64,000 bases of DNA from assembly GCA_945863875.1 (NCBI GenBank), contig CAMBBS010000011.1:1-64000 (forward strand). Reading direction: 5' to 3'. The notes beneath the pieces are model-generated. The model searched no databases. It saw nothing but the letters and a program-made list of their open reading frames with translations, and had not been told where the DNA came from. This DNA is from Desulfopila aestuarii DSM 18488. GTDB lineage: Bacteria > Desulfobacterota > Desulfobulbia > Desulfobulbales > Desulfocapsaceae. A program made the translations under genes and the position numbers. Below, piece by piece: positions 1 through 64,000 of the stretch; positions within the stretch are counted from its first letter, which is position 1, and each line of letters begins with the position of its first letter.

Positions 1-473
1 AGGCATCTGGGCCGGCGCCGTGGCTGACAATAACGCTGGTATTGTCGATAACGCAGCGTCCACAGGCGCCCTGCATCTACGCCATGGCTGATAGGGGTAA
101 AAAGATGCGCTTTTCCGTTTTCACTATCAAATATTATCCATATCATTCACCTGGGTCCGTGTGCTGCACAAATATGTTTCTGGTGGTCTTAAAGATATTA
201 CCGCCCAAAAAGAAAAATCGGGGACAACCAGTTGAATTATTTCAGAATTTCTTAAATATCCACGATGAATTGATCGGTAATGGTCTAAATTTGGAGCTGA
301 CCAGCAACACCTAATCCTGCCAGAGGACATATTCAATAAGGTTTAACAATAAAACTGTACGGAAAAACCTTATGTGCGATTAAAAACTATGAGGCTGCTG
401 CTTTTGTGATTGCCGACTACATGGATTGTAATCGTGATTGACAATCTATGCACAAGCCACTATCATAGGCTCC
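1..473. other. No supported gene
   Basis: I see no convincing gene in this stretch. On the minus strand, bases 76 to 1 read through a short Cys-containing segment (ACGRCVIDN) that could be the start or interior of a protein running off the left edge. An in-frame stop lies just before its only ATG, and no ribosome binding site is visible. The other reading frames look like chance. The region leads into an accessory area full of gene remnants. Confidence 0.4.
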
Positions 474-1658
474 ATGATTACTCGAAAACTCGCTGACAGG
501 TTGGTGCAACTCGCCACATATTATCCCGTTGTAGCAGTGACCGGCCCCAGACAGGCAGGAAAAACCACGCTGTGTCGAGCCACCTTTCCGGATAAGCCCT
601 ATGTATCGCTGGAATCCTTGGATTTCCGCGAGTTCGCCGAGAATGATCCACGGGGATTTTTGATGGAATACCGGCAGGGTGCCGTCCTCGACGAGATCCA
701 GCAGGCACCTGGACTGATAAACTATCTGCAAACGGAAGTCGATGAACATCCAGAGCCAGGCAGATTTATTCTCACCGGCTCACAGCATTTCGGCATATCA
801 CAAATCATTTCCCAGTCCCTCGCCGGACGTTGTGGCCTGCTGACCCTGTTGCCCCCTGATTTTGGTGAACTGCAGGGCTTCTCCGAGGTCCCTGATGATC
901 TTTTCACCCTCCTCTGGCAAGGCGCTTACCCGAGGATCTATGACCAAAACATTCCAGCCCACCAGTGGCTGGCCGACTACATCGCCACCTACGTACAGCG
1001 TGATGTCCGCCAAGTTGTGAATGTCGGTGACTTACTAACCTTTTCCAGCTTTCTCAAACTTTGCGCTGCACGTACCGCGCAGGAGATCAATCTTTCGTCC
1101 CTCGGGGGTGATGCTGGGGTTTCCCACAATACGGCCAAATCCTGGTTATCTATTCTGGAGGCCAGTTATATCATTCACCGGATACCAGCCTGGCAGGTCA
1201 ACATTCGCAAGCAGATAGTGAAGGCGCCCAAGCTTCATTTCTTAGATACCGGGCTGGTCTGCTATCTTCTGCAGATCAGGGAGCCTGGACAACTCAGGTT
1301 GCATCCTCTACGAGGGGCTATTTTTGAAAGCTGGGTGGTTTCTGAGCTTTACAAAGGACTAGCCCATCAAGGCGAGCAGCCGATTCTCCACCATTATCGT
1401 GAAAGTCGAGGGTTGGAAATGGATGTACTCGTGCAACGTGGTGATTGTCTGCATGCCGTCGAGGTCAAATCTGCGGCCACGGCAGCCTCTGATTTTTTTA
1501 AGGGATTTGAACAGCTTGCCGCGAGAATACAGACAGCCAGCCTGTCCCTGCATCTTGATAATGTGGTGGTTTATGGAGGCGAGAAATCGCAGCAACGTTC
1601 AACGGCCCGGCTGCTCAGCTGGTGGGACGTGGGCAAGATTTTGCATCAGGCATTATAG
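474..1658 (+). CDS. AAA-family ATPase with DUF4143 domain
   Basis: This is a member of the large family of stand-alone ATPases with an N-terminal AAA_14 P-loop and a C-terminal DUF4143 domain. The Walker A motif GPRQAGKTT is near residue 24, and the Walker B region reads AVLDEIQQ. A sensor-like LTGSQHF follows. The C-terminal half has the usual winged-helix region (SHNTAKSWLSILEASYIIHRI) and a nuclease-like end with EMDVLV and HAVEVKS, which recall a PD-(D/E)xK fold. The ATG at 474 begins MITRKLADR, as homologues do; an ATG at 438 would add 12 unconserved residues. The length is normal and the frame is open. The cellular role of the family is not settled; members are common in accessory DNA and near toxin-antitoxin genes, which fits the fic remnant next door. 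Confidence 0.85.
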   Translation: MITRKLADRLVQLATYYPVVAVTGPRQAGKTTLCRATFPDKPYVSLESLDFREFAENDPRGFLMEYRQGAVLDEIQQAPGLINYLQTEVDEHPEPGRFILTGSQHFGISQIISQSLAGRCGLLTLLPPDFGELQGFSEVPDDLFTLLWQGAYPRIYDQNIPAHQWLADYIATYVQRDVRQVVNVGDLLTFSSFLKLCAARTAQEINLSSLGGDAGVSHNTAKSWLSILEASYIIHRIPAWQVNIRKQIVKAPKLHFLDTGLVCYLLQIREPGQLRLHPLRGAIFESWVVSELYKGLAHQGEQPILHHYRESRGLEMDVLVQRGDCLHAVEVKSAATAASDFFKGFEQLAARIQTASLSLHLDNVVVYGGEKSQQRSTARLLSWWDVGKILHQAL

Positions 1659-2300
1659 CTGTAACCGGGCAGGCAGATTTTTACCCATGCACACGGAGCT
1701 ATTTCAGGAAGAATCGTAATTCGCGTCTTTCTTCCTGCATCAAACCGCCTTAGAAACTTATCCAGGTTTTCAAGTAGTGGCTGGATATGCCGCCCGACTT
1801 TAACGATTCTTTCACGATGCACACCCGGAATGACTTTTATCTTTTCGCCAGTATCAGGAGTCTCAACCCAGAGCAGTTCTTCCGGCAGCCGTTCACAAAA
1901 TTCCTTATGAATCCATTGGCCATATTCTGATGCAAGAGGACAAAGCGCGGGTGCTTCTCCATCAGCTATCATTTTTTGTACAGCGATATGAGCAACAGCC
2001 TCTTTTTGTAAGGCGCGCTTTTTTTTGCTCGCTCGAATAGTCTTCTGCTATAGCTCGATCAATACCACGGGGATGTGTATCATGGCCTTCGATCAGATTT
2101 GAGGAATAGCCGTTCATAGAGCGAACCAGGTCACCCACAGGCCTCGATACAACAGGATTAAGCATGCCTGCGAAGGAACTCACCTTGGTGGCCAGATCAA
2201 GTGCAAGATCGTTAAGCTCGCTTGCATTTTCCGGTGGGAGCATCGGCACCATCAGCCCAACTGTTTCTGTCATAAAATCACCTGTTTTTGTGCCACTCAC
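1646..2300 (-). pseudogene. Frameshifted, truncated Fic-family protein
   Basis: The first 90 residues match the N-terminal domain of Fic/DOC proteins: the phrase SSNLIEGHDTHP is the family signature that positions the inhibitory and substrate-binding helices. The frame breaks in a run of eight T (2019-2026; A8 on the coding strand). Removing one base restores a reading into the second half, which continues with VQKMIADGEAP, then a HKEFCERLPEELLW region and GVHRERIVKVGRHIQP. The catalytic HPFxxGNGR motif is absent: the sequence loses similarity around 1740 and runs into the 3' end of the ATPase gene. The gene is therefore dead as an AMP-transferase, unless slippage in the A8 run makes a non-catalytic product. 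The loss of the 3' half suggests a deletion junction. Confidence 0.75.
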
Positions 2301-2399
2301 TCTATATTTATAACAAATACTTATGAGTAATTATATACGGACCTCGTAAATGGAGGATGAAAATCAACTTTTTTTTTTTGGACATTTCTTATCGGCTCT

Positions 2400-3510
2400 T
2401 CACCGACCTCTACTGCAAGGAGCTGTCACAAAATCAAACAGGTATTTTCCCTCGTCGTCAACCCGCTGGATCGATTGGTAATCCTCAAGATCGCTTGCAA
2501 CCAATTTAAAACCGGGATGATAATGGAATGGGTGGCGATCATGGAGATGCTCGAAGGTGTTTTCAGACGCCCCCCGGCGGCTGAGGATCGCGGTGGCACA
2601 TTCCTGCGTGTTCATCTCCATGCCGCCGGTCCAGGCAAGTCCACTTGCCCTGCGTCTGCTGGTTTTGTTCCACACAAAGATACGCCTGGGCGTCACATTA
2701 TGCCGATCAGGTTCCGAGTCAACGGTGAGTGTCTTTTCCTCCTCAAAGACTCCGTAGTGCTTGTCATTGAAGACAAACTCCGTGACAAACCTGCTCTCTT
2801 CGAGAGCCGCAAGTTTGCCGGCATCGGCATGTTTTCCCCAAGTCACAAAAGGGGTGCCCTCCTTGACCAGTCTTGCGAAAAAATCCTCCAGTAAAAACCG
2901 TGCCACCCGTTGCCGGGCCGCGCTGTAAAACCACTCCCAGACCTCAGGCCTGCACGGAATCCGCTTTATCCCCAGCACAATCCCGGCTTCGCGCAACCGC
3001 ACATTTTTCAACTGCTCGATGGAGCCGATATTGCCTGCTGTCATCAAGACAAAGACCATGAAAATCCTGCAGGCCGACCCAAAAGAGCCCATCACCAGCT
3101 CAAGCCAATTCCATTGACGGGCCAAGGTCATCATAGACAGAAAAGTCCCGGGGCAACACCTCTTTTCCCTGTCATGCTCCTCTAAAAAGAGCTGCTCAGC
3201 CACCTGCACCCGTTGCTGACCAGAGGAGAAGGAAAAGGTAAGCTGGACTTGCTTGGCCTCCTTCTCCTGGCGCTGTTGTGCCCGGATCTTTGCAACCTCT
3301 GCAGACCTGTTGCCACGGTTGCGCTCCGGCTGATGCACGTGTCTCAACAATGAAAAGCCGCCTGGCCGCTGCATCCGCAAGATCGACTTTCTTGATGAAA
3401 ACCCCTTGCCGGGAGAGGATGAATGGCACGCTTGCCCCGCCGGTCAAGGACTTCCAAATTCAGCCCCAGGCCAAGCTCAAATGGAACCTTCTCTTGCTTT
3501 TGTCCATAAA
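2400..3510 (-). pseudogene. Degenerate transposase-like gene
   Basis: A 326-residue open stretch (2400-3380) carries the middle of what looks like a transposase-type protein repeated in anaerobic Deltaproteobacteria. I base this on general resemblance and cannot name the IS family. The 5' part is split over three frames. One frame reads ELGLGLNLEVLDRRGKRAI; it shifts in a G-run near 3405 to VFIKKVDLADAAARRLFIVE, and shifts again near 3340 into the long frame (VHQPERNRGNRSAEVAKI). The 3' end stops after FDFVTAPCSRGR, short of what I would expect. At least two frameshifts and a truncation make it non-functional. It sits directly upstream of, and pointing away from, an IS200-type element. Confidence 0.5.
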
Positions 3511-3598
3511 ATCAACCCTTTGATTTTGACATTCTCTCCGGCCGGTTGCCGGAACAATTACTGCTGATCTTGTTTGACCTTCAGTCCCTGGTTAAATG

Positions 3599-4097
3599 CC
3601 TTGCATATCTTCGCAAGGTAAATTACACTTTGGTCTATGGAGACAAAAAACGAGATTCGAACAGGAAGACATTGCCTTTTCAATATGCACGTCCATCTGG
3701 TGTTTGTGACCAAATACCGGAAAAAGGTGTTGGATGGAAAAGCGATCGAAATACTCCGGGAATCTTTTGCCGGGATCTGCCGGAAGTCTGCAGCTGAACT
3801 GATCGAGATGAACGGAGAAGAGGACCATGTTCATCTGCTCGTTTTTTATCCGCCCAAGGTGGCCGTCTCTGCCCTGGTGAACAGTCTGAAAGGCGCTTCG
3901 TCCAGGATATTGAGGAAGCGTTATCCCGGGATAGCCGAAAGGTATTACAAAGATGTTCTGTGGAGTCCGAGCTACTTTGCGGCTTCCTGCGGCGGTGCGC
4001 CGATCTCCATTATCCGCCACTATGTCGAACAGCAACAGACACCGGAGTAACAGCTTACGCCTTGTCGCCCGGTCCTTGAGGTCGGGGATACAAGGCG
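3599..4097 (+). mobile_element. IS200-type insertion sequence
   Basis: A single Y1-transposase gene lies between two imperfectly related hairpins, as in the IS200 group of the IS200/IS605 family. The left hairpin is CCTTGC/GCAAGG at 3599-3604 and 3613-3618. The right hairpin is CGCCTTGT/ACAAGGCG at 4058-4065 and 4090-4097, a perfect 8-bp stem. There is no tnpB or omega-RNA region. Exact cleavage sites cannot be fixed by eye, since these elements leave no target duplication, so the true ends may lie tens of bases outside the hairpins. Confidence 0.7.
3637..4050 (+). CDS. tnpA: IS200/IS605-family transposase TnpA
   Basis: This is the single-strand transposase of the Y1 HUH family, which cuts and rejoins subterminal hairpin DNA through a phosphotyrosine link. 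The 137-residue length is normal. The fold markers are in place: HLVFVTKYRKK near the start, the HUH motif in EDHVHLLV, and the catalytic Tyr in IIRHYVEQQ near the C terminus. It has no frameshift or internal stop and is flanked by end hairpins, so it may still be active. A long tail seen in some relatives is absent. Confidence 0.9.
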   Translation: METKNEIRTGRHCLFNMHVHLVFVTKYRKKVLDGKAIEILRESFAGICRKSAAELIEMNGEEDHVHLLVFYPPKVAVSALVNSLKGASSRILRKRYPGIAERYYKDVLWSPSYFAASCGGAPISIIRHYVEQQQTPE

Positions 4098-4141
4098 CGT
4101 TTTTGGTAAGTGGTTTTCGTTTTTAATTGCAAACAGAAACT

Positions 4142-4176
4142 CCTACCCGCCCCACACTAATTTTTCAGGGGGTAGG
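4142..4176. terminator. Stem-loop downstream of GerMN gene
   Basis: CCTACCC at 4142-4148 pairs with GGGTAGG at 4170-4176. The structure lies just past the stop codon of the minus-strand GerMN lipoprotein gene. The T tract after it on that strand is poor, so termination is only a suggestion. Confidence 0.3.
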
Positions 4177-4184
4177 TGTCTCAC

Positions 4185-4784
4185 TTACATTGACACGGAG
4201 GGCAGGGCACAATTGTCATTGGTTTGATCGCACTCGAGTTCCATCCAGTCATAAAAGACTCTTGGCTGCCCGTCGATTGCGAAGATGATCCGCTCGATGG
4301 CCGGAAACTGCCCCAGAGTTCTCTGGATCTGTGTAAAAAACTCCGCCCTTCCACAGCTGGAAGTGGCACCCGTAAGCTCCTGGCGTCTATCGTGCAGGTC
4401 GACATAAGCGGTTCCGGACCTGATCTTCAGTCGTTTCAACAACCCTGCAGTGCGTACGGAAAAGAAGGATCTATAGCCCTGGGAGCGCTCCTCAGCTGTT
4501 GGTCCTCTAAACAAGGCCTCAAGCGCAGCGGCAGCCACATTGGTGATCGACGATGAGGATCTCGGAACCGGGAATACCGCATCGCATACCATCGTGTTTT
4601 TCGCCAAATCGTCGTTATTGAAATAGACGATGAATCGGCTGAAGGGTTGATCCTTAGGCGGTGACAGGGTCGCAGAACAACCGCATATGGCAATCAGGAC
4701 GATGATGACGGAGACCAGAAGGAAAAGCGTCTTTCTGACCCCTGCGGCATGTTTTCGAAAAGTGGGTTTGCCTAATCTGTGCAT
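4185..4784 (-). CDS. GerMN-domain lipoprotein
   Basis: An exported lipoprotein with one GerMN domain. A basic N terminus is followed by a hydrophobic stretch (LFLLVSVIIVLIAI) and a lipobox ending at Cys in AICGC, near residue 36. The GerMN pattern then follows: FIVYFNNDD, AALEALFRGPTAEE, a GTAYVDLH strand and FPAIERIIFAIDGQP. GerMN domains occur in the Bacillus spore protein GerM and in many Gram-negative lipoproteins, and are thought to bind cell-wall material. The neighbouring gene is an amidase-like protein on the same strand 80 bp upstream, which suggests a shared cell-wall role. The reader should take the domain call as good and the function as open. Confidence 0.75.
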   Translation of the reverse strand: MHRLGKPTFRKHAAGVRKTLFLLVSVIIVLIAICGCSATLSPPKDQPFSRFIVYFNNDDLAKNTMVCDAVFPVPRSSSSITNVAAAALEALFRGPTAEERSQGYRSFFSVRTAGLLKRLKIRSGTAYVDLHDRRQELTGATSSCGRAEFFTQIQRTLGQFPAIERIIFAIDGQPRVFYDWMELECDQTNDNCALPSVSM

Positions 4785-4864
4785 ACAGACCTGATTAACC
4801 TCTCGGGGCAGAAGGCACTTTGCCCGTCCGTTCGCAAAGCACGCACCAGTCTCAACACAGATTT

Positions 4865-5554
4865 TTATTCAGGGATGTTCAATAAACCGCGTTCGGGATC
4901 CCAAACGACCAGGGCATCCTCATCCACCTCGGTCTCAAACAAAACATTGTCGCCGTGAATCACGCGGATTGTCCTGGCCATACCGGCCTGATTGAGAGCC
5001 TCCAACATAACCGCCGCTTTGTTCAGTATCTTCTCAGCGTAGTCTGCCTCGCTACCGCCCCCTGCCAGATCAGCACCACGATCGTTCGGGTTGCTTTCCT
5101 TGTACTTGTGACCAACGCTGAAGGCGATCAGCCCGCCATTCGGGAAAAACCGGTGAATGCTCTCGACGAGGATTTGCGCCAGATCGGTTTGCCCTCGGTC
5201 ACTACGGATAATATCCGCATGCTGAGGATTGCTCGCGAACAGTGGCTCAAGCAGAATGGCCGGCATCTTGGTATGCTTCAAGTTGCCGTCACCTCGGCCG
5301 TTCCAACCACCGACCAGTATACCGTTGTCGCCCCCGACCGTAGTTCCGAAAAATCTGGCAACTGCCCTGGCGTACCAACGACCCCAGTTCTTGCTGGTGG
5401 GCGATGCATTCGAACCCGTCACTACAACCGCGTAGCTGGCGGTGCTGGAAGAACTGCTGTTAAAGTGATGTTCGACATAGGCAACCGCTTTGTCCGTGTT
5501 CGCCTTGCTTTGACGTGCTGAGTAATTGCCCTTATAGAAATTGACCTTGTACAT
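4865..5554 (-). CDS. Amidase_3-like protein with permuted motif order
   Basis: A 229-residue protein carrying every hallmark of zinc N-acetylmuramoyl-L-alanine amidases (Amidase_3), but in rotated order. Residues 12-32 resemble the second half of the fold (an R...AN segment leading to VEHHFN, with the third zinc His at 29/30), followed by the catalytic-Glu segment MPAILLEPLFASNP (E103). The segment that normally opens the domain comes after this: FSVGHKYK (H149, first zinc ligand), DRGA and GGSEADYA (E169, second ligand). About 40 further residues follow. There is no signal peptide. The start has a strong AAAGGAGG site 7 bases upstream. It could act on peptidoglycan after lysis or in a phage-like context, but the substrate is unknown. 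Confidence 0.6.
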   Translation of the reverse strand: MYKVNFYKGNYSARQSKANTDKAVAYVEHHFNSSSSSTASYAVVVTGSNASPTSKNWGRWYARAVARFFGTTVGGDNGILVGGWNGRGDGNLKHTKMPAILLEPLFASNPQHADIIRSDRGQTDLAQILVESIHRFFPNGGLIAFSVGHKYKESNPNDRGADLAGGGSEADYAEKILNKAAVMLEALNQAGMARTIRVIHGDNVLFETEVDEDALVVWDPERGLLNIPE

Positions 5555-5948
5555 GCTGAACCTCCTTTAAAAATGCGTGAGCGTGACCAATGCTGTCTGC
5601 ATTTTCCGTTTCGACCGGAGAAAAGCATCCTTTATCTGAGATGGTTGGGGGAGTTAAACACTACCTAAGTGTAGATTAAGCAATGTTTCTTTGTTTGTAC
5701 AGTCTTGGAAAATCCTTTTATGGTCAGAGGAAAATTTACTGCCTCTAACATGAAATGGTTGTTTAAGCGGAATGTATTTGACAAATTTTGGCTGGATAAT
5801 CCTCCTTTAACGATCAGTAAAAACCCATCACTTATCGCCCATGATTCCCACTTTTACGGGAATGTCCGAATCGGATTCGGACATTGTTTCCCTACAACGG
5901 GAAGCATAGCCGCATGTCACGCGGCACGGTGATGGACATAAGAGGGGA
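5555..5948. other. Gene-free stretch with 25-bp perfect inverted repeat
   Basis: No gene is supported here. The one notable element is a perfect palindrome at 5861-5885 with 12-bp arms around a single G (half-site AATGTCCGAATC). It lies 64 bases before a truncated gene fragment and could be an operator, a terminator lacking a T tract, or a recombination site. The remaining open frames lack ribosome binding sites and protein-like composition. Confidence 0.45.
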
Positions 5949-6215
5949 ATGCCAGTGAAGCCGAACGCCTTTATCGCTATGTCGTTCGGCAGCAAACCGG
6001 GGCCGATGGGGCAAGTAATCAATTTCAATCGGATCTACAGCGAACTTATAAAACCCGCGTTGCAAGCCACGAGGCTCGAAGGCTTTCGCGCCGAAGAAGA
6101 GGAACAGGCGGGCGACACTTGCCAGGGGCATCCAGCGCCTGACCGAGATGGTCAAAAAACCTCTTCGGCTCAGGCTGGCAGGAGCTTTAAATCAGGTTAC
6201 AGAAATACAGGATGA
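5949..6215 (+). pseudogene. Fragment of a DUF4071/TPR-type protein
   Basis: The first 50 residues (FIAMSFGSKPGPMGQVINF ... LIKPALQATRLEGFRAEEEE) look like the N-terminal domain found in some large tetratricopeptide or signalling proteins, where an AFVAMPFG-type opening is followed by an acidic FRADEE segment. After QAG the similarity is lost and the rest (from DTCQGHPAPD) is low in hydrophobic residues, as expected for an out-of-frame read. Another frame at 6114 reads LARGIQRLTEMV, which suggests a deletion or frameshift joined two separated parts. I treat it as a remnant. Confidence 0.45.
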
Positions 6216-6506
6216 GTGCGGAGAACTGAAATTTTCTGTTGCGACTGAAATCTGGTTTTTGATTACCATTTCGTTCGAGAAAATTTTTTGCCCCGTCAAC
6301 GATAACCGGCCCGATGAACTTTTACCGCCTTCGTCACCTCAGGGCAGGGAATCAATCGGCTATAAACTGATGTAAATGGAATTATCTGCTGCAGAGAAAT
6401 ATCGGCTATCTCTGTGTCGGCCTGACAATTATTACGTTATAGGCCCACCGTCCCGAAAAGCGGTTCCTGATAACTCCCGGTTTCAATCCAAGTTACAGCC
6501 TCGAAC

Positions 6507-6818
6507 ATGGAAAAAATCCATCGAAAACCCAACCTCTACGAAATCAACCATCTGCGTCTAAACAAGGCGAAAGGCAGCTGGACCTGGCTTGCTGATGTGT
6601 ATGGACTCGCCCTTTGCCTGCTCGCTCTTTCCGGCTTACCGATGATCTGGGGCAAACAAAAAAAAAGCAATGCATCTTTCTTACGGCTTTGGGTTTTCTC
6701 ACTCCCCCCCCTTCTACTTGTTCAACACGCCATAGATAAAATATTTCTCACCGAGGATCCAATCCAACTTGAATATATAAATATTATTGCTATCATTGAA
6801 CGAAGTATATCAATATAA
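6507..6818 (+). CDS. PepSY-associated membrane protein, C-terminal part
   Basis: The 103-residue product has the end of a PepSY-associated transmembrane protein: a NLYEINHLRLNKAKG segment, then a hydrophobic helix (LADVYGLALCLLALSGLPM) and a second one (LWVFSLPPLLLV). Relatives are about twice as long and begin with another helix and a periplasmic part, which I do not see upstream. It is either a small stand-alone two-helix protein or, more likely given the decayed surroundings, a 5'-truncated gene. No clear ribosome binding site precedes the ATG. Confidence 0.45.
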   Translation: MEKIHRKPNLYEINHLRLNKAKGSWTWLADVYGLALCLLALSGLPMIWGKQKKSNASFLRLWVFSLPPLLLVQHAIDKIFLTEDPIQLEYINIIAIIERSISI

Positions 6819-7112
6819 CAGGCTGTTTTCGGGTTATTTATCTTTATTTATTCAAAGCGGCAATGGAGGACTGCCAAGGGGTCTGGTTTGCTTTTGACTA
6901 ACTAAAATTTAAATCTAAGAGCTAACTTGACCATGGAATCCTGAGAGATGAAGCCTTGAAGTGGTTTGACAGAAGACTAAACCACTGGCGCCAACATCAC
7001 TTTGGGACCTTTACTATTATTCTTAAGCAGTCGAATAACGGCATCGGTTACTGTGGCGTCGAATCTCGTTTAATTGCACTTTGCCCCCACAACCTTCGCA
7101 GAGAATACGAAA

Positions 7113-7304
7113 ATGAAAAAAATGGAAAATTGTGCAAAATGTCGCTTTCGGGCAACGTATGATAAAAACCCCAAATCGCTTTTAGGGCGAATTTGGCGCT
7201 GGCATATCAATTTTTGTCCCGGCTGGAAAGGCTATTTCACTTCTCTTTCTTCGGAAGAAAAGGCGAAACTCGCCGAACAATACAAATTCGAGAAATACCG
7301 ATAA
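7113..7304 (+). CDS. Small basic Cys-containing protein
   Basis: A 63-residue protein that begins MKKMENCAKCRFRATYD. It has a CAKC pair near the N terminus, an aromatic core (GRIWRWHINFCPGWKGYF) and a charged helical end (SSEEKAKLAEQY). This composition is far from random and resembles a small conserved protein, though I cannot name the family. The Cys pair and third Cys could bind a metal. An ATG at 7122 is an alternative start. A GC-rich palindrome starts 5 bases after the stop codon. Confidence 0.55.
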   Translation: MKKMENCAKCRFRATYDKNPKSLLGRIWRWHINFCPGWKGYFTSLSSEEKAKLAEQYKFEKYR

Positions 7305-7308
7305 GCTC

Positions 7309-7326
7309 ATCAGGGCCGGCCCTGAT
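7309..7326 (+). terminator. Palindrome after small Cys protein
   Basis: A perfect 18-bp palindrome (half-site ATCAGGGCC) lies just after the stop at 7304, with a T5 stretch at 7334-7338. It may end the transcript of the small protein, although the T tract is displaced from the stem. Confidence 0.35.
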
Positions 7327-7360
7327 AGACTGTGTTTTTGGTAATTTCAAACATGGATTA

Positions 7361-7822
7361 ATGAAGATGAATGAACAGAAATTGATAGAAAAGCTGCGCT
7401 TAATCGAAGCGCTGTTCTCGGGGGCCACCACAAAAGGTGAAGAAGTTGCCGCGGAACTGGCCAGGGAACGGATACTCGAACGACTGCGGCTTACGGAAAA
7501 AGAAGAGCCCCTGATTGAATATCGATTTACCATGTCGGATATGTGGACACGTAAAGTGTTCGTGGCTTTGCTCAGGCGCTACGGCATTAAACCATACCGC
7601 TACAGTCGGCAACGGTATACCACGGTAATGGCTCGGGTATCGAAAAAGTTTGTCGACGAGACCTTGTGGCCGGAATTTCAAGAGATTTCCGAAACGCTCA
7701 AAGTTTATCTCTCGGAAATTACCGAACGGGTGGTCACCCAGGTCATTCATCAGGATAGTTCCGAGGCAGAGGTTGTCAAAGAACCAGCCCTGATTGGGTC
7801 TGGCAATGTTGATGGAACCTGA
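7361..7822 (+). CDS. Conserved hypothetical protein
   Basis: A soluble 153-residue protein without a signal peptide. The N-terminal 50 residues are a charged helix (LIEKLRLIEALFSGATTKGEE ...). The core contains RKVFVALLRRYGIKPYRYSRQRYTT and a second part, FVDETLWPEFQEISETLKVYLSEIT. I recognise the core as a common uncharacterised bacterial family, but no function is known to me. The start at 7361 is preferred over an upstream one at 7193, because that one overlaps the preceding gene. Its 3' end overlaps a very basic 45-residue frame by 11 bases, so the two are probably translated together. Confidence 0.7.
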   Translation: MKMNEQKLIEKLRLIEALFSGATTKGEEVAAELARERILERLRLTEKEEPLIEYRFTMSDMWTRKVFVALLRRYGIKPYRYSRQRYTTVMARVSKKFVDETLWPEFQEISETLKVYLSEITERVVTQVIHQDSSEAEVVKEPALIGSGNVDGT

Positions 7823-7949
7823 TGCGTCGCCTTCAACGGCGCCTTCAATTGCGGAGCAGCCGGATCAAAAAACAGGTGCGTCCGACAAAAGACCGCAAAA
7901 CAAGAGACGGAAAAAGAAGAGACAAAACAGAAGAAAGAAAAAACGTTGA
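7812..7949 (+). CDS. Very basic 45-residue peptide
   Basis: An ATG at 7812 opens a 45-codon frame that overlaps the end of the previous gene by 11 bases. The first half is Pro/Ser/Ala-rich (PDASPSTAPSIAEQPDQ). The last 20 residues are almost all Lys and Arg (KRRKKKRQNRRKKKR) and end at TGA 7947. Such a tail would bind nucleic acid or acidic protein. The overlap argues for translational coupling to the upstream conserved gene. The coding call rests on composition and position only; A-rich DNA can also give such a frame by chance. Confidence 0.5.
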   Translation: MEPDASPSTAPSIAEQPDQKTGASDKRPQNKRRKKKRQNRRKKKR

Positions 7950-7987
7950 AATGACGGTACGCACATACACAGCAAGGAGATAAAACA

Positions 7988-8773
7988 ATGGATCTAAAGA
8001 TACTCTACGATACGATTCCCCCATGGGATTGGCCGAAAGATGCGGCCAGAATGTTTCAAGAAATTCTTGATAATCATTGCGCTGACCTATCCGATCGGTT
8101 GTTGGCCGCTGAAATGGCAGGTGATCTTGTGGTGTTTAACGACGCACTCGCCAAGACATTGTTTCTCATAGTGGGGAATAAGGATGAACCGATAGAGTTG
8201 CGGGCTAGGGCTGCAAGTTCCTTTGGACCTGCGCTTGAACATGTTGATCTCTATGAATTCGACGATCCCGATGACATTGTTTTGTCGGAAGAACTCGTTC
8301 GTGAGGTTCAAGCATCTTTAAAAAAATTCTATTATGACGCCGGCTTTCCAAAGGAGGTGCGACGACGCATCCTTGAAGCCGCGGTGCGGGCACCACTGGA
8401 TTGGCATTCTGCTGCTGTTCGTGCTGCTTTTAACAGTGGAGATGAAACCTGGCAGTGTACGGCGGTTTTTTGTATGCAATATATCCAGGGCTTTGATCAG
8501 CAGATCCTCGAAGCTCTGGAAAGCGAAAACCCGGACATCTGCTACGAGGCACTTTTAGCTGCCGGCCGTTGGGAACTGGCAAAGGCATGGCCCACTATCG
8601 CCCGCTTGGCTGCCGATCCTGATATTGATAAAACAATGCTGTTAGCAGTCATTGATGCCGCGGCAAACATCTGTATACCTGAATCAATTACTTTCTTGAA
8701 AAAGTTTCTTTCTTCCAATGATGACGATATTGTTGATGCTGCCCACGAGGCTTTGGAAATGCTTGAACGTTGA
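7988..8773 (+). CDS. HEAT-repeat protein
   Basis: A 261-residue, acidic, all-helical cytoplasmic protein. Repeated helix pairs of the HEAT/PBS-lyase type are visible, for example IELRARAASSFGPALEH, VRRRILEAAVRAP and DDDIVDAAHEALEMLE at the end. Such proteins serve as protein-binding scaffolds. A good ribosome site (AAGGAGA) lies 7 bases before the ATG. It follows the basic peptide by 38 bases on the same strand, so the small genes from 7361 on may form one transcript. The partner is unknown. Confidence 0.75.
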   Translation: MDLKILYDTIPPWDWPKDAARMFQEILDNHCADLSDRLLAAEMAGDLVVFNDALAKTLFLIVGNKDEPIELRARAASSFGPALEHVDLYEFDDPDDIVLSEELVREVQASLKKFYYDAGFPKEVRRRILEAAVRAPLDWHSAAVRAAFNSGDETWQCTAVFCMQYIQGFDQQILEALESENPDICYEALLAAGRWELAKAWPTIARLAADPDIDKTMLLAVIDAAANICIPESITFLKKFLSSNDDDIVDAAHEALEMLER

Positions 8774-8847
8774 TTTTCACCAACAGATCATCAAGCCAAA
8801 AAAATCTGCCTGCACTTCGATTTTGATCGAGCCAACCTCGCAAGCTC

Positions 8848-9135
8848 TCAGTTTATTCTAACCCTGGCAGCTTCAATAGAATCCTCGACCCGCTTTTGGA
8901 TCTTTTCGATTTCATCGGCCATGTCCGTCCGGTCGACGACTCCACTTTTATCAAAAGCGGCGAGCTTTTCTTTTACCGCATTTTCTTTTCTGACGATATC
9001 TTCGATGATCTGATAAAATGTTATTTGATCATCCGGATCAGCAACTTCGGCAATGACCCTGAATTTGACGATTTCTTCATGTCGTTTTTCGATTTTTCTC
9101 TTCACTTCACTTACGAAACCCCTCGTGTCCGTCAT
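8848..9135 (-). CDS. Small coiled-coil protein
   Basis: A 95-residue soluble protein that is almost entirely charged helix. Its pattern suggests a coiled coil (VKRKIEKRHEEIVKFRVIAEVADP ... MADEIEKIQKRVEDSIEAARVRI). The start at 9135 has a strong GGAGG site 5 bases upstream; the ATG at 9174 lacks one. I do not recognise the family. A second small helical protein is encoded on the same strand at 9649-9957. Confidence 0.6.
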   Translation of the reverse strand: MTDTRGFVSEVKRKIEKRHEEIVKFRVIAEVADPDDQITFYQIIEDIVRKENAVKEKLAAFDKSGVVDRTDMADEIEKIQKRVEDSIEAARVRIN

Positions 9136-9346
9136 AATGTCCTCCTTTGCCCCATCCCGGCAGAAGAAATACAAGCCGGGATTGTTTTCAATACCCCCTT
9201 GAAGGGTGTTTTTTTCAATTGATGCTTTTGTCCGCCTCCCAATCGTTGTGAAAAGTAGTCCTCATTCTGACGACACACATCCATGGCCTCGACATAACAT
9301 CACCGGAAGCAGCACATATGCCTGAAAACCGGTTACAATATTGAAG

Positions 9347-9565
9347 CTAGCAATATTCCTCCATATTATAGTGTTTGCCCTCAGCGGCCACGAAATGAAT
9401 GCCGTCCAGCTAGGGCAGCCCTGCTGCCTTCCACGCAATCATGGGATTGACAAATTCATTGTTGCGGCATTCCTGGTTTTGCCCCACATGTTTACAAACA
9501 TAGTTGACAATTGGAAATGCATTGAATTTTCTGTAATATTTCCGCAAAAATTCAATAATTTCCAT
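9347..9565 (-). pseudogene. DsrC-like C-terminal domain interrupted by TAG
   Basis: From the ATG at 9565 the minus strand reads 51 residues that resemble the C-terminal half of DsrC/TusE sulfur-relay proteins: EIIEFLRKYYRKFNAFP matches the helix before the sulfur-relay tail, and NPMIAWKAAGLP matches the conserved AGLP segment. A TAG at 9410-9412 then stops the frame. Past it, the same frame continues with a protein-like segment (LDGIHFVAAEGKHYNMEEYC) that ends in Cys just before a second TAG at 9347. The N-terminal half of a DsrC-type protein is missing and there is no ribosome site. It is probably a nonsense-mutated remnant; amber readthrough is the other option. The family assignment is by eye. 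Confidence 0.4.
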
Positions 9566-9648
9566 TTGATCATTTAGAAATGATGTTCATTTTCTTATCG
9601 TTGGCGTCCATCTGAGAAATGCCATGTTCACATTCTGAATTCCCCTTC

Positions 9649-9957
9649 TTAATGCTCTGTATTTGTTGGAATCCCGTGATATTTTGCATAAAGATCGTGC
9701 AGTCTGCGGCGGCTATTACGCAGAGTGCGCGAATAATCATCGGCCATCCAGCGTGGCTCGCTGATCGAGTAGAGGTCCTTGGCGATTTCATCGAGGGAAA
9801 ATTCAATCGCTCGGCACCACTCTCCGCTGCAGACGTTATCGATCTCGCGGGCAGCCTCGATATCTTCTTCAAGCTTGGCCAGGCTGTCGATGAGATTTTT
9901 CATGAATATCCGGTGGTTCATTTCAAAAGACTCAACCATTTTCTTTTGCGTGTTCAT
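9649..9957 (-). CDS. Small helical hypothetical protein
   Basis: A 102-residue soluble protein with a strong ribosome site (AAGGAGG, 9 bases before the ATG). It is rich in charged helices (FMKNLIDSLAKLEEDIEAAREIDNV) and contains two Cys, one in VCSGEWC with its partner three residues away. The second half has EPRWMADDYSRTLRNSRRRLHDLY. I do not recognise the family. The DsrC-like remnant lies about 84 bases downstream on the same strand. Confidence 0.55.
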   Translation of the reverse strand: MNTQKKMVESFEMNHRIFMKNLIDSLAKLEEDIEAAREIDNVCSGEWCRAIEFSLDEIAKDLYSISEPRWMADDYSRTLRNSRRRLHDLYAKYHGIPTNTEH

Positions 9958-10363
9958 TCCTCTACCTCCTTATCTTGCAACAACCCCTGGCGGCCCAGGA
10001 GTAGGTCTGGTTAATTTTGCACAGTAACCTGTGCTTACTTTTTACAATAATCATTCCCAGATAAATTTCCACTACGTGTCAACGGACGGGATCACCAATA
10101 GCACCCATTGGACATGGATATTCTGGTGTCTCCTCGTCGGATACCCCGGATACTTATCCAACCCAGGCCACAACCCCTTCTCTTTATTTCCCCAGGAAAA
10201 TACTTACTGTTTACAAGTCTGCCGGTTTATGTTTTTTTCAAGCTCAAACATCAACTCGACCAGAAGATAATAGGATTATTACGCATCCTGTTTAGTACAT
10301 AATATTTCAGGTTGTCGTACCCTGACTGCGACATTCTGTTACCTTGATTTACGGAGCAGTTTA
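9958..10363. other. Intergenic region upstream of heme operon
   Basis: I find no gene here. A small hairpin (GCACAG/CTGTGC at 10019-10024 and 10029-10034) is followed by a T-rich stretch. The remainder is A+T-rich and probably contains the promoters of the divergent small protein (minus) and the ahbD operon (plus), though no good -35/-10 pair stands out. Confidence 0.4.
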
Positions 10364-11440
10364 ATGGAATTTCAACCAAAGTGGATCGCCTGGGAAATCA
10401 CCCGACGCTGTAACCTCAAATGTGTGCACTGCCGTTCTTCTTCCGAACTGGCGGTCGTCGGTCATCCGGATTTTGCTCTGGATGAAGCGAAAGCGATCAT
10501 GGATGACATCGCCACCTACGCCAGCCCGGTTCTGGTGCTCTCCGGCGGCGAGCCGCTGTTGCGTGAGGACGTCTTTGATATTGCCAGGTACGGCACCGGC
10601 AAAGGGTTTCGCATGTGTCTGGCGACGAACGGCACCCTGGTGACCGATGCGGTCTGCCGCAACATTAAGGATGCGCACATCAAAATGGTCTCCCTCAGCC
10701 TGGACGGCGCCAAGGCCGAGACCCACGATAACTTCCGCAACCAGCAGGGGGCCTTCGCCGGCACCATGAATGCCATCGGACTTTTCAAGAAATATGACAT
10801 CCCTTTCCTGATCAATTCCTCCTTTACCGTGCGCAACCGGCCTGAAATTCCGGAAATCTATCGGCTCGTTAAAAGTCTCGGCGCCACCGCCTGGTACATG
10901 TTCATGATCGTGCCCACCGGTCGCGGAGAGGATATTATGGATGAGCTTATTCCGGAAGATGTCTACGACGAGATTTTGGCATGGCATTACGAGGTGGAAA
11001 AACAGGAAAACGAATTGTTGATGCGGCCGACCTGCGCCCCGCACTATTACCGTATCGTACGTCAGAAAGACAAGGAACAGGGAGAAAAGAACAAGCGCAG
11101 AAGCCTGCAGTTTTCCACCGGGGGCTCAAAAGGCTGCCTCGCCGGGCAGCTTATCTGTCTTATTGACGTCGATGGCGAGGTGCAGCCTTGCAGCTACTTT
11201 GCCAAATCCGCCGGTAACATCAAAAAAACACCCTTCAAGAAAATCTGGGAAGAATCGAAACTTTTCCTTCAACTTCGCGATTTTAAAGGGTATAAGGACA
11301 ACTGTGGCAAGTGTGAATATGTCGAGGTATGCGGCGGCTGCCGCGCCAGGGCGTATTCCATGACCGGAGACTACCTGGCCCAGGAACCGTTCTGCAGCTA
11401 TGTCCCCCGACGAGGCGCTGTTCAAGATCCAGTAGAATAG
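10364..11440 (+). CDS. ahbD: Radical SAM heme synthase, AhbD type
   Basis: A 358-residue radical SAM/SPASM enzyme. The iron-sulfur motif CNLKCVHC occupies residues 16-23, followed by SGGEPLLR and [13 protein letters not shown]. The C-terminal SPASM part carries the Cys set GCLAGQ ... QPCSYF ... [18 protein letters not shown] ... FCSY. Overall it matches AhbD, which oxidatively decarboxylates two propionates of Fe-coproporphyrin III to give heme b in anaerobes; the related AhbC differs by a longer N terminus. The gene directly precedes hemE, 55 bases away, which supports a tetrapyrrole role. A GGAG site lies 8 bases upstream of the ATG. A general peptide-modifying SPASM enzyme is the alternative but fits the context less well. 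Confidence 0.75.
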
Positions 11441-11495
11441 TTTTTCATCGAAAGCTAATCGTTGTTCAACTATCACTCAACCAACATGTGACCCT

Positions 11496-12515
11496 ATGAA
11501 CGATACCTTTCTCAAAGCATGCCGCGGTGAAAAAACCGACTATACACCGATCTGGATGATGCGGCAGGCCGGACGCTACCTGCCCGAATACCAGAAAATC
11601 CGCGGCAACGTGACGTTTCTCGAACTGTGCAAATCGCCGGAGCTCTGTGTTGAAGTGACCCTGCAACCGGTTGATCTTCTCGGCATGGATGCGGCCATAC
11701 TTTTCTCGGATATTCTCATTCTCATGGAAGCCATGGGTGCACCGCTGGAATTTCATGAAGGCCGCGGGCCGATTTTTCATAAAACCATTCGCGACCAGGC
11801 GGCGCTGGATACCTTAATTGTTCCGGATGCGGACGAAGCGACCGGCTTTGTCATGCAAACGATCAGATTATTGCGCAACGAACTAAAGGTGCCTCTCATC
11901 GGTTTTGCTGGCGCCCCATTTACCTGTGCGACCTACCTGATCGAGGGCGGCTCGTCCAAGGTCTTCTGGGAAACCAAAAAGATGATGTTCACCCAGCCGG
12001 TGCTGTTCCACCGGCTGATGGACAAAATTACCGACAGCACCATCCTCTATCTCCAGGCCCAGGCCAGGGCCGGCGCCCAGGCCCTGCAACTCTTTGACAG
12101 CTGGGCGGGCATACTGGCACCGTGCGATTTTGCCGACTTTGCCCTGCCCTACGCGCAAAAAATCATCGCCTCCCTGAAAAAGTATGATATCCCTTTGATA
12201 TATTTCGCCAACAATGGTGCTACCCTGATCGATCTTTCCGTCGATACCGGCGCCGATGTCATTGGCCTTGACTGGCGCATCAATATAGGTGACGCCATCA
12301 AGAAAGTCGGCAAAAAAGCGGTACAGGGCAATATCGACCCCTTTGCCCTGCTGCTGCCAAAAGACGAATTACGGCAGCGCATCGGCCGTTTACTCGAAGG
12401 GGCGCAAGATGCGTATGGCCATATTTTCAATCTCGGCCACGGCATCCATCAGTTCACTCCCCCCGAACAGGCAAAAATCGCCGTCGATGCGGTGCACGAA
12501 CTGAGCAGCAGATAA
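11496..12515 (+). CDS. hemE: Uroporphyrinogen decarboxylase
   Basis: HemE removes four carboxyl groups from uroporphyrinogen III to give coproporphyrinogen III in the cytoplasm. The 339-residue length is typical. The signatures are clear: WMMRQAGRYLPEY near residue 24, PLIGFAGAPFT in the middle with the substrate-binding loop, and FNLGHGIHQFTPPE near the C terminus. It lies between ahbD and an HD-domain gene in one direction. The pairing is notable because the siroheme-based heme route that normally uses AhbD does not need HemE. Confidence 0.95.
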   Translation: MNDTFLKACRGEKTDYTPIWMMRQAGRYLPEYQKIRGNVTFLELCKSPELCVEVTLQPVDLLGMDAAILFSDILILMEAMGAPLEFHEGRGPIFHKTIRDQAALDTLIVPDADEATGFVMQTIRLLRNELKVPLIGFAGAPFTCATYLIEGGSSKVFWETKKMMFTQPVLFHRLMDKITDSTILYLQAQARAGAQALQLFDSWAGILAPCDFADFALPYAQKIIASLKKYDIPLIYFANNGATLIDLSVDTGADVIGLDWRINIGDAIKKVGKKAVQGNIDPFALLLPKDELRQRIGRLLEGAQDAYGHIFNLGHGIHQFTPPEQAKIAVDAVHELSSR

Positions 12516-12549
12516 GCATTGCCGACGAACCCACTACTTATTGAAATTT

Positions 12550-13137
12550 ATGGCAATAAACATACCGTCCATCAAAGAGTGCCTCGAGTTTCATGACAGA
12601 TTCGAAATGCTCGACAACATCCGGGCGCATTCCTTTGTCGTCGCCCGGGTCGCCGAGGCCCTGGTCGGCGGTCTGCACAGAACCGGCAAGAGTTCCGGTC
12701 CTCTGCCGGATAAGGAAGAAGTCATTGTCGGGGCCCTGCTGCACGATATTGCCAAAACACTCTGTATAAAAACCGACTGCCGTCATGCAGAAATCGGTGG
12801 ACAGATATGCCTGGAGCTGGGCTATCCGGAACTAGGCGAGATCGTTGCCGAACATGTCGTCCTGAAATATTTCACGGCAGATCTCTACGCCCGGGGGATT
12901 TTCGGCACGAAAGAGATGGTCTTCTATGCCGACAAGAGAGTCCGTCACGACCAGGTGGTTTCCCTCGACGGCAGACTGGAATACATTCTCGAACGATACG
13001 GTGACAATAACCCGGCCAAGGAACAGCTTATTCGTCAAAATTTCAACAAAACTATTGAGTTGGAAAACTACCTTTTCAGCTTTCTTGACTTTTCTCCAGG
13101 TGACCTGCCCCAATACATTTCCCAGGCAAAATTTTAA
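12550..13137 (+). CDS. HD-domain protein
   Basis: A 195-residue cytoplasmic phosphohydrolase-type protein. The metal-binding pattern is RAHSFVVARVAEAL, then GALLHDIAKTLC (HD pair) and HAEIGGQICLELG, followed by EHVVL and YADKRV, as in small HDIG proteins that hydrolyse nucleotides or phosphoesters. The ATG at 12550 begins MAINIPS, in keeping with relatives; a TTG at 12541 is possible. It starts 34 bases after hemE and is followed by a hairpin-T terminator, so it is likely the last gene of the heme operon. Its substrate is unknown. Confidence 0.75.
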   Translation: MAINIPSIKECLEFHDRFEMLDNIRAHSFVVARVAEALVGGLHRTGKSSGPLPDKEEVIVGALLHDIAKTLCIKTDCRHAEIGGQICLELGYPELGEIVAEHVVLKYFTADLYARGIFGTKEMVFYADKRVRHDQVVSLDGRLEYILERYGDNNPAKEQLIRQNFNKTIELENYLFSFLDFSPGDLPQYISQAKF

Positions 13138-13167
13138 TGATGCAGGGTAATCCGGGGTTGGGGCTGT

Positions 13168-13191
13168 TTCCATGCAGATGGAATGTTTTTT
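13168..13191 (+). terminator. Terminator of heme operon
   Basis: TTCCAT and ATGGAA (13168-13173, 13178-13183) form a stem with a GCAG loop, followed by TG and six T. It lies 31 bases after the HD-protein stop codon and would end the ahbD-hemE transcript. Confidence 0.5.
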
Positions 13192-13412
13192 AGTCTGTCT
13201 TAGCCGACTGGTTTCATACATTTCCGTTAGGCCTCGCCAAACACCTTGACAAGACTACTGTTTATCGAATACCTATACAATATTCCCACGTCTGCTGATC
13301 AATTCTGTTGATGTTCCCACACTCCAGGTTGTTTTAGCAGCAACATATGAAGAATGACTGTAACAAACAGTCTTAAAGCCGTAATAGACAAAATCCAAAG
13401 GAGGCATGTGCG

Positions 13413-14432
13413 ATGAGAGAATTGAAGCGAGTTGTTCCTGCAGTGGTTGCAGCGTTTTGCTTGAGTGCAGGGGTGGCCATGGCCGGCACCCTCGATGATG
13501 TAAAAGCCAAGGGCTTCATCCAGGCCGGCGTCAACGGTGAGCTGTTTGGTTTTGGCAAACCCGACGAGAAAGGCGTATGGAGAGGACTTGATGTGGACAC
13601 GGCCCGGGCTGTTTCTGCGGCTGTCTTTGGCGATGCCGACAAGGTGAAATACACCCCGCTTACCGCCAAGACCCGTTTTACCGCCCTGCAATCCGGTGAG
13701 GTTGATGTCCTCACCCGTAACGCCACCCAGACCCTCAGCCGCGACACGGATCTTGGCCTCGATTTCGTCCAGGTCAATTACTATGACGGCCAGGGTTTTC
13801 TTGTACCCAAGAAACTCGGCGTTAAAAGTGCCAAAGAGCTCGATGGTGCAACGGTCTGCGTCCTTCCCGGCACCACCACCGAGCAGAATGTCGCCGACTA
13901 TTTCCGCGTCAACAAGATGAAGATGAAGCCGGTGGTCATCGAGAGCAATGCCGAACTGGCCAAGGCCTTTTTTGCCGGCCGCTGCGACAGTCTCACCTCC
14001 GATGCCTCACAGCTTGCCGGTATCCGCGCTGTTGCTCCCGCCCCCGCCGACTACATCATCCTGCCCGAAATAATCTCCAAGGAACCTCTGGCCCCGGCCG
14101 TTCGTCATGGCGACAACCAGTGGAAAGACATCGTCAACTACGCCGTGCTGGCGATGATTGAAGCCGAGGAACTGGGCATCACCTCGAAAAATATCGACGA
14201 GATGATGACAAGCACCGACCCCAGGGTACAGCGCTTCCTCGGACTGACCCCTGGTAACGGCAAGGCCCTCGGCCTTGATGAAAAGTGGGCCTACAATATC
14301 GTCAAGCAGGTCGGCAACTACGGCGAGGTGTTCGAGAGAAATGTCGGCGTGAACACGACCCTGATGATCGAACGCGGTCTGAACGCGCTCTGGACAAACG
14401 GCGGTTTGATGTATTCACCTCCTTTCAAGTAA
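13413..14432 (+). CDS. aapJ: Amino acid ABC transporter, binding protein
   Basis: The periplasmic receptor of a general L-amino-acid importer of the AapJ/BztA type. A signal peptide (VVPAVVAAFCLSAGVAMA) precedes the mature start at GTLDDVK. The SBP_bac_3 body shows GVWRGLDVDTARAV, RFTALQSGEVDVLTRNATQTLSRD, the hinge and a C-terminal extension that distinguishes AapJ (about 340 residues) from shorter histidine-type receptors. A strong AAGGAGG site precedes the ATG. It heads the four-gene operon aapJQMP. A 13-bp hairpin directly after the gene would keep its transcript more abundant than the permease genes. Confidence 0.93.
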   Translation: MRELKRVVPAVVAAFCLSAGVAMAGTLDDVKAKGFIQAGVNGELFGFGKPDEKGVWRGLDVDTARAVSAAVFGDADKVKYTPLTAKTRFTALQSGEVDVLTRNATQTLSRDTDLGLDFVQVNYYDGQGFLVPKKLGVKSAKELDGATVCVLPGTTTEQNVADYFRVNKMKMKPVVIESNAELAKAFFAGRCDSLTSDASQLAGIRAVAPAPADYIILPEIISKEPLAPAVRHGDNQWKDIVNYAVLAMIEAEELGITSKNIDEMMTSTDPRVQRFLGLTPGNGKALGLDEKWAYNIVKQVGNYGEVFERNVGVNTTLMIERGLNALWTNGGLMYSPPFK

Positions 14433-14457
14433 CAGGAAATCCGTAGCATTGTGCAGC

Positions 14458-14487
14458 CGGCTGCCCGAAGAACCCTTCGGGCAGCCG
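14458..14487 (+). promoter_or_regulatory. 13-bp hairpin between aapJ and aapQ
   Basis: A perfect 13-bp stem (14458-14470 with 14475-14487) with an AACC loop lies in the 66-base gap after aapJ and ends 11 bases before the aapQ start. No T tract follows. Such intercistronic hairpins stabilise the upstream mRNA segment or partly stop transcription, which gives excess binding protein over permease. The site also argues against a GTG start at 14451 for aapQ. Confidence 0.7.
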
Positions 14488-14498
14488 CACAGGTGAAT

Positions 14499-15671
14499 AT
14501 GAAGACATCAGCCCAAGAGAAAATCCCCTTTCTGCGTGATCCTGCCAAGCTGGCGATCCTCTACCAGTTTCTCACCCTCGCCGGGGTCGGCCTGCTCAGC
14601 TACTATCTGGTCCACAACACCCTGGCCAATTTAGAGAGACAGTCAATCTCCACCGGCTTTGACTTTCTCAACAGAGAGGCCTCCTTTGAAATCGGCGAAA
14701 CCCTCTTCCAGTATTCTGCGGCAGACTCCTATGGCCGTGCTCTTGCCATCGGCTTCCTCAACACCCTGCTCGTCTCCTTTATCGGCGTCATCCTCACGGT
14801 CATCCTCGGCACCCTGCTGGGTATCGCCAGACTTTCCTCAAACTGGCTGGTGGCAAAGCTTTCGGCCATCTATATCGAGGTCTTTCAGGACATTCCGATA
14901 CTGCTGCAGCTCTTTTTCTGGTACGCCTTTTTTTATGAGATCCTCCCGTCGCCACGCCAGGCCGTCAGCCCATTTGCCGGAATCTTCCTGTGTAACAGAG
15001 GCCTGGTTTTTGGCGTTCCTTTCTGGCATGAGGCATATAAATACGTCTTTGCCGCCTTCGTCGTCGCCTGTGTCATCGTTTTTTTCCTGAAAAAATGGGC
15101 GGCAAAACGCCAGGCAGCAACCGGCCAGATCTTTCCCCTCGTCAGGGTTTCCCTGGTCCTGCTCCTCGGCCTCCCACTCATTACCTGGTGGCTGAACGGC
15201 GCCCCGGCGGCAATGAATGTGCCGGAGCTTTCCGGTTTCAACTTCAAGGGCGGGGTAACCGTCAGTCCGGAATTTACCGCCCTGCTCCTCGGCCTTGTCC
15301 TCTATACCGCCGCCTTTGTTGCCGAAGTCGTTCGGGCCGGAATCCAGTCGGTCACCAAAGGGCAGACGGAGGCAGCCATGAGTATCGGCCTCAAACAGGG
15401 CCAAGTCCTGCAACTGGTCATCCTGCCGCAGGCACTGCGGGTTATTGTGCCGCCACTCACCAGCCAGATGCTTAACCTGACAAAAAACAGTTCACTGGCG
15501 GTAGCCATCGGCTACCCGGACTTTGTCTCCGTTGCCGGAACCACGATCAACCAGACCGGCCAGGCCATCGAAGGCGTCGCCCTGATAATGATCGTCTATC
15601 TGGTTTTCAGCCTGTCGACATCGGCGTTCATGAACTGGTACAATAAGAAAATCGCCCTCGTGGAAAGATAG
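14499..15671 (+). CDS. aapQ: Amino acid ABC transporter permease
   Basis: The larger first permease of the Aap-type polar amino acid importer, about 390 residues, located in the inner membrane. N-terminal and central hydrophobic segments alternate with a long insert that is typical for AapQ and lacking in HisQ-type permeases. The EAA loop that contacts the ATPase is visible as VRAGIQSVTKGQTEAAMSIGLKQGQVLQLVILPQALRVI, in the C-terminal third. I use the ATG at 14499 because the GTG at 14451 would place the strong intercistronic hairpin inside the gene. Confidence 0.92.
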   Translation: MKTSAQEKIPFLRDPAKLAILYQFLTLAGVGLLSYYLVHNTLANLERQSISTGFDFLNREASFEIGETLFQYSAADSYGRALAIGFLNTLLVSFIGVILTVILGTLLGIARLSSNWLVAKLSAIYIEVFQDIPILLQLFFWYAFFYEILPSPRQAVSPFAGIFLCNRGLVFGVPFWHEAYKYVFAAFVVACVIVFFLKKWAAKRQAATGQIFPLVRVSLVLLLGLPLITWWLNGAPAAMNVPELSGFNFKGGVTVSPEFTALLLGLVLYTAAFVAEVVRAGIQSVTKGQTEAAMSIGLKQGQVLQLVILPQALRVIVPPLTSQMLNLTKNSSLAVAIGYPDFVSVAGTTINQTGQAIEGVALIMIVYLVFSLSTSAFMNWYNKKIALVER

Positions 15672-15679
15672 ACACGCCT

Positions 15680-16774
15680 ATGGAAAAGAATCTCCACCAC
15701 AATACTGCTCAAGAGATCAGGCCACCATTGACCAACATCGGCATTATCGGCTGGATGAAGGCCAACCTGTTCAACGGCTGGTTTAATTCGGCCTTAACCC
15801 TGCTGGTCGCCTATCTGCTCTGGCTGTCGGTACCGCCTCTGGTTGACTGGGCGCTAGTCAACAGCAGCTGGCTGCCGTCCGGCGAACAGTGTACGGCCGG
15901 AGAAGGCGCCTGCTGGTCGGTTGTTACCGCCAACATCCGCTTTATCCTGTTCGGCTTTTACCCCCACGACCTGCAATGGCGCCCACTGCTGGCGGTGGTT
16001 ATCCTGATCGCCCTGCTTTTTTATAGTCAAAACCGCAACCATTGGCGCAAATCGCTGTTTTATGCATGGATGGTCGGCCTCTTTACCATGGGCCTTTTGC
16101 TGAAAGGCGGTCTCTTCGGCTTTGCATCCGTGGAGAGCAACCTTTGGGGCGGCCTGCCGCTGACCCTGCTCCTGTCGGTTTTCGGTCTGACTGCCGCCTA
16201 TCCGGTAGGGGTGATCCTGGCACTCGGCCGACAGTCCGAAATGCCGATCATAAAGTCATTTTGTGTCGTCTATATCGAACTTATCCGAGGTGTGCCGCTT
16301 ATCAGCCTGCTCTTCATGTCCTCGGTGGTTTTCCCCCTTTTTCTGCCCGAGGGACTGGTCATCAACAAAATTCTGCGGGCACAGGTGGCGATCATTTTAT
16401 TTACCGCTGCCTATATCGCCGAAGTGGTCCGCGGCGGGCTGCAGGGAGTCAACAAAGGGCAATATGAGGCGGCTGACTCACTCGGTCTCAACTATTTGCA
16501 GACCATGCGGCTGATCATTTTGCCCCAGGCACTGAAGATTGTCATCCCCCCCTCGGTGAGCATTCTCATCTCGGCATTTAAAGATACTTCCCTGGTGGTC
16601 ATCATTGCCCTTTATGATTTACTCAAGACAACACAGACCACCCTGAGCGATCCGAAATGGATGGGCTATTCGGCCGAGGCGTATATTTTTGTCGCACTGA
16701 TCTACTTTGTCTGCTGCTTTTTCATGTCCAACTACAGCAGGCGGCTGGAACGAGAACTTGATACCGGCCTGTAG
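15680..16774 (+). CDS. aapM: Amino acid ABC transporter permease
   Basis: The second permease, 364 residues, forms the membrane channel with aapQ. After a hydrophobic N-terminal helix there is a periplasmic loop with Cys (QCTAGEGACW), further helices, and then the conserved permease core FCVVYIELIRGVPLI. The EAA loop reads VVRGGLQGVNKGQYEAADSLGLNYLQTMRLIILPQALKIV. It starts 8 bases after the aapQ stop, and the ATPase gene follows 47 bases downstream. Confidence 0.92.
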   Translation: MEKNLHHNTAQEIRPPLTNIGIIGWMKANLFNGWFNSALTLLVAYLLWLSVPPLVDWALVNSSWLPSGEQCTAGEGACWSVVTANIRFILFGFYPHDLQWRPLLAVVILIALLFYSQNRNHWRKSLFYAWMVGLFTMGLLLKGGLFGFASVESNLWGGLPLTLLLSVFGLTAAYPVGVILALGRQSEMPIIKSFCVVYIELIRGVPLISLLFMSSVVFPLFLPEGLVINKILRAQVAIILFTAAYIAEVVRGGLQGVNKGQYEAADSLGLNYLQTMRLIILPQALKIVIPPSVSILISAFKDTSLVVIIALYDLLKTTQTTLSDPKWMGYSAEAYIFVALIYFVCCFFMSNYSRRLERELDTGL

Positions 16775-16821
16775 ATGAAGTTAAACCAACCAAATGTGAC
16801 CAGCAACCAGGATAAAATTCG

Positions 16822-17589
16822 ATGAACGCCAAGCAAGCAGAAAAGACCACGGATGATTCTCCAATCATCACTATCGAAAACATGCACAAGTGGTATGGGG
16901 ATTTTCACGTTCTCAAAAACATCAATCTGACCGTCAAGAAAGGGGAACGGATCGTTATCTGCGGCCCTTCCGGCTCCGGGAAATCGACCCTGATCCGGTG
17001 CATAAACCGTCTTGAAGAACATCAGCGCGGGAAGATTATCGTCGACGGTATTGAATTGACCAATGATTTGAAAAATATCGAGAAGATCCGCACCGAGGTA
17101 GGCATGGTGTTTCAGCATTTCAACCTGTTCCCCCACCTGACCATCCTGGAAAACCTCACGCTGGGGCCAATCTGGGTGAGAAAAACCCCGAAAAAAGAGG
17201 CCGAGGAGATCGCCATGTACTACCTGGAAAAGGTGCGCATCGCCGAACAGGCGCATAAGTTTCCAGGCCAGCTTTCCGGTGGACAGCAGCAGCGGGTGGC
17301 CATCGCCCGCAGTCTGTGCATGAAACCCAACGCCATGCTCTTTGACGAGCCGACCTCCGCCCTCGACCCGGAAATGGTGAAGGAGGTGCTCGATGTCATG
17401 ATCAGCCTGGCCCAGGACGGCATGACCATGCTGGTCGTCAGCCACGAAATGGGCTTTGCCAAGAGTGTCGCCCACCGGGTCCTGTTTATGGATGGCGGCG
17501 AGGTCCTGGAAGAAAATAGTCCCGAGGAATTTTTCAATAATCCGCAGCATGAGCGGACCCAACTCTTCTTAAGCCAGATTCTTGATTGA
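16822..17589 (+). CDS. aapP: Amino acid ABC transporter ATPase
   Basis: The cytoplasmic ATPase of the Aap importer, 255 residues. Walker A is GPSGSGKST, the Q-loop region reads [15 protein letters not shown], the signature is [15 protein letters not shown], and Walker B is [13 protein letters not shown]. The switch His is in [10 protein letters not shown]. The sequence is of the GlnQ/HisP/AapP class, with a typical length. It closes the operon. Confidence 0.94.
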
Positions 17590-17684
17590 TCACCCAGGAA
17601 CTGATGGAACCGCTCTGCCGCCCATCCATCTGCCTACCGCGGCATAACTGACGAGCGCAGACTTTTATTCTTCTGGGAACTCCG

Positions 17685-18308
17685 ATGCTCAACCTGTCTC
17701 TGCTTGCTGTTTTTATTCCCACATGCTTTATGATTTCCCTCACCCCGGGCATGTGCATGACCCTTTCCCTCACCCTCGGGATGTCTCTTGGCCTGCGTCG
17801 CACCTTCTGGATGATGTGGGGGGAACTGGCGGGCGTTGCCCTGGTGTCGGTTTCCGCTGTGGCCGGGGTGGCGACGATTATGCTCAGCCATCCAACACTG
17901 TTCCTTGTGCTGAAATTGGCCGGCAGCGGTTATCTGCTCTACCTTGGCGTACAGCTCTTTCGATCAAAGGGAAAAATGGCCCTGGACGGGAACCGTCAAT
18001 CGACACCGGCAATCAGCCACAGGGCACTAGCCGGTCAGGGTTTCATGACCGCCGTGTCCAATCCCAAGGGCTGGGCCTTTATGATCGCCTTATTGCCGCC
18101 TTTCGTCGACCGGACCTATCCGCTTTTGCCGCAAATGACCATTTTGCTGCTTATCCTGCTGACCATTGAATTCATCTGCCTGATCATTTATGCCGGCGGT
18201 GGCCGAGGCCTCAGATCCTTTCTGGAGAACAGGGGCGGCGCCGCTATCCTCAATAACACAGCCGGTGCCTTAATGATCGGAGTCGGTGGCTGGCTGGCCT
18301 TCAGCTGA
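17685..18308 (+). CDS. LysE/RhtB-family exporter
   Basis: A 207-residue inner-membrane protein with about six helices. The family signature near the N terminus is SLTPGMCMTLSLTLGMSLGLRR, and the middle has SGYLLYLGVQLFRSK and TAVSNPKGWAFMIALLPPFV. RhtB-type proteins export amino acids such as threonine, homoserine or leucine. Its location just after an amino-acid importer suggests a balancing outflow, but it is 95 bases from aapP and may have its own transcript. The 3' end lies 1 base from the convergent SLC13 gene. Confidence 0.85.
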   Translation: MLNLSLLAVFIPTCFMISLTPGMCMTLSLTLGMSLGLRRTFWMMWGELAGVALVSVSAVAGVATIMLSHPTLFLVLKLAGSGYLLYLGVQLFRSKGKMALDGNRQSTPAISHRALAGQGFMTAVSNPKGWAFMIALLPPFVDRTYPLLPQMTILLLILLTIEFICLIIYAGGGRGLRSFLENRGGAAILNNTAGALMIGVGGWLAFS

Positions 18309-18309
18309 T

Positions 18310-20160
18310 TCAAATGGCAAACAGGAACTTGAGACAGAGCATCAGCACCCCGGTATATAAGACGGTCATACCCAGCCCCGCCCGTATATAATCCTTCGTC
18401 TTATACCCTCCGGGGCGCATAATCAGCGCGTTGACCTGGTGCGTCGGCAGGATAAAGGTGTTCGATGCGGAAACCGCGACCACAAGGGCGGCAACCAGCG
18501 GATCAGTACCGACTCCAGATGCCATGTTCATGGCCAGAGGAACCATCAGCACCACCGCCCCCACATTGGAGGCGACCAGAGAAAAAAAGGAGGTCAGCAG
18601 GGATATCACCAGCATAAGCAGCAGCGGGCTGGGATCCCCAACCGCACCAAGCACCTTTTGGGCAATATACGCCGCCGTGCCGGTTATCTCAAAGGCCGTA
18701 CCAAGAGGAATAAGTCCGGAAAGCAGGAAGACCGTACGCCAGTCAACCGCTTCATAGGCACGGTCTGCCGGGATGATCCTGGTCAGTATCATGCCCAGGG
18801 CCCCGGTGAGCAGGGCAATGGACAGTTTCACCTCAAAAACCAGGGCCAGCGTCAAGGCCATTATAAGGAAAAAAACCGCGCAACGGGTACGCTCGGGTTT
18901 GAGTTCCTCGCCCCGGATGTCATCGAGCAGGGCAATGTCCATCTGATCGGTTAATAAGCGAAACTGCTTCCAGCGCCCCTGCATGAGAATGGTATCACCC
19001 TGCTGCAGCTCGGTGACGTTTATTTTCTCCATGATGATTTTATCCCCACGGACAATAGCCAGGGGATTAATCTGAAAGAGCCGGCGAAACTGCAGTTCCT
19101 CCATGGTGTGCTGACTGAGATTTGAGTGCGGGATGACCACGCCCTCGACGACCCCCGATTCATCGGGAAAGTTTTCATCCGCGAATACGTCGTGTTCCGG
19201 CTTGATCAGCCAGCCCTGCTCATCGACCAGCCGCTGGATATTTTTCTCGCTGCTCATCACCCAAAGAGAGTCTCCTGCCTCGATAACTGAATCCTTTGTG
19301 GGAGCAAACTCTTTCTTATAACCTTCTTTTTTCGCAATACCGATCACGGTTACGTGATATCGTGGACGGATCTCCAGTTCGCCAAGGGTGTGGCTGGGAT
19401 AAAATGCCGGCACAGCCAGTTCATAGCTGTGTCCGACTTCACCTCCATATATTTCCTGCAGCCGCCTGTCCGTGCATGTATCATCATCGAGACGACAGAC
19501 ACTGGCCGGGAGGATTTTTTTGCCAAAGACGGCAAAATAGCTAATGGCCGTAACAAGAAGCGCTATCCCTATGGGGGTAACCGCCAGCAGGCCAAAAGGG
19601 ACAAACGGCCGGTTGGTGACGGCTTGAGGATTATTCTGCCACCACGCCTCCATAAGATCATTCAACATAATCAGCGGACTTGAACCGACAAGAGTGAGAC
19701 AACCGCCGATAATCGCACAAAAGCCCATGGGCATCAGAATTCTGCTGGCGGAAAAATTCAGTTGCCGGCTGATGCGCATGGTAGCCGGCATAAAAAGGGC
19801 TGCCGCACCGATGTTCTGCATAAAACTGGAAATAAGGGCCACGGTCAGGGAGATAACCGCCATGATTCTGTTTTCGCTCCGGCCGACAACTTTGATGATC
19901 TGTCCCGCCACTGCATTCATCACCCCGGTTTTGTTCAAGCCAGCACCGATAATCATCACGGCGATTATTGACACCACCGCATTCGAACTGAGACCGGCAA
20001 TTGCCTGCTCCGCCGACAAAACACCGGTCAAAGGCAACAGGACCATCATGAGCAGGCCAACGAGGTCGACACGTAACAGGTCCGAGACAAATAGAAAAAT
20101 AGCCAAGCCAAGTAAACCAAAGACAATCATCATGTCCCGGGTGATCACCACTGCTTCCAT
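18310..20160 (-). CDS. SLC13-family permease with two RCK_C domains
   Basis: A 616-residue inner-membrane transporter of the DASS/SLC13 type. Two hydrophobic halves with helices flank a cytoplasmic part of about 170 residues that contains two TrkA/RCK_C-like segments (one with GELEIRPRYHVTVIGIAKKEG, the second with MEELQFRRLFQINPLAIVRGDK). The C-terminal half has PLGTAFEITG and SNTFILPTHQVNALIMRPGGY. Members with this arrangement take up sulfate, other oxyanions or dicarboxylates with Na+ or H+; sulfate is plausible if the host reduces sulfate. The ATG at 20160 has AGGAGA at 7 bases, so the upstream ATG codons were rejected. Confidence 0.85.
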   Translation of the reverse strand: MEAVVITRDMMIVFGLLGLAIFLFVSDLLRVDLVGLLMMVLLPLTGVLSAEQAIAGLSSNAVVSIIAVMIIGAGLNKTGVMNAVAGQIIKVVGRSENRIMAVISLTVALISSFMQNIGAAALFMPATMRISRQLNFSASRILMPMGFCAIIGGCLTLVGSSPLIMLNDLMEAWWQNNPQAVTNRPFVPFGLLAVTPIGIALLVTAISYFAVFGKKILPASVCRLDDDTCTDRRLQEIYGGEVGHSYELAVPAFYPSHTLGELEIRPRYHVTVIGIAKKEGYKKEFAPTKDSVIEAGDSLWVMSSEKNIQRLVDEQGWLIKPEHDVFADENFPDESGVVEGVVIPHSNLSQHTMEELQFRRLFQINPLAIVRGDKIIMEKINVTELQQGDTILMQGRWKQFRLLTDQMDIALLDDIRGEELKPERTRCAVFFLIMALTLALVFEVKLSIALLTGALGMILTRIIPADRAYEAVDWRTVFLLSGLIPLGTAFEITGTAAYIAQKVLGAVGDPSPLLLMLVISLLTSFFSLVASNVGAVVLMVPLAMNMASGVGTDPLVAALVVAVSASNTFILPTHQVNALIMRPGGYKTKDYIRAGLGMTVLYTGVLMLCLKFLFAI

Positions 20161-20574
20161 ATGCATTTCTCCTAAAATGTCGGATTGAATAGACGCGAGA
20201 ACCAACTGCGGATAAAGGAACGTCGTAAAGGAAAAAAATACCTCCGTTCAAAACGAACTTCAAGGGTATTTTATTTTATCATTAATTTCTTAACAATCAT
20301 TGTTCGATCCATGGGCAATCGAGAAAAGCACTCTCCCGGCCTCATCCATATCTCTTTCCCGTTGCACTGAACGGTGCGGGATGCCGCCGGGCCAGAGCAT
20401 TTTAGCCGGATCGGCCATGCCGGAGACAACCGGCCCGTGGCCGGGCACAAACCACACATTCGAGGCAGGAATCACATGCTATTCTCTGGAGATACTCTGT
20501 CAGAGAATCCCTTGCCAAAGCAACAGATATCTTTTAGCCGCGGCCATCACCCCTTTCTCCTGGTGATGCAGAGG
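20161..20574. other. Intergenic region, possible metallohydrolase fragment
   Basis: No intact gene is present. On the minus strand around 20400-20475 a short frame reads SNVWFVPGHGPVVSG, which resembles the metal-binding PGHGP segment of metallo-beta-lactamase proteins. It is not joined to any further recognisable sequence, so it is at best a relic. The promoter of the SLC13 gene is expected near 20170-20260. Confidence 0.3.
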
Positions 20575-20919
20575 TCATCGGGGTTGCGGCTGATTATGTA
20601 TTTTATGGAAATAGAGGGGGATCAGGACAAACCATTCCAACCGTTCATCAAAATGTACCGCCACGCCGCCGTCGTCATTCCGAAGTATGGTTCCAGTGAC
20701 ATTCTCAATCACCAGACGACTGTGCGCCCCCTCGAAAACAATTTCGATATCACATTTTTGTCCAGCATCGGGGCAGCTACCCATTTCCATGAACAAGCCG
20801 GTTATACTGATATCCCGTAAGGTCCCGCTGTACTTCTTCTCCGTTTCCTGCACAGCGCAGAATCCCTTTGACACAAATGGCGTTCGAACCGACACTCTGC
20901 GTTCATCCGACTTATCCAT
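20575..20919 (-). CDS. PilZ-domain protein
   Basis: A single-domain cytoplasmic PilZ protein of 114 residues. The cyclic-di-GMP binding pattern is complete: the N-terminal ERRVSVRTP (RxxxR) and, after a strand, RDISITGLFMEMG (D/NxSxxG). The rest forms the small barrel (CDIEIVFEG, VTGTILRNDDGGVAVHFDE). Such proteins relay c-di-GMP levels to motility or envelope machinery. No partner gene is adjacent, so the output is not known. Confidence 0.85.
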   Translation of the reverse strand: MDKSDERRVSVRTPFVSKGFCAVQETEKKYSGTLRDISITGLFMEMGSCPDAGQKCDIEIVFEGAHSRLVIENVTGTILRNDDGGVAVHFDERLEWFVLIPLYFHKIHNQPQPR

Positions 20920-21256
20920 ATTTCAACACCTTTTTTCCCAAAAAACCTGTTTCACCAAGAAAATAGACTATATCAAGGTGGTGATGATAAACAAATCGCT
21001 CAAGAAAATCGACTGTCAAATCTCAATATATTCAGACCCCGTCAACAGACCCTGAAAACAGGTAACATTCATGGACACATTTAAGTCCTCATTAAATCAA
21101 AATGTGTCATTTTGCAGCAAAAATGACGAAATTCATCTATTTTCTGGCCTGGATTGTCCAATCACGATGTCATATGCTGCATAATCAACCAGTTACGACC
21201 AGTCAGGTATTCGGTTTTTACGGGGTCTGGATGTAAAGGAATCGATGTTTTTTTAT
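20920..21256. other. Gene-free region between PilZ gene and thyA
   Basis: I see no gene. The region is A+T-rich and contains an imperfect inverted repeat around 21104-21128 (GTCATTTT ... AAAAATGAC). Its function is unclear. It should hold the promoter of the PilZ gene (near 20930-20990). Confidence 0.35.
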
Positions 21257-22108
21257 TTAAACGGCAAACTCGTACTTAATGGCAGGATGATGTTTATAGT
21301 TAACCAGCCGGAAGTCATCCGGAGTTACCCACGTTTCAAGATCGCGCAGTGTTTTAATATTCGGATTAATTTCCAGTTTCGGCAGGGGCAATGGCGTACG
21401 CTTCAGCTGCACATCGCGTAACAGTTCGAGCTGGTCTTCGTAGATATGGGCGTTAACAATTTTATGGAAGGCCCGTGCCGGTTTGAGTCCGGTTATCTGC
21501 GCCATGATCATCAGCAGCCAGCCGACCTGCACCTGATTAAAACCGTGGCCCAGGGGCAGATCGTCCGAGCGCTGGTAGGAAGTCAGGTACAGCTTCCCTC
21601 CGAGAATGCTGAAGGTATGCGTGTGCATACAGGAATTCAGGCAGGCGCGGTCGCGCTCGCCCGGATTCATAAAGGTCATTATTTCACTTCGGTTATCAAT
21701 CCCCTGGCGCAGATCATCGTACAGATTCTGCAATTGATCGATGGGTTCACCTTCCGGATTACGCCAGTCCCTCCCCTGAGCGCCATAACATCGGCCCATG
21801 TCATCGACCCCTTTGCGAAAAGGATTAGCCAGCCAGGCCGCATTGTCATTGGCATTCGCATTCCAGGTATTACAGCCGATTTTTCTAAAATCGGCCGCAC
21901 TGGTGTACCCTCTGAGATAGCCGAGCATTTCGGCTATCGCCGACTTCCAGTACAGTTTTTTGGTCGTTAAGACCGGCAGCAAGCCCTCACTGACATCATA
22001 TTCCAGATCGGCGTTAATGACGCTAAGGCAACGCTTAGCGGTCCGCATATTTTCAACCCATTCGCCGCTGTCGATGACACGCCGGCATAATTCCAAGTAT
22101 TGTTTCAT
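21257..22108 (-). CDS. thyA: Thymidylate synthase
   Basis: ThyA methylates dUMP to dTMP with methylene-tetrahydrofolate. The 283-residue protein is of the divergent subgroup found in Vibrio and Shewanella relatives. The catalytic Cys is in [11 protein letters not shown] rather than the usual PPCH context, followed by [15 protein letters not shown] for dUMP binding and [12 protein letters not shown]. The N terminus has [14 protein letters not shown] in place of the normal TGT loop. It is the only thymidine gene here; no folA is adjacent. The gene diverges from rarA. Confidence 0.92.
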
Positions 22109-22298
22109 TTCGACCCTTGACCTTTTGACTTTTCTGACAAAAAAAACAGGAAAATAATTTCGAAGACACTACAGTATGCGGATCAGCAAATAACCCGAAC
22201 CAGAAGAAATATTGTGCATATTCCGCAAGACTTGACAAACCCGTAAAGGCATCATTCTTCGAATGGCTACGTAAAAGACTTCAACTCTATAAAAAAGC

Positions 22299-23636
22299 AT
22301 GAAACAAATATCAGTTTTTGAAGGCTCCCCCCGACCAACGGAAATACCTCTGGCGGAGAAAGCCAGACCCCAGATACTGGCGGAGATAGTCGGCCAGGAT
22401 AAACTTTTGGCCTCCGGCAGTGCGCTGCAGCGCATGATCGAAGACGATGAATTCGGCTCTTTCATCCTCTGGGGTCCGCCCGGTACCGGAAAAACGACGA
22501 TAGCCAAATTTATTGAGTTGCAAACCCGCCATACTTTCTGTTCGTTCAGTGCCGTCATGAGCAAAATCGGTGACGTGAAAGCACTGATGGAACACGCACG
22601 GCAGGTCCACCTCTACGAAAACCGCAATACCATCGTCTTCGTCGATGAAATCCACCGCTTTAACAAATCACAGCAGGACGCCTTTCTACCTTATGTGGAG
22701 TCGGGTGCGGTCATCCTTATTGGCGCGACGACGGAAAACCCGTCGTTTGAAGTGATTTCCGCGCTGCTCTCGAGATGTCACGTCTTTGTCCTCGAACCTT
22801 TGTCTGAACCCGACCTCCAGACTATCCTGGCCCGGGCCCTGCCAAAAATAGCCAAACGATTAACTATCGATGACAACGCTCTGCTGCTGCTCGCCGAAAA
22901 AGCATGCGGCGATGCCAGAAGAGCACTGAACGATCTCCAGCTGGTTTGCCGCAATGCCGAGATCGGCGACCATATCACCAAAGATTTCGTGGCAAAATCG
23001 GTACAGAAGAAATCCCTCTTCTACGACAAGCGCGGTGAGGAACATTTCAACATCATCTCGGTCTTTCAAAAATCGATCCGCGGCAGCGACCCGCAGGCGG
23101 CACTCTATTGGCTTGCCAGGATGCTTGAGGCCGGGGAGGATCCGCTCTACATCACCCGACGACTGGTGCGAATAGCATCGGAGGATGTCGGTCTGGCCGA
23201 CCCGCAGGCAATAATCCAGGCAATTGCTATCAAAGACGCCGTGCATTTCCTCGGCATGCCGGAGGCAAACACCGCACTCAGCCAGTTGACCGTCTATCTG
23301 GCCACCGCCCCGAAGAGCAACGCCCTGGAAAGCGCCTACAACAGCGCCAAGGCTGATGCTGAACAAACAAGCCATCTCAAGGTACCCTTTTCCGTCCGCA
23401 ACGCCCCGACCAAACTTATGCAGGAACTGGGCTACCACAAAGGATATCGTTATGCCCATGACTACGAAAACCATTATAGCTATCAGCGATACTTTCCCGA
23501 GAATATGGCTGAAAAAACATACTACACCCCATCTCAATTCGGTTTTGAAAAAGAGATACAAAAAAGGCTTGAATGGTGGAACAAGCTGAAAGACCGTCAG
23601 ATGCAGAAGCCGGATACAACCCCTGAAGAAAAATGA
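22299..23636 (+). CDS. rarA: Replication-associated recombination protein RarA
   Basis: A 445-residue AAA+ ATPase of the RarA/MgsA/WRNIP1 family that works at stalled replication forks with SSB and clamp loader. Walker A is WGPPGTGKTTIA, Walker B is VFVDEIHRFNKSQQD, sensor 1 reads LIGATTENPSFEV, and the sensor-2 region reads CGDARRALNDLQL. The C-terminal tetramerisation part has RMLEAGEDPLYITRRLVRIASEDVGLADP and the final GYHKGYRYAHDYENHY, typical of the family. The length is complete. It diverges from thyA with about 190 bases between them. Confidence 0.95.
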   Translation: MKQISVFEGSPRPTEIPLAEKARPQILAEIVGQDKLLASGSALQRMIEDDEFGSFILWGPPGTGKTTIAKFIELQTRHTFCSFSAVMSKIGDVKALMEHARQVHLYENRNTIVFVDEIHRFNKSQQDAFLPYVESGAVILIGATTENPSFEVISALLSRCHVFVLEPLSEPDLQTILARALPKIAKRLTIDDNALLLLAEKACGDARRALNDLQLVCRNAEIGDHITKDFVAKSVQKKSLFYDKRGEEHFNIISVFQKSIRGSDPQAALYWLARMLEAGEDPLYITRRLVRIASEDVGLADPQAIIQAIAIKDAVHFLGMPEANTALSQLTVYLATAPKSNALESAYNSAKADAEQTSHLKVPFSVRNAPTKLMQELGYHKGYRYAHDYENHYSYQRYFPENMAEKTYYTPSQFGFEKEIQKRLEWWNKLKDRQMQKPDTTPEEK

Positions 23637-23820
23637 GCCCTGACGAGCAGCCGCTTTTCGACCGCCTAAAGTTACTCGGCCACGGCGCAGGAGCAGGACA
23701 GACGGCCATTTTTCTGTTTTCTATTACCGCCGCACATGGTAGTAAATGGTAGTATCATAGCAACACTTGCCCTTATCTTCCCTGGAACTTTTATTTATTT
23801 GTCTCTTTCTCTGATTGCTG

Positions 23821-24672
23821 ATGAGTTTTTTCTACGACAAGATTACCTACATTTTTGATCCATTGCATCATTTGTGGGAACATGAAAAAATGCACCGGAA
23901 GATCTCCTACGGGCTGGTGCTCTTTTTTCTTTGCAGCATCATCAGCATTGAGTTGAACCGTCGCAACCTGCTCCCTGCTTCTCTGGCCTCGGCGGTGCCG
24001 AAGAACCATTTCTTTGCCGTGCAGGCGGCCTTTACCGTGGTCCTCATCCTCGAGGTGATCAGCCTGGTTTTTACTATTCCCTGCTCGTTTAGCCGGTCGG
24101 TCGGAAAACAGTTTGAGATTCTTGCCCTTATTCTCATGCGCAATGCCTTCAAAGAGCTCTCTTACTTTCCTGAACCAATAACCTTTCAGGGCAATGAACA
24201 GGCCGTTTTATACATACTTTCCGATGGGTTCGGGGCATTGCTCATCTTTGCCCTGCTTGGCTACTATTATATAGTGCAGCCTCGGACCACCGATGAAAAA
24301 ATGCAGCCGGCGGATCTGTACAGTTTTGTCGCCGCCAAGAAAGGCATTGCCTTGATACTGCTGTCAATTTTTATCTTCATGGGCGTCAACAGCGCTCTTG
24401 CGACACTTGCCGGCACGGAGCATACCGACTTTCTGCACGGGTTTTACACTCTTTTGATCCTTACAGATATCCTGGTGGTGTTGATCTCGCAGTGCTACCA
24501 GCCGTCTTTTTATGCGGTTTTTCGCAACTCGGGCTTTGCCCTGTCGACGTTGATCATCCGCATTGCCCTGGCCGCCCCACCCTTTTATAACGTCCTGCTC
24601 GGTCTTGCCGCGGCGCTTTTTGCCATTCTGCTTACCCTCGTCAGCCGAAGCCTCTTTTTAAAAAAGAAATAG
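23821..24672 (+). CDS. Polytopic membrane protein, unknown function
   Basis: A 283-residue integral membrane protein with about seven hydrophobic segments (for instance GLVLFFLCSIISIEL, FTVVLILEVISLVFTIP, GALLIFALLGYYYIV, IALILLSIFIFMGV). A charged N terminus begins MSFFYDKITYIFDP. I do not recognise the family. A TTG two codons upstream is possible, but the ATG is used here. The gene is convergent with amrS, only 14 bases apart. Confidence 0.7.
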   Translation: MSFFYDKITYIFDPLHHLWEHEKMHRKISYGLVLFFLCSIISIELNRRNLLPASLASAVPKNHFFAVQAAFTVVLILEVISLVFTIPCSFSRSVGKQFEILALILMRNAFKELSYFPEPITFQGNEQAVLYILSDGFGALLIFALLGYYYIVQPRTTDEKMQPADLYSFVAAKKGIALILLSIFIFMGVNSALATLAGTEHTDFLHGFYTLLILTDILVVLISQCYQPSFYAVFRNSGFALSTLIIRIALAAPPFYNVLLGLAAALFAILLTLVSRSLFLKKK

Positions 24673-24686
24673 TCCCTTGGCGATGA

Positions 24687-25730
24687 CTATTCCCAGACAC
24701 CCGGAATAACACTGCCGCAGTGGGGGCAGCGGCCAACCTGAAGATGGTTGGCCTCTACCTGAAAACCATGACGTTTAATCACCGTCTTTTTACAGGAGGG
24801 ACAGGCGGTATTTTCCCCCACCACTTCCGGTCTGTTGCCGGTATAGACATAGTCCAGCCCCTGGGCAAAACCTATTTCCCTTGCCCTGACGAGTATTTCC
24901 CCACCGGTGGGCGGCACATGCAGCATTTTGTGGCTGGGATAAAATCCGGTGACGTGCCACGGCATCTTGCGGTCGATACCAGCGAGAAAGGAAGCGATCT
25001 CGGTTAATTCCTGCTCACTATCATTCATGCCGGGAATGATCAGCGTCGTCACCTCGACCCAGACCCCCAGCTCCTTGAACCGGGCGATCGACTCCAGCAC
25101 CGGAGCCCGCCGTGCCCCACAGACTTTTTTGTAAAAGGAATCGCGGAAGGACTTCAGGTCGATATTTATTGCTGTCAAAACAGGGGCGAGTATTCGACTG
25201 GCCGCATCGGACATATAGCCATTGGAGACAAAGATATTTTTCAGTCCCTTTTCCACCGCCGCGACAGAACAATCATAAGCATATTCAAAGAATATCGTCG
25301 GTTCGACGTAGGTGTAACTGATCGACCGGCAATCGTTTTCAATGGCTGAGGCAACGATGGTTTTCGGATGACGATACACTCCGGAACTGGACACATCCAT
25401 ATCTCCAGGTACTTGCGAAATCGAGGCATTCTGGCAATGCAGACAGCGAAAATTACAGCCAAGAGTGGAAATGGAATAGGAAAAACTTCCCGGCAGGACA
25501 TGAAAGAGGGGTTTTTTTTCGATGGGATCGATATGTTCCGCAACAACCCTGCCATAGACCAGGCTGACGATGGCCTCGCCTCTTCGCTCTCTTACGTGGC
25601 AAATGCCGCGCTGTCCCTCGCGCAGAGCACAGGCATGGGCACAAATCGCGCACTGCAGTTTGCCGTCCTCCCTTCTGAAGTACATCGCGTAAGGAGTAAG
25701 GGTGGTGTGTTTTTGGTTAGTATCAGCCAT
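24687..25730 (-). CDS. amrS: AmmeMemoRadiSam radical SAM enzyme
   Basis: A 347-residue radical SAM protein of the AmrS family, once called PflA-like. An N-terminal Cys region (CAICAHACALREGQRGICHVR) is followed by the iron-sulfur motif CNFRCLHC at residues 92-99. SAM-binding segments follow (YTYVEPTIFFEYAYDC, NIFVSNGYM). The end has a zinc-ribbon-like part (CPSCKK ... CPHCG), which is common in this group. The wider AmmeMemoRadiSam system includes an AMMECR1 and a Memo protein, but neither is encoded nearby. The reaction is not established. It is about 140 bases downstream of bpt. Confidence 0.85.
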   Translation of the reverse strand: MADTNQKHTTLTPYAMYFRREDGKLQCAICAHACALREGQRGICHVRERRGEAIVSLVYGRVVAEHIDPIEKKPLFHVLPGSFSYSISTLGCNFRCLHCQNASISQVPGDMDVSSSGVYRHPKTIVASAIENDCRSISYTYVEPTIFFEYAYDCSVAAVEKGLKNIFVSNGYMSDAASRILAPVLTAINIDLKSFRDSFYKKVCGARRAPVLESIARFKELGVWVEVTTLIIPGMNDSEQELTEIASFLAGIDRKMPWHVTGFYPSHKMLHVPPTGGEILVRAREIGFAQGLDYVYTGNRPEVVGENTACPSCKKTVIKRHGFQVEANHLQVGRCPHCGSVIPGVWE

Positions 25731-25873
25731 AATATCTCCACATAAAAGTGTTCAGCAACGAACAGTTATCAAGAAGAAATAGTGCTGCCGCAACCGTTCA
25801 AGCTACTTTTACACGTTAATCACTTGCCTTTTGAATACCAAATAAAAGCATGGGGCAACATGAGGCAATGCGG

Positions 25874-26623
25874 TCATGTAACACAGTGCCATTTGCCTTT
25901 CGAAAAGAGATAATGCGGCCGGAAATTGCTTTTATAACTCATTGCCGGCACTGAGTGAATAAGATATCCGAGATACAGATACTCAACCTCCCACTCGAGA
26001 CAGAGATCTATCAGCTGCATGATGTTATAGGTGCCGAGACTGCGCGACGACTCATCCGGATCAAAATAAAAGTAGACGGCATTCAACCAGTTATAGCCGA
26101 TATCAATAACCGCCGTGCCCACCAGGCGACCATCTATACGGTATTGTATCTGGGCGCTGTTGACGATATGATTCAGAAAAAAATCCCGATAATAGCCCAG
26201 GGCATTATTGTTTTCCCGCGGATAGCGCCTCCGCAGGAATTTTTCGCACAGCTGCAGGGTTTCCTCATCGGCCTGCAGCGGTGAAATGGCCATCTGCACA
26301 TCCTGGTTTTTTTTCACCGCCCGTCGCTGATTCCGATTCGGTCGAAACTCGTCCGGGTGCAACCGAATGGGCATGCAGGCGAAACAATGGGGACACTGCA
26401 TATCATAAAGACAGTTGCCGTTTCGTCGGTAGCCCGCCGAGAGAAAGAGCTCCATCGCCCGTTCACTGAGGGGCGCAAAAGTGGCCTGATGAAACCGTGC
26501 CACAAATGGCAGACCATAGGGACAGCCGATATCAATGGAGATAAAAAGGTGTTCCACCCGGGAGAGCAGCCTGGAAAACTCCCCGGCGCATTTCTCGTCG
26601 TATGTAAAAGTAACGTCTCTCAT
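25874..26623 (-). CDS. bpt: Aspartate/glutamate leucyltransferase
   Basis: Bpt transfers leucine from tRNA to N-terminal Asp or Glu, which marks proteins for ClpS-ClpAP degradation. The 249-residue protein shows family marks: a Cys-containing N-terminal domain (GNCLYDMQCPHCFACMPIRL), RRAVKKNQDV, and the GNAT-like C-terminal part with VGTAVIDIGYNWLNAVYFYFDPDE, LGTYNIMQLI and YLYLGYLI. The gene lies 52 bases downstream of gdhA on the same strand, so they may share a transcript. Confidence 0.9.
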   Translation of the reverse strand: MRDVTFTYDEKCAGEFSRLLSRVEHLFISIDIGCPYGLPFVARFHQATFAPLSERAMELFLSAGYRRNGNCLYDMQCPHCFACMPIRLHPDEFRPNRNQRRAVKKNQDVQMAISPLQADEETLQLCEKFLRRRYPRENNNALGYYRDFFLNHIVNSAQIQYRIDGRLVGTAVIDIGYNWLNAVYFYFDPDESSRSLGTYNIMQLIDLCLEWEVEYLYLGYLIHSVPAMSYKSNFRPHYLFSKGKWHCVT

Positions 26624-26675
26624 GCTTGCCTCTGCAGGTCGGAGATGCTTTTTCAGAGCAATCAGTCAATGCCGC

Positions 26676-28031
26676 CTAAACCAAGCCCTGATCGAGCATG
26701 GCGTTGACTACCTTGACAAAGCCGGCGATATTTGCTCCTGCCATATAGTTGCCGGGAGTGCCATATTCGTCGGCAGCATCCAGACAGGTCCGGTGGATCG
26801 ACTTCATAATCTGTTTCAGGCGGTCATCAACCTCTTTTCTCGGCCAGGAAAGACGCATGGAATTTTGCGCCATCTCCAGCCCGGAAACGGCAACCCCGCC
26901 GGCGTTGGCCGCTTTCCCCGGCGCATACAGCAGCGTATGATCATGAAAGATGTCCACCGCTTCCGGGGTCGTCGGCATATTGGCCCCTTCACAGATAAGC
27001 TGTACGCCGCCTTTGGCCAGGTGGACGGCGTCAACACCATTAATTTCATTTTGCGTGGCACAGGGAAAGGCGCAGTCCGCCCCATGCTCCCAGAGGGGAT
27101 TGTAGCCAAGAGAAGGATCTACGGGAACATGAACCGCTTCCGGGTATTGCATGGCATATTCACTGATTCGACCCCGCCGAATATTTTTCAGCTGCTTAAC
27201 ATACGCCAGTTTGTGCTGATCGATTCCCTGTTCATCAAATATATATCCGGACGAATCCGACAGGGTGAGGACCTTACCGCCAAGCTGAAGAATTTTTTCC
27301 GTGGTAAACTGCGCGACATTTCCCGAACCGGAGACCAGACAACGTTTATTTTCGATACTTTCCCTGCGCGTCTGGAGCATTTCAGCGGCGAAATAGACGG
27401 CGCCGTAGCCGGTGGCCTCGGGGCGAATGAGGCTCCCCCCCCAGCCAAGGCCTTTGCCGGTGAGCACGCCGGTAAATTCATTTTTGAGTTTTTTGTACAT
27501 ACCAAAGAGATAGCCGATCTCGCGAGCCCCGACGCCGATGTCGCCGGCCGGAACATCTGTATTGGGCCCGATATGCCGATAGAGTTCAGCCATAAACGAC
27601 TGGCAGAAACGCATCACCTCGTTATCGGATTTACCCTTTGGGTCAAAATCCGAGCCCCCCTTGCCGCCGCCCATGGCCAGCGTCGTCAGGGAATTTTTAA
27701 ATACCTGTTCAAATGCCAGGAATTTAATAATCCCGAGATTCACGGATGCATGGAAGCGCAGACCACCTTTATAAGGCCCGAGAGCGCTGTTCATGCCCAC
27801 CCGGAAGCCCCTGTTGACATGCACCTGGCCGTCATCATCCATCCAGGGTACGCGAAACATAATGACCCGCTCCGGCTCGGTTATCCTGTCAAGGACTGCC
27901 AGCTGCCGGTATTCGAAGTTGCGGTCGAGAACAGGCTTGACGCTGGCCAAGACCTCATGCAGAGCCTGATGAAACTCCTTCTGATCCGGGTCCCGGTCAA
28001 TAATTCGGCTGATTATGGCGTCCACGAGCAT
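26676..28031 (-). CDS. gdhA: Glutamate dehydrogenase
   Basis: A 451-residue hexameric-type glutamate dehydrogenase, probably NADP-specific, that forms glutamate from 2-oxoglutarate and ammonia. The substrate region KGGLRFH (catalytic Lys nearby) and AMGGGKGGSDFDPKGKSD are present, as are the GPNTDVPAGDIGV loop and the nucleotide-binding motif CLVSGSGNVAQF. It ends with AGANIAGFVKVVNAM. It is 23 bases after a PEP-synthase-like signalling protein gene in the same direction. That could tie ammonia assimilation to an energy or carbon signal. Confidence 0.95.
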   Translation of the reverse strand: MLVDAIISRIIDRDPDQKEFHQALHEVLASVKPVLDRNFEYRQLAVLDRITEPERVIMFRVPWMDDDGQVHVNRGFRVGMNSALGPYKGGLRFHASVNLGIIKFLAFEQVFKNSLTTLAMGGGKGGSDFDPKGKSDNEVMRFCQSFMAELYRHIGPNTDVPAGDIGVGAREIGYLFGMYKKLKNEFTGVLTGKGLGWGGSLIRPEATGYGAVYFAAEMLQTRRESIENKRCLVSGSGNVAQFTTEKILQLGGKVLTLSDSSGYIFDEQGIDQHKLAYVKQLKNIRRGRISEYAMQYPEAVHVPVDPSLGYNPLWEHGADCAFPCATQNEINGVDAVHLAKGGVQLICEGANMPTTPEAVDIFHDHTLLYAPGKAANAGGVAVSGLEMAQNSMRLSWPRKEVDDRLKQIMKSIHRTCLDAADEYGTPGNYMAGANIAGFVKVVNAMLDQGLV

Positions 28032-28054
28032 CCTCCTGTGGCAATAGAGTTTTT

Positions 28055-31000
28055 TTACACACCTTTTTTCCCTGTATCAACCATTCTACATTGTTTTTCC
28101 ATTTCGAACAGGACACTTTCAGCTTTTATACCGTCACATTTCAAGACAAAGGGCTTGTCCAGCCGAACATGACGAACATACGATCCTTTTTCGACCACAG
28201 GCTGCTGTGCGAGCCACTGCCAGTCGAAGAAATCGGCTTGTTTTTCACCTTCGATTCGGCCATTGTCATTTAAAGTAAGATAAGGGATGCCAAGGGAGGT
28301 GATGTTTTGAAAAAAATGGGTGCCCTGCGATGGCTCTGCCCTGATTTTCTTGCTGCGCACCTCGATAATCGCCGCCACCCCGGAAATATCCGCCCATTGC
28401 ACGGGAATGCCCAGCCAGGGATCAGCCGAGCCCCATCTGCCTGGGCCGATGAGCAGGAACGGTCTTTTTTCATGCTGCAGTCGGCGATTCATCGCGCCGA
28501 TTTCCAGCGCCATCTCACGCGTTTTCGACGCCTCGAAGGTATCGGGACAGACATAGACAATATCGGCCATATTCGAGAAACTGCCGTGGCCAAGGCACTG
28601 CTTGATGGAGCAGAAGGCCTTTTCTCTCTCCTTGTCGCCGATATGCACATCGGCCATTTCGCTTCCGGTGACCATGAGCCTGACCTGTAAAAAATAAAAA
28701 ACGGATTTGTCAATTTCCGCCTCAAGGTGCAGGGCAAATTCAATCTCCACCTCACCACCCATGCCGGCCTTGCCCGCCTGCAGCAGTTCGGCGAGGATCT
28801 GCGCCAGCGGATATCCGGGGTACTTGAGCAACTGGGCAAAGGTCATAATTTTCATTCCCGGCAGGCAGGCATCGCGGACCCTCTCCTCCTCGGCAATATA
28901 TGTCGAGGCCAGCATGGTCACCGGCAGTTCATTGTCGGCATCCTGCACGGTTCGTAACACCAGATTAGAGGTATCGCGGCGCAGACACCTGCCGGGGGTC
29001 ATATCGAGAGCGTAGAACTCACGTTGACTGTATTGCAGCATATTTTCCACGGTTGCGAACTGGACCAGTTTTTTCGGTCTGGCCGGAGAAAACCAGAGCG
29101 ACTTGCCGCCTTCAACCACGGTCTTGCCAAGCCCCAGGGCAATATGACTAATCCCTTCCTCGGCGCGCATATCCAGGACCGGATAGAAATTATGCGACTG
29201 GGCGACGCCGGATACCGCCGGATAAAAAAAGTTGCCGTAGAAATCCCCGGCCACCTGTTGAATAATTACCGCCATCGAGTCTTCACGGCCATGGCCGGTT
29301 ACCTTGGCAAAGGCAATGGGTCCCTCAAACCAGGTCGAGGCATAGACCAGCTTAATGGCACTTTCCAGCTGACGGAGCCGTTCGTCAAAGTCGGGATCGT
29401 TATTCGCGAGAAAATATGTCGAATAGAGCCCGGCATAGGGTCTGAACTGGCCGTCTTCGAGCAGGCTCGACGAGCGAACAGAGAGGGGTCTGACTGATTT
29501 CTGCAGAAAGGCGCGGAGTTCCTGACGCAGCCAGGCCGGCAAGGGATTGTCCAGAAAAATGTCGCAGACCTGATCATCCGGCAAAAATTTGGCAAAATGA
29601 AGGTTATTCTCTTCGACAAAGGCGTCAAAGCCATCGGCGGTGATCACGCAGGTTTTCGGGATGGTAACCCCATGTCCGCTCAATACGGAGTTTTCCCCAC
29701 AGGCACCCTGCAGACAGGCCCAGATAAAGGCGATACCTCTGGCCTTCCCCCCCATGGAACCGCCGCCGATCTTGACAAAGTCCATCACATCCGGGTCATA
29801 GTCTTCGGAGGAAAATTTTACCACGACGCCCCGCTGACGCAATTTTCTCAGCGAGTGCACCTTATAGACCAGATCCGCACGTATATCTTCGATGTCATCG
29901 ATATTGACCAGATAATCCTTGTGCAGTCTGCGGGCGAGAATGACCTCGGCCCTGGCCATGACCCAGTTGGAGAAATGGTTTCTGCCGGTGTGGTATCGAA
30001 GCGATTCCTCCGGAATAACCTGGAGCTGTTTCTCAAATTCACAGAGATTGGCCGCACGGCCGATGGCCGTCTGATCGGGCATGCGAAAGATAAAATCGCC
30101 AAAACCGAGGTTTTTCAGGAAATAATTATGCAGTTCGTCCTTGATCAAAGGGGAGTTTTTATCGATAAAAACTGAGGGGATGCGCTCCGCCTCGCCACGG
30201 TTCTGCTGTTCCGTCGACACCATGAGCAGCGGCAGATCCGCTATCTCACTGCGAATTGTCCTGAGAAAATCAAAGCCGGCCTGGGCATCCGTGCGACCGC
30301 CTCTGCCAAAAGCCGCATCGGAAATGACGGTAAAGACATAGGGTTTATAGGTCTGATATAAATCCTGCGCTTCTTTATAGTTCGTCGCCATGAGAATTTT
30401 CGGCCGGGCCCTCATGCGCAGCAGACGGTGCCGCTCATTGAGGCTCTCATCAAGCACCGATTGGGTCTGTCTCACCACTTCATTGTAAATGAGGGGAAGA
30501 AACAATGAGCGATACAGCGGCGAATCCTCAACGTAAATAATGACCCGAACCATCGCCCGTCTGGTATCCGCATCGACATTCCGGTGATCTTCAACATTCT
30601 TTATGATGGCGAGCAGCAGATCCGCCTGGCAGCACCAGAGAAAATTCTTATCCACCCCGTGCGTGCCAATCTTATCGGGAAAGGTCGAGCGCATGTTGTG
30701 GCCTAAAAGAATGACCGGCAGATCGGGTTGGATCTTTTTTATCGCCGCGCCCAGTCGAAAGGCGTCCATCCCCCCCAGGTAGGGCATGGTGATGACTATT
30801 TCAAATTTTTTCCTGCTGATCAGCTCAAGCGCTTCAGCAGCGGAGGAGACTCGGGTGATTTTTGGCGGTTTGCTTAAATTCAGGCCGTGGTATTCATTGA
30901 TGAGCCTGGTCGCAATACTGCCGTCCTCTTCCATGATATAGGCATCATAGAGGCTGGAGATAAGAAGAATCTCCTGGACCTTAAAGGACATAAGGTCGTG

Positions 31001-31057
31001 AAAAATCTTAAAATGCGGATCGAAATCGGTGATTACCTGGTCGGAGCCTGACTGCAT
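28055..31057 (-). CDS. Receiver-like / PEP-synthase N-domain protein
   Basis: A 1000-residue cytoplasmic protein that joins two signalling-type N-terminal regions to a pyruvate-phosphate-dikinase ATP-binding domain. Residues about 30-160 and 170-320 look like receiver domains: one begins EILLISSLYDAYIM, the other VRVIIYVEDSPLYRS, with further FEIVITMPYLGG and DLPLLMVST segments. From about residue 435 the PPDK_N pattern appears: GGGSMGGKARGIAF and RPLSVRSSSLLEDGQFRPYAGLY. The swivelling His domain and the PEP-binding barrel of true PEP synthase are not seen, so the classical reaction is unlikely. The ATG at 31057 has a GGAGGTGAT site. It precedes gdhA by 23 bases, which suggests regulation of, or by, nitrogen metabolism. 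Confidence 0.7.
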   Translation of the reverse strand: MQSGSDQVITDFDPHFKIFHDLMSFKVQEILLISSLYDAYIMEEDGSIATRLINEYHGLNLSKPPKITRVSSAAEALELISRKKFEIVITMPYLGGMDAFRLGAAIKKIQPDLPVILLGHNMRSTFPDKIGTHGVDKNFLWCCQADLLLAIIKNVEDHRNVDADTRRAMVRVIIYVEDSPLYRSLFLPLIYNEVVRQTQSVLDESLNERHRLLRMRARPKILMATNYKEAQDLYQTYKPYVFTVISDAAFGRGGRTDAQAGFDFLRTIRSEIADLPLLMVSTEQQNRGEAERIPSVFIDKNSPLIKDELHNYFLKNLGFGDFIFRMPDQTAIGRAANLCEFEKQLQVIPEESLRYHTGRNHFSNWVMARAEVILARRLHKDYLVNIDDIEDIRADLVYKVHSLRKLRQRGVVVKFSSEDYDPDVMDFVKIGGGSMGGKARGIAFIWACLQGACGENSVLSGHGVTIPKTCVITADGFDAFVEENNLHFAKFLPDDQVCDIFLDNPLPAWLRQELRAFLQKSVRPLSVRSSSLLEDGQFRPYAGLYSTYFLANNDPDFDERLRQLESAIKLVYASTWFEGPIAFAKVTGHGREDSMAVIIQQVAGDFYGNFFYPAVSGVAQSHNFYPVLDMRAEEGISHIALGLGKTVVEGGKSLWFSPARPKKLVQFATVENMLQYSQREFYALDMTPGRCLRRDTSNLVLRTVQDADNELPVTMLASTYIAEEERVRDACLPGMKIMTFAQLLKYPGYPLAQILAELLQAGKAGMGGEVEIEFALHLEAEIDKSVFYFLQVRLMVTGSEMADVHIGDKEREKAFCSIKQCLGHGSFSNMADIVYVCPDTFEASKTREMALEIGAMNRRLQHEKRPFLLIGPGRWGSADPWLGIPVQWADISGVAAIIEVRSKKIRAEPSQGTHFFQNITSLGIPYLTLNDNGRIEGEKQADFFDWQWLAQQPVVEKGSYVRHVRLDKPFVLKCDGIKAESVLFEMEKQCRMVDTGKKGV

Positions 31058-31154
31058 GATCACCTCCAGAAAAGTCCATGACTTCTCCCTCCTTGCCTTT
31101 CAACGTCTCTTTACACAGTAAAGTATATCCGTTTTGAACAAAAAGAAAATAGAA

Positions 31155-32183
31155 TCAACGATCCCCCCCGCCGAGGAGGTAGACGGCCGGAAACCAGCTG
31201 ACCACCAGCAGGAAAAGGGGCAGCAGCAGAAGACAGAGTCGCAGCGCTGTTATCCGAAAAGAAGCCACCGCCTGGCGCATATCCGGCAATGCCGTAAAAA
31301 GCGTCGTCAGGCCGGCACTCATGCCAAAAAAAGTTGCCGTAAAAAGGGCAAAATATATGACATAACCGACGGAATAATACTCCTCTTTCAGGATGTCAAA
31401 AGGACAACGGTGAAAAGGCATGGCATAAATATACGAGGAAATGACCGCCGTAATAACCAGCAGGGACAGGGCGAAAAAGAGCAGCCACAACAGACTAAAA
31501 ACAATACCGATTATGTTTTCACCAGGAAACGACCCCCTGTCGGCTCTCCTCAGTAAAACTAAGCCGCCGACAAACAACAGGCCGGCCAAACCGTAAAAAA
31601 GCACCATCAGCACGACAACCGGCACCGGCCCGACAAGATTTTTTCCGTCTCCGGCCGCCCCGCCGAAAACCACGCCGCAGCAGGAGGTGATAATATCCGG
31701 TTGTAGATCGACCAGATACAGTATCAGCAAAAGTATATCGGCGAGCAGCAGAGGAACCAGCAGCAGGACATAGCCATACTTTATTCGGGTCAGGGGCAAA
31801 CGTTCCGAGCTGATGTCCAGACGATGCAGGACAATCCAGAAACCATAGAGAAATATACCGCATATTTTTACCAGCAACAGCGGTATGCCGTATTCATTGG
31901 CGAGAAAGGCCCCGGTGGCGCACATCGCGCCAATGAGGATCTCCGAGTAATTATCCGCCGCGAGGACCAGCAGCAGCAGGGCCAGAATCTGTAAAACCAT
32001 GCCGTACTGCATCAGCAGGGCGGACAGCCAGGTCTCGTTTTCCAACTCGATCTGCCTGGCCGTATCGGCCTCACTGTCCCAGAACCGCAGGGTCCTGATG
32101 GCGGTTCCCACCGCCCCTGCGGCTAAAAACAGCGCGGCGGCGGAAGTGACCAGCAGGGTAATCGACCAGGAGTTAAGAAGCAT
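31155..32183 (-). CDS. Polytopic membrane protein with Cys-Cys motif
   Basis: A 342-residue inner-membrane protein with about eight helices and no recognised family name. Two Cys features stand out: PDIITSCCGVVFGG, next to a helix in the middle, and the loop FHRCPFDILKEEYYSVGYV. These could bind copper or form a disulfide. It is the last gene of the tlpA-nosL-FtsX-LolD operon and starts 9 bases after the ATPase stop codon. That context suggests it is the membrane partner of the transporter rather than a separate function. Confidence 0.65.
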   Translation of the reverse strand: MLLNSWSITLLVTSAAALFLAAGAVGTAIRTLRFWDSEADTARQIELENETWLSALLMQYGMVLQILALLLLVLAADNYSEILIGAMCATGAFLANEYGIPLLLVKICGIFLYGFWIVLHRLDISSERLPLTRIKYGYVLLLVPLLLADILLLILYLVDLQPDIITSCCGVVFGGAAGDGKNLVGPVPVVVLMVLFYGLAGLLFVGGLVLLRRADRGSFPGENIIGIVFSLLWLLFFALSLLVITAVISSYIYAMPFHRCPFDILKEEYYSVGYVIYFALFTATFFGMSAGLTTLFTALPDMRQAVASFRITALRLCLLLLPLFLLVVSWFPAVYLLGGGDR

Positions 32184-32192
32184 GGTATCCGC

Positions 32193-32882
32193 TCACGCCT
32201 TGCCGATATTCGGCATAATCAACCCATCTCTGACCTCGATAATTCGGGTCATGCCGGGATGTCCGCTGACAATCGGATCGTGGGAACTGACGACCACCGT
32301 TCGCCCTTCTTTTTTAAGGGCTGCCAGCATGTCGACGACCTCCAGAGACAGTATGCCGTCAAGATGGGCGGTCGGTTCATCGGCGACGATGATCGGCGGA
32401 TCATTTATCAGGGCCCGGGCGATTGCCGCCCGTTGTAACTCGCCGCCGCTCAGCTGGTTGACGGCAAATTTTTTCCGGTGGCGGAGGCCGAATTTTTCAA
32501 GCAGCAGATCACCCTTTTTTTCCCGAACCCGGGGAGAGATACCCAGGGGAATAAGGGGCAAGGTGATATTCTCCAGCACGGTCAGGTGATCAATCATATT
32601 GTAGTTTTGAAAAACAAATCCTATCAATTCCCGGCGGTAAAGGGTGAGAAAATGATCCGGCAGCCGAGATATCTTCCTGCCGCCTATCGTTGCCCTGCCG
32701 CTGGTCGGCGAAAAAATGCAGCCGATAATGGACAGCAGCGTGGTCTTGCCCGAGCCGCTTGGTCCCTGTACGCAGACCATCTCGCCTTTGGCAACGGCCA
32801 GACGGACACTCCTGAGGGCACTCACTTGATTGATTTGCCCCTGATTATATATTTTTGTCACCGCCTCGAGGTCAATCAGCAT
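32193..32882 (-). CDS. ABC transporter ATPase, LolD/MacB type
   Basis: A 229-residue ABC ATPase of the LolD/MacB/FtsE group that acts with FtsX-like permeases. Walker A is GPSGSGKTT, the Q-loop region reads FVFQNYNMIDHLT, the signature is LSGGELQRAAIARAL and Walker B is IIVADEPTAHLD. The switch His is in VVSSHDP. It starts 1 base after the permease stop, so the two are translated as a pair. NosF of nitrous-oxide operons is a different ATPase subclass, so this is not a standard nos operon. Confidence 0.92.
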   Translation of the reverse strand: MLIDLEAVTKIYNQGQINQVSALRSVRLAVAKGEMVCVQGPSGSGKTTLLSIIGCIFSPTSGRATIGGRKISRLPDHFLTLYRRELIGFVFQNYNMIDHLTVLENITLPLIPLGISPRVREKKGDLLLEKFGLRHRKKFAVNQLSGGELQRAAIARALINDPPIIVADEPTAHLDGILSLEVVDMLAALKKEGRTVVVSSHDPIVSGHPGMTRIIEVRDGLIMPNIGKA

Positions 32883-32883
32883 A

Positions 32884-34074
32884 TCAGATCACCGAATCAG
32901 CCCGAACCGTGGCCGCCCGCCAGGCGGGAACCGCCGTGGCACAGAGATAGGGGATGACCGAAAGAGTAAAAACGAGCAGGAGATCCTCAACGGCAAAGGG
33001 CGGCGCCAGAGAAAAGACCGGTCGAACCACCGACCAGCCAAGAAAAACCGGCCTGAACAGTGCGCCGTCAAAAGAGGCAACGTGCACCCAGGCCAGGACA
33101 TAACCGCTGAGAAAAGCCAATAGGGAGACGGTCAGGGACTCGCAAAACCGTAAAAAAATGAGGTCACTGGTCTGCCAGCCAAGGATTTTCAAAATGCCGA
33201 CCTCCTTTCTTTCTTCCTGGGACAGACCCGATGCCTTGTCCCAGGCGAGAATGACAAAGGCGGCCAGAGCGGTGAGCAGGCAGATCGTGCCCAGGCCGCT
33301 GCGCCAGTTAAAAACCACTTTGTAGGTTTTCAGAATCTGATTCCTGGTAATAATCCGACTCCCCAGCAGGGTATCGCTGATTTTTCGGGCGACGGTGTCA
33401 ATCTCATTCGGATTGGCGACATAGACCAGCAAATCGGTGACATATCCTTCTGGAATGGCAAAAAGATCCCTGGCATCGGCCAGGGTCATGAGGATCAGAT
33501 CGGCAGTGATAATCTCCAGTTTTTTATCAAAGAGCCCGATGATCTCAAATCCCGCCTGGCTTAAATCCGGCCGGAACAAAGAAAAGTGTTTTCGCTCTCC
33601 CAGCTGAAGATGCTGGCGGATATTGTCACTGATGACCACCTTGCCCTGTTCGGCAAGAGCAGGCAAACGCCCCTCGGCGAGGCCGAGCTGCAGAGCTGCC
33701 GGGGAACCGACGAACGGCGTCCGCATGCCGATCACCGTATAATTGGCGCCATTGCTCTCGTCGAAATAATATCCCCAGATCCGCTCGTCTATTTTCTCGA
33801 TACCGAAGATGCCGGAAAGTTCGTTTGCGGCGGATGCAACAATGGAAATCTGTCTTCCGGCAGACATCTGCTGGACGGTAATGTCCGGGGCGGTGGCAAG
33901 TATCCTTTGCGCAGCCTCGGTCAAGGCCTTGCTCACCAACAGGAAGGAACTCAAGAAAAAAATAACCAGGGCAAAAAGACAGAAGACGCTGACATTCTTG
34001 AGCAGTTTTCGTCTCAAGGCATACAGGGCGTAGTCAAGGATATTCAGCAGGCGGCCAACAGAATTCATCGTCAT
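32884..34074 (-). CDS. FtsX-like ABC transporter permease
   Basis: A 396-residue permease of the FtsX/MacB superfamily. One N-terminal helix (VSVFCLFALVIFFLSSFLLV) is followed by a periplasmic domain of about 200 residues and then three C-terminal helices (GLGTICLLTALAAFVILAW, LLAFLSGYVLAW, LLLVFTLSVIPYLC). A coupling segment, LSQEERKEVGILKILGWQTSDLIFLRFCES, is present. Such permeases use ATP hydrolysis in the cytoplasm to drive work in the periplasm, for example on lipoproteins. Its partner ATPase follows directly; NosL and a thioredoxin are encoded upstream. Confidence 0.88.
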   Translation of the reverse strand: MTMNSVGRLLNILDYALYALRRKLLKNVSVFCLFALVIFFLSSFLLVSKALTEAAQRILATAPDITVQQMSAGRQISIVASAANELSGIFGIEKIDERIWGYYFDESNGANYTVIGMRTPFVGSPAALQLGLAEGRLPALAEQGKVVISDNIRQHLQLGERKHFSLFRPDLSQAGFEIIGLFDKKLEIITADLILMTLADARDLFAIPEGYVTDLLVYVANPNEIDTVARKISDTLLGSRIITRNQILKTYKVVFNWRSGLGTICLLTALAAFVILAWDKASGLSQEERKEVGILKILGWQTSDLIFLRFCESLTVSLLAFLSGYVLAWVHVASFDGALFRPVFLGWSVVRPVFSLAPPFAVEDLLLVFTLSVIPYLCATAVPAWRAATVRADSVI

Positions 34075-34077
34075 ACG

Positions 34078-34359
34078 TTACCGCCGTATCGGTGCCCAGA
34101 AAAAGGTGGACGGAAAATGGTCAATCGCCCCCGGATGATCCATCGATACAACCACTGAATCGCTGATGGCCGGGTGGCGGGTATAGCGCGCTTCGGTGGA
34201 TAGGGCAAGATCGGACAGACCAAGATGAAAAACCACCCCTTGGAGCAGCCGCACATTCTCTTCCTGCGTACATCTCTTGCTTGCCGTCGACTGGACAAGA
34301 CCACTAACCAGCACGGCAAGAGCGAGCAGAACACCCAGTAAACCCGCAGACGGCCGCAT
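34078..34359 (-). CDS. Small exported protein of NosL operon
   Basis: A 93-residue protein with an N-terminal hydrophobic signal or anchor (GLLGVLLALAVLVSGLV) and a periplasmic part with one Cys. The mature part reads NVRLLQGVVFHLGLSDLALSTEARYTRHPAIS, and it ends in FPSTFFWAP. I do not recognise the family. It lies 8 bases after nosL and 3 bases before the FtsX-like permease, so it is probably a subunit of that system. Confidence 0.6.
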   Translation of the reverse strand: MRPSAGLLGVLLALAVLVSGLVQSTASKRCTQEENVRLLQGVVFHLGLSDLALSTEARYTRHPAISDSVVVSMDHPGAIDHFPSTFFWAPIRR

Positions 34360-34367
34360 CGTTCCGC

Positions 34368-34889
34368 TTATTGCCCTGCCGGCATCGAACGCCCTTTCAT
34401 CGTATGTCCTTTCCGTAACGATTCGATTATGTCCGGGGTGATCTCGGCGAAGCTGTAGATCTTCTTGCCATGGTGATCCTTCTGGAAGTTTTCCGCCGCT
34501 GCCTGACCGGAAAAAGGAATCAGTTCATGGCCCATGGGGCCGTACACGTCACTGCCGAACGCGTAAAAGGCTTTTTGCCCGTCAATCCAGTGCTGACTGT
34601 AATAGTCCTTAACGAAGACCTCTTCTACCGTATCGCCTGCAGCGGCGCCATATTGCTCTGGGGAAAAATAATAGGCCAGCATATCCTTCACCCCGTCAAA
34701 AAACTCGGCACGGCCATCGGACATATTGATCTGGGCCAGCCATTGGGGATATTTTGCCACAAACATCCCGCACACGGGGCATCGGCTGTCTTTATTCAGC
34801 CCTTCCCCCGCCTTGGGACCGGCGGCAATGCTGCCCTGCACAGTACCCAGCAAGAACAGAATGGCTAGCGCGACAATAGCTTTCTTCAT
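34368..34889 (-). CDS. nosL: NosL-family copper-binding protein
   Basis: A 173-residue exported protein with a signal peptide (AIVALAILFLLGTVQGSIAA) without a lipobox Cys, and the copper-site motif RCPVCGMFVAKYP. FDGVKDMLAYYF and KDYYSQHWIDGQKAFYAFGSDVYGPMGHELIPF follow, as in NosL domains that deliver Cu(I) to nitrous-oxide reductase. No nosZ is present in the window, so the receiver of copper is unknown. The ATG at 34889 has a GGGGGGAAAAG site; a longer upstream frame is not conserved. It is 37 bases downstream of a TlpA-like gene. Confidence 0.85.
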   Translation of the reverse strand: MKKAIVALAILFLLGTVQGSIAAGPKAGEGLNKDSRCPVCGMFVAKYPQWLAQINMSDGRAEFFDGVKDMLAYYFSPEQYGAAAGDTVEEVFVKDYYSQHWIDGQKAFYAFGSDVYGPMGHELIPFSGQAAAENFQKDHHGKKIYSFAEITPDIIESLRKGHTMKGRSMPAGQ

Positions 34890-34926
34890 CTTTTCCCCCC
34901 CGTATTTTGATTGCTCCTGCGGTTCA

Positions 34927-35415
34927 TCAGAGATACTTACCCAAAATCTCCTGTAGTTCCGCCTCCCCCACGCCGCCAAGAATCGCCGCCAGGATCTTCT
35001 GCTCCGGATCGATAAAAATGGTCTGCGGGTAGGCACGAATATCGTAGAGATCGGCAAGTGCGGCATCTCCATCCGCGGCTACGGGGAAAACTATAGCCAT
35101 TTCTTCGGCAAACTCCCTCAATTTTTCGACATTTTCATAAAAACTTCCGATATACAGGACCTGCAGCCCTTTATCTTTATGTTCGCTGTAAAACTTGACA
35201 AATGCCGGAGTATCCGCCCGGCAAAAACGGCAATTCGTCTCGAAAAAACGAAGAATGACCGGGCTGCCGTGCAGATTCGACAGCACCGTCACCTTACCGG
35301 ACAAGTCCTTAATGGCAAAATCGGGCGCAGTGTCACCTAATTGCAGCGGTTTGGATTTTTTTTCCTGGATACATCCGAACAGCAGGAGAAGCAGCAGAAA
35401 AAGAAAAAATCTCAT
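34927..35415 (-). CDS. TlpA/ResA-like thioredoxin lipoprotein
   Basis: A 162-residue periplasmic thiol-disulfide protein. A hydrophobic leader ending in a lipobox (FLFLLLLLLLFGC) anchors it. The thioredoxin fold shows LGDTAPDFAIKDLSGKVTVLS, the redox motif NCRFC (CRFC), a TPAFVKF helix, and the cis-Pro segment YDIRAYPQTIFID. It is the first gene of the NosL operon and could keep the Cys of NosL or the CC-motif membrane protein reduced. The ATG at 35415 precedes the signal peptide; the longer frame upstream is not supported. Confidence 0.85.
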   Translation of the reverse strand: MRFFLFLLLLLLFGCIQEKKSKPLQLGDTAPDFAIKDLSGKVTVLSNLHGSPVILRFFETNCRFCRADTPAFVKFYSEHKDKGLQVLYIGSFYENVEKLREFAEEMAIVFPVAADGDAALADLYDIRAYPQTIFIDPEQKILAAILGGVGEAELQEILGKYL

Positions 35416-35704
35416 CACAATTTTCTGCCAGCCGGCAGTTCTGATGGCTTTTTGCCCAACAGATCGACACTCTTTCGTTTTCCATGTTTGCATAAGGATC
35501 ACCGGATGTGGTACATTGCATACTACAGTGTAGGCCAAGGTCCTGGCCGAGAATAAAAACAGCTTCGCTGCCATACAACGTTTATGATACATATGGTCCG
35601 AAGCAGTTGACAAAACAAGAGACAATACCCCTGTAGTATGATAGGATAATCCCATCAGCCCAGAACATCAATCTTCCAATGCCGAGACGCGGCAGTCAAA
35701 CGAT

Positions 35705-36079
35705 ATGGACAGCAAAGAATTTGTCAAAACCAGAAAAGAACTAACCAGAACCCAGAAAGAGCTGGCCAGTCTTCTCGGGATCTCCCTGAAGGCGGTCTGC
35801 AGCTACGAACAGGGCTGGCGGACAATACCGAGCCACGTCGAGCGCCAGCTGATTTTTCTGCAGGCGAAAAAAAATCATTCCCATACGCATGGCGGTAACT
35901 GCTGGGATATACGTAACTGCCCCGAAGAAACAAAGCTGCAGTGTCCGGCCTGGGAATTCAATGCGGGTGACATGTGCTGGTTTGTCAGCGGCGCCATCTG
36001 CAACAATACCCCCCTTACAACCTGGGACCAAAAAATGGCCATCTGCAAGGACTGCGTTGTCATGCAGAATATGAAGTAG
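35705..36079 (+). CDS. HTH plus two-CW Cys-rich protein
   Basis: A 124-residue protein in two parts. The first 50 residues form an XRE-type helix-turn-helix (TQKELASLLGISLKAVCSYEQGWRTIPSHVERQL). The rest is a Cys/Trp-rich domain of the two-CW kind: NCWDIRNCPEETKLQCPAW, MCWFVSGAIC and a closing MAICKDCVVMQ, with seven or more Cys that could bind metal or an iron-sulfur cluster. A DNA-binding redox or metal sensor is the natural reading. It diverges from the TlpA-NosL operon with about 290 bases between, so it could regulate it. Confidence 0.75.
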   Translation: MDSKEFVKTRKELTRTQKELASLLGISLKAVCSYEQGWRTIPSHVERQLIFLQAKKNHSHTHGGNCWDIRNCPEETKLQCPAWEFNAGDMCWFVSGAICNNTPLTTWDQKMAICKDCVVMQNMK

Positions 36080-36146
36080 ACGGGATCCGTGCGACATGTA
36101 CGCTCCAATCCCTGCAGACACTTCCGACACCGGCCTGCGTTAATGT

Positions 36147-37085
36147 TCATCGTGGCGCTGCCTGCAACTCGTCCGGTGTGTTAATGTTTTGCCAGCCGGA
36201 GTGCAAAGCTGCCGGGATCACCGGATTTTCAATTTTCGGGTGAGCGGCCGCAGCCCCGATGCGTAAATTTCCATTGTAGAACTGTTCCTCAAAGAGGTGC
36301 CCTGCACGAAAATCATAGCAGGCCAAAAGCGGCTCGCAATGCCTGCTCTCCTCCCGCCGGGGAACTCGCCCCCAGCAACCGGCGCGACGCCCGGACAAAA
36401 GCCACTGTATCGCCTCGGGTGTTATATGGGGCATATCGCAGGCAACGAACATCCAGGACACCGTCGGCTGCCAGCGACAGGCGGCAATAACCCCTGTCAG
36501 GGGTCCGACTACGCCGGGAATATCGGCCAGGCGAACCAGATGCTGAAGTTTTTCCGGCAGGAGCCCCGCCCCCGAAACCACCAGTCCATCGACCAGAGGA
36601 CGGAGGATGGATGCTGTTCGTTCCAGCCAGGTTACTTTTTTCTCGTCTTCGATAAGATGCTTCGGCCGGCCCATCCGTGAACTTTTGCCGCCGATAAGGA
36701 TACAGCCCCACACCGGGATTTGCTGAACCAGTTGATCCAATTTTTTAATCAGCTGGTCGATAAACTCCCGCATCGCCGAGTCATCGCCACCAATCCACAC
36801 CAGGCTGCCCGGCACCGACCGCCCATCCGGGTGAATGCCAAGGTGGATCTGCTGTGCCGGAAAATCAAGCCCGGCATCGATTATGACCAGGTCATGTAGT
36901 TTTACCTGGGAAATGACCGCATAGCGCGTCAAGATCCGGTCGTCTTCCCTGGGCAGAAAAATGCCGCTGAGGGACCGCCCGGCCAGCTCAGCCACTAATC
37001 CTGCCGCAAATTCGTGCCGCAGTGTTTTTGTTTCCCCTGCAACTTGAAACACCGGGAGATTTAACAGATCGTGGTTGTTGTTCAC
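36147..37085 (-). CDS. mobA: Molybdenum cofactor guanylyltransferase with extra N domain
   Basis: Residues 125-312 are MobA, which links GMP to molybdopterin: the nucleotide motif ILIGGKSSRMGRPKHL, LADIPGVVGPLTGVIAAC, and VACDMPHITPE are present. The first 120 residues are an extra domain (KTLRHEFAAGLVAELAGRSLSGIFLPREDDRILTRY ...), which recalls the C-terminal part of MobB but has no P-loop. The start codon is GTG with AAGGA upstream. The protein ends with WQNINTPDEL, as usual. The gene runs against the HTH/two-CW gene. Confidence 0.85.
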   Translation of the reverse strand: MNNNHDLLNLPVFQVAGETKTLRHEFAAGLVAELAGRSLSGIFLPREDDRILTRYAVISQVKLHDLVIIDAGLDFPAQQIHLGIHPDGRSVPGSLVWIGGDDSAMREFIDQLIKKLDQLVQQIPVWGCILIGGKSSRMGRPKHLIEDEKKVTWLERTASILRPLVDGLVVSGAGLLPEKLQHLVRLADIPGVVGPLTGVIAACRWQPTVSWMFVACDMPHITPEAIQWLLSGRRAGCWGRVPRREESRHCEPLLACYDFRAGHLFEEQFYNGNLRIGAAAAHPKIENPVIPAALHSGWQNINTPDELQAAPR

Positions 37086-37163
37086 CTTGCCATCCTTATC
37101 TCAGACAGGTAAAAAACCTGGCCGCTTGATGTTTCTCTGGAGCGAGCGGCATCGGCCGGCCGC

Positions 37164-38000
37164 TCAGAGCAGCAACTCCATTCTGCTTTCCGGCAGAACG
37201 CCGGCCCGGCGCCCCCGCGCCATGAAGGCCTCTATAGCGGCAATCCCCTCCTCGCCCAAGTCTCGCGAAAACTCATTGACGTAGAGCCGGATATGGCTGC
37301 GGACTATGCCCGCCTCGAGCTCCTGGCTTTTGCTCCTGATATAGGGCAGACAACCATCCGGATGGGCGAACCCATACGCAACACTGGCCCTAATGGCCCG
37401 GTCAATGGCCGCAATCCGGTCCCGGCCGAGGCTTCTCCTGGCAGCAATGCAGCCAAGGGGTATCGGCAGGCCGGTGCTCTGTTCCCACCACCGGCCAAGA
37501 TCCTGCAGACAAAACAGCCCCTGTTCGGCATAGGTAAAACGGGATTCATGGATGATGACGCCCGCGTCGACTTGCCCATCTTTGATCGCGCCGATGATGC
37601 GATCAAAACGCATCTCCACCAGCCGCTGACCGTCCGGCAGAAACATCTGCAGCAGCATCGCGGCGGTCGTCAGTTTCCCGGGGATGGCGATGGTCATCTC
37701 GCGCAGCTCCCCCGGCGGTATCTCCGACGCGGCAACCAGCAGCGGCCCGCAGCCTCGGCCGAGTGCGCTGCCGGCAGACAGCAGGCAGTATTCATCGAGC
37801 ACATGGCCCAGGGCATGAAAAGAAAGCTTGGTCACATCAAGTTTTTTGGCCATGGCCCACAGATTGAGTTTTTCCACATCCTCGAGCACAGGTTCAGCAA
37901 AGGCAACTTCCACCGGGGCCACCAGGCCATGGACCAGGCCATAGAAGATAAAAGTATCATTGGGACAGGGCGAAAAGCCCAGGCTAAGATTTCCGTTCAT
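37164..38000 (-). CDS. mqnD: 1,4-dihydroxy-6-naphthoate synthase
   Basis: MqnD converts cyclic de-hypoxanthine futalosine to 1,4-dihydroxy-6-naphthoate in the futalosine route to menaquinone. The roughly 278-residue protein has the MqnD opening LSLGFSPCPNDTFIFYGL, VTKLSFHALGHVLDEYCLLSAGSALGRGCGPLL and VIIHESRFTYAEQGL. The ATG at 38000 overlaps the TGA of mqnB as ATGA, a sign of coupled translation. The other Mqn genes (mqnA, mqnC, mqnE) are not in the window. Confidence 0.92.
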   Translation of the reverse strand: MNGNLSLGFSPCPNDTFIFYGLVHGLVAPVEVAFAEPVLEDVEKLNLWAMAKKLDVTKLSFHALGHVLDEYCLLSAGSALGRGCGPLLVAASEIPPGELREMTIAIPGKLTTAAMLLQMFLPDGQRLVEMRFDRIIGAIKDGQVDAGVIIHESRFTYAEQGLFCLQDLGRWWEQSTGLPIPLGCIAARRSLGRDRIAAIDRAIRASVAYGFAHPDGCLPYIRSKSQELEAGIVRSHIRLYVNEFSRDLGEEGIAAIEAFMARGRRAGVLPESRMELLL

Positions 38001-38668
38001 GGGCAACATTGAGTCAATCCTTGTATCAGCTGTACCGCCGTATCGGCGGCTTTTTGGCAGGCCTCGGGTAATCGCCAGGAAGATGGCTGCCGGTCCTCGA
38101 CATAATTGGAGATACAGCGCAGCTCGGCACAGGGCAGGCTGAATTCGCGACAGACGCGGACAACGGCCGCGCCTTCCATATTTTCACACAGGCCATTCCA
38201 CCTGGCCTGCAACATTTCCCCTCGGATTTTTGTGCCGCTGACACCATTGACCGTGATGAATACCCCCGGATGACTGGGGATGCCGAGCCGTTTCAAAACC
38301 GAGCGGCAGCGCTGCAATAAGGCGGCATCCAGGGGCAAGACGATCTCCCCGGCGAGGGCGCTGTTTAAATATTCCATATCATCGCCAAGGCAGACGCCGA
38401 AATCACCGGCCACCTCCTGTTCGGCGAGGCAGATATCCAGCAGCAGCGGCTGGCGGCTCTGTTCGGGCAGGAGATAGGCGCCGCCGACACCGAACTGGAT
38501 AACCATGTCAAACTGTTCTCTGTTTGCACAGAGGAATCTGGTCAGCCGAAGCGTTGTTTCAACAGGTCCGACTCCGGTCAACAGTGTCCGGCAGAACACT
38601 GTTGATGGGGGCAAGGACGCAACAAAGGGGGCCATTTCTATTTCGGTTGCAGCAACTGCCAGAATCAT
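37997..38668 (-). CDS. mqnB: Futalosine hydrolase
   Basis: MqnB removes hypoxanthine from futalosine or adenine from aminodeoxyfutalosine. The 223-residue protein is a nucleoside-phosphorylase-like hydrolase: it opens MILAVAATEIEMAPF, with FDMVIQFGVGGAYLL, the substrate loop MEGAAVVRVCREF and RCISNYVEDR. The start at 38668 (MILAV) is used; a longer frame from 38728 adds basic residues without conservation. Its stop overlaps the start of mqnD. Confidence 0.9.
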   Translation of the reverse strand: MILAVAATEIEMAPFVASLPPSTVFCRTLLTGVGPVETTLRLTRFLCANREQFDMVIQFGVGGAYLLPEQSRQPLLLDICLAEQEVAGDFGVCLGDDMEYLNSALAGEIVLPLDAALLQRCRSVLKRLGIPSHPGVFITVNGVSGTKIRGEMLQARWNGLCENMEGAAVVRVCREFSLPCAELRCISNYVEDRQPSSWRLPEACQKAADTAVQLIQGLTQCCP

Positions 38669-38829
38669 GGTATCTACAACAGCTCCTTGCGCGAATAAAA
38701 ATTTTATCTTCTTCTGCCGCCTGTTCAAACATCCCGGCAGCTGGACAGCCTGTGACTTTAACGCATAATTTGACTTAATGCATGGTCGACAGCGCGTGAA
38801 CCGTCATTTTTCTCCCTACCCCACAGAGC

Positions 38830-39918
38830 ATGATGCAAAAAGATCTCACCCTCAGTTCCTACAGCTACCACCTGCCCGAACACCTCATCGCCCAGCATCC
38901 CGCGGCAAAACGCGACAACTCGCGCCTGATGGTGGTGCAGACCGGCAAGACAGGGCCGCGGCATCATCGTTTTGCAGATATCGGCCGGTTTATCGGCAAG
39001 GATGACATGCTGGTGGTCAACAATACCAGGGTCTTTCCGGCTCGGCTGCTGGGCACAAAGGAGACAGGCGGCAGGGCCGAGGTCTTTCTGCTTGAATTTC
39101 CGGCCATCCAGGCTATGCACAGCGCCACCGCCGTGGCGAACGGCTTGATCAAGTCATCCAAGCGACCCAAAAGGGGGTGCCGTATCACCATTAACGAGAT
39201 ACTGTCCTGTACGGTTGAAGAGGATCTCGACGGCGGCAAGGTGCGGCTGAGTCTGCATTTCGACCGGGAACTCGGCCTGGCGGAGACCTTGCAGCGTTCC
39301 GGCCAGGTACCTCTGCCACCATATATTTCCAGGAAGAACGGCTGCACCAGCGAAGACGTCCACCGCTACCAGACCGTCTATGCCAGCCGGCCAGGGGCAG
39401 TTGCCGCCCCGACCGCCGGTCTGCATTTCACCGAGGAGTTATTGCAAGGGATCACCGAACAAGGCACCCTGTTTGGCCAGGTCACCCTGCATGTCGGCTA
39501 TGGCACCTTTGCTCCGGTGCGGGAAAACGATATCACCTGCCATCGGATCCACCGGGAATATCTGCGTATCCCACAGGAGACGGTGGCCGACATTGCATTG
39601 ACAAAAAAGAGGGGAGGCAGGATCTGGGCTGTCGGGACGACCACCGTCAGGGCCCTGGAATACGGGGCAATAAAGACCGGTCAGCTGGAAGCGGTCGAAG
39701 ACTGGTGCGATCTGTACATCTATCCCGGTTTTCAGTTCAGGGTCATCGATAATTTAATTACCAACTTCCACCTGCCGGATTCGTCGCTGATGTTTCTGGT
39801 CTCCGCCCTGTGCGGCAGGCAGACCCTCCTCGACTGTTATAAGACTGCAGTCGAGGAAGAATATCGTTTTTTTTCCTATGGTGACGCAATGGCCATCATC
39901 TCCCGGCCATCTCACTAG
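38830..39918 (+). CDS. queA: tRNA queuosine S-adenosylmethionine ribosyltransferase-isomerase
   Basis: QueA makes epoxyqueuosine in tRNA by transferring the ribosyl part of SAM to preQ1. The 362-residue protein has the family opening LSSYSYHLPEHLIAQHPAAKRDNSRL, the DMLVVNNTRVFPARL block, and GAVAAPTAGLHFTEELL, VGYGTFAPVRENDI, and NLITNFHLPDSSLMFLVSAL. There is a second ATG one codon on. It diverges from mqnB, and the FmdB-type gene is convergent 30 bases away. Confidence 0.95.
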   Translation: MMQKDLTLSSYSYHLPEHLIAQHPAAKRDNSRLMVVQTGKTGPRHHRFADIGRFIGKDDMLVVNNTRVFPARLLGTKETGGRAEVFLLEFPAIQAMHSATAVANGLIKSSKRPKRGCRITINEILSCTVEEDLDGGKVRLSLHFDRELGLAETLQRSGQVPLPPYISRKNGCTSEDVHRYQTVYASRPGAVAAPTAGLHFTEELLQGITEQGTLFGQVTLHVGYGTFAPVRENDITCHRIHREYLRIPQETVADIALTKKRGGRIWAVGTTTVRALEYGAIKTGQLEAVEDWCDLYIYPGFQFRVIDNLITNFHLPDSSLMFLVSALCGRQTLLDCYKTAVEEEYRFFSYGDAMAIISRPSH

Positions 39919-39948
39919 GTTGCCGGGATGAATGGAGAAACAAAGGAG

Positions 39949-40239
39949 CTACACGGAGGTAGCGGCAGGACACGCGGCACAGCCGCCGGCAGCCGGGCAG
40001 GATTTTGGCGTCTCGGCGGGCTTGACCGGTTCGGCCTTTTTGGCACCATTGCCATTGGCCGAGCTCGAATATCCGTCGGCATACCAGCCACCGCCTTTTA
40101 ACTGGAAAGACGTCATGGACATGAGTTTTTTCACTGGCCCCTGACATTTGGGACAAGTGCTCAGCGGTTTGTCGGCGATTTTCTGCTGCACTTCAAAGAC
40201 CTTGTTACACTCCTGACATTCATACTCGTAAACTGGCAT
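39949..40239 (-). CDS. FmdB-type zinc ribbon protein
   Basis: A 96-residue cytoplasmic protein. The first 50 residues are the zinc ribbon of FmdB/CxxC_CxxC_SSSS proteins: MPVYEYECQECNKVFEVQQ, and CPKCQGPVKKLMS. The middle is GGGWYADGYSSSA, and the C-terminal tail is rich in Ala, Pro and Cys (SCPAAGGCAACPAA). The name comes from methanogen formamidase regulation, but the function is not known. AGGTGA precedes the ATG. A promoter and a terminator-like hairpin lie 90-190 bases upstream. Confidence 0.85.
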   Translation of the reverse strand: MPVYEYECQECNKVFEVQQKIADKPLSTCPKCQGPVKKLMSMTSFQLKGGGWYADGYSSSANGNGAKKAEPVKPAETPKSCPAAGGCAACPAATSV

Positions 40240-40323
40240 TTCTTTTTCACCTATCAGATCGCAAAAAATTAACGTTGCAAAACATCATGCATGGATTTCC
40301 TCACCACAACCGGAGCAGAAAAC

Positions 40324-40357
40324 AAAAAAAAACCGAACCTCGACTGGAACTTCGGTT
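40324..40357 (-). terminator. Hairpin plus T9 upstream of FmdB gene
   Basis: On the minus strand, AACCGAA (40357-40351) pairs with TTCGGTT (40337-40331) around a 13-base loop. It is followed by a run of nine T (40332-40324). It lies between the promoter and the FmdB-type gene, so it would act as an attenuator or as the end of a small RNA. Confidence 0.55.
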
Positions 40358-40398
40358 GTCTGCCGCGACTATGATCGACTGTTTTATTGATTCAGGGC
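40324..40398 (-). ncRNA. Possible small RNA or fmdB leader
   Basis: A near-consensus minus-strand promoter ends at 40400. About 40-70 bases downstream on the same strand lies a terminator hairpin with a 9-base T tract. A transcript starting near 40393 and ending near 40324 would be about 70 bases and has no visible frame. Alternatively, it is the attenuated leader of the FmdB-type gene, which starts at 40239. No known RNA family was recognised. Confidence 0.35.
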
Positions 40399-40399
40399 A

Positions 40400-40428
40400 A
40401 AAATAATTCCATAGACACCTTCTGTCAA
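40400..40428 (-). promoter_or_regulatory. Sigma-70-type promoter
   Basis: On the minus strand, TTGACA (40428-40423) and TATTTT (40405-40400) are separated by 17 bases. This is a consensus -35 and a 5/6 match at -10 with ideal spacing. It would drive the FmdB gene through the attenuator hairpin. Confidence 0.6.
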
Positions 40429-40570
40429 CAAGTTCCATCAATTGCTTGAGGAAAAGCATCTCTCCGGCCCTGACCGATGTCTGCTTGTTGTTAAAAGTCT
40501 TTTCTGGTATATATCAGCCTGAACTGGTGTCTGTCCAATTTTGGATCTCTTCACGAACGCGCACTCTTTT

Positions 40571-41353
40571 ATGATTGGTATTTTTGATTCAGGTGTCGGC
40601 GGCATGACCGTTGCCCGGGCGGTGGAACAGCTTCTGCCCGGCTTCCCTCTCCTCTATCTCGGAGACATCGCCCGGACCCCCTACGGCACGAAAAGTGCCC
40701 GGACCATTACGGAATATTCGGTTGAGAATAGTAGATTTCTTGTGCAAAATGGGGCGAAGATTATTGTCATAGCCTGCAACTCCGCCTCCAGCGTGGCCAC
40801 GGATCGCCTCCGGCGGGAATTCAATATCCCCATCGTCGAAGTCATCACCCCGGCCGTTGAGCAGGCAATCGCCAGGAGTCGGACGGGCAGGATCGGCGTT
40901 ATCGGCACAAGAGCGACCATCCGCAGCAACATCTATGAGCAGAAAATCCACGGACAGCAGCCGGACTACAAGGTGTTTTCCAGGGCCTGCCCCCTGCTGG
41001 TCTCTCTCGTGGAAGAGGGCTGGACGGACAAACGAGAGACGAAGATGATCCTTCGTCGCTATCTGCATGACCTGAAAAATCAGCAGATCGATACCCTTGT
41101 CCTTGGCTGCACGCACTATCCTCTCCTGAAACACCTGATCCAACCGAGGATGGGCAAGAGGGTCACCCTGATTGATTCCTCGGCGGCAACCGCCCATTTT
41201 CTAAAAAATTACCTGGAGAAGAGCCCCGAGTTCCAGCCGACGGCCAGCCATGACCCCAGCCGGAACAGATATTTTGTCACCGACCTGACCGAGACGGCCG
41301 AACATATTGCCTCCAGGATATTTGGCCGCAATATTCAATTGTTATCCATCTAA
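40571..41353 (+). CDS. murI: Glutamate racemase
   Basis: MurI makes D-glutamate for peptidoglycan. The 260-residue protein begins MIGIFDSGVGGMTV, with the first catalytic Cys in IACNSASSVA and the second in LVLGCTHYPLL; the Asp and YLGD(I)ARTPYG segments are in place. The ATG at 40571 is used; a TTG at 40541 would add ten residues. lolA follows 20 bases downstream, so murI-lolA-radical SAM form an operon. Confidence 0.95.
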   Translation: MIGIFDSGVGGMTVARAVEQLLPGFPLLYLGDIARTPYGTKSARTITEYSVENSRFLVQNGAKIIVIACNSASSVATDRLRREFNIPIVEVITPAVEQAIARSRTGRIGVIGTRATIRSNIYEQKIHGQQPDYKVFSRACPLLVSLVEEGWTDKRETKMILRRYLHDLKNQQIDTLVLGCTHYPLLKHLIQPRMGKRVTLIDSSAATAHFLKNYLEKSPEFQPTASHDPSRNRYFVTDLTETAEHIASRIFGRNIQLLSI

Positions 41354-41373
41354 TCATTTTATTTCCTGGACTA

Positions 41374-42069
41374 ATGCAAACACTCAGCAAAATCATCTTG
41401 GTTCTTCTCTGGCTGCTCCTTCCAGTTGTTGTTTATGGCGGGGAGCGCAGCATCGAATATCCCGAAGATATCGCCCAACGACTGCAGGCCCGGTACGACA
41501 AAATAGGCAGCCTTGCCTTCAGTTTTATCCAGAACAGCAGCGGCGATATGACCGGGCGGCCGCGAAAAGGCTCGGGCAGGGCCTCTTTTGTCAAGCTCAA
41601 CGGCAAACGTTATATGCGCTGGGACTACGCCATCCCCGACAAGCAGGTACTGGTCAGCGACGGCGAGCTCTTTTCCATGTATTTTGCCGAGCTGCAGCAG
41701 ATGATCATCTCCCCGGCCGACACGCTCGAGGCGGACCTCACCTACTCTTTTTTCACCGGCAAAGGCACGCTGAAGAATGACTTTCATATTCGCCCGGCGG
41801 ATGAAGAATACCAGGGGGAAAACGATGCCGAATTCCAGGTAATAAAACTCATCCCGAAAACGGCACAATCCCAGGTTCAGGATATCCATCTGTGGGTGAC
41901 TGCCGATTCACTGATCCGACGGATTTCCATCCGCGACCATTTTGATACGCTGACGGTGCTGAATCTCAGTGATATCGAGATCGATGCCCTGGTCGGCAGA
42001 AACCCCAGGGAGTTGCTGTCCTTTTTCTCCTTTGTCCCCCCGGAAGGAACCGAAATCATCCGGCAATAA
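41374..42069 (+). CDS. lolA: Outer-membrane lipoprotein carrier LolA
   Basis: A periplasmic chaperone that carries lipoproteins to the outer membrane. An N-terminal signal peptide (ILVLLWLLLPVVVYG) is followed by a LolA-like pattern: IGSLAFSFIQNSSG, ASFVKLNGKRYMRWDYAIPDKQVLVSDGELFSMYF, and LKNDFHIR. At 231 residues it is near the usual length. The next gene begins 1 base after the stop. The sequence suits the many lipoproteins encoded in this window. Confidence 0.85.
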   Translation: MQTLSKIILVLLWLLLPVVVYGGERSIEYPEDIAQRLQARYDKIGSLAFSFIQNSSGDMTGRPRKGSGRASFVKLNGKRYMRWDYAIPDKQVLVSDGELFSMYFAELQQMIISPADTLEADLTYSFFTGKGTLKNDFHIRPADEEYQGENDAEFQVIKLIPKTAQSQVQDIHLWVTADSLIRRISIRDHFDTLTVLNLSDIEIDALVGRNPRELLSFFSFVPPEGTEIIRQ

Positions 42070-42070
42070 C

Positions 42071-43909
42071 ATGGTTTCCGACAACGCTTCACCCTGCAGA
42101 ATTGCCCTCATTTCCATGCCCTGGTCGATTTTCAACCGACCCTCCATTCAGCTGGGGGCCTTGAAAAGCTACCTGGAACGGGAAGCCGAATATCAGGTGG
42201 ACAATTATCATCTCTATCTCCATCTGGCAAAAACCATCAGCACCGAACTGTACAGCCGAATCGCTCTCTCCGGCTGGGCTGGGGAAGCCCTCTTTGCCCC
42301 GCTGCTGTTCCCTGAAAAAAAAGCCGACGCCGCAAAACTTTTCCGCCAGAGTCTCACCGGAAAAGGGAAACCCCGGCCCGACTTTGATACCCTGACGGCG
42401 TCTGTTGCAGAGAGCTGTGCGCAGTGGCTGGCGGATATCAACTTTTCCCCCTATGCGCTAATCGGTTTCTCTCTTTGTTTCAGCCAATTATTCGCATCGC
42501 TGTATCTTGCCAAAAAGATCAAAGACAAATGGAGCGATATCCCCATTGTCTTCGGCGGTTCCTCGTGTTCCGGCGAGATCGGTGCCTCGTTGCTGCAGCA
42601 CTTTTCGACAATAGATTATCTCATTGACGGTGAAGGCGAGCAACAGCTCCTCGCCCTCTGCCGCTTTCTTTCCGGCCAGGCCAACAGCCTGCCGGATAAG
42701 ATTCGCACGCTGCACCCCGTTCCGGCCGCGCAGACAAACAAAGCCGACAAGGCAACACCACCCCTGCCGCTCGGCCGGCTGCCCTATCCGGATTACACAC
42801 CCTATTTTAAGGAAATGCGGACGCTTTTCCCGGGCCAGCCCTTCATCCCCTTATTGCCGATAGAATTTTCCAGAGGCTGCTGGTGGAACAAGTGCACCTT
42901 TTGTAACCTCAATCTCCAGTGGCAAAATTATCGATTTAAAGAAAGCGGCAGAATGCTCAAGGAAACACTCCACCTCGCCGAAAAACACGAAAGTCTGCAT
43001 TTTACCTTCACCGACAATGCGTTACCGCGAAAAGAGGCCGATCATTTTTTCACGAGCCTGTTACAAGAAGATCTGGATATTGATTTCTTCGCCGAGATTC
43101 GCGGTATCACCGAACCGGACCGACTCCAGTTGTACAGTCGAGCCGGCCTGAGAACCGTCCAGGTGGGTATCGAGGCGTTAAGCACCTCGCTGCTGGCCAA
43201 AATGGCCAAGGGTACTACCACCATCGACAACATCGCCGTGATGAAGATGTGCAGTGCCGCAGGAATCCGTATGGAGGGGAATCTGATCACCGATTTTCCC
43301 GGCACGACCGAGGAAGAGATTACCGAAACGTTGAGAAACCTCGATTTTGTTCTGCCTTTTCTTCCCCTGCAGGCGGCAACCTTCTTTCTTGGTTATGGCT
43401 CGCCCCTGCACGCCGGTGCCGCCGGCCAGAGCAAAACCAAGGATTTTCCCATCCAAAGGATCATCCCCCACGCTAAAAACCGCCGTCTGTTTCCACAAGA
43501 CCATGTGCAGTCCATGCTCATGCTCATCAACAGTTATCAAGGCGATAAAAAACTGCAGCATCGGCACTGGCAACCGGTAAAACGCAAGATCCGCACCTGG
43601 CAGGATTTCCACAAACAGCGCACGGCAAGCGGGCAGCATCCTCTGCATTACCGCGATGGCCGTTCATTTCTCATCATCCGCCAGGAACAACCGGAACGTA
43701 CCCCGCTTCTGCACCGGCTACGCGGCGCCTCAAGAAAGATCTATCTCGCCTGTGAGCGTCCCGAAAAAATAGACTCACTGCTGAAAGCATTTCCCCAGGT
43801 GACCGACCAGGCCCTGCGAAAATTTATCGACGAAATGTGCACCAAGCGTCTCATGTTCCAGGAAAATGATCGCGTTCTGGCCCTGGCCGTGCATCACACC
43901 AGCGGTTGA
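42071..43909 (+). CDS. B12-binding-type radical SAM protein, RiPP-like
   Basis: A 612-residue radical SAM enzyme. The N-terminal 250 residues resemble a cobalamin-binding region (YALIGFSLCFSQLFASLYLAKK, FGGSSCSGEIG, IDYLIDGEGE). The iron-sulfur motif is GCWWNKCTFC (Cys 270, 275, 278), an atypical Cx4Cx2C spacing. It is followed by NLNLQWQNYRFKESGRMLKE, which is close to the family annotated as RiPP-maturation C-methyltransferases. The opening PWSIFNRPSIQLGALKSYLE also fits. No precursor peptide gene is visible nearby, so the substrate may be encoded elsewhere. It lies 1 base after lolA, an unusual setting. Confidence 0.65.
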   Translation: MVSDNASPCRIALISMPWSIFNRPSIQLGALKSYLEREAEYQVDNYHLYLHLAKTISTELYSRIALSGWAGEALFAPLLFPEKKADAAKLFRQSLTGKGKPRPDFDTLTASVAESCAQWLADINFSPYALIGFSLCFSQLFASLYLAKKIKDKWSDIPIVFGGSSCSGEIGASLLQHFSTIDYLIDGEGEQQLLALCRFLSGQANSLPDKIRTLHPVPAAQTNKADKATPPLPLGRLPYPDYTPYFKEMRTLFPGQPFIPLLPIEFSRGCWWNKCTFCNLNLQWQNYRFKESGRMLKETLHLAEKHESLHFTFTDNALPRKEADHFFTSLLQEDLDIDFFAEIRGITEPDRLQLYSRAGLRTVQVGIEALSTSLLAKMAKGTTTIDNIAVMKMCSAAGIRMEGNLITDFPGTTEEEITETLRNLDFVLPFLPLQAATFFLGYGSPLHAGAAGQSKTKDFPIQRIIPHAKNRRLFPQDHVQSMLMLINSYQGDKKLQHRHWQPVKRKIRTWQDFHKQRTASGQHPLHYRDGRSFLIIRQEQPERTPLLHRLRGASRKIYLACERPEKIDSLLKAFPQVTDQALRKFIDEMCTKRLMFQENDRVLALAVHHTSG

Positions 43910-43968
43910 GATTGTCCATGACCTGTCTTCTTTGCTATGGTACATTGTCCGGCAACAGGGACAAAGGC

Positions 43969-43996
43969 TTGTCAACCTGTCCAGCTATGCTATAAT
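43969..43996 (+). promoter_or_regulatory. Strong promoter of rpsA
   Basis: TTGTCA (43969-43974) and TATAAT (43991-43996) are separated by 16 bases, 48 bases before the rpsA ATG. This is a perfect -10 and a 5/6 -35, as expected for a ribosomal protein gene. Confidence 0.65.
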
Positions 43997-44044
43997 TTAG
44001 ATATAAACCGTAGTTCTCTTTTCTTTTTCTCTTAATGGGTAGAC

Positions 44045-45247
44045 ATGACAGAAACAGACAACGAAAGCTTTGAAGAACTGTTCAAAGCTGAAAAAACCAA
44101 AAAGATCAAACACCTGACCCCAGGGCAAAAAATCAGAGCCACCATCGTCGGCATAAACGATGAGACCGCCTTCCTCGATGTCGGCGGCAAAAGCGAGGGG
44201 GTAATCAACAGCTCCGAGCTCAGGGATAAAGAAGGTAATTTCAGCTATCAGGTGGGTGATGAGCTCGATGTATATTTTCTGCAGGCAAAATCGGCCGAAC
44301 AGCTTTTCACCACCTCCATCGGCTCAGGCTCGTCCAATGCCCACCTGGAGGAAGCCTTTCGCAGTGGCATTCCGGTAGAAGGATTTGTCAAAGCTGAAAT
44401 AAAAGGCGGCTTTGAGGTCACCCTTGGCGGCAATGTCCGCGGCTTTTGCCCCTTTTCCCAGATGGGACTTCGCCGGGTCGAGGATGCCGCCAAGGAGTAT
44501 CTGGAAACCCATATGAAATTTATGATTACCCGGTTTGAGGAAGGCGGCCGCAATATCGTCCTCTCGGCCAGGGCGATCCAGGAAGCCGAACGGGCGGAAC
44601 TGCGTGAAAAATTGCAGGAAACCCTGGAGGAAGGGCAGACCGTCGAAGGAGTCATCAGCTCAATCAGGGATTTCGGCGCCTTTGTCGATATCGGCGGCGT
44701 CGATGGCCTCATCCCGATTTCGGAAATCGGCTGGAGCCGGGTGGAAAAAGTAGATGATTTCTTCACCGTCGGCCAGAAAGTCCAGGCGGTCATCAAAAAA
44801 CTGGACTGGGACAAAGACCGGATCTCTCTCAGTTACAAAGAAACCCAGGCCGATCCATGGAACGAGGTAACCGCCACCTTCCAGACAGGATCGACCCATA
44901 TGGGCACCGTCGCACGACTGGCCCAGTTCGGTGCCTTTGTCACCCTGGCTCCGGGCATTGACGGCCTGATCCACATCTCAAAACTGGGCAGCGGGCGACG
45001 GATCAATCACCCCCGTGAGGTGCTGGAAGAAGGGCAGAATATCGATGTGACCATCGAGGCCATAGATCTTGCCGAGAAAAGGATCAGCCTGATACCCGCC
45101 GATTATGTGTCGGCCGAGGCAGAACAGGACAAGGAACGGTCTGAATATAAATCGTTTATTACCAAGGAAAAAAAGCAGCAGCCGAAAAGCGAAATGGGCA
45201 GCCTTGGCGCCCTGTTGCAAGCCAAAATGTCCGAGAAAAAGAAATAG
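44045..45247 (+). CDS. rpsA: 30S ribosomal protein S1-like, four S1 domains
   Basis: A 400-residue RNA-binding protein with four S1 domains. They begin at about residues 26, 107, 192 and 277: GQKIRATIVGINDETAFLDVGGKSEGVI, PVEGFVKAEIKGGFEVTLGGNVRGFCPFSQM, GQTVEGVISSIRDFGAFVDIGGVDGLIPISE and HMGTVARLAQFGAFVTLAPGIDGLIHISKL. A long basic tail ends in KKK. Canonical S1 of many Desulfobacterota has five or six domains, so this may be a shorter S1 paralogue. It has its own strong promoter. Confidence 0.85.
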   Translation: MTETDNESFEELFKAEKTKKIKHLTPGQKIRATIVGINDETAFLDVGGKSEGVINSSELRDKEGNFSYQVGDELDVYFLQAKSAEQLFTTSIGSGSSNAHLEEAFRSGIPVEGFVKAEIKGGFEVTLGGNVRGFCPFSQMGLRRVEDAAKEYLETHMKFMITRFEEGGRNIVLSARAIQEAERAELREKLQETLEEGQTVEGVISSIRDFGAFVDIGGVDGLIPISEIGWSRVEKVDDFFTVGQKVQAVIKKLDWDKDRISLSYKETQADPWNEVTATFQTGSTHMGTVARLAQFGAFVTLAPGIDGLIHISKLGSGRRINHPREVLEEGQNIDVTIEAIDLAEKRISLIPADYVSAEAEQDKERSEYKSFITKEKKQQPKSEMGSLGALLQAKMSEKKK

Positions 45248-45296
45248 CCTTCCCCCGTCGACAACCATACATCAGCCGACAAGAAGTCTTCTGCCG

Positions 45297-45329
45297 GCCG
45301 GTGCCACCGATATCACAGGTGGCACCGGC
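45297..45329. terminator. Bidirectional terminator hairpin
   Basis: A perfect 12-bp stem (45297-45308 with 45318-45329, half GCCGGTGCCACC) with a 9-base loop lies between rpsA and the convergent MFS gene. It would stop transcription in both directions, although no long T tract is seen. Confidence 0.65.
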
Positions 45330-45331
45330 TC

Positions 45332-46516
45332 TCAGTGAGACGCCTTTACCCGATGTTTCTTGTCATGTGCGCCAATCAAGGCCACTGCCACAAGCGACAG
45401 GATTAAAACGGCAGAACCGGTGACAGAGTAGGCGCGACCAATCCCCCAGGCGTCCATACTCAGGCCCGCCAGAACCGCACCGGTAAAAACTCCCGCACTC
45501 ATGGCAAAGCTGAATATGCCCATCATCGTCCCATGGCCGTAATGCGCTTTAGCCTCCATTGAGGCATAGGCGCCGAGCACAGCCCAGATGGCCGCCTCCG
45601 ACATGCCCATGCAGAGATAGGCAATGGCCATACCGGTAAAACTCTCCATAAGCGGGACGGCCAGAATGATCATGCCCAGAACAATGCTGCTCACCAGGAG
45701 AATCAGCAGCTTATTATGTTTGTCGACAATTTTGCCGAAGGGGATCTGCAGCAAGGCATTGACCAGGGTCCTGCAGGCAATAATCATCCCGATCTTCAGA
45801 CCACTGCTCCCCGGCCATTGCGATACGAGCAGGGGCAGAAAGGCCATACTCGGCACCATGATGATCATGGTCGTATAGCGGGACAGGAGAATGCCGCAGG
45901 TTTTATTGTTTGCCAGCATACTGCCGATGCTGGACAGCAATGGCCGGGCAAGGTTTCGCTTTGCGGCAATCCGGCCCGGCATATATAAAATAACCAGGAT
46001 AAAGGCCAAAAAGCTTAATCCGGCCATGGTATAGAAAACCGAAGGCAGCCCCCAGTTATCAGAGAGCAGCCCACCAATGACCGGTCCGCAACCAATGCCG
46101 CAAAAAATCGCAATATTGAGATAGCTCATATATCGCCCTTCCTCGCCCGCCGGAGAGAGAAAGCTCATATAGGCCATAGCGATTGGGACGATCATCGCCG
46201 AGCCGATTCCGTGAAAGGCCCGAATAATGATCAGATCGGGAACGCCGGTCGCATGCGGAATAAACAACCCTACCAGACCGTAGACAAAAAGTCCGGTTAT
46301 GAGAAAGCTTTTTCTCCCCCACCTGTCTGACAAATTGCCAACCACCGGCTGCAGCAGTCCCCGAGTAATGGAAAAGGCGGCGATGATCATGCCGAGAGCA
46401 AAGCCGCTTGCGCCCAGCTCTCTGGCAAAAATCGGCATCACCGGGACGATGATGCCGATGCCGAGCAAGGCGATAAAAACAGAGAGAAGTAAGGTGATGA
46501 GGGTATTATTTTGCAT
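45332..46516 (-). CDS. MFS transporter
   Basis: A 394-residue major facilitator with 12 hydrophobic segments. The N-terminal MFS signature is PVVGNLSDRWGRKSFLITGL between helices 2 and 3, and the symmetrical one is FGKIVDKHNKLLILLVSS. The length and lack of large loops fit drug:proton antiporters of the DHA1 type. The substrate cannot be told. The 3' end is shared with a hairpin terminator, and the DUF523 gene lies about 100 bases upstream on the same strand. Confidence 0.88.
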   Translation of the reverse strand: MQNNTLITLLLSVFIALLGIGIIVPVMPIFARELGASGFALGMIIAAFSITRGLLQPVVGNLSDRWGRKSFLITGLFVYGLVGLFIPHATGVPDLIIIRAFHGIGSAMIVPIAMAYMSFLSPAGEEGRYMSYLNIAIFCGIGCGPVIGGLLSDNWGLPSVFYTMAGLSFLAFILVILYMPGRIAAKRNLARPLLSSIGSMLANNKTCGILLSRYTTMIIMVPSMAFLPLLVSQWPGSSGLKIGMIIACRTLVNALLQIPFGKIVDKHNKLLILLVSSIVLGMIILAVPLMESFTGMAIAYLCMGMSEAAIWAVLGAYASMEAKAHYGHGTMMGIFSFAMSAGVFTGAVLAGLSMDAWGIGRAYSVTGSAVLILSLVAVALIGAHDKKHRVKASH

Positions 46517-46617
46517 TGCCGTTGGCTATACTGCTCTGTCGATCCTGCGGCAACCGGCAGCAGACGGGCAGTCCAGACCGGAAAGTGACGGCAAAATGGT
46601 TGGTATAAGACAGCTTC

Positions 46618-47568
46618 CTAGGCATGATTGAGCAGCTTCAACTGCAGGGGATGAGGATCGAGATAGTGCTGGTTGGCCAGATATTCCTGTTTGAATTTTT
46701 TCGCAAAAAATCGCATCAGCGTCAGGGGAACAATCAGCGGTATCATACCCTGATGGTATTGATCAAGTATCTCCAACACCTCCTCCTTCTCAAAAGGCGA
46801 GAGATCGTTCTTGAAATAGCCAAGAATATGGCTCAATACATTGCTGTGTTTTTTGATGGTGCTCCTTTTTTTCAGAGCACTCATCAATAATTCTTCATAC
46901 CGGTCAAATAGTTCATTTATGGTCAGATCTTTGGCCTTGGCGACCAGTCGCCCCATTTCCCGGTAATCTTTTTCACTATGCGAGAGAAGCAGCAGTTTGT
47001 GCGTCGTGTGAAAATCAACCAGACCACCCCGCCTTTTGGCCGTCGCCACCAGCTCTCGCCACCTTCTATGGACAAAAATCCGCTGAATAAAATTTTCCCT
47101 TAGTACCGGATCATTGAGCCGGCCGTCTTCTTCCGCCGGCAGAAAGGGGAACTGCGCCATAAAAGCCCTGGCAAAAACACCGACGCCGTTATTACTCGGC
47201 ATCCCTGTTTCAGAATAGACCTTGACCCGTTCCATGCCGCTGCTGGGGGACATCCGTTTGAAGACAAAACCATCAAGCTCTTCCTTCGCCAGCGCCTTGA
47301 TCCGCTCGGCGGCCCAGCCCTTCATCTGGCCGGTATAATCTATGCCACTCTTTCTCGTCACCAAGCGCGGATCAGCCGGATCACCGACAAGCCGCATCGC
47401 TTCGCGCGGTGTGGAGAGCCCGCACTCCACCTCGGGACAGACCGGCACATAATCGACATATTGCCCCAGAGTATCGGTCAGGAATTTATCGTGCTGGTGT
47501 CCGCCGTCGTATCTGACGTTGTTGCCGAGCAGGCAGGAACTGACCCCTAATCTGATTTTACCATCCAT
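46618..47568 (-). CDS. DUF523/DUF1722 protein
   Basis: A two-domain protein of 316 residues. The DUF523 domain (residues 1-150) begins with IRLGVSSCLLGNNVRYDGGH and has CPEVECGLSTPRE and FVFKRMSPSSG; Cys residues here are conserved in the family. The DUF1722 domain (about 190-305) has VDFHTTHKLLLLSHSEKDYREMGRLV. The fusion is common in bacteria (YbgA-like). No biochemical role is established; some members are linked to repair of light damage. Confidence 0.85.
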   Translation of the reverse strand: MDGKIRLGVSSCLLGNNVRYDGGHQHDKFLTDTLGQYVDYVPVCPEVECGLSTPREAMRLVGDPADPRLVTRKSGIDYTGQMKGWAAERIKALAKEELDGFVFKRMSPSSGMERVKVYSETGMPSNNGVGVFARAFMAQFPFLPAEEDGRLNDPVLRENFIQRIFVHRRWRELVATAKRRGGLVDFHTTHKLLLLSHSEKDYREMGRLVAKAKDLTINELFDRYEELLMSALKKRSTIKKHSNVLSHILGYFKNDLSPFEKEEVLEILDQYHQGMIPLIVPLTLMRFFAKKFKQEYLANQHYLDPHPLQLKLLNHA

Positions 47569-47755
47569 GTCCTCTCCTTTTCTGTCTATGCTCTTTTAAA
47601 ATCCCAAGGTAACGGTAAAGATGCTTGACATCTCTCCTAAGCTCAGCGATATTGCCTTTGCACAAGGTAACCTGTAAGGTTTGCGCTTTCTCGTTTTTCC
47701 TTAAATCCGTACCAGCCTGTCCGGCCGGCAACATAACCAAGAATGAATCTAAACC

Positions 47756-49801
47756 ATGATTCGAGTTTATAACAGTAGAAATTGCTCTCTGTATATCCCA
47801 TTCCTTTTCTTATTGGTATTTTCTTTTATAGCGTATATTTACATTGACAGAGTCGCCAAGCTTGACAATAAATATTTTGCCACCCACGCCGCTATCCTCG
47901 CCGACAACATCTGGGCCCTCAATCAAAGTGGCGCCGGCGGCTACCTGCAGCTCGCCGTAAAAGCCAACCATTACAAATCACTTGCCGTTTCCATTCCAGG
48001 TGACAGCTCGTATATCTCGGTCGCCAGCGCCCCTTTAACCGGCCTGTCATCCTTGCTCTACAAGATACAACTCATCGGGGTAAAAAAACTTTCTCAGGAA
48101 ATCACCCATGACGGACAGATCATCGGCTTGCTCACTGGAGAAAAATATATCCGGGTTATCTTCCCATTGTTCAATATTCTTGTTTTTCTTCTCCTCATCA
48201 CCCTGACCGTGATTTTCATCATCCATCTTTTTCACAACAGGAAATTTCTTGAGCAGGAAGTCCTGGACAGGACGCGCAACCTGCAGGAGAGTGAACGCCG
48301 ATTCCACGACCTTGTCAATCTTCTGCCGGAAATGATTATCGAGACAGACCTGACCGGAAATATCACCTATGCAAACAAGGTGGCGAGAGATCATCTCCAG
48401 CGTTCATCTGAACAAAACATCGCCGTCAATTTTTTCCAGCTCATCGCAGAAGAAGAACGCGAAGAGGCAAAAAGTATTTTTCAGGATTCTCTTCAGGGAA
48501 AACGATCGGAACTCATTGAGTTTACCGCCAGAGATAAACATGACACCACCTATCCTATACTTCTTCGTTCCACGCCGATCAAAAAAGATGACCGTGTTTG
48601 CGGCGCCCGGATGATTGTCGTCGATATCACCGAGCAACGATTGCTGGAAAAACAGCTGAACCGGGATCAGAAGATGAAAGCTATCGGCCTGATGGCGGGG
48701 GGGGTTGCCCACGACTTGAACAATATCCTGTCCGGCATCATCAGCTATCCCGAACTTCTCCTCCTTGACCTTGCCCCGGACAGCAGTCTGCGACGGCCCC
48801 TCGAGGCCATTCGCCGTTCAGGTCTCGACGCCTCGGAAGTCGTCTCCGACCTGCTGACCGTCGCCAGAGGGGTCGCCGCCAACAAAGAAGTTATCGCCCC
48901 AAACGAATTCATAGAGACCTATCTCAAGTCTGCAGATTTCCTGCAACTCCAGACGAGATATCCACTTGTTAATTTTACAACATCTCTTGCGCCGGAGCTA
49001 CGAAACATCTCCTGTTCTCCTATCCATATCCGCAAATGTCTGATGAATATCATCACCAACGGCGCGGAAGCCATCCATGGTGAAGGGACCATCTCGATAG
49101 TCTCCAGCAACGGGGGACGAGGTTTTCCCCAGGCCAAAAACAAGCAGCATATCGCCAAAGGAAAATTCAGTAAAATAGCCATTCACGATGATGGGTCGGG
49201 CATTGCCGCAGGCGACATGGATCATATTTTTGAACCGTTTTACACGAAAAAGGTCATGGGCCGAAGCGGCACCGGGCTTGGTCTTGCTGTGGTCTGGAAT
49301 ACCATGCGCGACCATGGCGGCACGGTCAATGTCATCAGCAGTACGCAAGGAACGACCTTTGAGCTGTATTTTCCCAGCGTCGAGGCGGTCACGGCACCAC
49401 GTCAAAAACCAAAAGACTGGCGCAGCTATAAAGGCCGGGGACAGACAATCCTGGTTGTTGACGATGAACCGGGTCAAAGGGAGATTGCCGCCCAGTTGCT
49501 GACATCCCTGGAGTACGCCGTGCACACTGTCCCCTCCGGGGAGGAGGCGGTAGAATATGCCCGGAAATATCCCACTGACCTGATGGTCCTTGATATGATT
49601 ATGGCACCGGGACAAAATGGGCGAAAGACATTCGAGCAGATCCTGAAAATCCACCCACGACAAAAAGCAATTATCGCCAGCGGCTTTGCCGAAGACGACG
49701 ACGTCCAGGCCACTCTGACAATGGGTGCCATGGCATTTGTGCAGAAGCCGTACACTCTTGAGCAGATTGGCTCGACGATCTATAACATTCTCCACCGGTG
49801 A
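47756..49801 (+). CDS. Hybrid histidine kinase with PAS and receiver domains
   Basis: A 681-residue membrane sensor kinase. Two transmembrane helices (residues 10-30 and 130-155) bracket a periplasmic sensor region of about 100 residues without a named fold. A PAS domain follows (FHDLVNLLPEMIIETDLTGNITYAN). The dimerisation His is in GGVAHDLNNILSG (H319), and the ATP-binding part has IHDDGSGIAAGDMDHIFEPFYTKK and GTGLGLAVVWNTM. A C-terminal receiver domain has Asp 613 in LVVDDEPGQRE ... VLDMIM. No response regulator gene is adjacent, so the receiver may pass the signal to another protein. It is convergent with the PAS-LuxR gene. Confidence 0.9.
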   Translation: MIRVYNSRNCSLYIPFLFLLVFSFIAYIYIDRVAKLDNKYFATHAAILADNIWALNQSGAGGYLQLAVKANHYKSLAVSIPGDSSYISVASAPLTGLSSLLYKIQLIGVKKLSQEITHDGQIIGLLTGEKYIRVIFPLFNILVFLLLITLTVIFIIHLFHNRKFLEQEVLDRTRNLQESERRFHDLVNLLPEMIIETDLTGNITYANKVARDHLQRSSEQNIAVNFFQLIAEEEREEAKSIFQDSLQGKRSELIEFTARDKHDTTYPILLRSTPIKKDDRVCGARMIVVDITEQRLLEKQLNRDQKMKAIGLMAGGVAHDLNNILSGIISYPELLLLDLAPDSSLRRPLEAIRRSGLDASEVVSDLLTVARGVAANKEVIAPNEFIETYLKSADFLQLQTRYPLVNFTTSLAPELRNISCSPIHIRKCLMNIITNGAEAIHGEGTISIVSSNGGRGFPQAKNKQHIAKGKFSKIAIHDDGSGIAAGDMDHIFEPFYTKKVMGRSGTGLGLAVVWNTMRDHGGTVNVISSTQGTTFELYFPSVEAVTAPRQKPKDWRSYKGRGQTILVVDDEPGQREIAAQLLTSLEYAVHTVPSGEEAVEYARKYPTDLMVLDMIMAPGQNGRKTFEQILKIHPRQKAIIASGFAEDDDVQATLTMGAMAFVQKPYTLEQIGSTIYNILHR

Positions 49802-49869
49802 GAGAGTATTTTACAGGCACACCAACCATCAAGCTGGATGGATGATGTTGCGCCACCTAAGCCCGGTCA

Positions 49870-49898
49870 ACGGGAAATAAGCCGGGACTCTTTCCCGT
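49870..49898. terminator. Stem-loop between convergent regulators
   Basis: ACGGGAAA (49870-49877) pairs with TTTCCCGT (49891-49898) around a 13-base loop in the 118-base gap between the kinase and the LuxR-type gene. There is no strong T tract. Confidence 0.35.
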
Positions 49899-49919
49899 AC
49901 CCCCTTGAGGTACCAAGGA

Positions 49920-50777
49920 CTATGCCAGAGAAAGCAGATAGGACCTGAGGTTTTTTGCCGTATGGGTCAGCTCGAGCTTCTGGCGCAGACGCTTGCGATG
50001 AAAATCGACCCCACTCGTCGACAGATGCAGGACATCGGCTATCTCCTTGGTCGATTTACCGCTTCGAACCATATTGGCAACTTCTATTTCCTGGGGGGTG
50101 AGCGACATATTCAAGGCGGCGAGACTGTGTAGAAACGGTGATATGATGTCTTTGAGATTGGCCTCGACAATCTCAAGCAGGGTGCGCTGCTTTTCCGTCA
50201 GGCTCCCCTGCAGCAGTTTCTCCAGATACGGCAGCACCAGGCGGTCAACGTTGGCATATATCGTCTCTTCAATCCGGGTTCTATCTTCTTCACGCTGGCG
50301 CAGAAGAACCCGCAGGGCGATATTGGTTTCTTCAAGTCTTTCCCTTTCTCGCCGCAGTTCCGCCTCTTTGACCTGCAGTGCCTCCTGTACCTCCATGATC
50401 GGAGTGATATTTTCATGGGTAACGATGACCCGGTGCACATTCTCATCACGATAGGGCACCACCCGCACGGCATACCATCTTTTTTGGTCCGGAGAATGAC
50501 AGGGGTATTGCATCAAAAATTCATCCAGCTGCCCGGCGAGAACCTTTTGAATACCGTCGGCGACCCGGTCGGCATCATCGTTCTGGTCGGCTCTGGCTCG
50601 TTCACAGATTTTCAGATAATTGGCGCCGATGCTGTCAAAGGAATCAGGCATACCATTTTGCCGACCGTATTCCTGCCAGGACCGATTGGTTTCCATGATG
50701 CGTCCCCTTTCATCGAGAATCGCCACATGGGCCGACATTGAATCGATAACGACCCTGTACAGATCCTGCCCCTGCAT
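49920..50777 (-). CDS. PAS-LuxR transcriptional regulator
   Basis: A 285-residue cytoplasmic regulator. Residues 1-125 form a PAS domain (VVIDSMSAHVAILDERGRIMETNRSWQEYG). A coiled coil (VQEALQVKEAELRRERERLEETN) leads to a linker, and the LuxR/GerE helix-turn-helix occupies about 215-280: LTPQEIEVANMVRSGKSTKEIADVLHLSTSGVDFHRKRLRQKL. The layout is typical of proteins that read an internal redox or ligand signal. The gene faces the hybrid kinase, which also has a PAS domain; the two may act in related pathways. It diverges from pyrC. Confidence 0.88.
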   Translation of the reverse strand: MQGQDLYRVVIDSMSAHVAILDERGRIMETNRSWQEYGRQNGMPDSFDSIGANYLKICERARADQNDDADRVADGIQKVLAGQLDEFLMQYPCHSPDQKRWYAVRVVPYRDENVHRVIVTHENITPIMEVQEALQVKEAELRRERERLEETNIALRVLLRQREEDRTRIEETIYANVDRLVLPYLEKLLQGSLTEKQRTLLEIVEANLKDIISPFLHSLAALNMSLTPQEIEVANMVRSGKSTKEIADVLHLSTSGVDFHRKRLRQKLELTHTAKNLRSYLLSLA

Positions 50778-50936
50778 GGCACGCCTCCTTACATTGATAG
50801 TTTTTGCTGCTGTTACAGTACTGATGTATTATGGATTATCATCGCCCGTGTCAAGACGAACTGCACGGGTATCTCACTATCGGCTCCCGCATTTCATGGA
50901 CATGCCCTACGCCCCCTGCCAAGAATTGCGCATAAC

Positions 50937-50965
50937 TTGACATCTTCCGGCGGGAATGCCATATT
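50937..50965 (+). promoter_or_regulatory. Candidate promoter of pyrC
   Basis: TTGACA at 50937-50942 and CATATT at 50960-50965 are 17 bases apart, 67 bases before the pyrC start. The -35 is perfect and the -10 is weak. Confidence 0.35.
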
Positions 50966-51031
50966 TCCCAGAGCCCCCCGCGTTTAGCGGCCGAGACCAA
51001 CCAAAATGTTTTTTGCAGTAGGCGGTGACAC

Positions 51032-52024
51032 ATGCACATAGTTCTGAATTCCCCCCTCGACATGCATCTTCACCTTCGTGAAGGCGACATGCTGCAGGCG
51101 GTTGCGCCCATGACCACCGCCTCCTTTGCCGGGGCGGTGATCATGCCCAATCTCGTCTCCCCTGTCGACTCACCAGCAAAGGTGCGACGGTATAAAGAAC
51201 AGATTGAAGCCGCAGGCAAGTCTGCTTCTTTTGCCGCCTATATGACGCTGTTTTTCAGAAATTACTCCAGGGCGGAACTGGCGGCGGTCAGAAAGAAAAT
51301 TATCGGCATCAAACTCTATCCGGCAGGCATCACCACCGGAAGCGACAGCGGCGTCACCGATTTTGCCAGCATAGGCGGAACCCTCGCCCTGATGGAGGAG
51401 ATGCAGATTCCGCTGCTGGTGCATGGCGAAGCAGGCGGTTTTGTCCTTGACCGTGAAAAAGAATTTCTCGAGGTGTACCTGCGGCTGGCCGAATCCTTTC
51501 CCAACCTGCATATCGTCATGGAACATATTACCACCGCAGAGGCGGTCGATCTTCTTGACTGTTATCAAAACGTCTCGGCCACCGTCACCCTCCACCACCT
51601 GCTCATCACCCTCGACGATGTTATCGGCGGTCTGATGCAGCCCGATCTCTTTTGCAAACCTATCGCCAAAAGGCCTGAAGATCGAAGGCGGCTGCGGGAT
51701 GCGGTCTTCTCCGGCCACCAGCGGATCATGTTCGGCTCGGACTCGGCGCCTCATCCCAGGCATAAAAAAGAATGCTGCGGCTGTGCGGCCGGAATCTTTT
51801 CCGCACCCGTCGCCTTGCCGATGCTCGCCGAACTCTTCGAAGATGCCGGCCGCCTCGACCTGCTGCAAAGTTTTGTCAGCGATATCGCCTGCAACCGCTA
51901 CGGCCTGCAACCGCCGGCAAAACAGGTCATTCTCGAAAAAAAGCCGTGGCAGGTTCCGGAGCTCTACGGCAAGGTAAAACCATTCGGGGCCGGCCAAACC
52001 CTGCGCTGGTCAATTGCCGCATGA
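51032..52024 (+). CDS. pyrC: Dihydroorotase
   Basis: PyrC closes the dihydroorotate ring in pyrimidine synthesis. The 330-residue protein is the class II type. The metal-binding motif DMHLHLREGDML is near the N terminus, with IIGIKLYPAGITT holding the carboxylated Lys. HGE, HITTAEAV and GSDSAPHPRHKKE provide the further ligands and the catalytic Asp. The length is normal and no other pyrimidine genes are nearby. Confidence 0.95.
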   Translation: MHIVLNSPLDMHLHLREGDMLQAVAPMTTASFAGAVIMPNLVSPVDSPAKVRRYKEQIEAAGKSASFAAYMTLFFRNYSRAELAAVRKKIIGIKLYPAGITTGSDSGVTDFASIGGTLALMEEMQIPLLVHGEAGGFVLDREKEFLEVYLRLAESFPNLHIVMEHITTAEAVDLLDCYQNVSATVTLHHLLITLDDVIGGLMQPDLFCKPIAKRPEDRRRLRDAVFSGHQRIMFGSDSAPHPRHKKECCGCAAGIFSAPVALPMLAELFEDAGRLDLLQSFVSDIACNRYGLQPPAKQVILEKKPWQVPELYGKVKPFGAGQTLRWSIAA

Positions 52025-52112
52025 CAGTACCGGGCGGGGTGACGCCCTATTCAAGCTCATCTCTACCCACTCTGTCGTGGCAGGGCGGCGCATGGCACAG
52101 GACAATGGACAA

Positions 52113-53780
52113 TCACCTCTGACTGAAGGCCTGCGACGGCAGACGCAGATAGTTCTCGAGCAGCTGATTATCATCAAACTCCGCCTGATCAAAATAGATC
52201 ATCTGCGTATTGCGTTGCCGCGGATGGCCGGCATGGAAGAGCCCGGAGGGCGTCAAGAGAAGACACTCCGGACGATGGGCCTCAACCACGAGTCCCTTTT
52301 CATCAAAAAGGCTGTGGTGATACGCGCCAAGTGGCAGATTTTCCAGGACTTCATAGGGGAGAAGCCGGTATGTTCTGTTCTCGGCGCGGCGGTCCGCGTC
52401 GCTCAACGCCGCCGCCGGCCGAACGGTCACCAGCTGATGCTTGCCGGCAGAGTAATAGAGGACAACCTTCTGGGTGGGATCGCCGGCCATGTCAACCAAT
52501 TCGGGCACGACCGCATCGATTTTACCCGGCAAGCTGTTTTCCAGATGGAAGGTTTTCTCGGCTAATTTCTCCGGATACTCCGCACAACTCAACTCTTCCA
52601 GACGAGCGGCTGGAAAGACCTTGTAATAGCAGCCGCAGTTGGACACCGATTCAAACAGCAATGGCCGGTTATCCTGAGTAAGCGTGATGCGCAAGGTCCA
52701 GCCTTCCATCCGCCCTGCCTCGGGATCGAAGGTATGCAGTTTGGGGTGTTCCGGATACCAGAAGGTATAGACCAGTTGCCTGGTCACCGCCCCCTGAATG
52801 CGTTTGCGGTCGACATAGGCGTAGACGGCCGGCTTGTCGGTATTGACATGCGGGGTCACGGTGGAGGACGGAGAACCATCCAGCCAGACCTCGCCAAAGC
52901 GGTCGATGGAGGGGGCATAGCCCGGATTTTCTCGATGTTCCTGGACAAGCACCGGGGCGTAATATTCGAGAAGCGCCCAGTCGCCACCAAGCTGTGCCGG
53001 ATCAGCCGCAGCCGGCAGCGGCTCGGGGCTATAGACTGTCCGCAATAAAAAATCGGGTGCGTGGGCACTCCGGTCGTCGGTCTCGGCATGATACCAGATC
53101 CAGGCATAGACAAACGGCACCAGGGGGCCGGTGGCAACCATGCGCATGGCCCGGCCCTTACTCATAATGGATGTTTCGACACTGGCAACCAGCTTCTGCC
53201 AGTAGGCGTCAACCTTCTCTCGAGTCTGCAGAGAGAGAAAACCGTTCAGCTCCCTGGCGAACTCTTCGGCGGCATGCTTGCGATACCCATTGACGAATCG
53301 CTGCTGCGGCGTGTCCCCGGCCACATCGACATCAAAGTCGGGTTCGTCATCAAAAATATTCGCCTCGTTGGGTACCGTAGCAAGAAAAGCCGCCAGCTCC
53401 TCATCAGTAAGTCTGGCAGCGGCATTGACAATGACCCTGTCGTTCAAGGCGGCCGCCTCACGCAAAAAACCGGCGACGAAACTCTTCTTTGCCTCCAGGG
53501 TCGTTTGCTCATCATACAGTTCCACCTGTTCGAGCAGGGCCCGATTGACCTTGAGGTGCTCAAAGCCGTCAACGCTGAGATATCGGGCGTCGTTGACCTT
53601 TTTCTCCAGGAGAAACTTGTCCTGCGGATCAAGTGGCTCCAGCCGGGAATGCGGCGCCGGCAGATGAAAAGAGGCACAGCCGCCGAGCAGGAGTGCTGCG
53701 ACCATAAGGGGTAAAAAAGAGACAATTGCCCTGCTCCTTTTCCCGACAACCATCATGTGCGACACTGCATATGCGTTCAT
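52113..53780 (-). CDS. Large hypothetical lipoprotein
   Basis: A 555-residue lipoprotein. The basic N terminus is followed by a hydrophobic stretch and lipobox (PLMVAALLLGGC; Cys near residue 35). The mature part has no domain I can name. Its first half is helical, with VDAYWQKLVASVETSIMSKGRAMRMV; the second half is strand-rich with WALLEYYAPVLVQEH, DKPAVYAYVDRKRIQG and QLVYTFWYPEHP, and three clustered Cys (SNCGCYYK and ELSCAEYPEKL). An internal hydrophobic segment, TGPLVPFVYAWIWYH, may be a second membrane contact. It is 79 bases downstream of the U32 gene on the same strand. Confidence 0.6.
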   Translation of the reverse strand: MNAYAVSHMMVVGKRSRAIVSFLPLMVAALLLGGCASFHLPAPHSRLEPLDPQDKFLLEKKVNDARYLSVDGFEHLKVNRALLEQVELYDEQTTLEAKKSFVAGFLREAAALNDRVIVNAAARLTDEELAAFLATVPNEANIFDDEPDFDVDVAGDTPQQRFVNGYRKHAAEEFARELNGFLSLQTREKVDAYWQKLVASVETSIMSKGRAMRMVATGPLVPFVYAWIWYHAETDDRSAHAPDFLLRTVYSPEPLPAAADPAQLGGDWALLEYYAPVLVQEHRENPGYAPSIDRFGEVWLDGSPSSTVTPHVNTDKPAVYAYVDRKRIQGAVTRQLVYTFWYPEHPKLHTFDPEAGRMEGWTLRITLTQDNRPLLFESVSNCGCYYKVFPAARLEELSCAEYPEKLAEKTFHLENSLPGKIDAVVPELVDMAGDPTQKVVLYYSAGKHQLVTVRPAAALSDADRRAENRTYRLLPYEVLENLPLGAYHHSLFDEKGLVVEAHRPECLLLTPSGLFHAGHPRQRNTQMIYFDQAEFDDNQLLENYLRLPSQAFSQR

Positions 53781-53859
53781 AAAGTTCTCTTCTTTTCAGA
53801 ATATGGCGACATCTGGAGGCTACTGCAGGTGGCAGATGCAGCAACAATCTCGACAAGTT

Positions 53860-55923
53860 TTAAAGTCTTACATCCCCCGGGACCGCCCTGTGCAGATACA
53901 TCTCTTCAGTCGGCAGGCTGCTCTCCGGTCCGGCGAGACCGACGGTGGCATTGACATAAGCACCATAGCCGAGTGGCCGGGGGCTGGCCGTGTGAAGATG
54001 CTGCAGATCCTCTAAACTGACAACCATCTCTTCGCCTCCCTGCAGCCGCGGCAGGCGGTCGAGATATTTGCGGTACAGAGCTACTATGACTTTAACCGTT
54101 TCGGCTGGGTAATACTGTCCTTCAATACGCACGGTGCGGGTGCCGATTGCCGCAACATGGGGCAGAACCTCAAGGAGACAGAGATCTTTTTCCGCCAGGA
54201 GATGGTTGCGGCAATACTGGTCGGGGGCCAGCAGTCGCGTTTTACCAAGCCGATCCCGCAGTCCATAGGTCGTCTTCGTGCAGTAGCCCGGACAGGCATC
54301 CTGCTTGGTGAGATGACCGAGCAAGCCGGTGATGAGACACGATTCCAGCAGCATGGTGGCAATACTGCCGTGCACCAGGAGTTCGATCGGCAACGGCGAC
54401 CCTTGTATAAGAGAGGCGACCCCGGCGAAAGACAACTCAGCGGAGAGGGTGGCACTGCTGATACCGATGGACTGCAGATATCCGAGCGCTTCGGCGTTAA
54501 ACAAGTTCCAGGTGAAATCGGCATGAATCTCGAAATGTGCCTGTGGATCGTTTTCCCGAATCAACGCATACGCCCCGAGATTTGCCGCGTACATTTTGCC
54601 AATACCCAACGTCTCCGCCTGCTGCAGAAGTTTGGTCAACTCAAAGGATTCCCGCTGACCGACAATTCTCGGGGAAGCAAGAGCGATCTCCGCACCGGCC
54701 GCTCCGGCCTGTTTGACAAGCTCCGTCAACTGCGCCAGGGACCAGGGGCAGCCGTGGTTTTTATAAAAGAACTCACCACCCACGATGATCAGCTCCGCGC
54801 CCCCGGCAAGGGCCGCCATGGCGCTTGCCGCGGAACCGCAGCGTACGGCCAGCATGGGCGCGACAACTGGTGCCGGTACCTCTCGCAAAGCCTGTTCGCT
54901 GAAGACAGTTTTCAGCGCCTCATCATGATCCTGCTCTTCGGCGACAAGGGAAAAGAAGCGCGGTTCCTGCCTGCCGGAATGGGCGCAGCCATCGATGCCG
55001 GGGTCCTTGAAGGTATGATTGGTGGTATAGTCCCGAACCCGCTGTTTTGACATGGCGGCAAACGGGCCGAAATCGGTGGCATAGCCATACGGATCGTCAT
55101 AATACCGGTCAATAGCCTGACGATAGGCCTGGACAATCGGCACCAGGTAGGCGGCGGGCCGGGCGCGACCTTCAATCTTGACGCAGTCAATCCCGGCGGT
55201 TATCAGCTCGGGAAGCTGATGGTAGAGGCAGAGATCCTTTTTGGCGAGAAGATAGCGGCCGGAATATTTGCCCGCCGCCCGGCCGGTCGCTGCGTCGATG
55301 AAATCCCACTGCCAGCGGCAGGGTTTGATGCAGAGACCGCGATTAGAACTCTTCTCCGTGGCAATTCCACTCAGATAACAGATGGATCCCTGGCTGATGC
55401 ACATATCGTTATGCAGAAAACATTCCACCTCAACAGCAGCCTCCTGGCGAATCCGGGCCATGTCGTGAAGTGGGATATCCCGCGAACAGACAATACGCCG
55501 AACGTTCTGCCCGCGTAAATGACGGGCGGCCGAGCTGTTGTGAATATTCATCATGGTACTGGCATGCAGCGGGACGCGCACATTGAGGCGACGGCAGAGA
55601 TGCAGAACCCCCAGGTCCTGGATCAGGAGCGCATCGGGGGCGAGATCCTCAAGAAACATCAAATAGTCGCGGAGCATGCCAATTTCGTTATTTGACAGCA
55701 GGTTGTTGACGGTCACATAGAGTTTCGCCTGATGCCCGCGAACGTAATGCAGAGCGGCAGTCATATCTTCCGGGCCAAAATTCAACCATGCCGCGTGCTG
55801 CCGCATACCAAAATGTTTGCCGCTGATGAATACGGCATCGCAACCGGCATCGATAACCGCTTTCAGAACATCGAGGGAACCGGCCGGGGCCAGCAATTCC
55901 ATTTTTTCAGGTGGAGAAAACAT
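53860..55923 (-). CDS. Tandem-U32 iron-sulfur protein
   Basis: A 687-residue cytoplasmic protein of the peptidase-U32 superfamily, whose members include RNA hydroxylases (RlhA, TrhP) and the quinone factors UbiU/UbiV. The N-terminal U32 unit opens MELLAPAGSLDVLKAVIDAGCDAVF and has the Cys set CFLHNDMCISQGSICY ... NRGLCIKPCRW. A second unit from about residue 365 repeats the pattern: ELLVHGSIATMLLESCLITG, QDACPGYCTKTTYGLRD and YCRNHLLAEKDLC. Two [4Fe-4S] sites are therefore likely. True proteolysis is doubtful. It may share a transcript with the aminotransferase 85 bases upstream. Confidence 0.82.
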   Translation of the reverse strand: MFSPPEKMELLAPAGSLDVLKAVIDAGCDAVFISGKHFGMRQHAAWLNFGPEDMTAALHYVRGHQAKLYVTVNNLLSNNEIGMLRDYLMFLEDLAPDALLIQDLGVLHLCRRLNVRVPLHASTMMNIHNSSAARHLRGQNVRRIVCSRDIPLHDMARIRQEAAVEVECFLHNDMCISQGSICYLSGIATEKSSNRGLCIKPCRWQWDFIDAATGRAAGKYSGRYLLAKKDLCLYHQLPELITAGIDCVKIEGRARPAAYLVPIVQAYRQAIDRYYDDPYGYATDFGPFAAMSKQRVRDYTTNHTFKDPGIDGCAHSGRQEPRFFSLVAEEQDHDEALKTVFSEQALREVPAPVVAPMLAVRCGSAASAMAALAGGAELIIVGGEFFYKNHGCPWSLAQLTELVKQAGAAGAEIALASPRIVGQRESFELTKLLQQAETLGIGKMYAANLGAYALIRENDPQAHFEIHADFTWNLFNAEALGYLQSIGISSATLSAELSFAGVASLIQGSPLPIELLVHGSIATMLLESCLITGLLGHLTKQDACPGYCTKTTYGLRDRLGKTRLLAPDQYCRNHLLAEKDLCLLEVLPHVAAIGTRTVRIEGQYYPAETVKVIVALYRKYLDRLPRLQGGEEMVVSLEDLQHLHTASPRPLGYGAYVNATVGLAGPESSLPTEEMYLHRAVPGDVRL

Positions 55924-56008
55924 AGAGCAATTGCCTTTTTGAGTACTGTGACAACAAAAACTGTTTCAAGTCTGTTGCAGACTGTCTGCAGCCCGGAAAA
56001 ACCGGTCA

Positions 56009-57340
56009 TCAGGTCACATTTTTTTGCAGGACACCGTCCAGCGCCTGCAGAACTCGAACGATCCCCTCTTCATCGATAATCAAAGGGGGCATAAAGACGA
56101 GCACATTACGCTGCTGCCCCCCCTTGCCAAGGATAAACCCGGCATCTTTCATCTCTTCAAGCAGAGCATCCGTCATTTTTGCTGCCGGCCCGCCATCCGC
56201 CGAAACCAGTTCACACCCGACCATCAGGCCAAGTCCGCGGACATCGCCAATACATGCATGGCGCTCCTGCAGGCGGCGTAGCCCGGTCTGCAGTACGTCA
56301 CCCAGGCGCGAAGCATTGGCGACAAGATCTTCTTTATCGATTACGGCGAGAACCGCGCAGCCGGCTTTTGCCACGACCGGGTTGCCGCCGAAGGTAGAGG
56401 CCCGGGGCTGGGTAAATCGTGCCGCCACCTCCTCGGAGATGATCGCCGCGCCCATGGGCAGGCCGCCGCCAATCGATTTGGCCACGGTTATGATGTCCGG
56501 CTGCAGCGCAAAATGTTCGGAGGCAAACATCCTGCCGGTGCGGCCGAAAGCGGTCTGCACCTCATCCACCACCAGCAGGATCCGATGACGGGCAAGAATT
56601 TCTTTCAGCCGGGCAAACCATCGAGACGGCGGCACGACAATGCCGCCATTGGCCTGGATAATCTCAAGAAAAAAGCAACCGACCGGCACCGCAGCGGCGG
56701 CGATCGTCTTCTCGAGAGCATCGGCACATTCGAGGGAACAGCTCTCTTCACGCAGCCCAAACGGACAGCGGTAACAGTAGGGAGCCGGTCCATGCACCAC
56801 CGCCGGCAGCGGACTGAGATCGGTTTTCCAGAAACCGACGCCGGTGAGGGACAGGGTCAACTTGCTGTTGCCGTGCAGAGAGTTGAGCAGAGACGCATAG
56901 CCGCCTCTGCCCGTGTAATTCTGGGCAACCATGGCTGCGGTTTCATTGGCCTCCGAACCGCCGGCACAGAAAAACACCTTGCCGCCGGCCACCGGGGCGA
57001 TGGCGACCAGCCGTTCGGCCAGCTCGAGCATCGGCTCGGTCAGGTAGATGGTCGTGGTATGGCAGAGGGTCGCGGCCTGGGCACAGATTGCCGCCGTCAC
57101 TGCGGGATGGCAGTGGCCAAGATGATTGACGGAGACACCGGAAAAAAAATCCATATACGCCTTGCCGTCGCTGCCATGGAGATACACTCCCTGACCGCGG
57201 ACAATCACCGGGGGCCGCTGGTAAAAGTGATAGACACACGGCAGCAGGTACTGTTTTTTCCTGGCCAGGACGGACGCAGTCTTCTGTTCGGCAATGGTCA
57301 TTTGTTTTCTTTCCTGTTCCTGGATCATTTTCTCGGACAT
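56009..57340 (-). CDS. Class III aminotransferase
   Basis: A 443-residue PLP-dependent transaminase of the acetylornithine/omega-amino-acid group. The PLP Lys is K288 in ITVAKSIGGGLPMG, Asp 259 in LLVVDEVQTAFGRTGR. The N-terminal part has VNHLGHCHPAVTAAI and FFCAGGSEANETA. The insertion PAPYCYRCPFGLREESCSLEC, with four Cys, recalls AGXT2-like and related aminotransferases of unknown substrate. It ends the reductase-MMPL-ligase-hydrolase operon. AGGAGG lies immediately before the ATG at 57340; the ATG at 57328 is an alternative start. Its amine acceptor could be an aldehyde produced by the upstream enzymes. Confidence 0.85.
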   Translation of the reverse strand: MSEKMIQEQERKQMTIAEQKTASVLARKKQYLLPCVYHFYQRPPVIVRGQGVYLHGSDGKAYMDFFSGVSVNHLGHCHPAVTAAICAQAATLCHTTTIYLTEPMLELAERLVAIAPVAGGKVFFCAGGSEANETAAMVAQNYTGRGGYASLLNSLHGNSKLTLSLTGVGFWKTDLSPLPAVVHGPAPYCYRCPFGLREESCSLECADALEKTIAAAAVPVGCFFLEIIQANGGIVVPPSRWFARLKEILARHRILLVVDEVQTAFGRTGRMFASEHFALQPDIITVAKSIGGGLPMGAAIISEEVAARFTQPRASTFGGNPVVAKAGCAVLAVIDKEDLVANASRLGDVLQTGLRRLQERHACIGDVRGLGLMVGCELVSADGGPAAKMTDALLEEMKDAGFILGKGGQQRNVLVFMPPLIIDEEGIVRVLQALDGVLQKNVT

Positions 57341-57351
57341 CCTCCTGGGAG

Positions 57352-58143
57352 TTATTGACAGCGTACCTCGCCGGCAACAAGCAGATTTTTCACCACCCGC
57401 GCCGCCAGCCGCTCTTCCGACTGGCGGAAAAAATGGTCATCATCAACCAGTTGAAAGTCTTTCGGCTCAGGGATTGTCGGCCAGACCCGCGCCTGAACCT
57501 CAGGCTCATAGGTGAAATCCCTGTCACCGGTTATGAAATATTTGCTGCCCCGGCAGGCAGGCAGAAAACCATAGCTGTAGCGGCTGATCCATGGCATGGA
57601 TATGGCCGTCACCGAAGGTATCATCGGCCTGAAATGGGTCAGCAGCAGGCCGACGGCAGCGCCAAAGGAATAGCCGACGACATGCACCCTCTGCAGTGAT
57701 GGCCCCAGGCACTGCCGCAAAAAATCAAAGGCGGCCAACGCCGGTACCAAGGCCGCATCAAAACGCTGTTCTTTTTCCACGCTATCCCAGTAATCAAAGG
57801 CGGACAGGCCCGCAGCAAGTTCGATACTGCTGCCCCCGACCCCTGGATAGTTGAAACGCAGAACACTGTAGCCCGCCCGCGGCAGAGACGACGAGAGGCT
57901 GCGGATAACATTATTATCCATGGTGCCGGCGAAATGAGGGTGCGGCGACAGCAGCAGCACCGCCTCACGGGCCTCCACCATCGGATGGTAAATCAGCTGG
58001 CCTTCGAGCAGGCTCTCCGGTGCGGCAATCCACACCGTTTCTTCAAAAAAATCCTCCTCCCCGTCGCCAACGCTAGTAGAGTCCAATGGCCACCTGCTCC
58101 CCGCTGCTCTCTCTTGCCATGGGCGCCGGGTTGCGCAGGCCAT
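57352..58143 (-). CDS. Alpha/beta hydrolase
   Basis: A 263-residue enzyme with the nucleophile elbow VVGYSFGAAVG (GxSxG), oxyanion strand LLLSPHPHFAGTMDN, and VLRFNYPGVGGS. A late His segment reads DDDHFFRQSEE. The type is close to short-chain hydrolases that remove acyl groups from carriers. The start is uncertain: the ATG at 58143 overlaps the ligase by 71 bases, while a TTG at 58086 and a GTG at 58035 are shorter choices; a GGAGGAGG stretch lies near 58055. It is placed like LuxD in a LuxCDE operon, between an acyl-protein-synthetase-like ligase and an aminotransferase. Confidence 0.8.
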   Translation of the reverse strand: MACATRRPWQERAAGSRWPLDSTSVGDGEEDFFEETVWIAAPESLLEGQLIYHPMVEAREAVLLLSPHPHFAGTMDNNVIRSLSSSLPRAGYSVLRFNYPGVGGSSIELAAGLSAFDYWDSVEKEQRFDAALVPALAAFDFLRQCLGPSLQRVHVVGYSFGAAVGLLLTHFRPMIPSVTAISMPWISRYSYGFLPACRGSKYFITGDRDFTYEPEVQARVWPTIPEPKDFQLVDDDHFFRQSEERLAARVVKNLLVAGEVRCQ

Positions 58144-59170
58144 TGCCGCCTATGCCAAGCTCCCGGCAGGCGGCGGAGGGTTCAACAAGCTGCCCTTGGT
58201 CCCGTTCAAAGAGATTGATGATAAGAAAACTCTTATCGAGACGGCTGCAGACAATCTGGCCGGTCTCGCCGGCCTCGCCGGGATGAAACAGCTTTTCCGC
58301 CGACGTCAGCTCCTTGCCGATCGGCACGGTCTGCAGGATCAGGCGATTGCCGACCGGAAAATACTCCAGCGGCAGATCGGGATCACCCATAAATTCCGGA
58401 CACATGCCAAAAAGGGTATTGCCGTACCCGGCAATCATCACGGCTTTCGGGAAGGCATCGCCAATCTGCTGGAAAGCTGCACGTTCCAGGGTCATGCCGC
58501 CGAAGTGAATGCCGCCAATTGCCAGCCGCTGCTGCTCATCCATGGTTTCGGCAAGCCGCAGCAGAACTTTTGGCGTACTGAACAGCACCCCGATGCGCTG
58601 GGTGGCGATAATCCTCATGGCCTGTTCCAGAACATGGTCAAGATAGCGGCTAAACGCAAGGGACTGCTGGGGAAATTTTTTCACCCAGCGGGGATCGAAA
58701 TCAATGGCAAAGGGATCGGCCGATTCAAGGGCGGTGGCGCAGAGACGGGCCGCTTTACCGATAAGATGCGGCCCGCTCGGCCCGATCCACAGCCAGTTCT
58801 CCCCCTTGGGAAAATTCCGGCAGGCAGCGGCGATGACGAAAGGCTCGATAAAGGCCGCATGAAACTCTTCTTCCAGGTACATTGTCGTCTTCGGAACCCC
58901 GGTGGTGCCACCGGTCTCCCCGACAATCCAGCCGTGACGCTGCCGCCGATAGCGCCGGGGGATGAAATCCTCAATGGGCCTGCAGCGCAGGGCTTCAACC
59001 TCCATGGGACCGAAGAGACGCAGATCGTCAATGGTGCAAATATCGCTGGCAGGTCTGATACCAAGGGAATCCGCCTTGTCAAGCCAGTAGGGGGTGCCGT
59101 GCCGGCGATCAAAATGGATGTCGACGACTTCAGCCAATCGGTCATGGAGGGTGAGGGGCGTTTGAGACAC
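58073..59170 (-). CDS. LuxE/PaaK-like acyl-activating enzyme
   Basis: A 365-residue ATP-dependent acyl-activating protein. The adenylate motif GETGGTTGVPK is at residues 84-94, followed by NWLWIGPSGPHLIG, GVLFSTPKVLLRL, GGIHFGGMTLERAAF, and a late GETGQIVCSRLDKSFLIINLFERDQGQ. Size and pattern fit LuxE acyl-protein synthetase and the small PaaK group, rather than 500-residue acyl-CoA ligases. The GTG start at 59170 is 4 bases after the MMPL stop, with AGGAAA upstream; an ATG at 59233 would overlap by 58 bases. It may load a fatty acid onto the SDR-SCP2 reductase. Confidence 0.72.
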   Translation of the reverse strand: MSQTPLTLHDRLAEVVDIHFDRRHGTPYWLDKADSLGIRPASDICTIDDLRLFGPMEVEALRCRPIEDFIPRRYRRQRHGWIVGETGGTTGVPKTTMYLEEEFHAAFIEPFVIAAACRNFPKGENWLWIGPSGPHLIGKAARLCATALESADPFAIDFDPRWVKKFPQQSLAFSRYLDHVLEQAMRIIATQRIGVLFSTPKVLLRLAETMDEQQRLAIGGIHFGGMTLERAAFQQIGDAFPKAVMIAGYGNTLFGMCPEFMGDPDLPLEYFPVGNRLILQTVPIGKELTSAEKLFHPGEAGETGQIVCSRLDKSFLIINLFERDQGQLVEPSAACRELGIGGNGLRNPAPMARESSGEQVAIGLY

Positions 59171-59174
59171 GGAA

Positions 59175-61184
59175 TCATTTCCTGGAGTATGGGTGAAAAC
59201 AATAGAGTAAGGCCGGCAGCAGGATGATGTCACCGATCCAGGCGAGAACCATGGTCAGACCGCCCAGCAGACCGAAATAGCCGACCGGCTTGAAATCGGC
59301 CAGGGCCAGCACCAGAAAGCCGACGGTAACCACCAGGGTGGTGGCGCTGATCGGCCCGGCCATGTGGCGATAGGTCCGGTCAATCGCCGCATCGCCGTCA
59401 CCGCCGTTGTCGACTTCATGCCGCAGCCGCATCAGAAAAAAAACAGTATCATCAACGGCAATGCCGATGGCAATGCCAGCAATCATGATGGTCGCCACAT
59501 TGAGAGGAATCCCGGCAACAGCGGCGACTCCGGCCAGAATCATGACCGGGAAGAGATTGGCGATGCTGCCGATCACCACTATCTTCCAGGAACGGAAGAC
59601 AACGGCGAGGATCGTCACGATAACCGTCAGCGCCAGAGCAAAACTTTTCAACTGGGTACGCACCAGTTCTTCCTGAATACTGTTCAACAAAACGATCGTA
59701 CCGGTGAGCCGTTTATCAACACGGTCTACCGGAAGTTTGTCGAGGACCCCCTGAACTCGTGCCACCAGGCTGTTGAAGGCCAGAGAATCCATCTCATCGA
59801 CGAAAATGGACAGGCGTATGGCGTCACCGGCGTGATAGTGCACCGGCCGGATTCCGTCGATGCCTTTAAGCCGCTTGGCAAATTCCCGCACATATGCTGC
59901 CGTTGTCTCCGCCTCCCCGCGAAAATCAACTTCGATAGTGGCCAATCCGGTGAGATACCGGGCAATAAATGTATAGTCGCGGACAATGATCGAATCGTCG
60001 CGGAAAAAGCTCAGCACATTGGATTCGGCGCGAAGAAAGGGGATCCCGGCCAGGGGCAGGAGAAGGGCGACAACACCGACTGCAACAATCATTTTTCTCT
60101 GGCGGCGGATGAGGCCGGGAGAGATACGCAGCACCGCAGGCGGCGGTACGCGTAATTTCTCGGCAAAACAGGGCAGACGCAGGCCAAGCTGCACGATAGC
60201 CGGAATTATGATGATATTGCTGACAAAACCGATGGCGATGCCCACAGCCGACCACAGCCCGAGATCCCGCACCGGGTCCATATGACTGAAAAGTAACGAT
60301 AAAAAACCAACAGCAGTGGTAAAGGTGGCAACGCCGTAGGGAACCAGCACGGCCCCAAGCGCTCTTCGCAAGGCTTCATCGGGAGCGGTGCCACCGCCGT
60401 ACTCCCTCTGGAAATGAAAGAGCAGATGGACGCCGCCGGTAAGCGCCAGCACCCACAGCAATACCGGCAGAACGGTTGAGATCATGTTGAGGGTCATGCC
60501 GCAACCGGCGGCGGTGCCCATCGTCCAGCCGACCGCCAGTCCTGCGGCGGTCACTATCGCCGCCACATAAAAGACGGAACGAAACAGCAGAGAGAGGACA
60601 ATAAGCCCGGCCACCGCGGCCAGGGAGATAAAAATACGCGACTGCTGCTCGGAAATGCGGTCCAGTTCGGCATTGAGCACCGGTGGGCCGCCAAGATGGA
60701 ACGTATAGTCCGCAGCTAAGGGATCGAGCGCACTTTTCACGGCCGCGACCAAAGCCTGCCTGTTGTCTATCCTGCCCAGTCTCGCCAGATTCAGCAAAAT
60801 CCCCGCCACCTGCCGATCCCGTGACAGCAGCAGATGGCCGAGGCGGCTTCGCGTCCAGGGATCGACATCGGCAATGCTGACAACCTGGATGCGCTCATCT
60901 ATCTGCCGGAGAACCTTGCTTACAGCTTTCACCGCACCATAGGGCTGCCCGGCGCCGCTCGTTTCAACGGCAAAGGCGACCAGCAGCCATTCATCACTGC
61001 CGTAGTCGTTTTGAAACTGCTGATAAAGGAGATATTCGGGGCTGCCATGATCAAGCCAGACATCAATGCCGTTATCGACTTTGATTCTCGGCAGCTGGGC
61101 AAACGACCACAAGCCTGCGACCAGGAGCAGCAAGGCAAGCAGGAAGGAGTGCCTGACGATACCACGAACCATACCGGTCATCAT
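59175..61184 (-). CDS. MMPL/RND-type exporter
   Basis: A 669-residue inner-membrane protein of the RND superfamily, MMPL branch. It has two repeats of one helix, a periplasmic loop of about 150 residues and five helices. RND patterns are visible: VLLWVLALTGGVHLLFHFQRE and IMIAGIAIGIAVDDTVFFLMRLRHE (the second repeat with its Asp pair), followed by GPISATTLVVTVGFLVL. Relatives move lipids, hopanoids or mycolates. The ATG follows the reductase stop codon with no gap. It would export the lipid product of the operon. Confidence 0.87.
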   Translation of the reverse strand: MMTGMVRGIVRHSFLLALLLLVAGLWSFAQLPRIKVDNGIDVWLDHGSPEYLLYQQFQNDYGSDEWLLVAFAVETSGAGQPYGAVKAVSKVLRQIDERIQVVSIADVDPWTRSRLGHLLLSRDRQVAGILLNLARLGRIDNRQALVAAVKSALDPLAADYTFHLGGPPVLNAELDRISEQQSRIFISLAAVAGLIVLSLLFRSVFYVAAIVTAAGLAVGWTMGTAAGCGMTLNMISTVLPVLLWVLALTGGVHLLFHFQREYGGGTAPDEALRRALGAVLVPYGVATFTTAVGFLSLLFSHMDPVRDLGLWSAVGIAIGFVSNIIIIPAIVQLGLRLPCFAEKLRVPPPAVLRISPGLIRRQRKMIVAVGVVALLLPLAGIPFLRAESNVLSFFRDDSIIVRDYTFIARYLTGLATIEVDFRGEAETTAAYVREFAKRLKGIDGIRPVHYHAGDAIRLSIFVDEMDSLAFNSLVARVQGVLDKLPVDRVDKRLTGTIVLLNSIQEELVRTQLKSFALALTVIVTILAVVFRSWKIVVIGSIANLFPVMILAGVAAVAGIPLNVATIMIAGIAIGIAVDDTVFFLMRLRHEVDNGGDGDAAIDRTYRHMAGPISATTLVVTVGFLVLALADFKPVGYFGLLGGLTMVLAWIGDIILLPALLYCFHPYSRK

Positions 61185-62717
61185 TTACTGCTGCGGCACA
61201 GCGAGTTGTTCCCTGGGATTGAAGGGATAGGAACGAAAAAATTCCGACAAGGCGGTAATCACCTGCAATCCTTTTTCGATATCGCCCAGGATATCGGCAT
61301 CTCCATCAAAAAAAACCTGCTCCGGACGGGCCAGGCCCCTGGCAACCGTTTCAAAGGTGGCCAGAGCCGTGTCGTAGGTGCACTCAGGAACCAGGGAGTT
61401 CTGGGAAATAGCGGTAAGCATGCCATCTCGCAACTCCAGCATCCAATCCGGCCCGACCATATCACGGAAATGAATGGCCACAATGCCATTGAGGTTTTTC
61501 AGATTGCTCAGTAATTGCTTATGCAGCTTGGCGGGAAGGAACTCCTTGAAATACCTCTCGGCATAGGTGGTTTCTCTGGTTTTCGGCACGATTGCAGGCG
61601 GCGCCTGCTGCCTGTTTCCCCAGTTTTTGGCAACGGCAAAATCAAGAATCTTGCGGTAATATTCCTCATCAAGAGACGGAAAGCGCGTATCGTAATCGGC
61701 AAGCAGAGCGCGGCTCCGGCTCAGATCGAATTCCGGTTCACCAAACATATACTCGCCATATTCACTGAAGGCGGCACCGATCCGCCTGCCTTTGGCGGGG
61801 TTATCGGGACAGTTCCGGTCGCTGGGATCGATACACTGGATATTGAGGTCAAGAATCCTGCTGTACGCCTCGACAAGCTCGACAAAGGAGGGCGGCGATG
61901 GATTGGTAATATGAAATATTTTGCCGCCGCTCTGCGCAAGCTGTGATACATCCCAGATCGTATCGACGGCAAAATCAACAGGCACGATATTCAGTCGCGC
62001 GGTTGCCTTGGCTTCAATGATGACCGGTTGCCTGCTACGTCGCCGTGACAGCGCATGCGCGACTCTGATGAAGTTATAGATGTTGTTGAAGCGAATGGTA
62101 CGGCCACTCCGGCTGTCACCAATGAGAATAGCCGGGCGAAAAACCGTCGCGTTCAGACCCTTTTGTCGACAATACCCATGCACTTCCTGTTCAGCCAGAC
62201 ATTTGGTTTTTTCGTAGGGGTTTTTCCAGGGAAACGGCCCATTCTGCGGTTCTTCAAAAATGCGTTCCCGGCTGTCACCGACAATATATGCCGTGCTGAT
62301 ATGAAAATAGCGGGCCGTCCTCGCCTGTTCGACAAACTTCAAGACATGGCGTGTTCCGTCAATGTTGACGGCAACGGATTTTTCAACCTGGGATCTGTCA
62401 AAACCGGTATAGGCGGCGGCATGAAAGACCGCCTGCAGGTTTTCCGCCGCCTGCTGCCATGCGTCAATTGTCAGACCGAAACGGCGGAGCGTCACATCAC
62501 CAGGGACAAGCTCGACACGGTCCCGCACCACGCCCCACTCTTCCTGAGGCATACCCAAAAAAGAAAACACCTGGCGAATCCGTTCTTTTGCAGAGAAATT
62601 GACGCTGCCGCGCACCAGAAGCCGCAGATGAAAGCCGGCAGCCAGCGCCCGCAAGGCGAGCAGACCACCAACCAGGCCGGTCGCACCGGTAATAAAAATT
62701 GTTTTATCCGTATGCAA
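61185..62717 (-). CDS. SDR reductase fused to SCP2-like domain
   Basis: A 510-residue protein. Residues 1-370 are an extended SDR of the thioester/fatty-acyl reductase type: NAD(P) motif ITGATGLVGG (11-17), VFHAAAYTGFD, HISTAYIVGD and active-site NPYEKTK (Tyr 168, Lys 172), and VFRPAILIGDSRSG. From about residue 385, a second domain reads LNGIVAIHFRDMVGPDWMLELRDG ... ARPEQVFFDGDADILGDIEKGLQ, which resembles the SCP2 sterol/lipid carrier fold. Fusion of reductase and lipid carrier is unusual. The TTG start has GGGGAG at 10 bases. It is the first gene of the operon. Confidence 0.75.
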   Translation of the reverse strand: MHTDKTIFITGATGLVGGLLALRALAAGFHLRLLVRGSVNFSAKERIRQVFSFLGMPQEEWGVVRDRVELVPGDVTLRRFGLTIDAWQQAAENLQAVFHAAAYTGFDRSQVEKSVAVNIDGTRHVLKFVEQARTARYFHISTAYIVGDSRERIFEEPQNGPFPWKNPYEKTKCLAEQEVHGYCRQKGLNATVFRPAILIGDSRSGRTIRFNNIYNFIRVAHALSRRRSRQPVIIEAKATARLNIVPVDFAVDTIWDVSQLAQSGGKIFHITNPSPPSFVELVEAYSRILDLNIQCIDPSDRNCPDNPAKGRRIGAAFSEYGEYMFGEPEFDLSRSRALLADYDTRFPSLDEEYYRKILDFAVAKNWGNRQQAPPAIVPKTRETTYAERYFKEFLPAKLHKQLLSNLKNLNGIVAIHFRDMVGPDWMLELRDGMLTAISQNSLVPECTYDTALATFETVARGLARPEQVFFDGDADILGDIEKGLQVITALSEFFRSYPFNPREQLAVPQQ

Positions 62718-62954
62718 AAGAATGTGACTCCCCAGGGTATGACAGACCGACGGTAAAAGAATGGGTTTTTCTTCTTCAAGCCTTTACGGGATGCAGGCAA
62801 ATATGACCTTCACCCGGCATGTATCCCGACCCAGTCAACACATAAACACTCGCGTTTTTGTCAAAAATCCTCCTTCACGGCCTGATGGAAGCCGGTCACC
62901 ACTGTCAGCACCTGTGCAGATCAACAAAGGATACGCCCAGAAATCCATTGCATA

Positions 62955-64000
62955 TCACCTCGGTGCTCTCAACTTGAACATGACAGTGGCCAGCGGCGGC
63001 AATACCAGCGGCAGCGATTGCGGATGCCCGTGCACCGCTATCGGCTCGGTGGCCAGCCCGCCATTATTGCCCACGTTACTCCCCCAATAGTAGTCGGAAT
63101 CACTATTGAAAATCTCCCGATAGTAACCGGGTTCCGGTACGCCAATCCGGTAACTATGCCAGGGAACCGGGGTAAAGTTCGAGACGATGACAAGAAATTC
63201 ATCAGAGGATACGGCTTTGCGCATACAAGACAGGACGCTGTTATCCGTGTCATTGGCGTCGATCCATCGAAAACCGCTCTCGGTAAAATCATTTTCATGG
63301 AGAGCCGGTTCGTTTCGGTAGAGTTTATTCAAGTCCTGAACGGTTCGCTGCAGCCCCAGGTGATTGGGGGCCTGCAGGGCTGCCCATTCCAGGCCGGTGT
63401 CGAAGTTCCATTCCTGCCACTGGCCAAACTCACATCCCATGAACATGAGCTTTTTCCCGGGGTGGGCCCACATGAAGCCGTAGTACGCCCGCAGATTGGC
63501 AAATTTCTGCCATTCGTCCCCGGCCATCTTGTTCAGCAGCGCGCCTTTGCCGTGCACCACCTCGTCGTGCGAGAGCGGCAGGATGAAGTTTTCATTGAAC
63601 GCATAGAGCAGGCCGAAGGTCATGTCATTCTGGTGATATTTGCGATGGATCGGATCCTTGCGCATATAGCCGAGGGTATCGTGCATCCAGCCCATATTCC
63701 ACTTCAGACTGAAGCCGAGGCCGCCGGTATAGGTCGGCCGGGAAACCATCGGCCAGGAGGTCGACTCCTCGGCCATGGTCAAGACACCCGGGAAGACGCC
63801 GTGGACGACCTCGTTCATTTTACGCAGAAAGCTGATGGCCTCAAGATTTTCCCGTCCGCCGTAGCGGTTCGGCAGCCACTGTCCATCTTCCCGCGAGTAA
63901 TCGAGGTAAAGCATCGAGGCCACCGCATCGACGCGCAGCCCGTCAAAATGGTATTTGTCAATCCAGAACAAGGCGTTGGAAATAAGAAAGGCCCGGACCT
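62955..64000 (-). CDS. glgB: 1,4-alpha-glucan branching enzyme, 5' end missing
   Basis: The C-terminal 348 residues or so of GlgB, which makes the alpha-1,6 branches in glycogen. The gene runs off the right edge, so its start is not seen. The catalytic (beta/alpha)8 parts are present: [20 protein letters not shown] with the Asp nucleophile, [10 protein letters not shown] with the acid Glu, and [12 protein letters not shown] with the His-Asp pair; the C-terminal domain ends with [10 protein letters not shown]. No other glycogen gene lies in view. Confidence 0.95.

Follow-up and report, generated by a model that had tools for sequence, protein, structure and literature searches.

A circularly permuted Amidase_3 protein from Desulfopila aestuarii and its relatives in bacteria and uncultivated viruses

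The window analyzed here is a stretch of 64,000 nucleotides from Desulfopila aestuarii DSM 18488 (contig CAMBBS010000011.1). On its minus strand, positions 4865..5554 encode a 229-residue protein of the Amidase_3 type, which begins with an ATG at 5554 and ends with a stop codon at 4865-4867; on the plus strand the same interval is interrupted by stops, and the open reading frame exists on the minus strand only. A Shine-Dalgarno-like AAGGAGG (5561..5567, minus) lies 6 bases ahead of the ATG, and an in-frame TAA (5567-5569, minus) is found four codons before it. These two features support the start well, and no upstream part of the gene is missing. Directly downstream, after a gap of 80 bases, is a gene for a GerMN (Germane) lipoprotein-like protein (4185..4784, minus; PF10646, E 7.3e-12), the start of which resembles a lipoprotein signal by eye. 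GerMN is found together with Amidase_3 in other proteins. The order amidase then GerMN recurs at 7 of the 52 loci examined, including one on a plasmid, where GerMN is annotated. A conserved neighbourhood was considered and rejected, since neighbours differ between loci and GerMN alone recurs widely.

The locus is flanked by an AAA_14/DUF4143 ATPase gene and an IS200-type transposase. The ATPase (window positions 438-1658) matches the PADLOC candidate PDC-S01 (E 5.8e-100), and a short, apparently cut-short ORF at 5949-6215 has a start that looks, by eye, like that of a TIR-like or TRAF-binding conflict protein; this ORF has no Pfam or PADLOC match. Because neither the amidase nor the GerMN protein has a PADLOC match, a defence link of the amidase was set aside. 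At a few other loci proteases lie just upstream of the amidase gene, namely a subtilase (L007), an M6 protease with a P domain (L013) and a Nal1-like protein (L019), with L006 as a further case. The locus proteases, including an S41 protease fused to the amidase at L040, do not cluster between loci except in the sister pair L006 and L007, and we therefore claim no protease system.

The segments of the protein stand in an unusual order. Residues 1-140 (5135..5554, minus) correspond to the C-terminal two thirds of the canonical domain, from strand b2 to the last helix, and hold H30 (5465..5467, minus) and E103 (5246..5248, minus). Residues 141-187 (4994..5134, minus) correspond to the N-terminal third, that is strand b1 with the GH motif and helix a1, and hold H149 of the GH motif (5108..5110, minus) and E169 (5048..5050, minus). 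The remaining residues, 188-229 (4868..4993, minus), form a C-terminal tail that varies within the family and has no Pfam match; it is short and beta-rich, with strands at 194-200, 203-210, 217-219 and 224-226 in the AlphaFold model, and it is found in most bacterial members and is missing or replaced in several viral ones.

When the protein is aligned with 45 canonical Amidase_3 domains, H149, E169 and H30 occupy the columns of the canonical H, E and H (45/45 each) and E103 that of the canonical E (44/45, with one gap). By alignment columns, then, the protein carries the three zinc-ligand positions (His, Glu, His) and the catalytic Glu position of PF01520. From what is established for Amidase_3, we take H149, E169 and H30 to be zinc ligands and E103 to be the general base. 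Each of these four residues is invariant in all 50 permuted members; E28, N32 and D158 are invariant in the 50 as well. Position 29 is variable (H in 31, Q in 18 and A in 1). The preliminary description had read the order as His(29/30)-Glu(103)-His(149)-Glu(169), which placed the residues correctly; the histidine at the zinc-ligand position, however, is H30 and not H29.

The departure from canonical order can be followed with sequence profiles. In its native order, the window protein matches PF01520 over residues 11-134, covering positions 56-173 of the 174 in the profile (42.7 bits). When residues 141-190 are placed before residues 1-140, a single match covers profile positions 5-173 of 174 (51.0 bits). 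Both scores exceed the curated cut-off of 27 bits. The native protein does not present the whole domain in canonical linear order, and because its native match covers only profile positions 56-173 we file it as a permuted Amidase_3 variant. Alignment of the native family by hhalign against a canonical phage-type profile, built from 13 viral or phage domains, produced a crossed pair, with residues 11-138 aligned to profile positions 68-193 (score 137.1) and residues 141-186 to positions 7-48 (score 32.8); the rotated family gave one alignment to the same profile (score 165.0, 175 columns). Similarly, a PDB profile search reached the N-terminal region of 4rn7, 7tj4, 3czx, 5emi and 1xov only after rotation. 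Both halves of the protein thus match Amidase_3, and the merging of the crossed alignments together with the full-length Pfam match bears out the earlier proposal that a circular permutation explains the order of the motifs.

That proposal had also suggested rotating the sequence at about residue 140, and the cut proved to be exact. With the cut tried at every second residue in 40 permuted members and scored against a profile of 45 Amidase_3 domains (all-canonical), the best position was residue 140, within 3 residues, in all 40, and rotation there raised the score in every member, by 6.2 to 18.2 bits. For P0001, the score rose from 41.3 to 56.0 bits with the all-canonical profile and from 59.2 to 79.0 bits with the phage-type profile, and when the C-terminal segment was shuffled, none of 400 controls came up to the real rotated score with either profile. 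As a further control, all 45 canonical domains preferred their natural start with the all-canonical profile. The phage-type profile gave this outcome for only 24 of the 45, the weaker result probably reflecting extra residues in AmiC-type domains. Taken by itself, the moved segment gives a weak signal: residues 141-186 alone align with a hhalign P of 1.2e-5, residues 141-191 alone have no Pfam match, and an HMM of the 47-residue segment, a weak single-segment test, scored above the 99th percentile of shuffles in only 2 of the 38 scored canonical domains. The case for permutation stands on the order, the columns and the family, and not on the small segment alone.

A scan of 84,980 species genomes returned 42 loci, of which 39 have complete genes; one locus (L043) was dropped as a 21-residue match, the truncated L036 and L042 were kept from the alignment, and the 39 with the window protein make up the 40 sequences used above. 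All 39 complete relatives have the same order, at 46-86% identity to the window protein. This bears directly on the possibility that the protein is a truncated or frameshifted canonical amidase whose C-terminus resembles the GH segment by chance. The partial Pfam match in native order would fit such an artefact, but the relatives of identical order, the ribosome-binding site and upstream stop, and the failure of all 400 shuffled controls leave it a vanishingly small probability, and the conservation of the family already refutes it. Nor is the GH segment present elsewhere: at E 0.1, no leftover copy was found outside the gene in the 52 loci, bar one chance-level match. The missing GH remnant, with the ribosome-binding site and the upstream stop, rules out a wrong start or a frameshift. 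The evidence supports circular permutation as the best account of the order in this reading frame.

We then consider the predicted structure. An AlphaFold2 model built with 40 family sequences (pLDDT 93.3, pTM 0.81) has its elements in the order b2-a2-b3-b4 and so on to the last helix, followed by b1 (141-147) and a1 (169-185); a model of a canonical control (L044) shows these elements too, beginning with b1 and a1. Comparison by VIA, a sequential aligner, fitted the permuted model to solved amidases with Z of 11-13 and rmsd of 1.9-2.6 over no more of the model than residues 1 to about 141, leaving the moved segment, 141-187, outside the fit. One such fit places model residues 1..140 on residues 46..179 of 1jwq, its C-terminal part, with Z 12.2. 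The canonical control, by comparison, aligns end to end (Z 17-25), with residues 1..178 on 1jwq 2..175 at Z 23.4. Over residues 1..141, therefore, the predicted fold is that of Amidase_3, and the different fold that would have spoken against the preliminary description did not appear.

In the same comparison, LigB-type extradiol dioxygenases aligned with approximately residues 1..186 of the permuted model in sequence order (Z 6-8.5, rmsd 3.6-4.8), and the 50 rows listed for the canonical control contain no LigB-type chain. From these two observations, rotation may have brought the elements into an order like that of LigB. According to a remark in SCOP, for which the literature search found no paper, LigB-like folds are a permuted form of the common fold. 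Such sequential alignment without rotation could be taken to mean that a different alpha/beta enzyme has converged on Amidase_3. We consider this highly improbable: the amidases reach higher scores over fewer residues, the permuted protein shares sequence profiles and all four catalytic columns with them, and by VIA's own note a Z under 8 may mean only a common arrangement.

The permuted proteins are widely and thinly spread. Their hosts, as labelled in the records, are mainly Pseudomonadota and also include Thermodesulfobacteriota, Campylobacterota, Acidobacteriota, Armatimonadota and Bacillota; one carrier is a plasmid, from Candidatus Thiodictyon syntrophicum. Among 97 relatives of the window genome, the permuted protein was found in the window's own genome only, two other matches being canonical, and a survey of the phylum found it in 2 of 395 genomes, the window's own included. 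A canonical Amidase_3, full-length or nearly so, is also present in all eight bacterial carriers tested. A tree was built from 50 rotated domains and 45 canonical ones, with two viral rows omitted (L051, with a protein identical to that of L050, and L056, truncated and the same as L055). In it, the permuted proteins form one clade with SH-aLRT 100 by a quick method. The tree thus indicates a single origin of the permutation. The first split inside the clade, in the midpoint-rooted tree, is L040:3342-5183, a PDZ and S41 fusion from a Bacillota MAG. The closest tree relatives of the window protein are gammaproteobacterial, with L002 at 88% identity over the tree columns. These relatives, together with the absence of the protein from congeners, point to lateral transfer of the permuted amidase, in either direction as far as the tree shows.

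Some members carry further domains. At L017 a Glucosaminidase domain stands ahead of the permuted amidase, at L040 it is followed by a PDZ-containing S41 protease, and at L041 there is a signal-like stretch at the start, by eye, with weak TPR matches at the end; these partners fit an extracytoplasmic wall hydrolase, but such a leader is missing in most family members inspected, the window copy among them. The tail of L034 was first read by eye as an SLH domain, for which Pfam gave no match.

The permuted order is also found on uncultivated viral contigs, in 10 of the 15 loci recovered there; the other five (L057, L058 and L060-L062) are canonical in order. On one viral contig (L048) the neighbours are tail sheath and head closure proteins, and on another (L059) a terminase is accompanied by a holin-like match (E 1.7e-4). 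A locus from Acidobacteriota (L035) is prophage-like, having a terminase nearby and ORFs that look, by eye, like membrane proteins. Furthermore, the three viral records tested contain no Amidase_3 other than the permuted protein. For the window copy itself, cultured phage records gave no match to the native protein at E 1e-3, and alignments of the rotated protein to four Vibrio phage records, covering 97% of its length, had E values no better than 0.4 to 4. No phage genes were seen among the ten flanking ORFs scanned, and no prophage is visible. Given the lack of a visible prophage and of a cultured phage match at E 1e-3, the indications of an endolysin role for the window copy are indirect.

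Based on these results, we consider it very likely that these proteins constitute a permuted zinc N-acetylmuramoyl-L-alanine amidase of one origin, which would serve phages as a stand-alone endolysin and would have passed repeatedly by lateral transfer to bacterial chromosomes and to at least one plasmid. The conserved residues, the fold and the neighbours suggest how it would work. The old termini, at the last helix and strand b1, would be joined by a short linker near residues 137-141, and the chain would have been opened at the junction of helix a1 and strand b2 to give new termini. In the expected fold, H149, E169 and H30 would gather around one zinc ion, and E103, as general base, would activate a water molecule; the bond between MurNAc and L-Ala would then be cut as it is by canonical members. 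In phages, the amidase would be released by a holin. Bacterial copies might act in lysis, in remodelling together with the GerMN protein, or inside the cell.

The last two of these roles raise the possibility that the bacterial permuted copies are not lysis enzymes at all, and serve instead to recycle imported wall fragments inside the cell or, with the GerMN lipoprotein as partner, to remodel the envelope. The window copy has no signal-like hydrophobic stretch at its N-terminus (maximum 15-residue mean hydropathy 0.58). GerMN lies downstream at the 7 loci described above, chromosomal copies often lack nearby phage genes, and the eight bacterial genomes tested have a canonical Amidase_3 besides. 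However, the patchy distribution is unlike that of a recycling enzyme, the viral members in the three records tested are the only Amidase_3 there, and one member is fused to Glucosaminidase. We therefore regard a non-lytic function of the bacterial copies as rather unlikely, and retain the permuted phage endolysin with repeated transfer to bacteria as the preferred reading. A more specific version of it, which we put forward tentatively and with somewhat less than even confidence, is that this is the first permuted zinc amidase family, that it arose once in uncultivated phages, was captured repeatedly by several phyla, and in one branch became part of a GerMN wall-remodelling or lysis operon. 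Its parent would then have been a phage-type Amidase_3 endolysin.

The rotated order could have arisen by tandem duplication and trimming, or by splitting of the gene and rejoining of the pieces in swapped order. No tandem-duplication intermediate or remnant was found in the 52 loci, where neither a duplicated GH segment nor a C-terminal remnant occurs, as the second route would have it. Two predicted viral structures in BFVD (A0A8S5R343 and A0A646QVT2), a 124-residue protein matched over 120 columns and a 307-residue protein matched over 183 columns, are of note here. The 124-residue protein is perhaps the C-terminal-type part alone, and each of the two might represent one half of the domain or a further permuted relative. 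The resemblance of the 124-residue protein to the C-terminal part alone would suit a split gene, yet this record is possibly just a fragment, a pair of split genes was not seen, and the remnants of a duplication may simply have been lost. A split and swapped rejoining in place of duplication and trimming seems to us doubtful, although it keeps some weight.

Amidase_3 is a much studied family of wall hydrolases and a common endolysin module, and a natural permutation within it indicates that new termini between helix a1 and strand b2 are compatible with the fold. The rotated order has been kept across the whole family, in bacteria and uncultivated viruses. Work on endolysins gains a scaffold with its termini elsewhere, and one origin with many descendants and canonical relatives provides a clean case for how permutations arise and spread. 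When profiles are applied in native order, annotation recognizes the amidase in part only and overlooks one half of its active site. In the literature, no permuted Amidase_3 was found among the matches listed; going by their titles, most of the other matched papers concern phage genomes, and "circularly permuted" there probably refers to genome ends. Passages in PMC6403190 and PMC10318531 describe a circularly permuted catalytic domain in NlpC/P60 cysteine enzymes (YaeF, LRAT-like), a superfamily that includes wall hydrolases.

Those enzymes have a cysteine papain-like fold, unlike the zinc amidase described here. GerMN (PF10646) proteins are separate from the amidase and are related to it as a downstream gene partner, at the 7 of 52 loci. 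Canonical Amidase_3 enzymes, such as CwlV (1jwq), AmiC (4bin) and the C. difficile amidase (4rn7), are like the window protein in profile match, in the H-E-H-E columns and in the fold of residues 1-141; they differ in linear order, their first third being last in the permuted protein. Canonical-order phage endolysins (L060, Ayaqvirus S45C18 (L095), those of Vibrio and Cellulophaga phages, and Neisseria 3czx) are likewise small, stand-alone domains, and the signatures E-x-H-F-N and LLEPfF-x-SN are common to them and the permuted family. The profile of 13 phage-type domains, among which these endolysins are included, also fits rotated P0001 best (79.0 versus 56.0 bits); its hhalign score for the rotated family is 165.0. 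In these endolysins, however, the GH motif comes first, and the permuted clade stands apart from them in the tree.

Follow-up and report, generated by a model that had tools for sequence, protein, structure and literature searches.

Several described systems each share part of the gene set considered here. LuxCDE follows the same general logic of an activating enzyme, a hydrolase and a reductase. EhpF (phenazine) and GriC/GriD (grixazone) belong to systems for aryl carboxylate activation and reduction, and the known substrates of EhpF/GriC-like enzymes are aromatic acids; GriC, for example, activates 3-amino-4-hydroxybenzoate (PMC10179220). In the PigE route of prodigiosin synthesis, a thioester is reduced and the aldehyde is then transaminated (PMC8341465). 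Oxygen-independent hydroxylation of ubiquinone precursors is carried out by UbiU-UbiV, assisted by the SCP2 protein UbiT (PMC6747719). Finally, the hopanoid RND transporter HpnN belongs to the MMPL/RND family, as does the exporter described below.

Here we analyse a locus in a 64,000-nucleotide stretch of DNA from Desulfopila aestuarii DSM 18488 (contig CAMBBS010000011.1; "the window"). Each of its enzyme families is known and the combination appears to be new: our literature searches turned up no account of these genes as a set, in line with the first-pass annotation of this DNA, which knew of no pathway with exactly these genes. The cluster occurs in sulfate-reducing bacteria, Planctomycetes and a few further anaerobes. 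Its probable task is to convert a lipid-bound acid, which may be aromatic, to an amine by oxygen-free chemistry and to export the product. In our judgement the chances are about even that the locus is a member of an undescribed conserved cluster for the oxygen-free synthesis of an exported, aminated, lipid-soluble metabolite.

Gene layout and extent

Five ORFs occupy the minus strand between positions 56009 and 62717, encoding in order a reductase–SCP2 protein (RED), an MMPL exporter, an adenylating enzyme (EHPF), an alpha/beta hydrolase (ABH) and a class III aminotransferase (AT). The junctions are 0, -59, -71 and +11 bp, which bears out the genes, order and tight spacing first reported for this stretch. 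That report ended the operon at the aminotransferase; the five genes stand, and the 3′ limit does not, since two further genes on the same strand recur in related clusters. A tandem U32 protein (U32t) starts 85 bp past AT and a putative lipoprotein (LPX) 79 bp further, and neither the AT/U32t nor the U32t/LPX gap contains a terminator-like site. Because both recur with the same partners elsewhere, we count them in the cluster, and they are very likely members of the same unit as the five genes. The gene 237 bp upstream of the cluster reads as a putative glycogen-branching enzyme, and pyrC lies past LPX on the opposite strand.

Conservation and cluster versions

A scan of 84,980 species genomes with three EHPF seed sequences returned 80 loci. 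The top 32, from Desulfobacterota, Planctomycetota, Lentisphaerota, Magnetococcales and unplaced bins, have partner genes; the remaining 48, mostly from Streptomyces, have no partner genes, save for one marginal 29-bit reductase match. The EHPF tree splits the cluster set from these 48 distant homologues at 100/100, and EHPF, ~33% identical to the Streptomyces homologues, lies in a clade separate from them. Because loci were picked by EHPF alone, the partners constitute independent evidence: among the 17 of the 32 loci with enough flank, ABH is present in 17/17, RED or SCP2 in 17/17, MMPL in 14/17, AT in 13/17 and a U32 protein in 10/17. The five-gene neighbourhood is thus kept in relatives; the grouping is far beyond chance, and the set is kept together in at least three phyla.

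The window EHPF does not group within the Desulfobulbales clade and may therefore have been acquired separately. EHPF occurs in only one of the nearest relatives of the window genome (57 genomes searched, the window genome included), and there is one further carrier among 395 genomes of the phylum. A search of viral contigs for EHPF found none.

In Desulfobulbales, including Desulforhopalus singaporensis, the order is cytochrome c, U32d (a U32 protein discussed below), RED, AT, MMPL, EHPF, ABH; we refer to these as sister clusters. The tandem U32 form is found in the window and in loci L039, L042 and L069, adjoining AT in all four, and the L039 cluster also includes a YceI-like protein. Planctomycete versions follow the order RED-ABH-(MMPL)-EHPF plus AT, with an MqnD-like gene in four loci and LPX in several. 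Across versions, two AT subfamilies and three different genes beside AT or RED occupy comparable slots, from which we infer that the same function was reached by replacement.

Two observations concern the margins of this set. In the Planctomycete loci L047, L049 and L051, genes for a radical SAM/DUF3641 protein and a family 2 glycosyltransferase border the cluster. In a same-family genome, L034:9546-11994 holds only the cytochrome, U32d and the reductase–SCP2 protein, with no EHPF match genome-wide; this is perhaps a reduced or ancestral version.

The adenylating enzyme

EHPF (58073..59233, minus strand; 386 aa) resembles the atypical ANL adenylating enzymes EhpF and GriC (EhpF 3hgu, E 2.7e-25). 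Its Pfam match to AMP-binding is weak, at 20.6 bits and beneath the cut-off. A family profile built from 18 members matches EhpF over its whole length (positions 12-373 of 373; 177 bits, 4.2e-51), and its sole other match, to a luciferase-like ligase, is partial. EHPF is therefore a full-length EhpF homologue and a predicted adenylating enzyme, not the LuxE/PaaK-like enzyme first proposed, for which no LuxE family match was found.

The wider parallel with LuxCDE fails as well: none of the five proteins matches PF05893 (LuxC), PF02273 (LuxD) or PF04443 (LuxE) at E <= 0.1, which rules out membership, and the hydrolase sits among general hydrolases. The EhpF and GriC/GriD systems share the EhpF-type enzyme with the cluster and differ from it in the reductase, since EHPF is paired with an R domain of the SDR type.

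The reductase–SCP2 protein

RED (61185..62717, minus strand; 510 aa, TTG start) combines a thioester-reductase-type SDR with an SCP2 lipid-binding domain. The reductase domain (residues 1-366; 61620..62717) matches NAD_binding_4 with 151 bits (4.4e-44), and residues 2..366 align to the R domains of thioester and carboxylate reductases. The top NCBIfam match is thioester-redct TIGR01746, at 124 bits under its cut-off of 213. S141-T142 and Y168-xxx-K172 are invariant among 22 RED relatives. With an AlphaFold model (pLDDT 85.8), the best fold match was the MxaA R domain (Z 38.5), and ranks 1-16 were all thioester, carboxylate or acyl reductases (Z 38.5-29.9), with epimerases from 29.6 down. RED is thus an extended SDR with the S/T-Y-K residues, nearer to R domains than to epimerases, and a sugar epimerase is ruled out because epimerases rank beneath all R domains. 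The fold ranks, the TIGR01746 match and the invariant residues together argue for the acyl-thioester role suggested by the first-pass annotation.

The SCP2 domain (residues 399-490; 61248..61523) scores 31.5 bits against the PF02036 gathering cut-off of 21.3 (E 2.3e-07). SCP2 is absent from the fold matches, which span residues 2-370 only, so this assignment rests on Pfam. It agrees with the original call, and the domain is a separate ORF in six loci (L054, L057, L058, L059, L041 and L069); stand-alone versions score 30-52 bits. In L039, SCP2 occurs without the reductase and matches UbiT. The first-pass annotation had named two outcomes that would count against it, dispersal of the five genes in relatives, and an epimerase whose C-terminal part lacks an SCP2 fold; instead, the neighbourhood is kept, the SDR is thioester-reductase-like and SCP2 is present.

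The aminotransferase and the proposed amine

AT (56009..57340, minus strand; 443 aa) matches PF00202 (Aminotran_3) with 314 bits (1.3e-93), and the catalytic PLP lysine (K288) and D259 are conserved without exception across 22 aligned sequences. It is nearer to PRK05769/PRK08117 and groups with broad GABA/ornithine-type enzymes; its class III subfamily is not that of the sister AT of Desulfobulbales (about 32% identity). The sister AT scores 428 bits to PigE (equivalog cut-off 850), 391 to putrescine aminotransferase and 342 to solved PatA, so that its apparent nearest relatives are two enzymes that make amines from terminal aldehydes, PigE and putrescine aminotransferase. This closeness to PigE is the best support for the predicted aldehyde-to-amine step, and the PigE route shares the proposed sequence of thioester reduction and transamination. 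The prodigiosin pathway is not known to include the EhpF, U32, SCP2 and MMPL set. The PigE reductase differs too, being acyl-ACP-reductase/GluTR-like rather than an SDR (PMC8341465). AT is missing from L040 and, despite full flanks, from three Planctomycete clusters (L047, L049 and L051), so amination is not universal.

Could the cluster simply make fatty amines? EHPF would then activate a fatty acid, RED would reduce it to a fatty aldehyde, AT would convert this to the amine and MMPL would export it. NAD_binding_4 takes in enzymes that reduce fatty acyl groups as well, and DPW, an acyl reductase from plants, ranks fourth among the RED fold matches; the substrate of the PigE-like AT, 3-acetyloctanal, is an aliphatic aldehyde (PMC8341465); and SCP2 and MMPL handle lipids, with MMPL pumps also serving fatty acyl chains. 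We nevertheless consider this route unlikely, if far from negligible: EHPF is EhpF-like over its full length, neither LuxE nor a fatty acyl ligase, and no role is left for the U32, UbiT-like and MqnD-like partners.

AT might instead supply an amino compound that is joined to the activated acid in an amide or ester lipid, with the reductase acting elsewhere and no acid-to-amine conversion. The cluster has no condensation or acyltransferase gene and the sister AT is PatA/PigE-like, so that we give this scheme a small chance, despite the grouping of the window AT with broad GABA/ornithine-type enzymes and despite the D-alanylgriseoluteic acid to which EhpF's own pathway reportedly leads.

U32 proteins, LPX and MqnD-like paralogues

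U32t (53860..55923, minus strand; 687 aa) is a tandem protein whose NCBIfam matches make the N half TrhP/UbiU-like and the C half UbiV-like. The N half contains CX6CX15CX3C (C175-C182-C198-C202), in accord with the CX6CX15CX3/4C pattern reported for U32 Fe-S proteins (PMC6747719), and the C half contains a second set, CX14CX3CX22C, whose spacing differs from that of UbiV; three relatives have equivalent cysteines for both sets. The scores are well under the equivalog cut-offs (UbiU 173.5/440 bits, UbiV 61.4/275 bits), and the relationship is therefore one of resemblance, not membership. Like the UbiT-UbiU-UbiV system, the cluster pairs a U32 protein bearing two four-cysteine sets with an SCP2 domain. 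Unlike UbiU and UbiV, the U32 halves are fused in one chain, all are far beneath the UbiU/UbiV/UbiT cut-offs, and the cluster joins U32 and SCP2 to genes for acid activation, reduction and amination.

In the seven loci where it was measured, U32d of the sister clusters and RED overlap by 1-40 bp. U32d does not align with U32t, which rules out their being the same protein; they represent two distinct U32 subfamilies that apparently fill one role. At L127:8164-9357 (G000 contig 9, about 88.2-89.4 kb) lies a distant paralogue of the sister U32 (HMM 204 bits), in surroundings that read as an aryl-polyene/polyketide-like region; two ketosynthase-like genes and one radical-SAM-like gene are also there.

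LPX (52113..53780, minus strand; 555 aa) has no Pfam family above cut-off, and its AF2 model (pLDDT 48.8) was set aside as too poor for a structure search. Homologues lie beside the same genes in L041, L044, L047, L049, L051 and L063.

U32t and LPX might be housekeeping neighbours outside the pathway, U32t acting as an RNA hydroxylase: 85 bp separate it from AT in the window, and its N half is nearest the tRNA hydroxylase TrhP, an enzyme that requires prephenate (PMC6599085). This seems improbable, given that the genome holds three further full U32 genes elsewhere, that U32t lies beside AT in four loci from several phyla, that sister clusters have a different U32 overlapping RED, and that the gaps lack terminator-like sites.

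In four Planctomycete clusters an MqnD-like paralogue sits between EHPF and AT, the slot of U32t, and an MqnD-like gene and a U32 gene never occur together in Planctomycete clusters; this could mark a replacement or equally a different chemistry. These cluster proteins form their own clade (support 92/98), apart from MqnD elsewhere in the genomes, and three of the four Planctomycete genomes keep a separate MqnD elsewhere. Such cluster genes are limited to Planctomycete versions; the tested Desulfobacterota carriers have the usual two PF02621 genes only. Elsewhere in the window, at 37164-38728, a PF02621 protein carries the MqnD-type motif SPCPNDTFIF and its gene overlaps an MqnB-like one, a pair which suggests that menaquinone is made by the futalosine route; another PF02621 gene, MqnA-like, is at G000:C6:141129.

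The exporter and the hydrolase

The MMPL-family RND exporter (59175..61184, minus strand; 669 aa) matches PF03176 with 128 bits (4e-37). Its top NCBIfam match is HpnN, and at 140.9 bits against a cut-off of 751.85 it is not HpnN itself. A search for squalene-hopene cyclase found none in the window genome (98.5% complete), L039, L060, D. singaporensis, L050 and Desulfopila genomes. A hopanoid amine pathway, with HpnN-like export and a class III AT as in aminobacteriohopanetriol synthesis, draws on that top match and is very improbable, the score being so far under the cut-off and the idea largely refuted by six carrier genomes lacking the cyclase.

ABH (57352..58143, minus strand; 263 aa) matches Abhydrolase_1 (PF00561) with 31.9 bits (1.4e-07). 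Its ORF overlaps EHPF by 71 bp, so the true start may lie inside the called ORF. GYSFG and DHFF motifs are invariant in three ABH sequences, and the relatives are general hydrolases such as 3trd and 2i3d.

A proposed pathway

The preferred reading takes an acid by way of acyl-AMP, thioester and aldehyde to a primary amine, and includes a hydroxylation without oxygen as well as export; as a predicted whole, we think it might as easily prove right as wrong. Its acid-to-aldehyde-to-amine core is well supported by family logic, from which every catalytic step is deduced. The reactions, the substrate and the export are predictions that build on what the sequences show directly, namely the identity of the genes, their conservation, the active-site residues and the separation of the clades. 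EHPF would adenylate a carboxylic acid and hand the acyl group to a thioester, probably CoA because the cluster encodes no carrier protein. The reductase would then produce an aldehyde from this thioester, with the hydrophobic tail bound in the SCP2 domain, and AT would turn the aldehyde into a primary amine. The U32 protein, a predicted [4Fe-4S] enzyme, may hydroxylate a ring, much as UbiU-UbiV act when ubiquinone is made anaerobically, and ABH may cleave an ester or a misloaded thioester. MMPL would move the product out, possibly to LPX or, in sister clusters, to a multihaem cytochrome. Activation, reduction to an aldehyde, transamination and MMPL export, as the first-pass annotation had them, remain the most natural reading of the predicted family functions.

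We modestly prefer an aromatic acid, related to chorismate or menaquinone and perhaps prenylated, over a simple fatty acid because of the EhpF/GriC relationship, U32, the UbiT-like SCP2 and the MqnD-like paralogues. Of the long-chain amine originally suggested, the amine is retained and the fatty chain becomes only one option, as the U32, UbiT-like and MqnD-like associations favour an aromatic or quinone-type lipid. More speculatively, and doubtful as it stands, the product could be a new exported redox lipid: an aromatic acid, probably quinone-related, hydroxylated without oxygen and with its carboxyl converted to aminomethyl, used in the periplasm or outer membrane by multihaem cytochromes or a lipoprotein.

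Implications

The cluster would represent a multi-phylum pathway in anaerobes that combines oxygen-free (U32) chemistry, reductive amination and lipid export, all predicted. With Desulforhopalus singaporensis DSM 12130 and Desulfopila aestuarii DSM 18488 as cultured carriers, the product should be findable by lipidomics. A product of the quinone type would add a new, exported electron carrier to those of sulfate reducers and their relatives.
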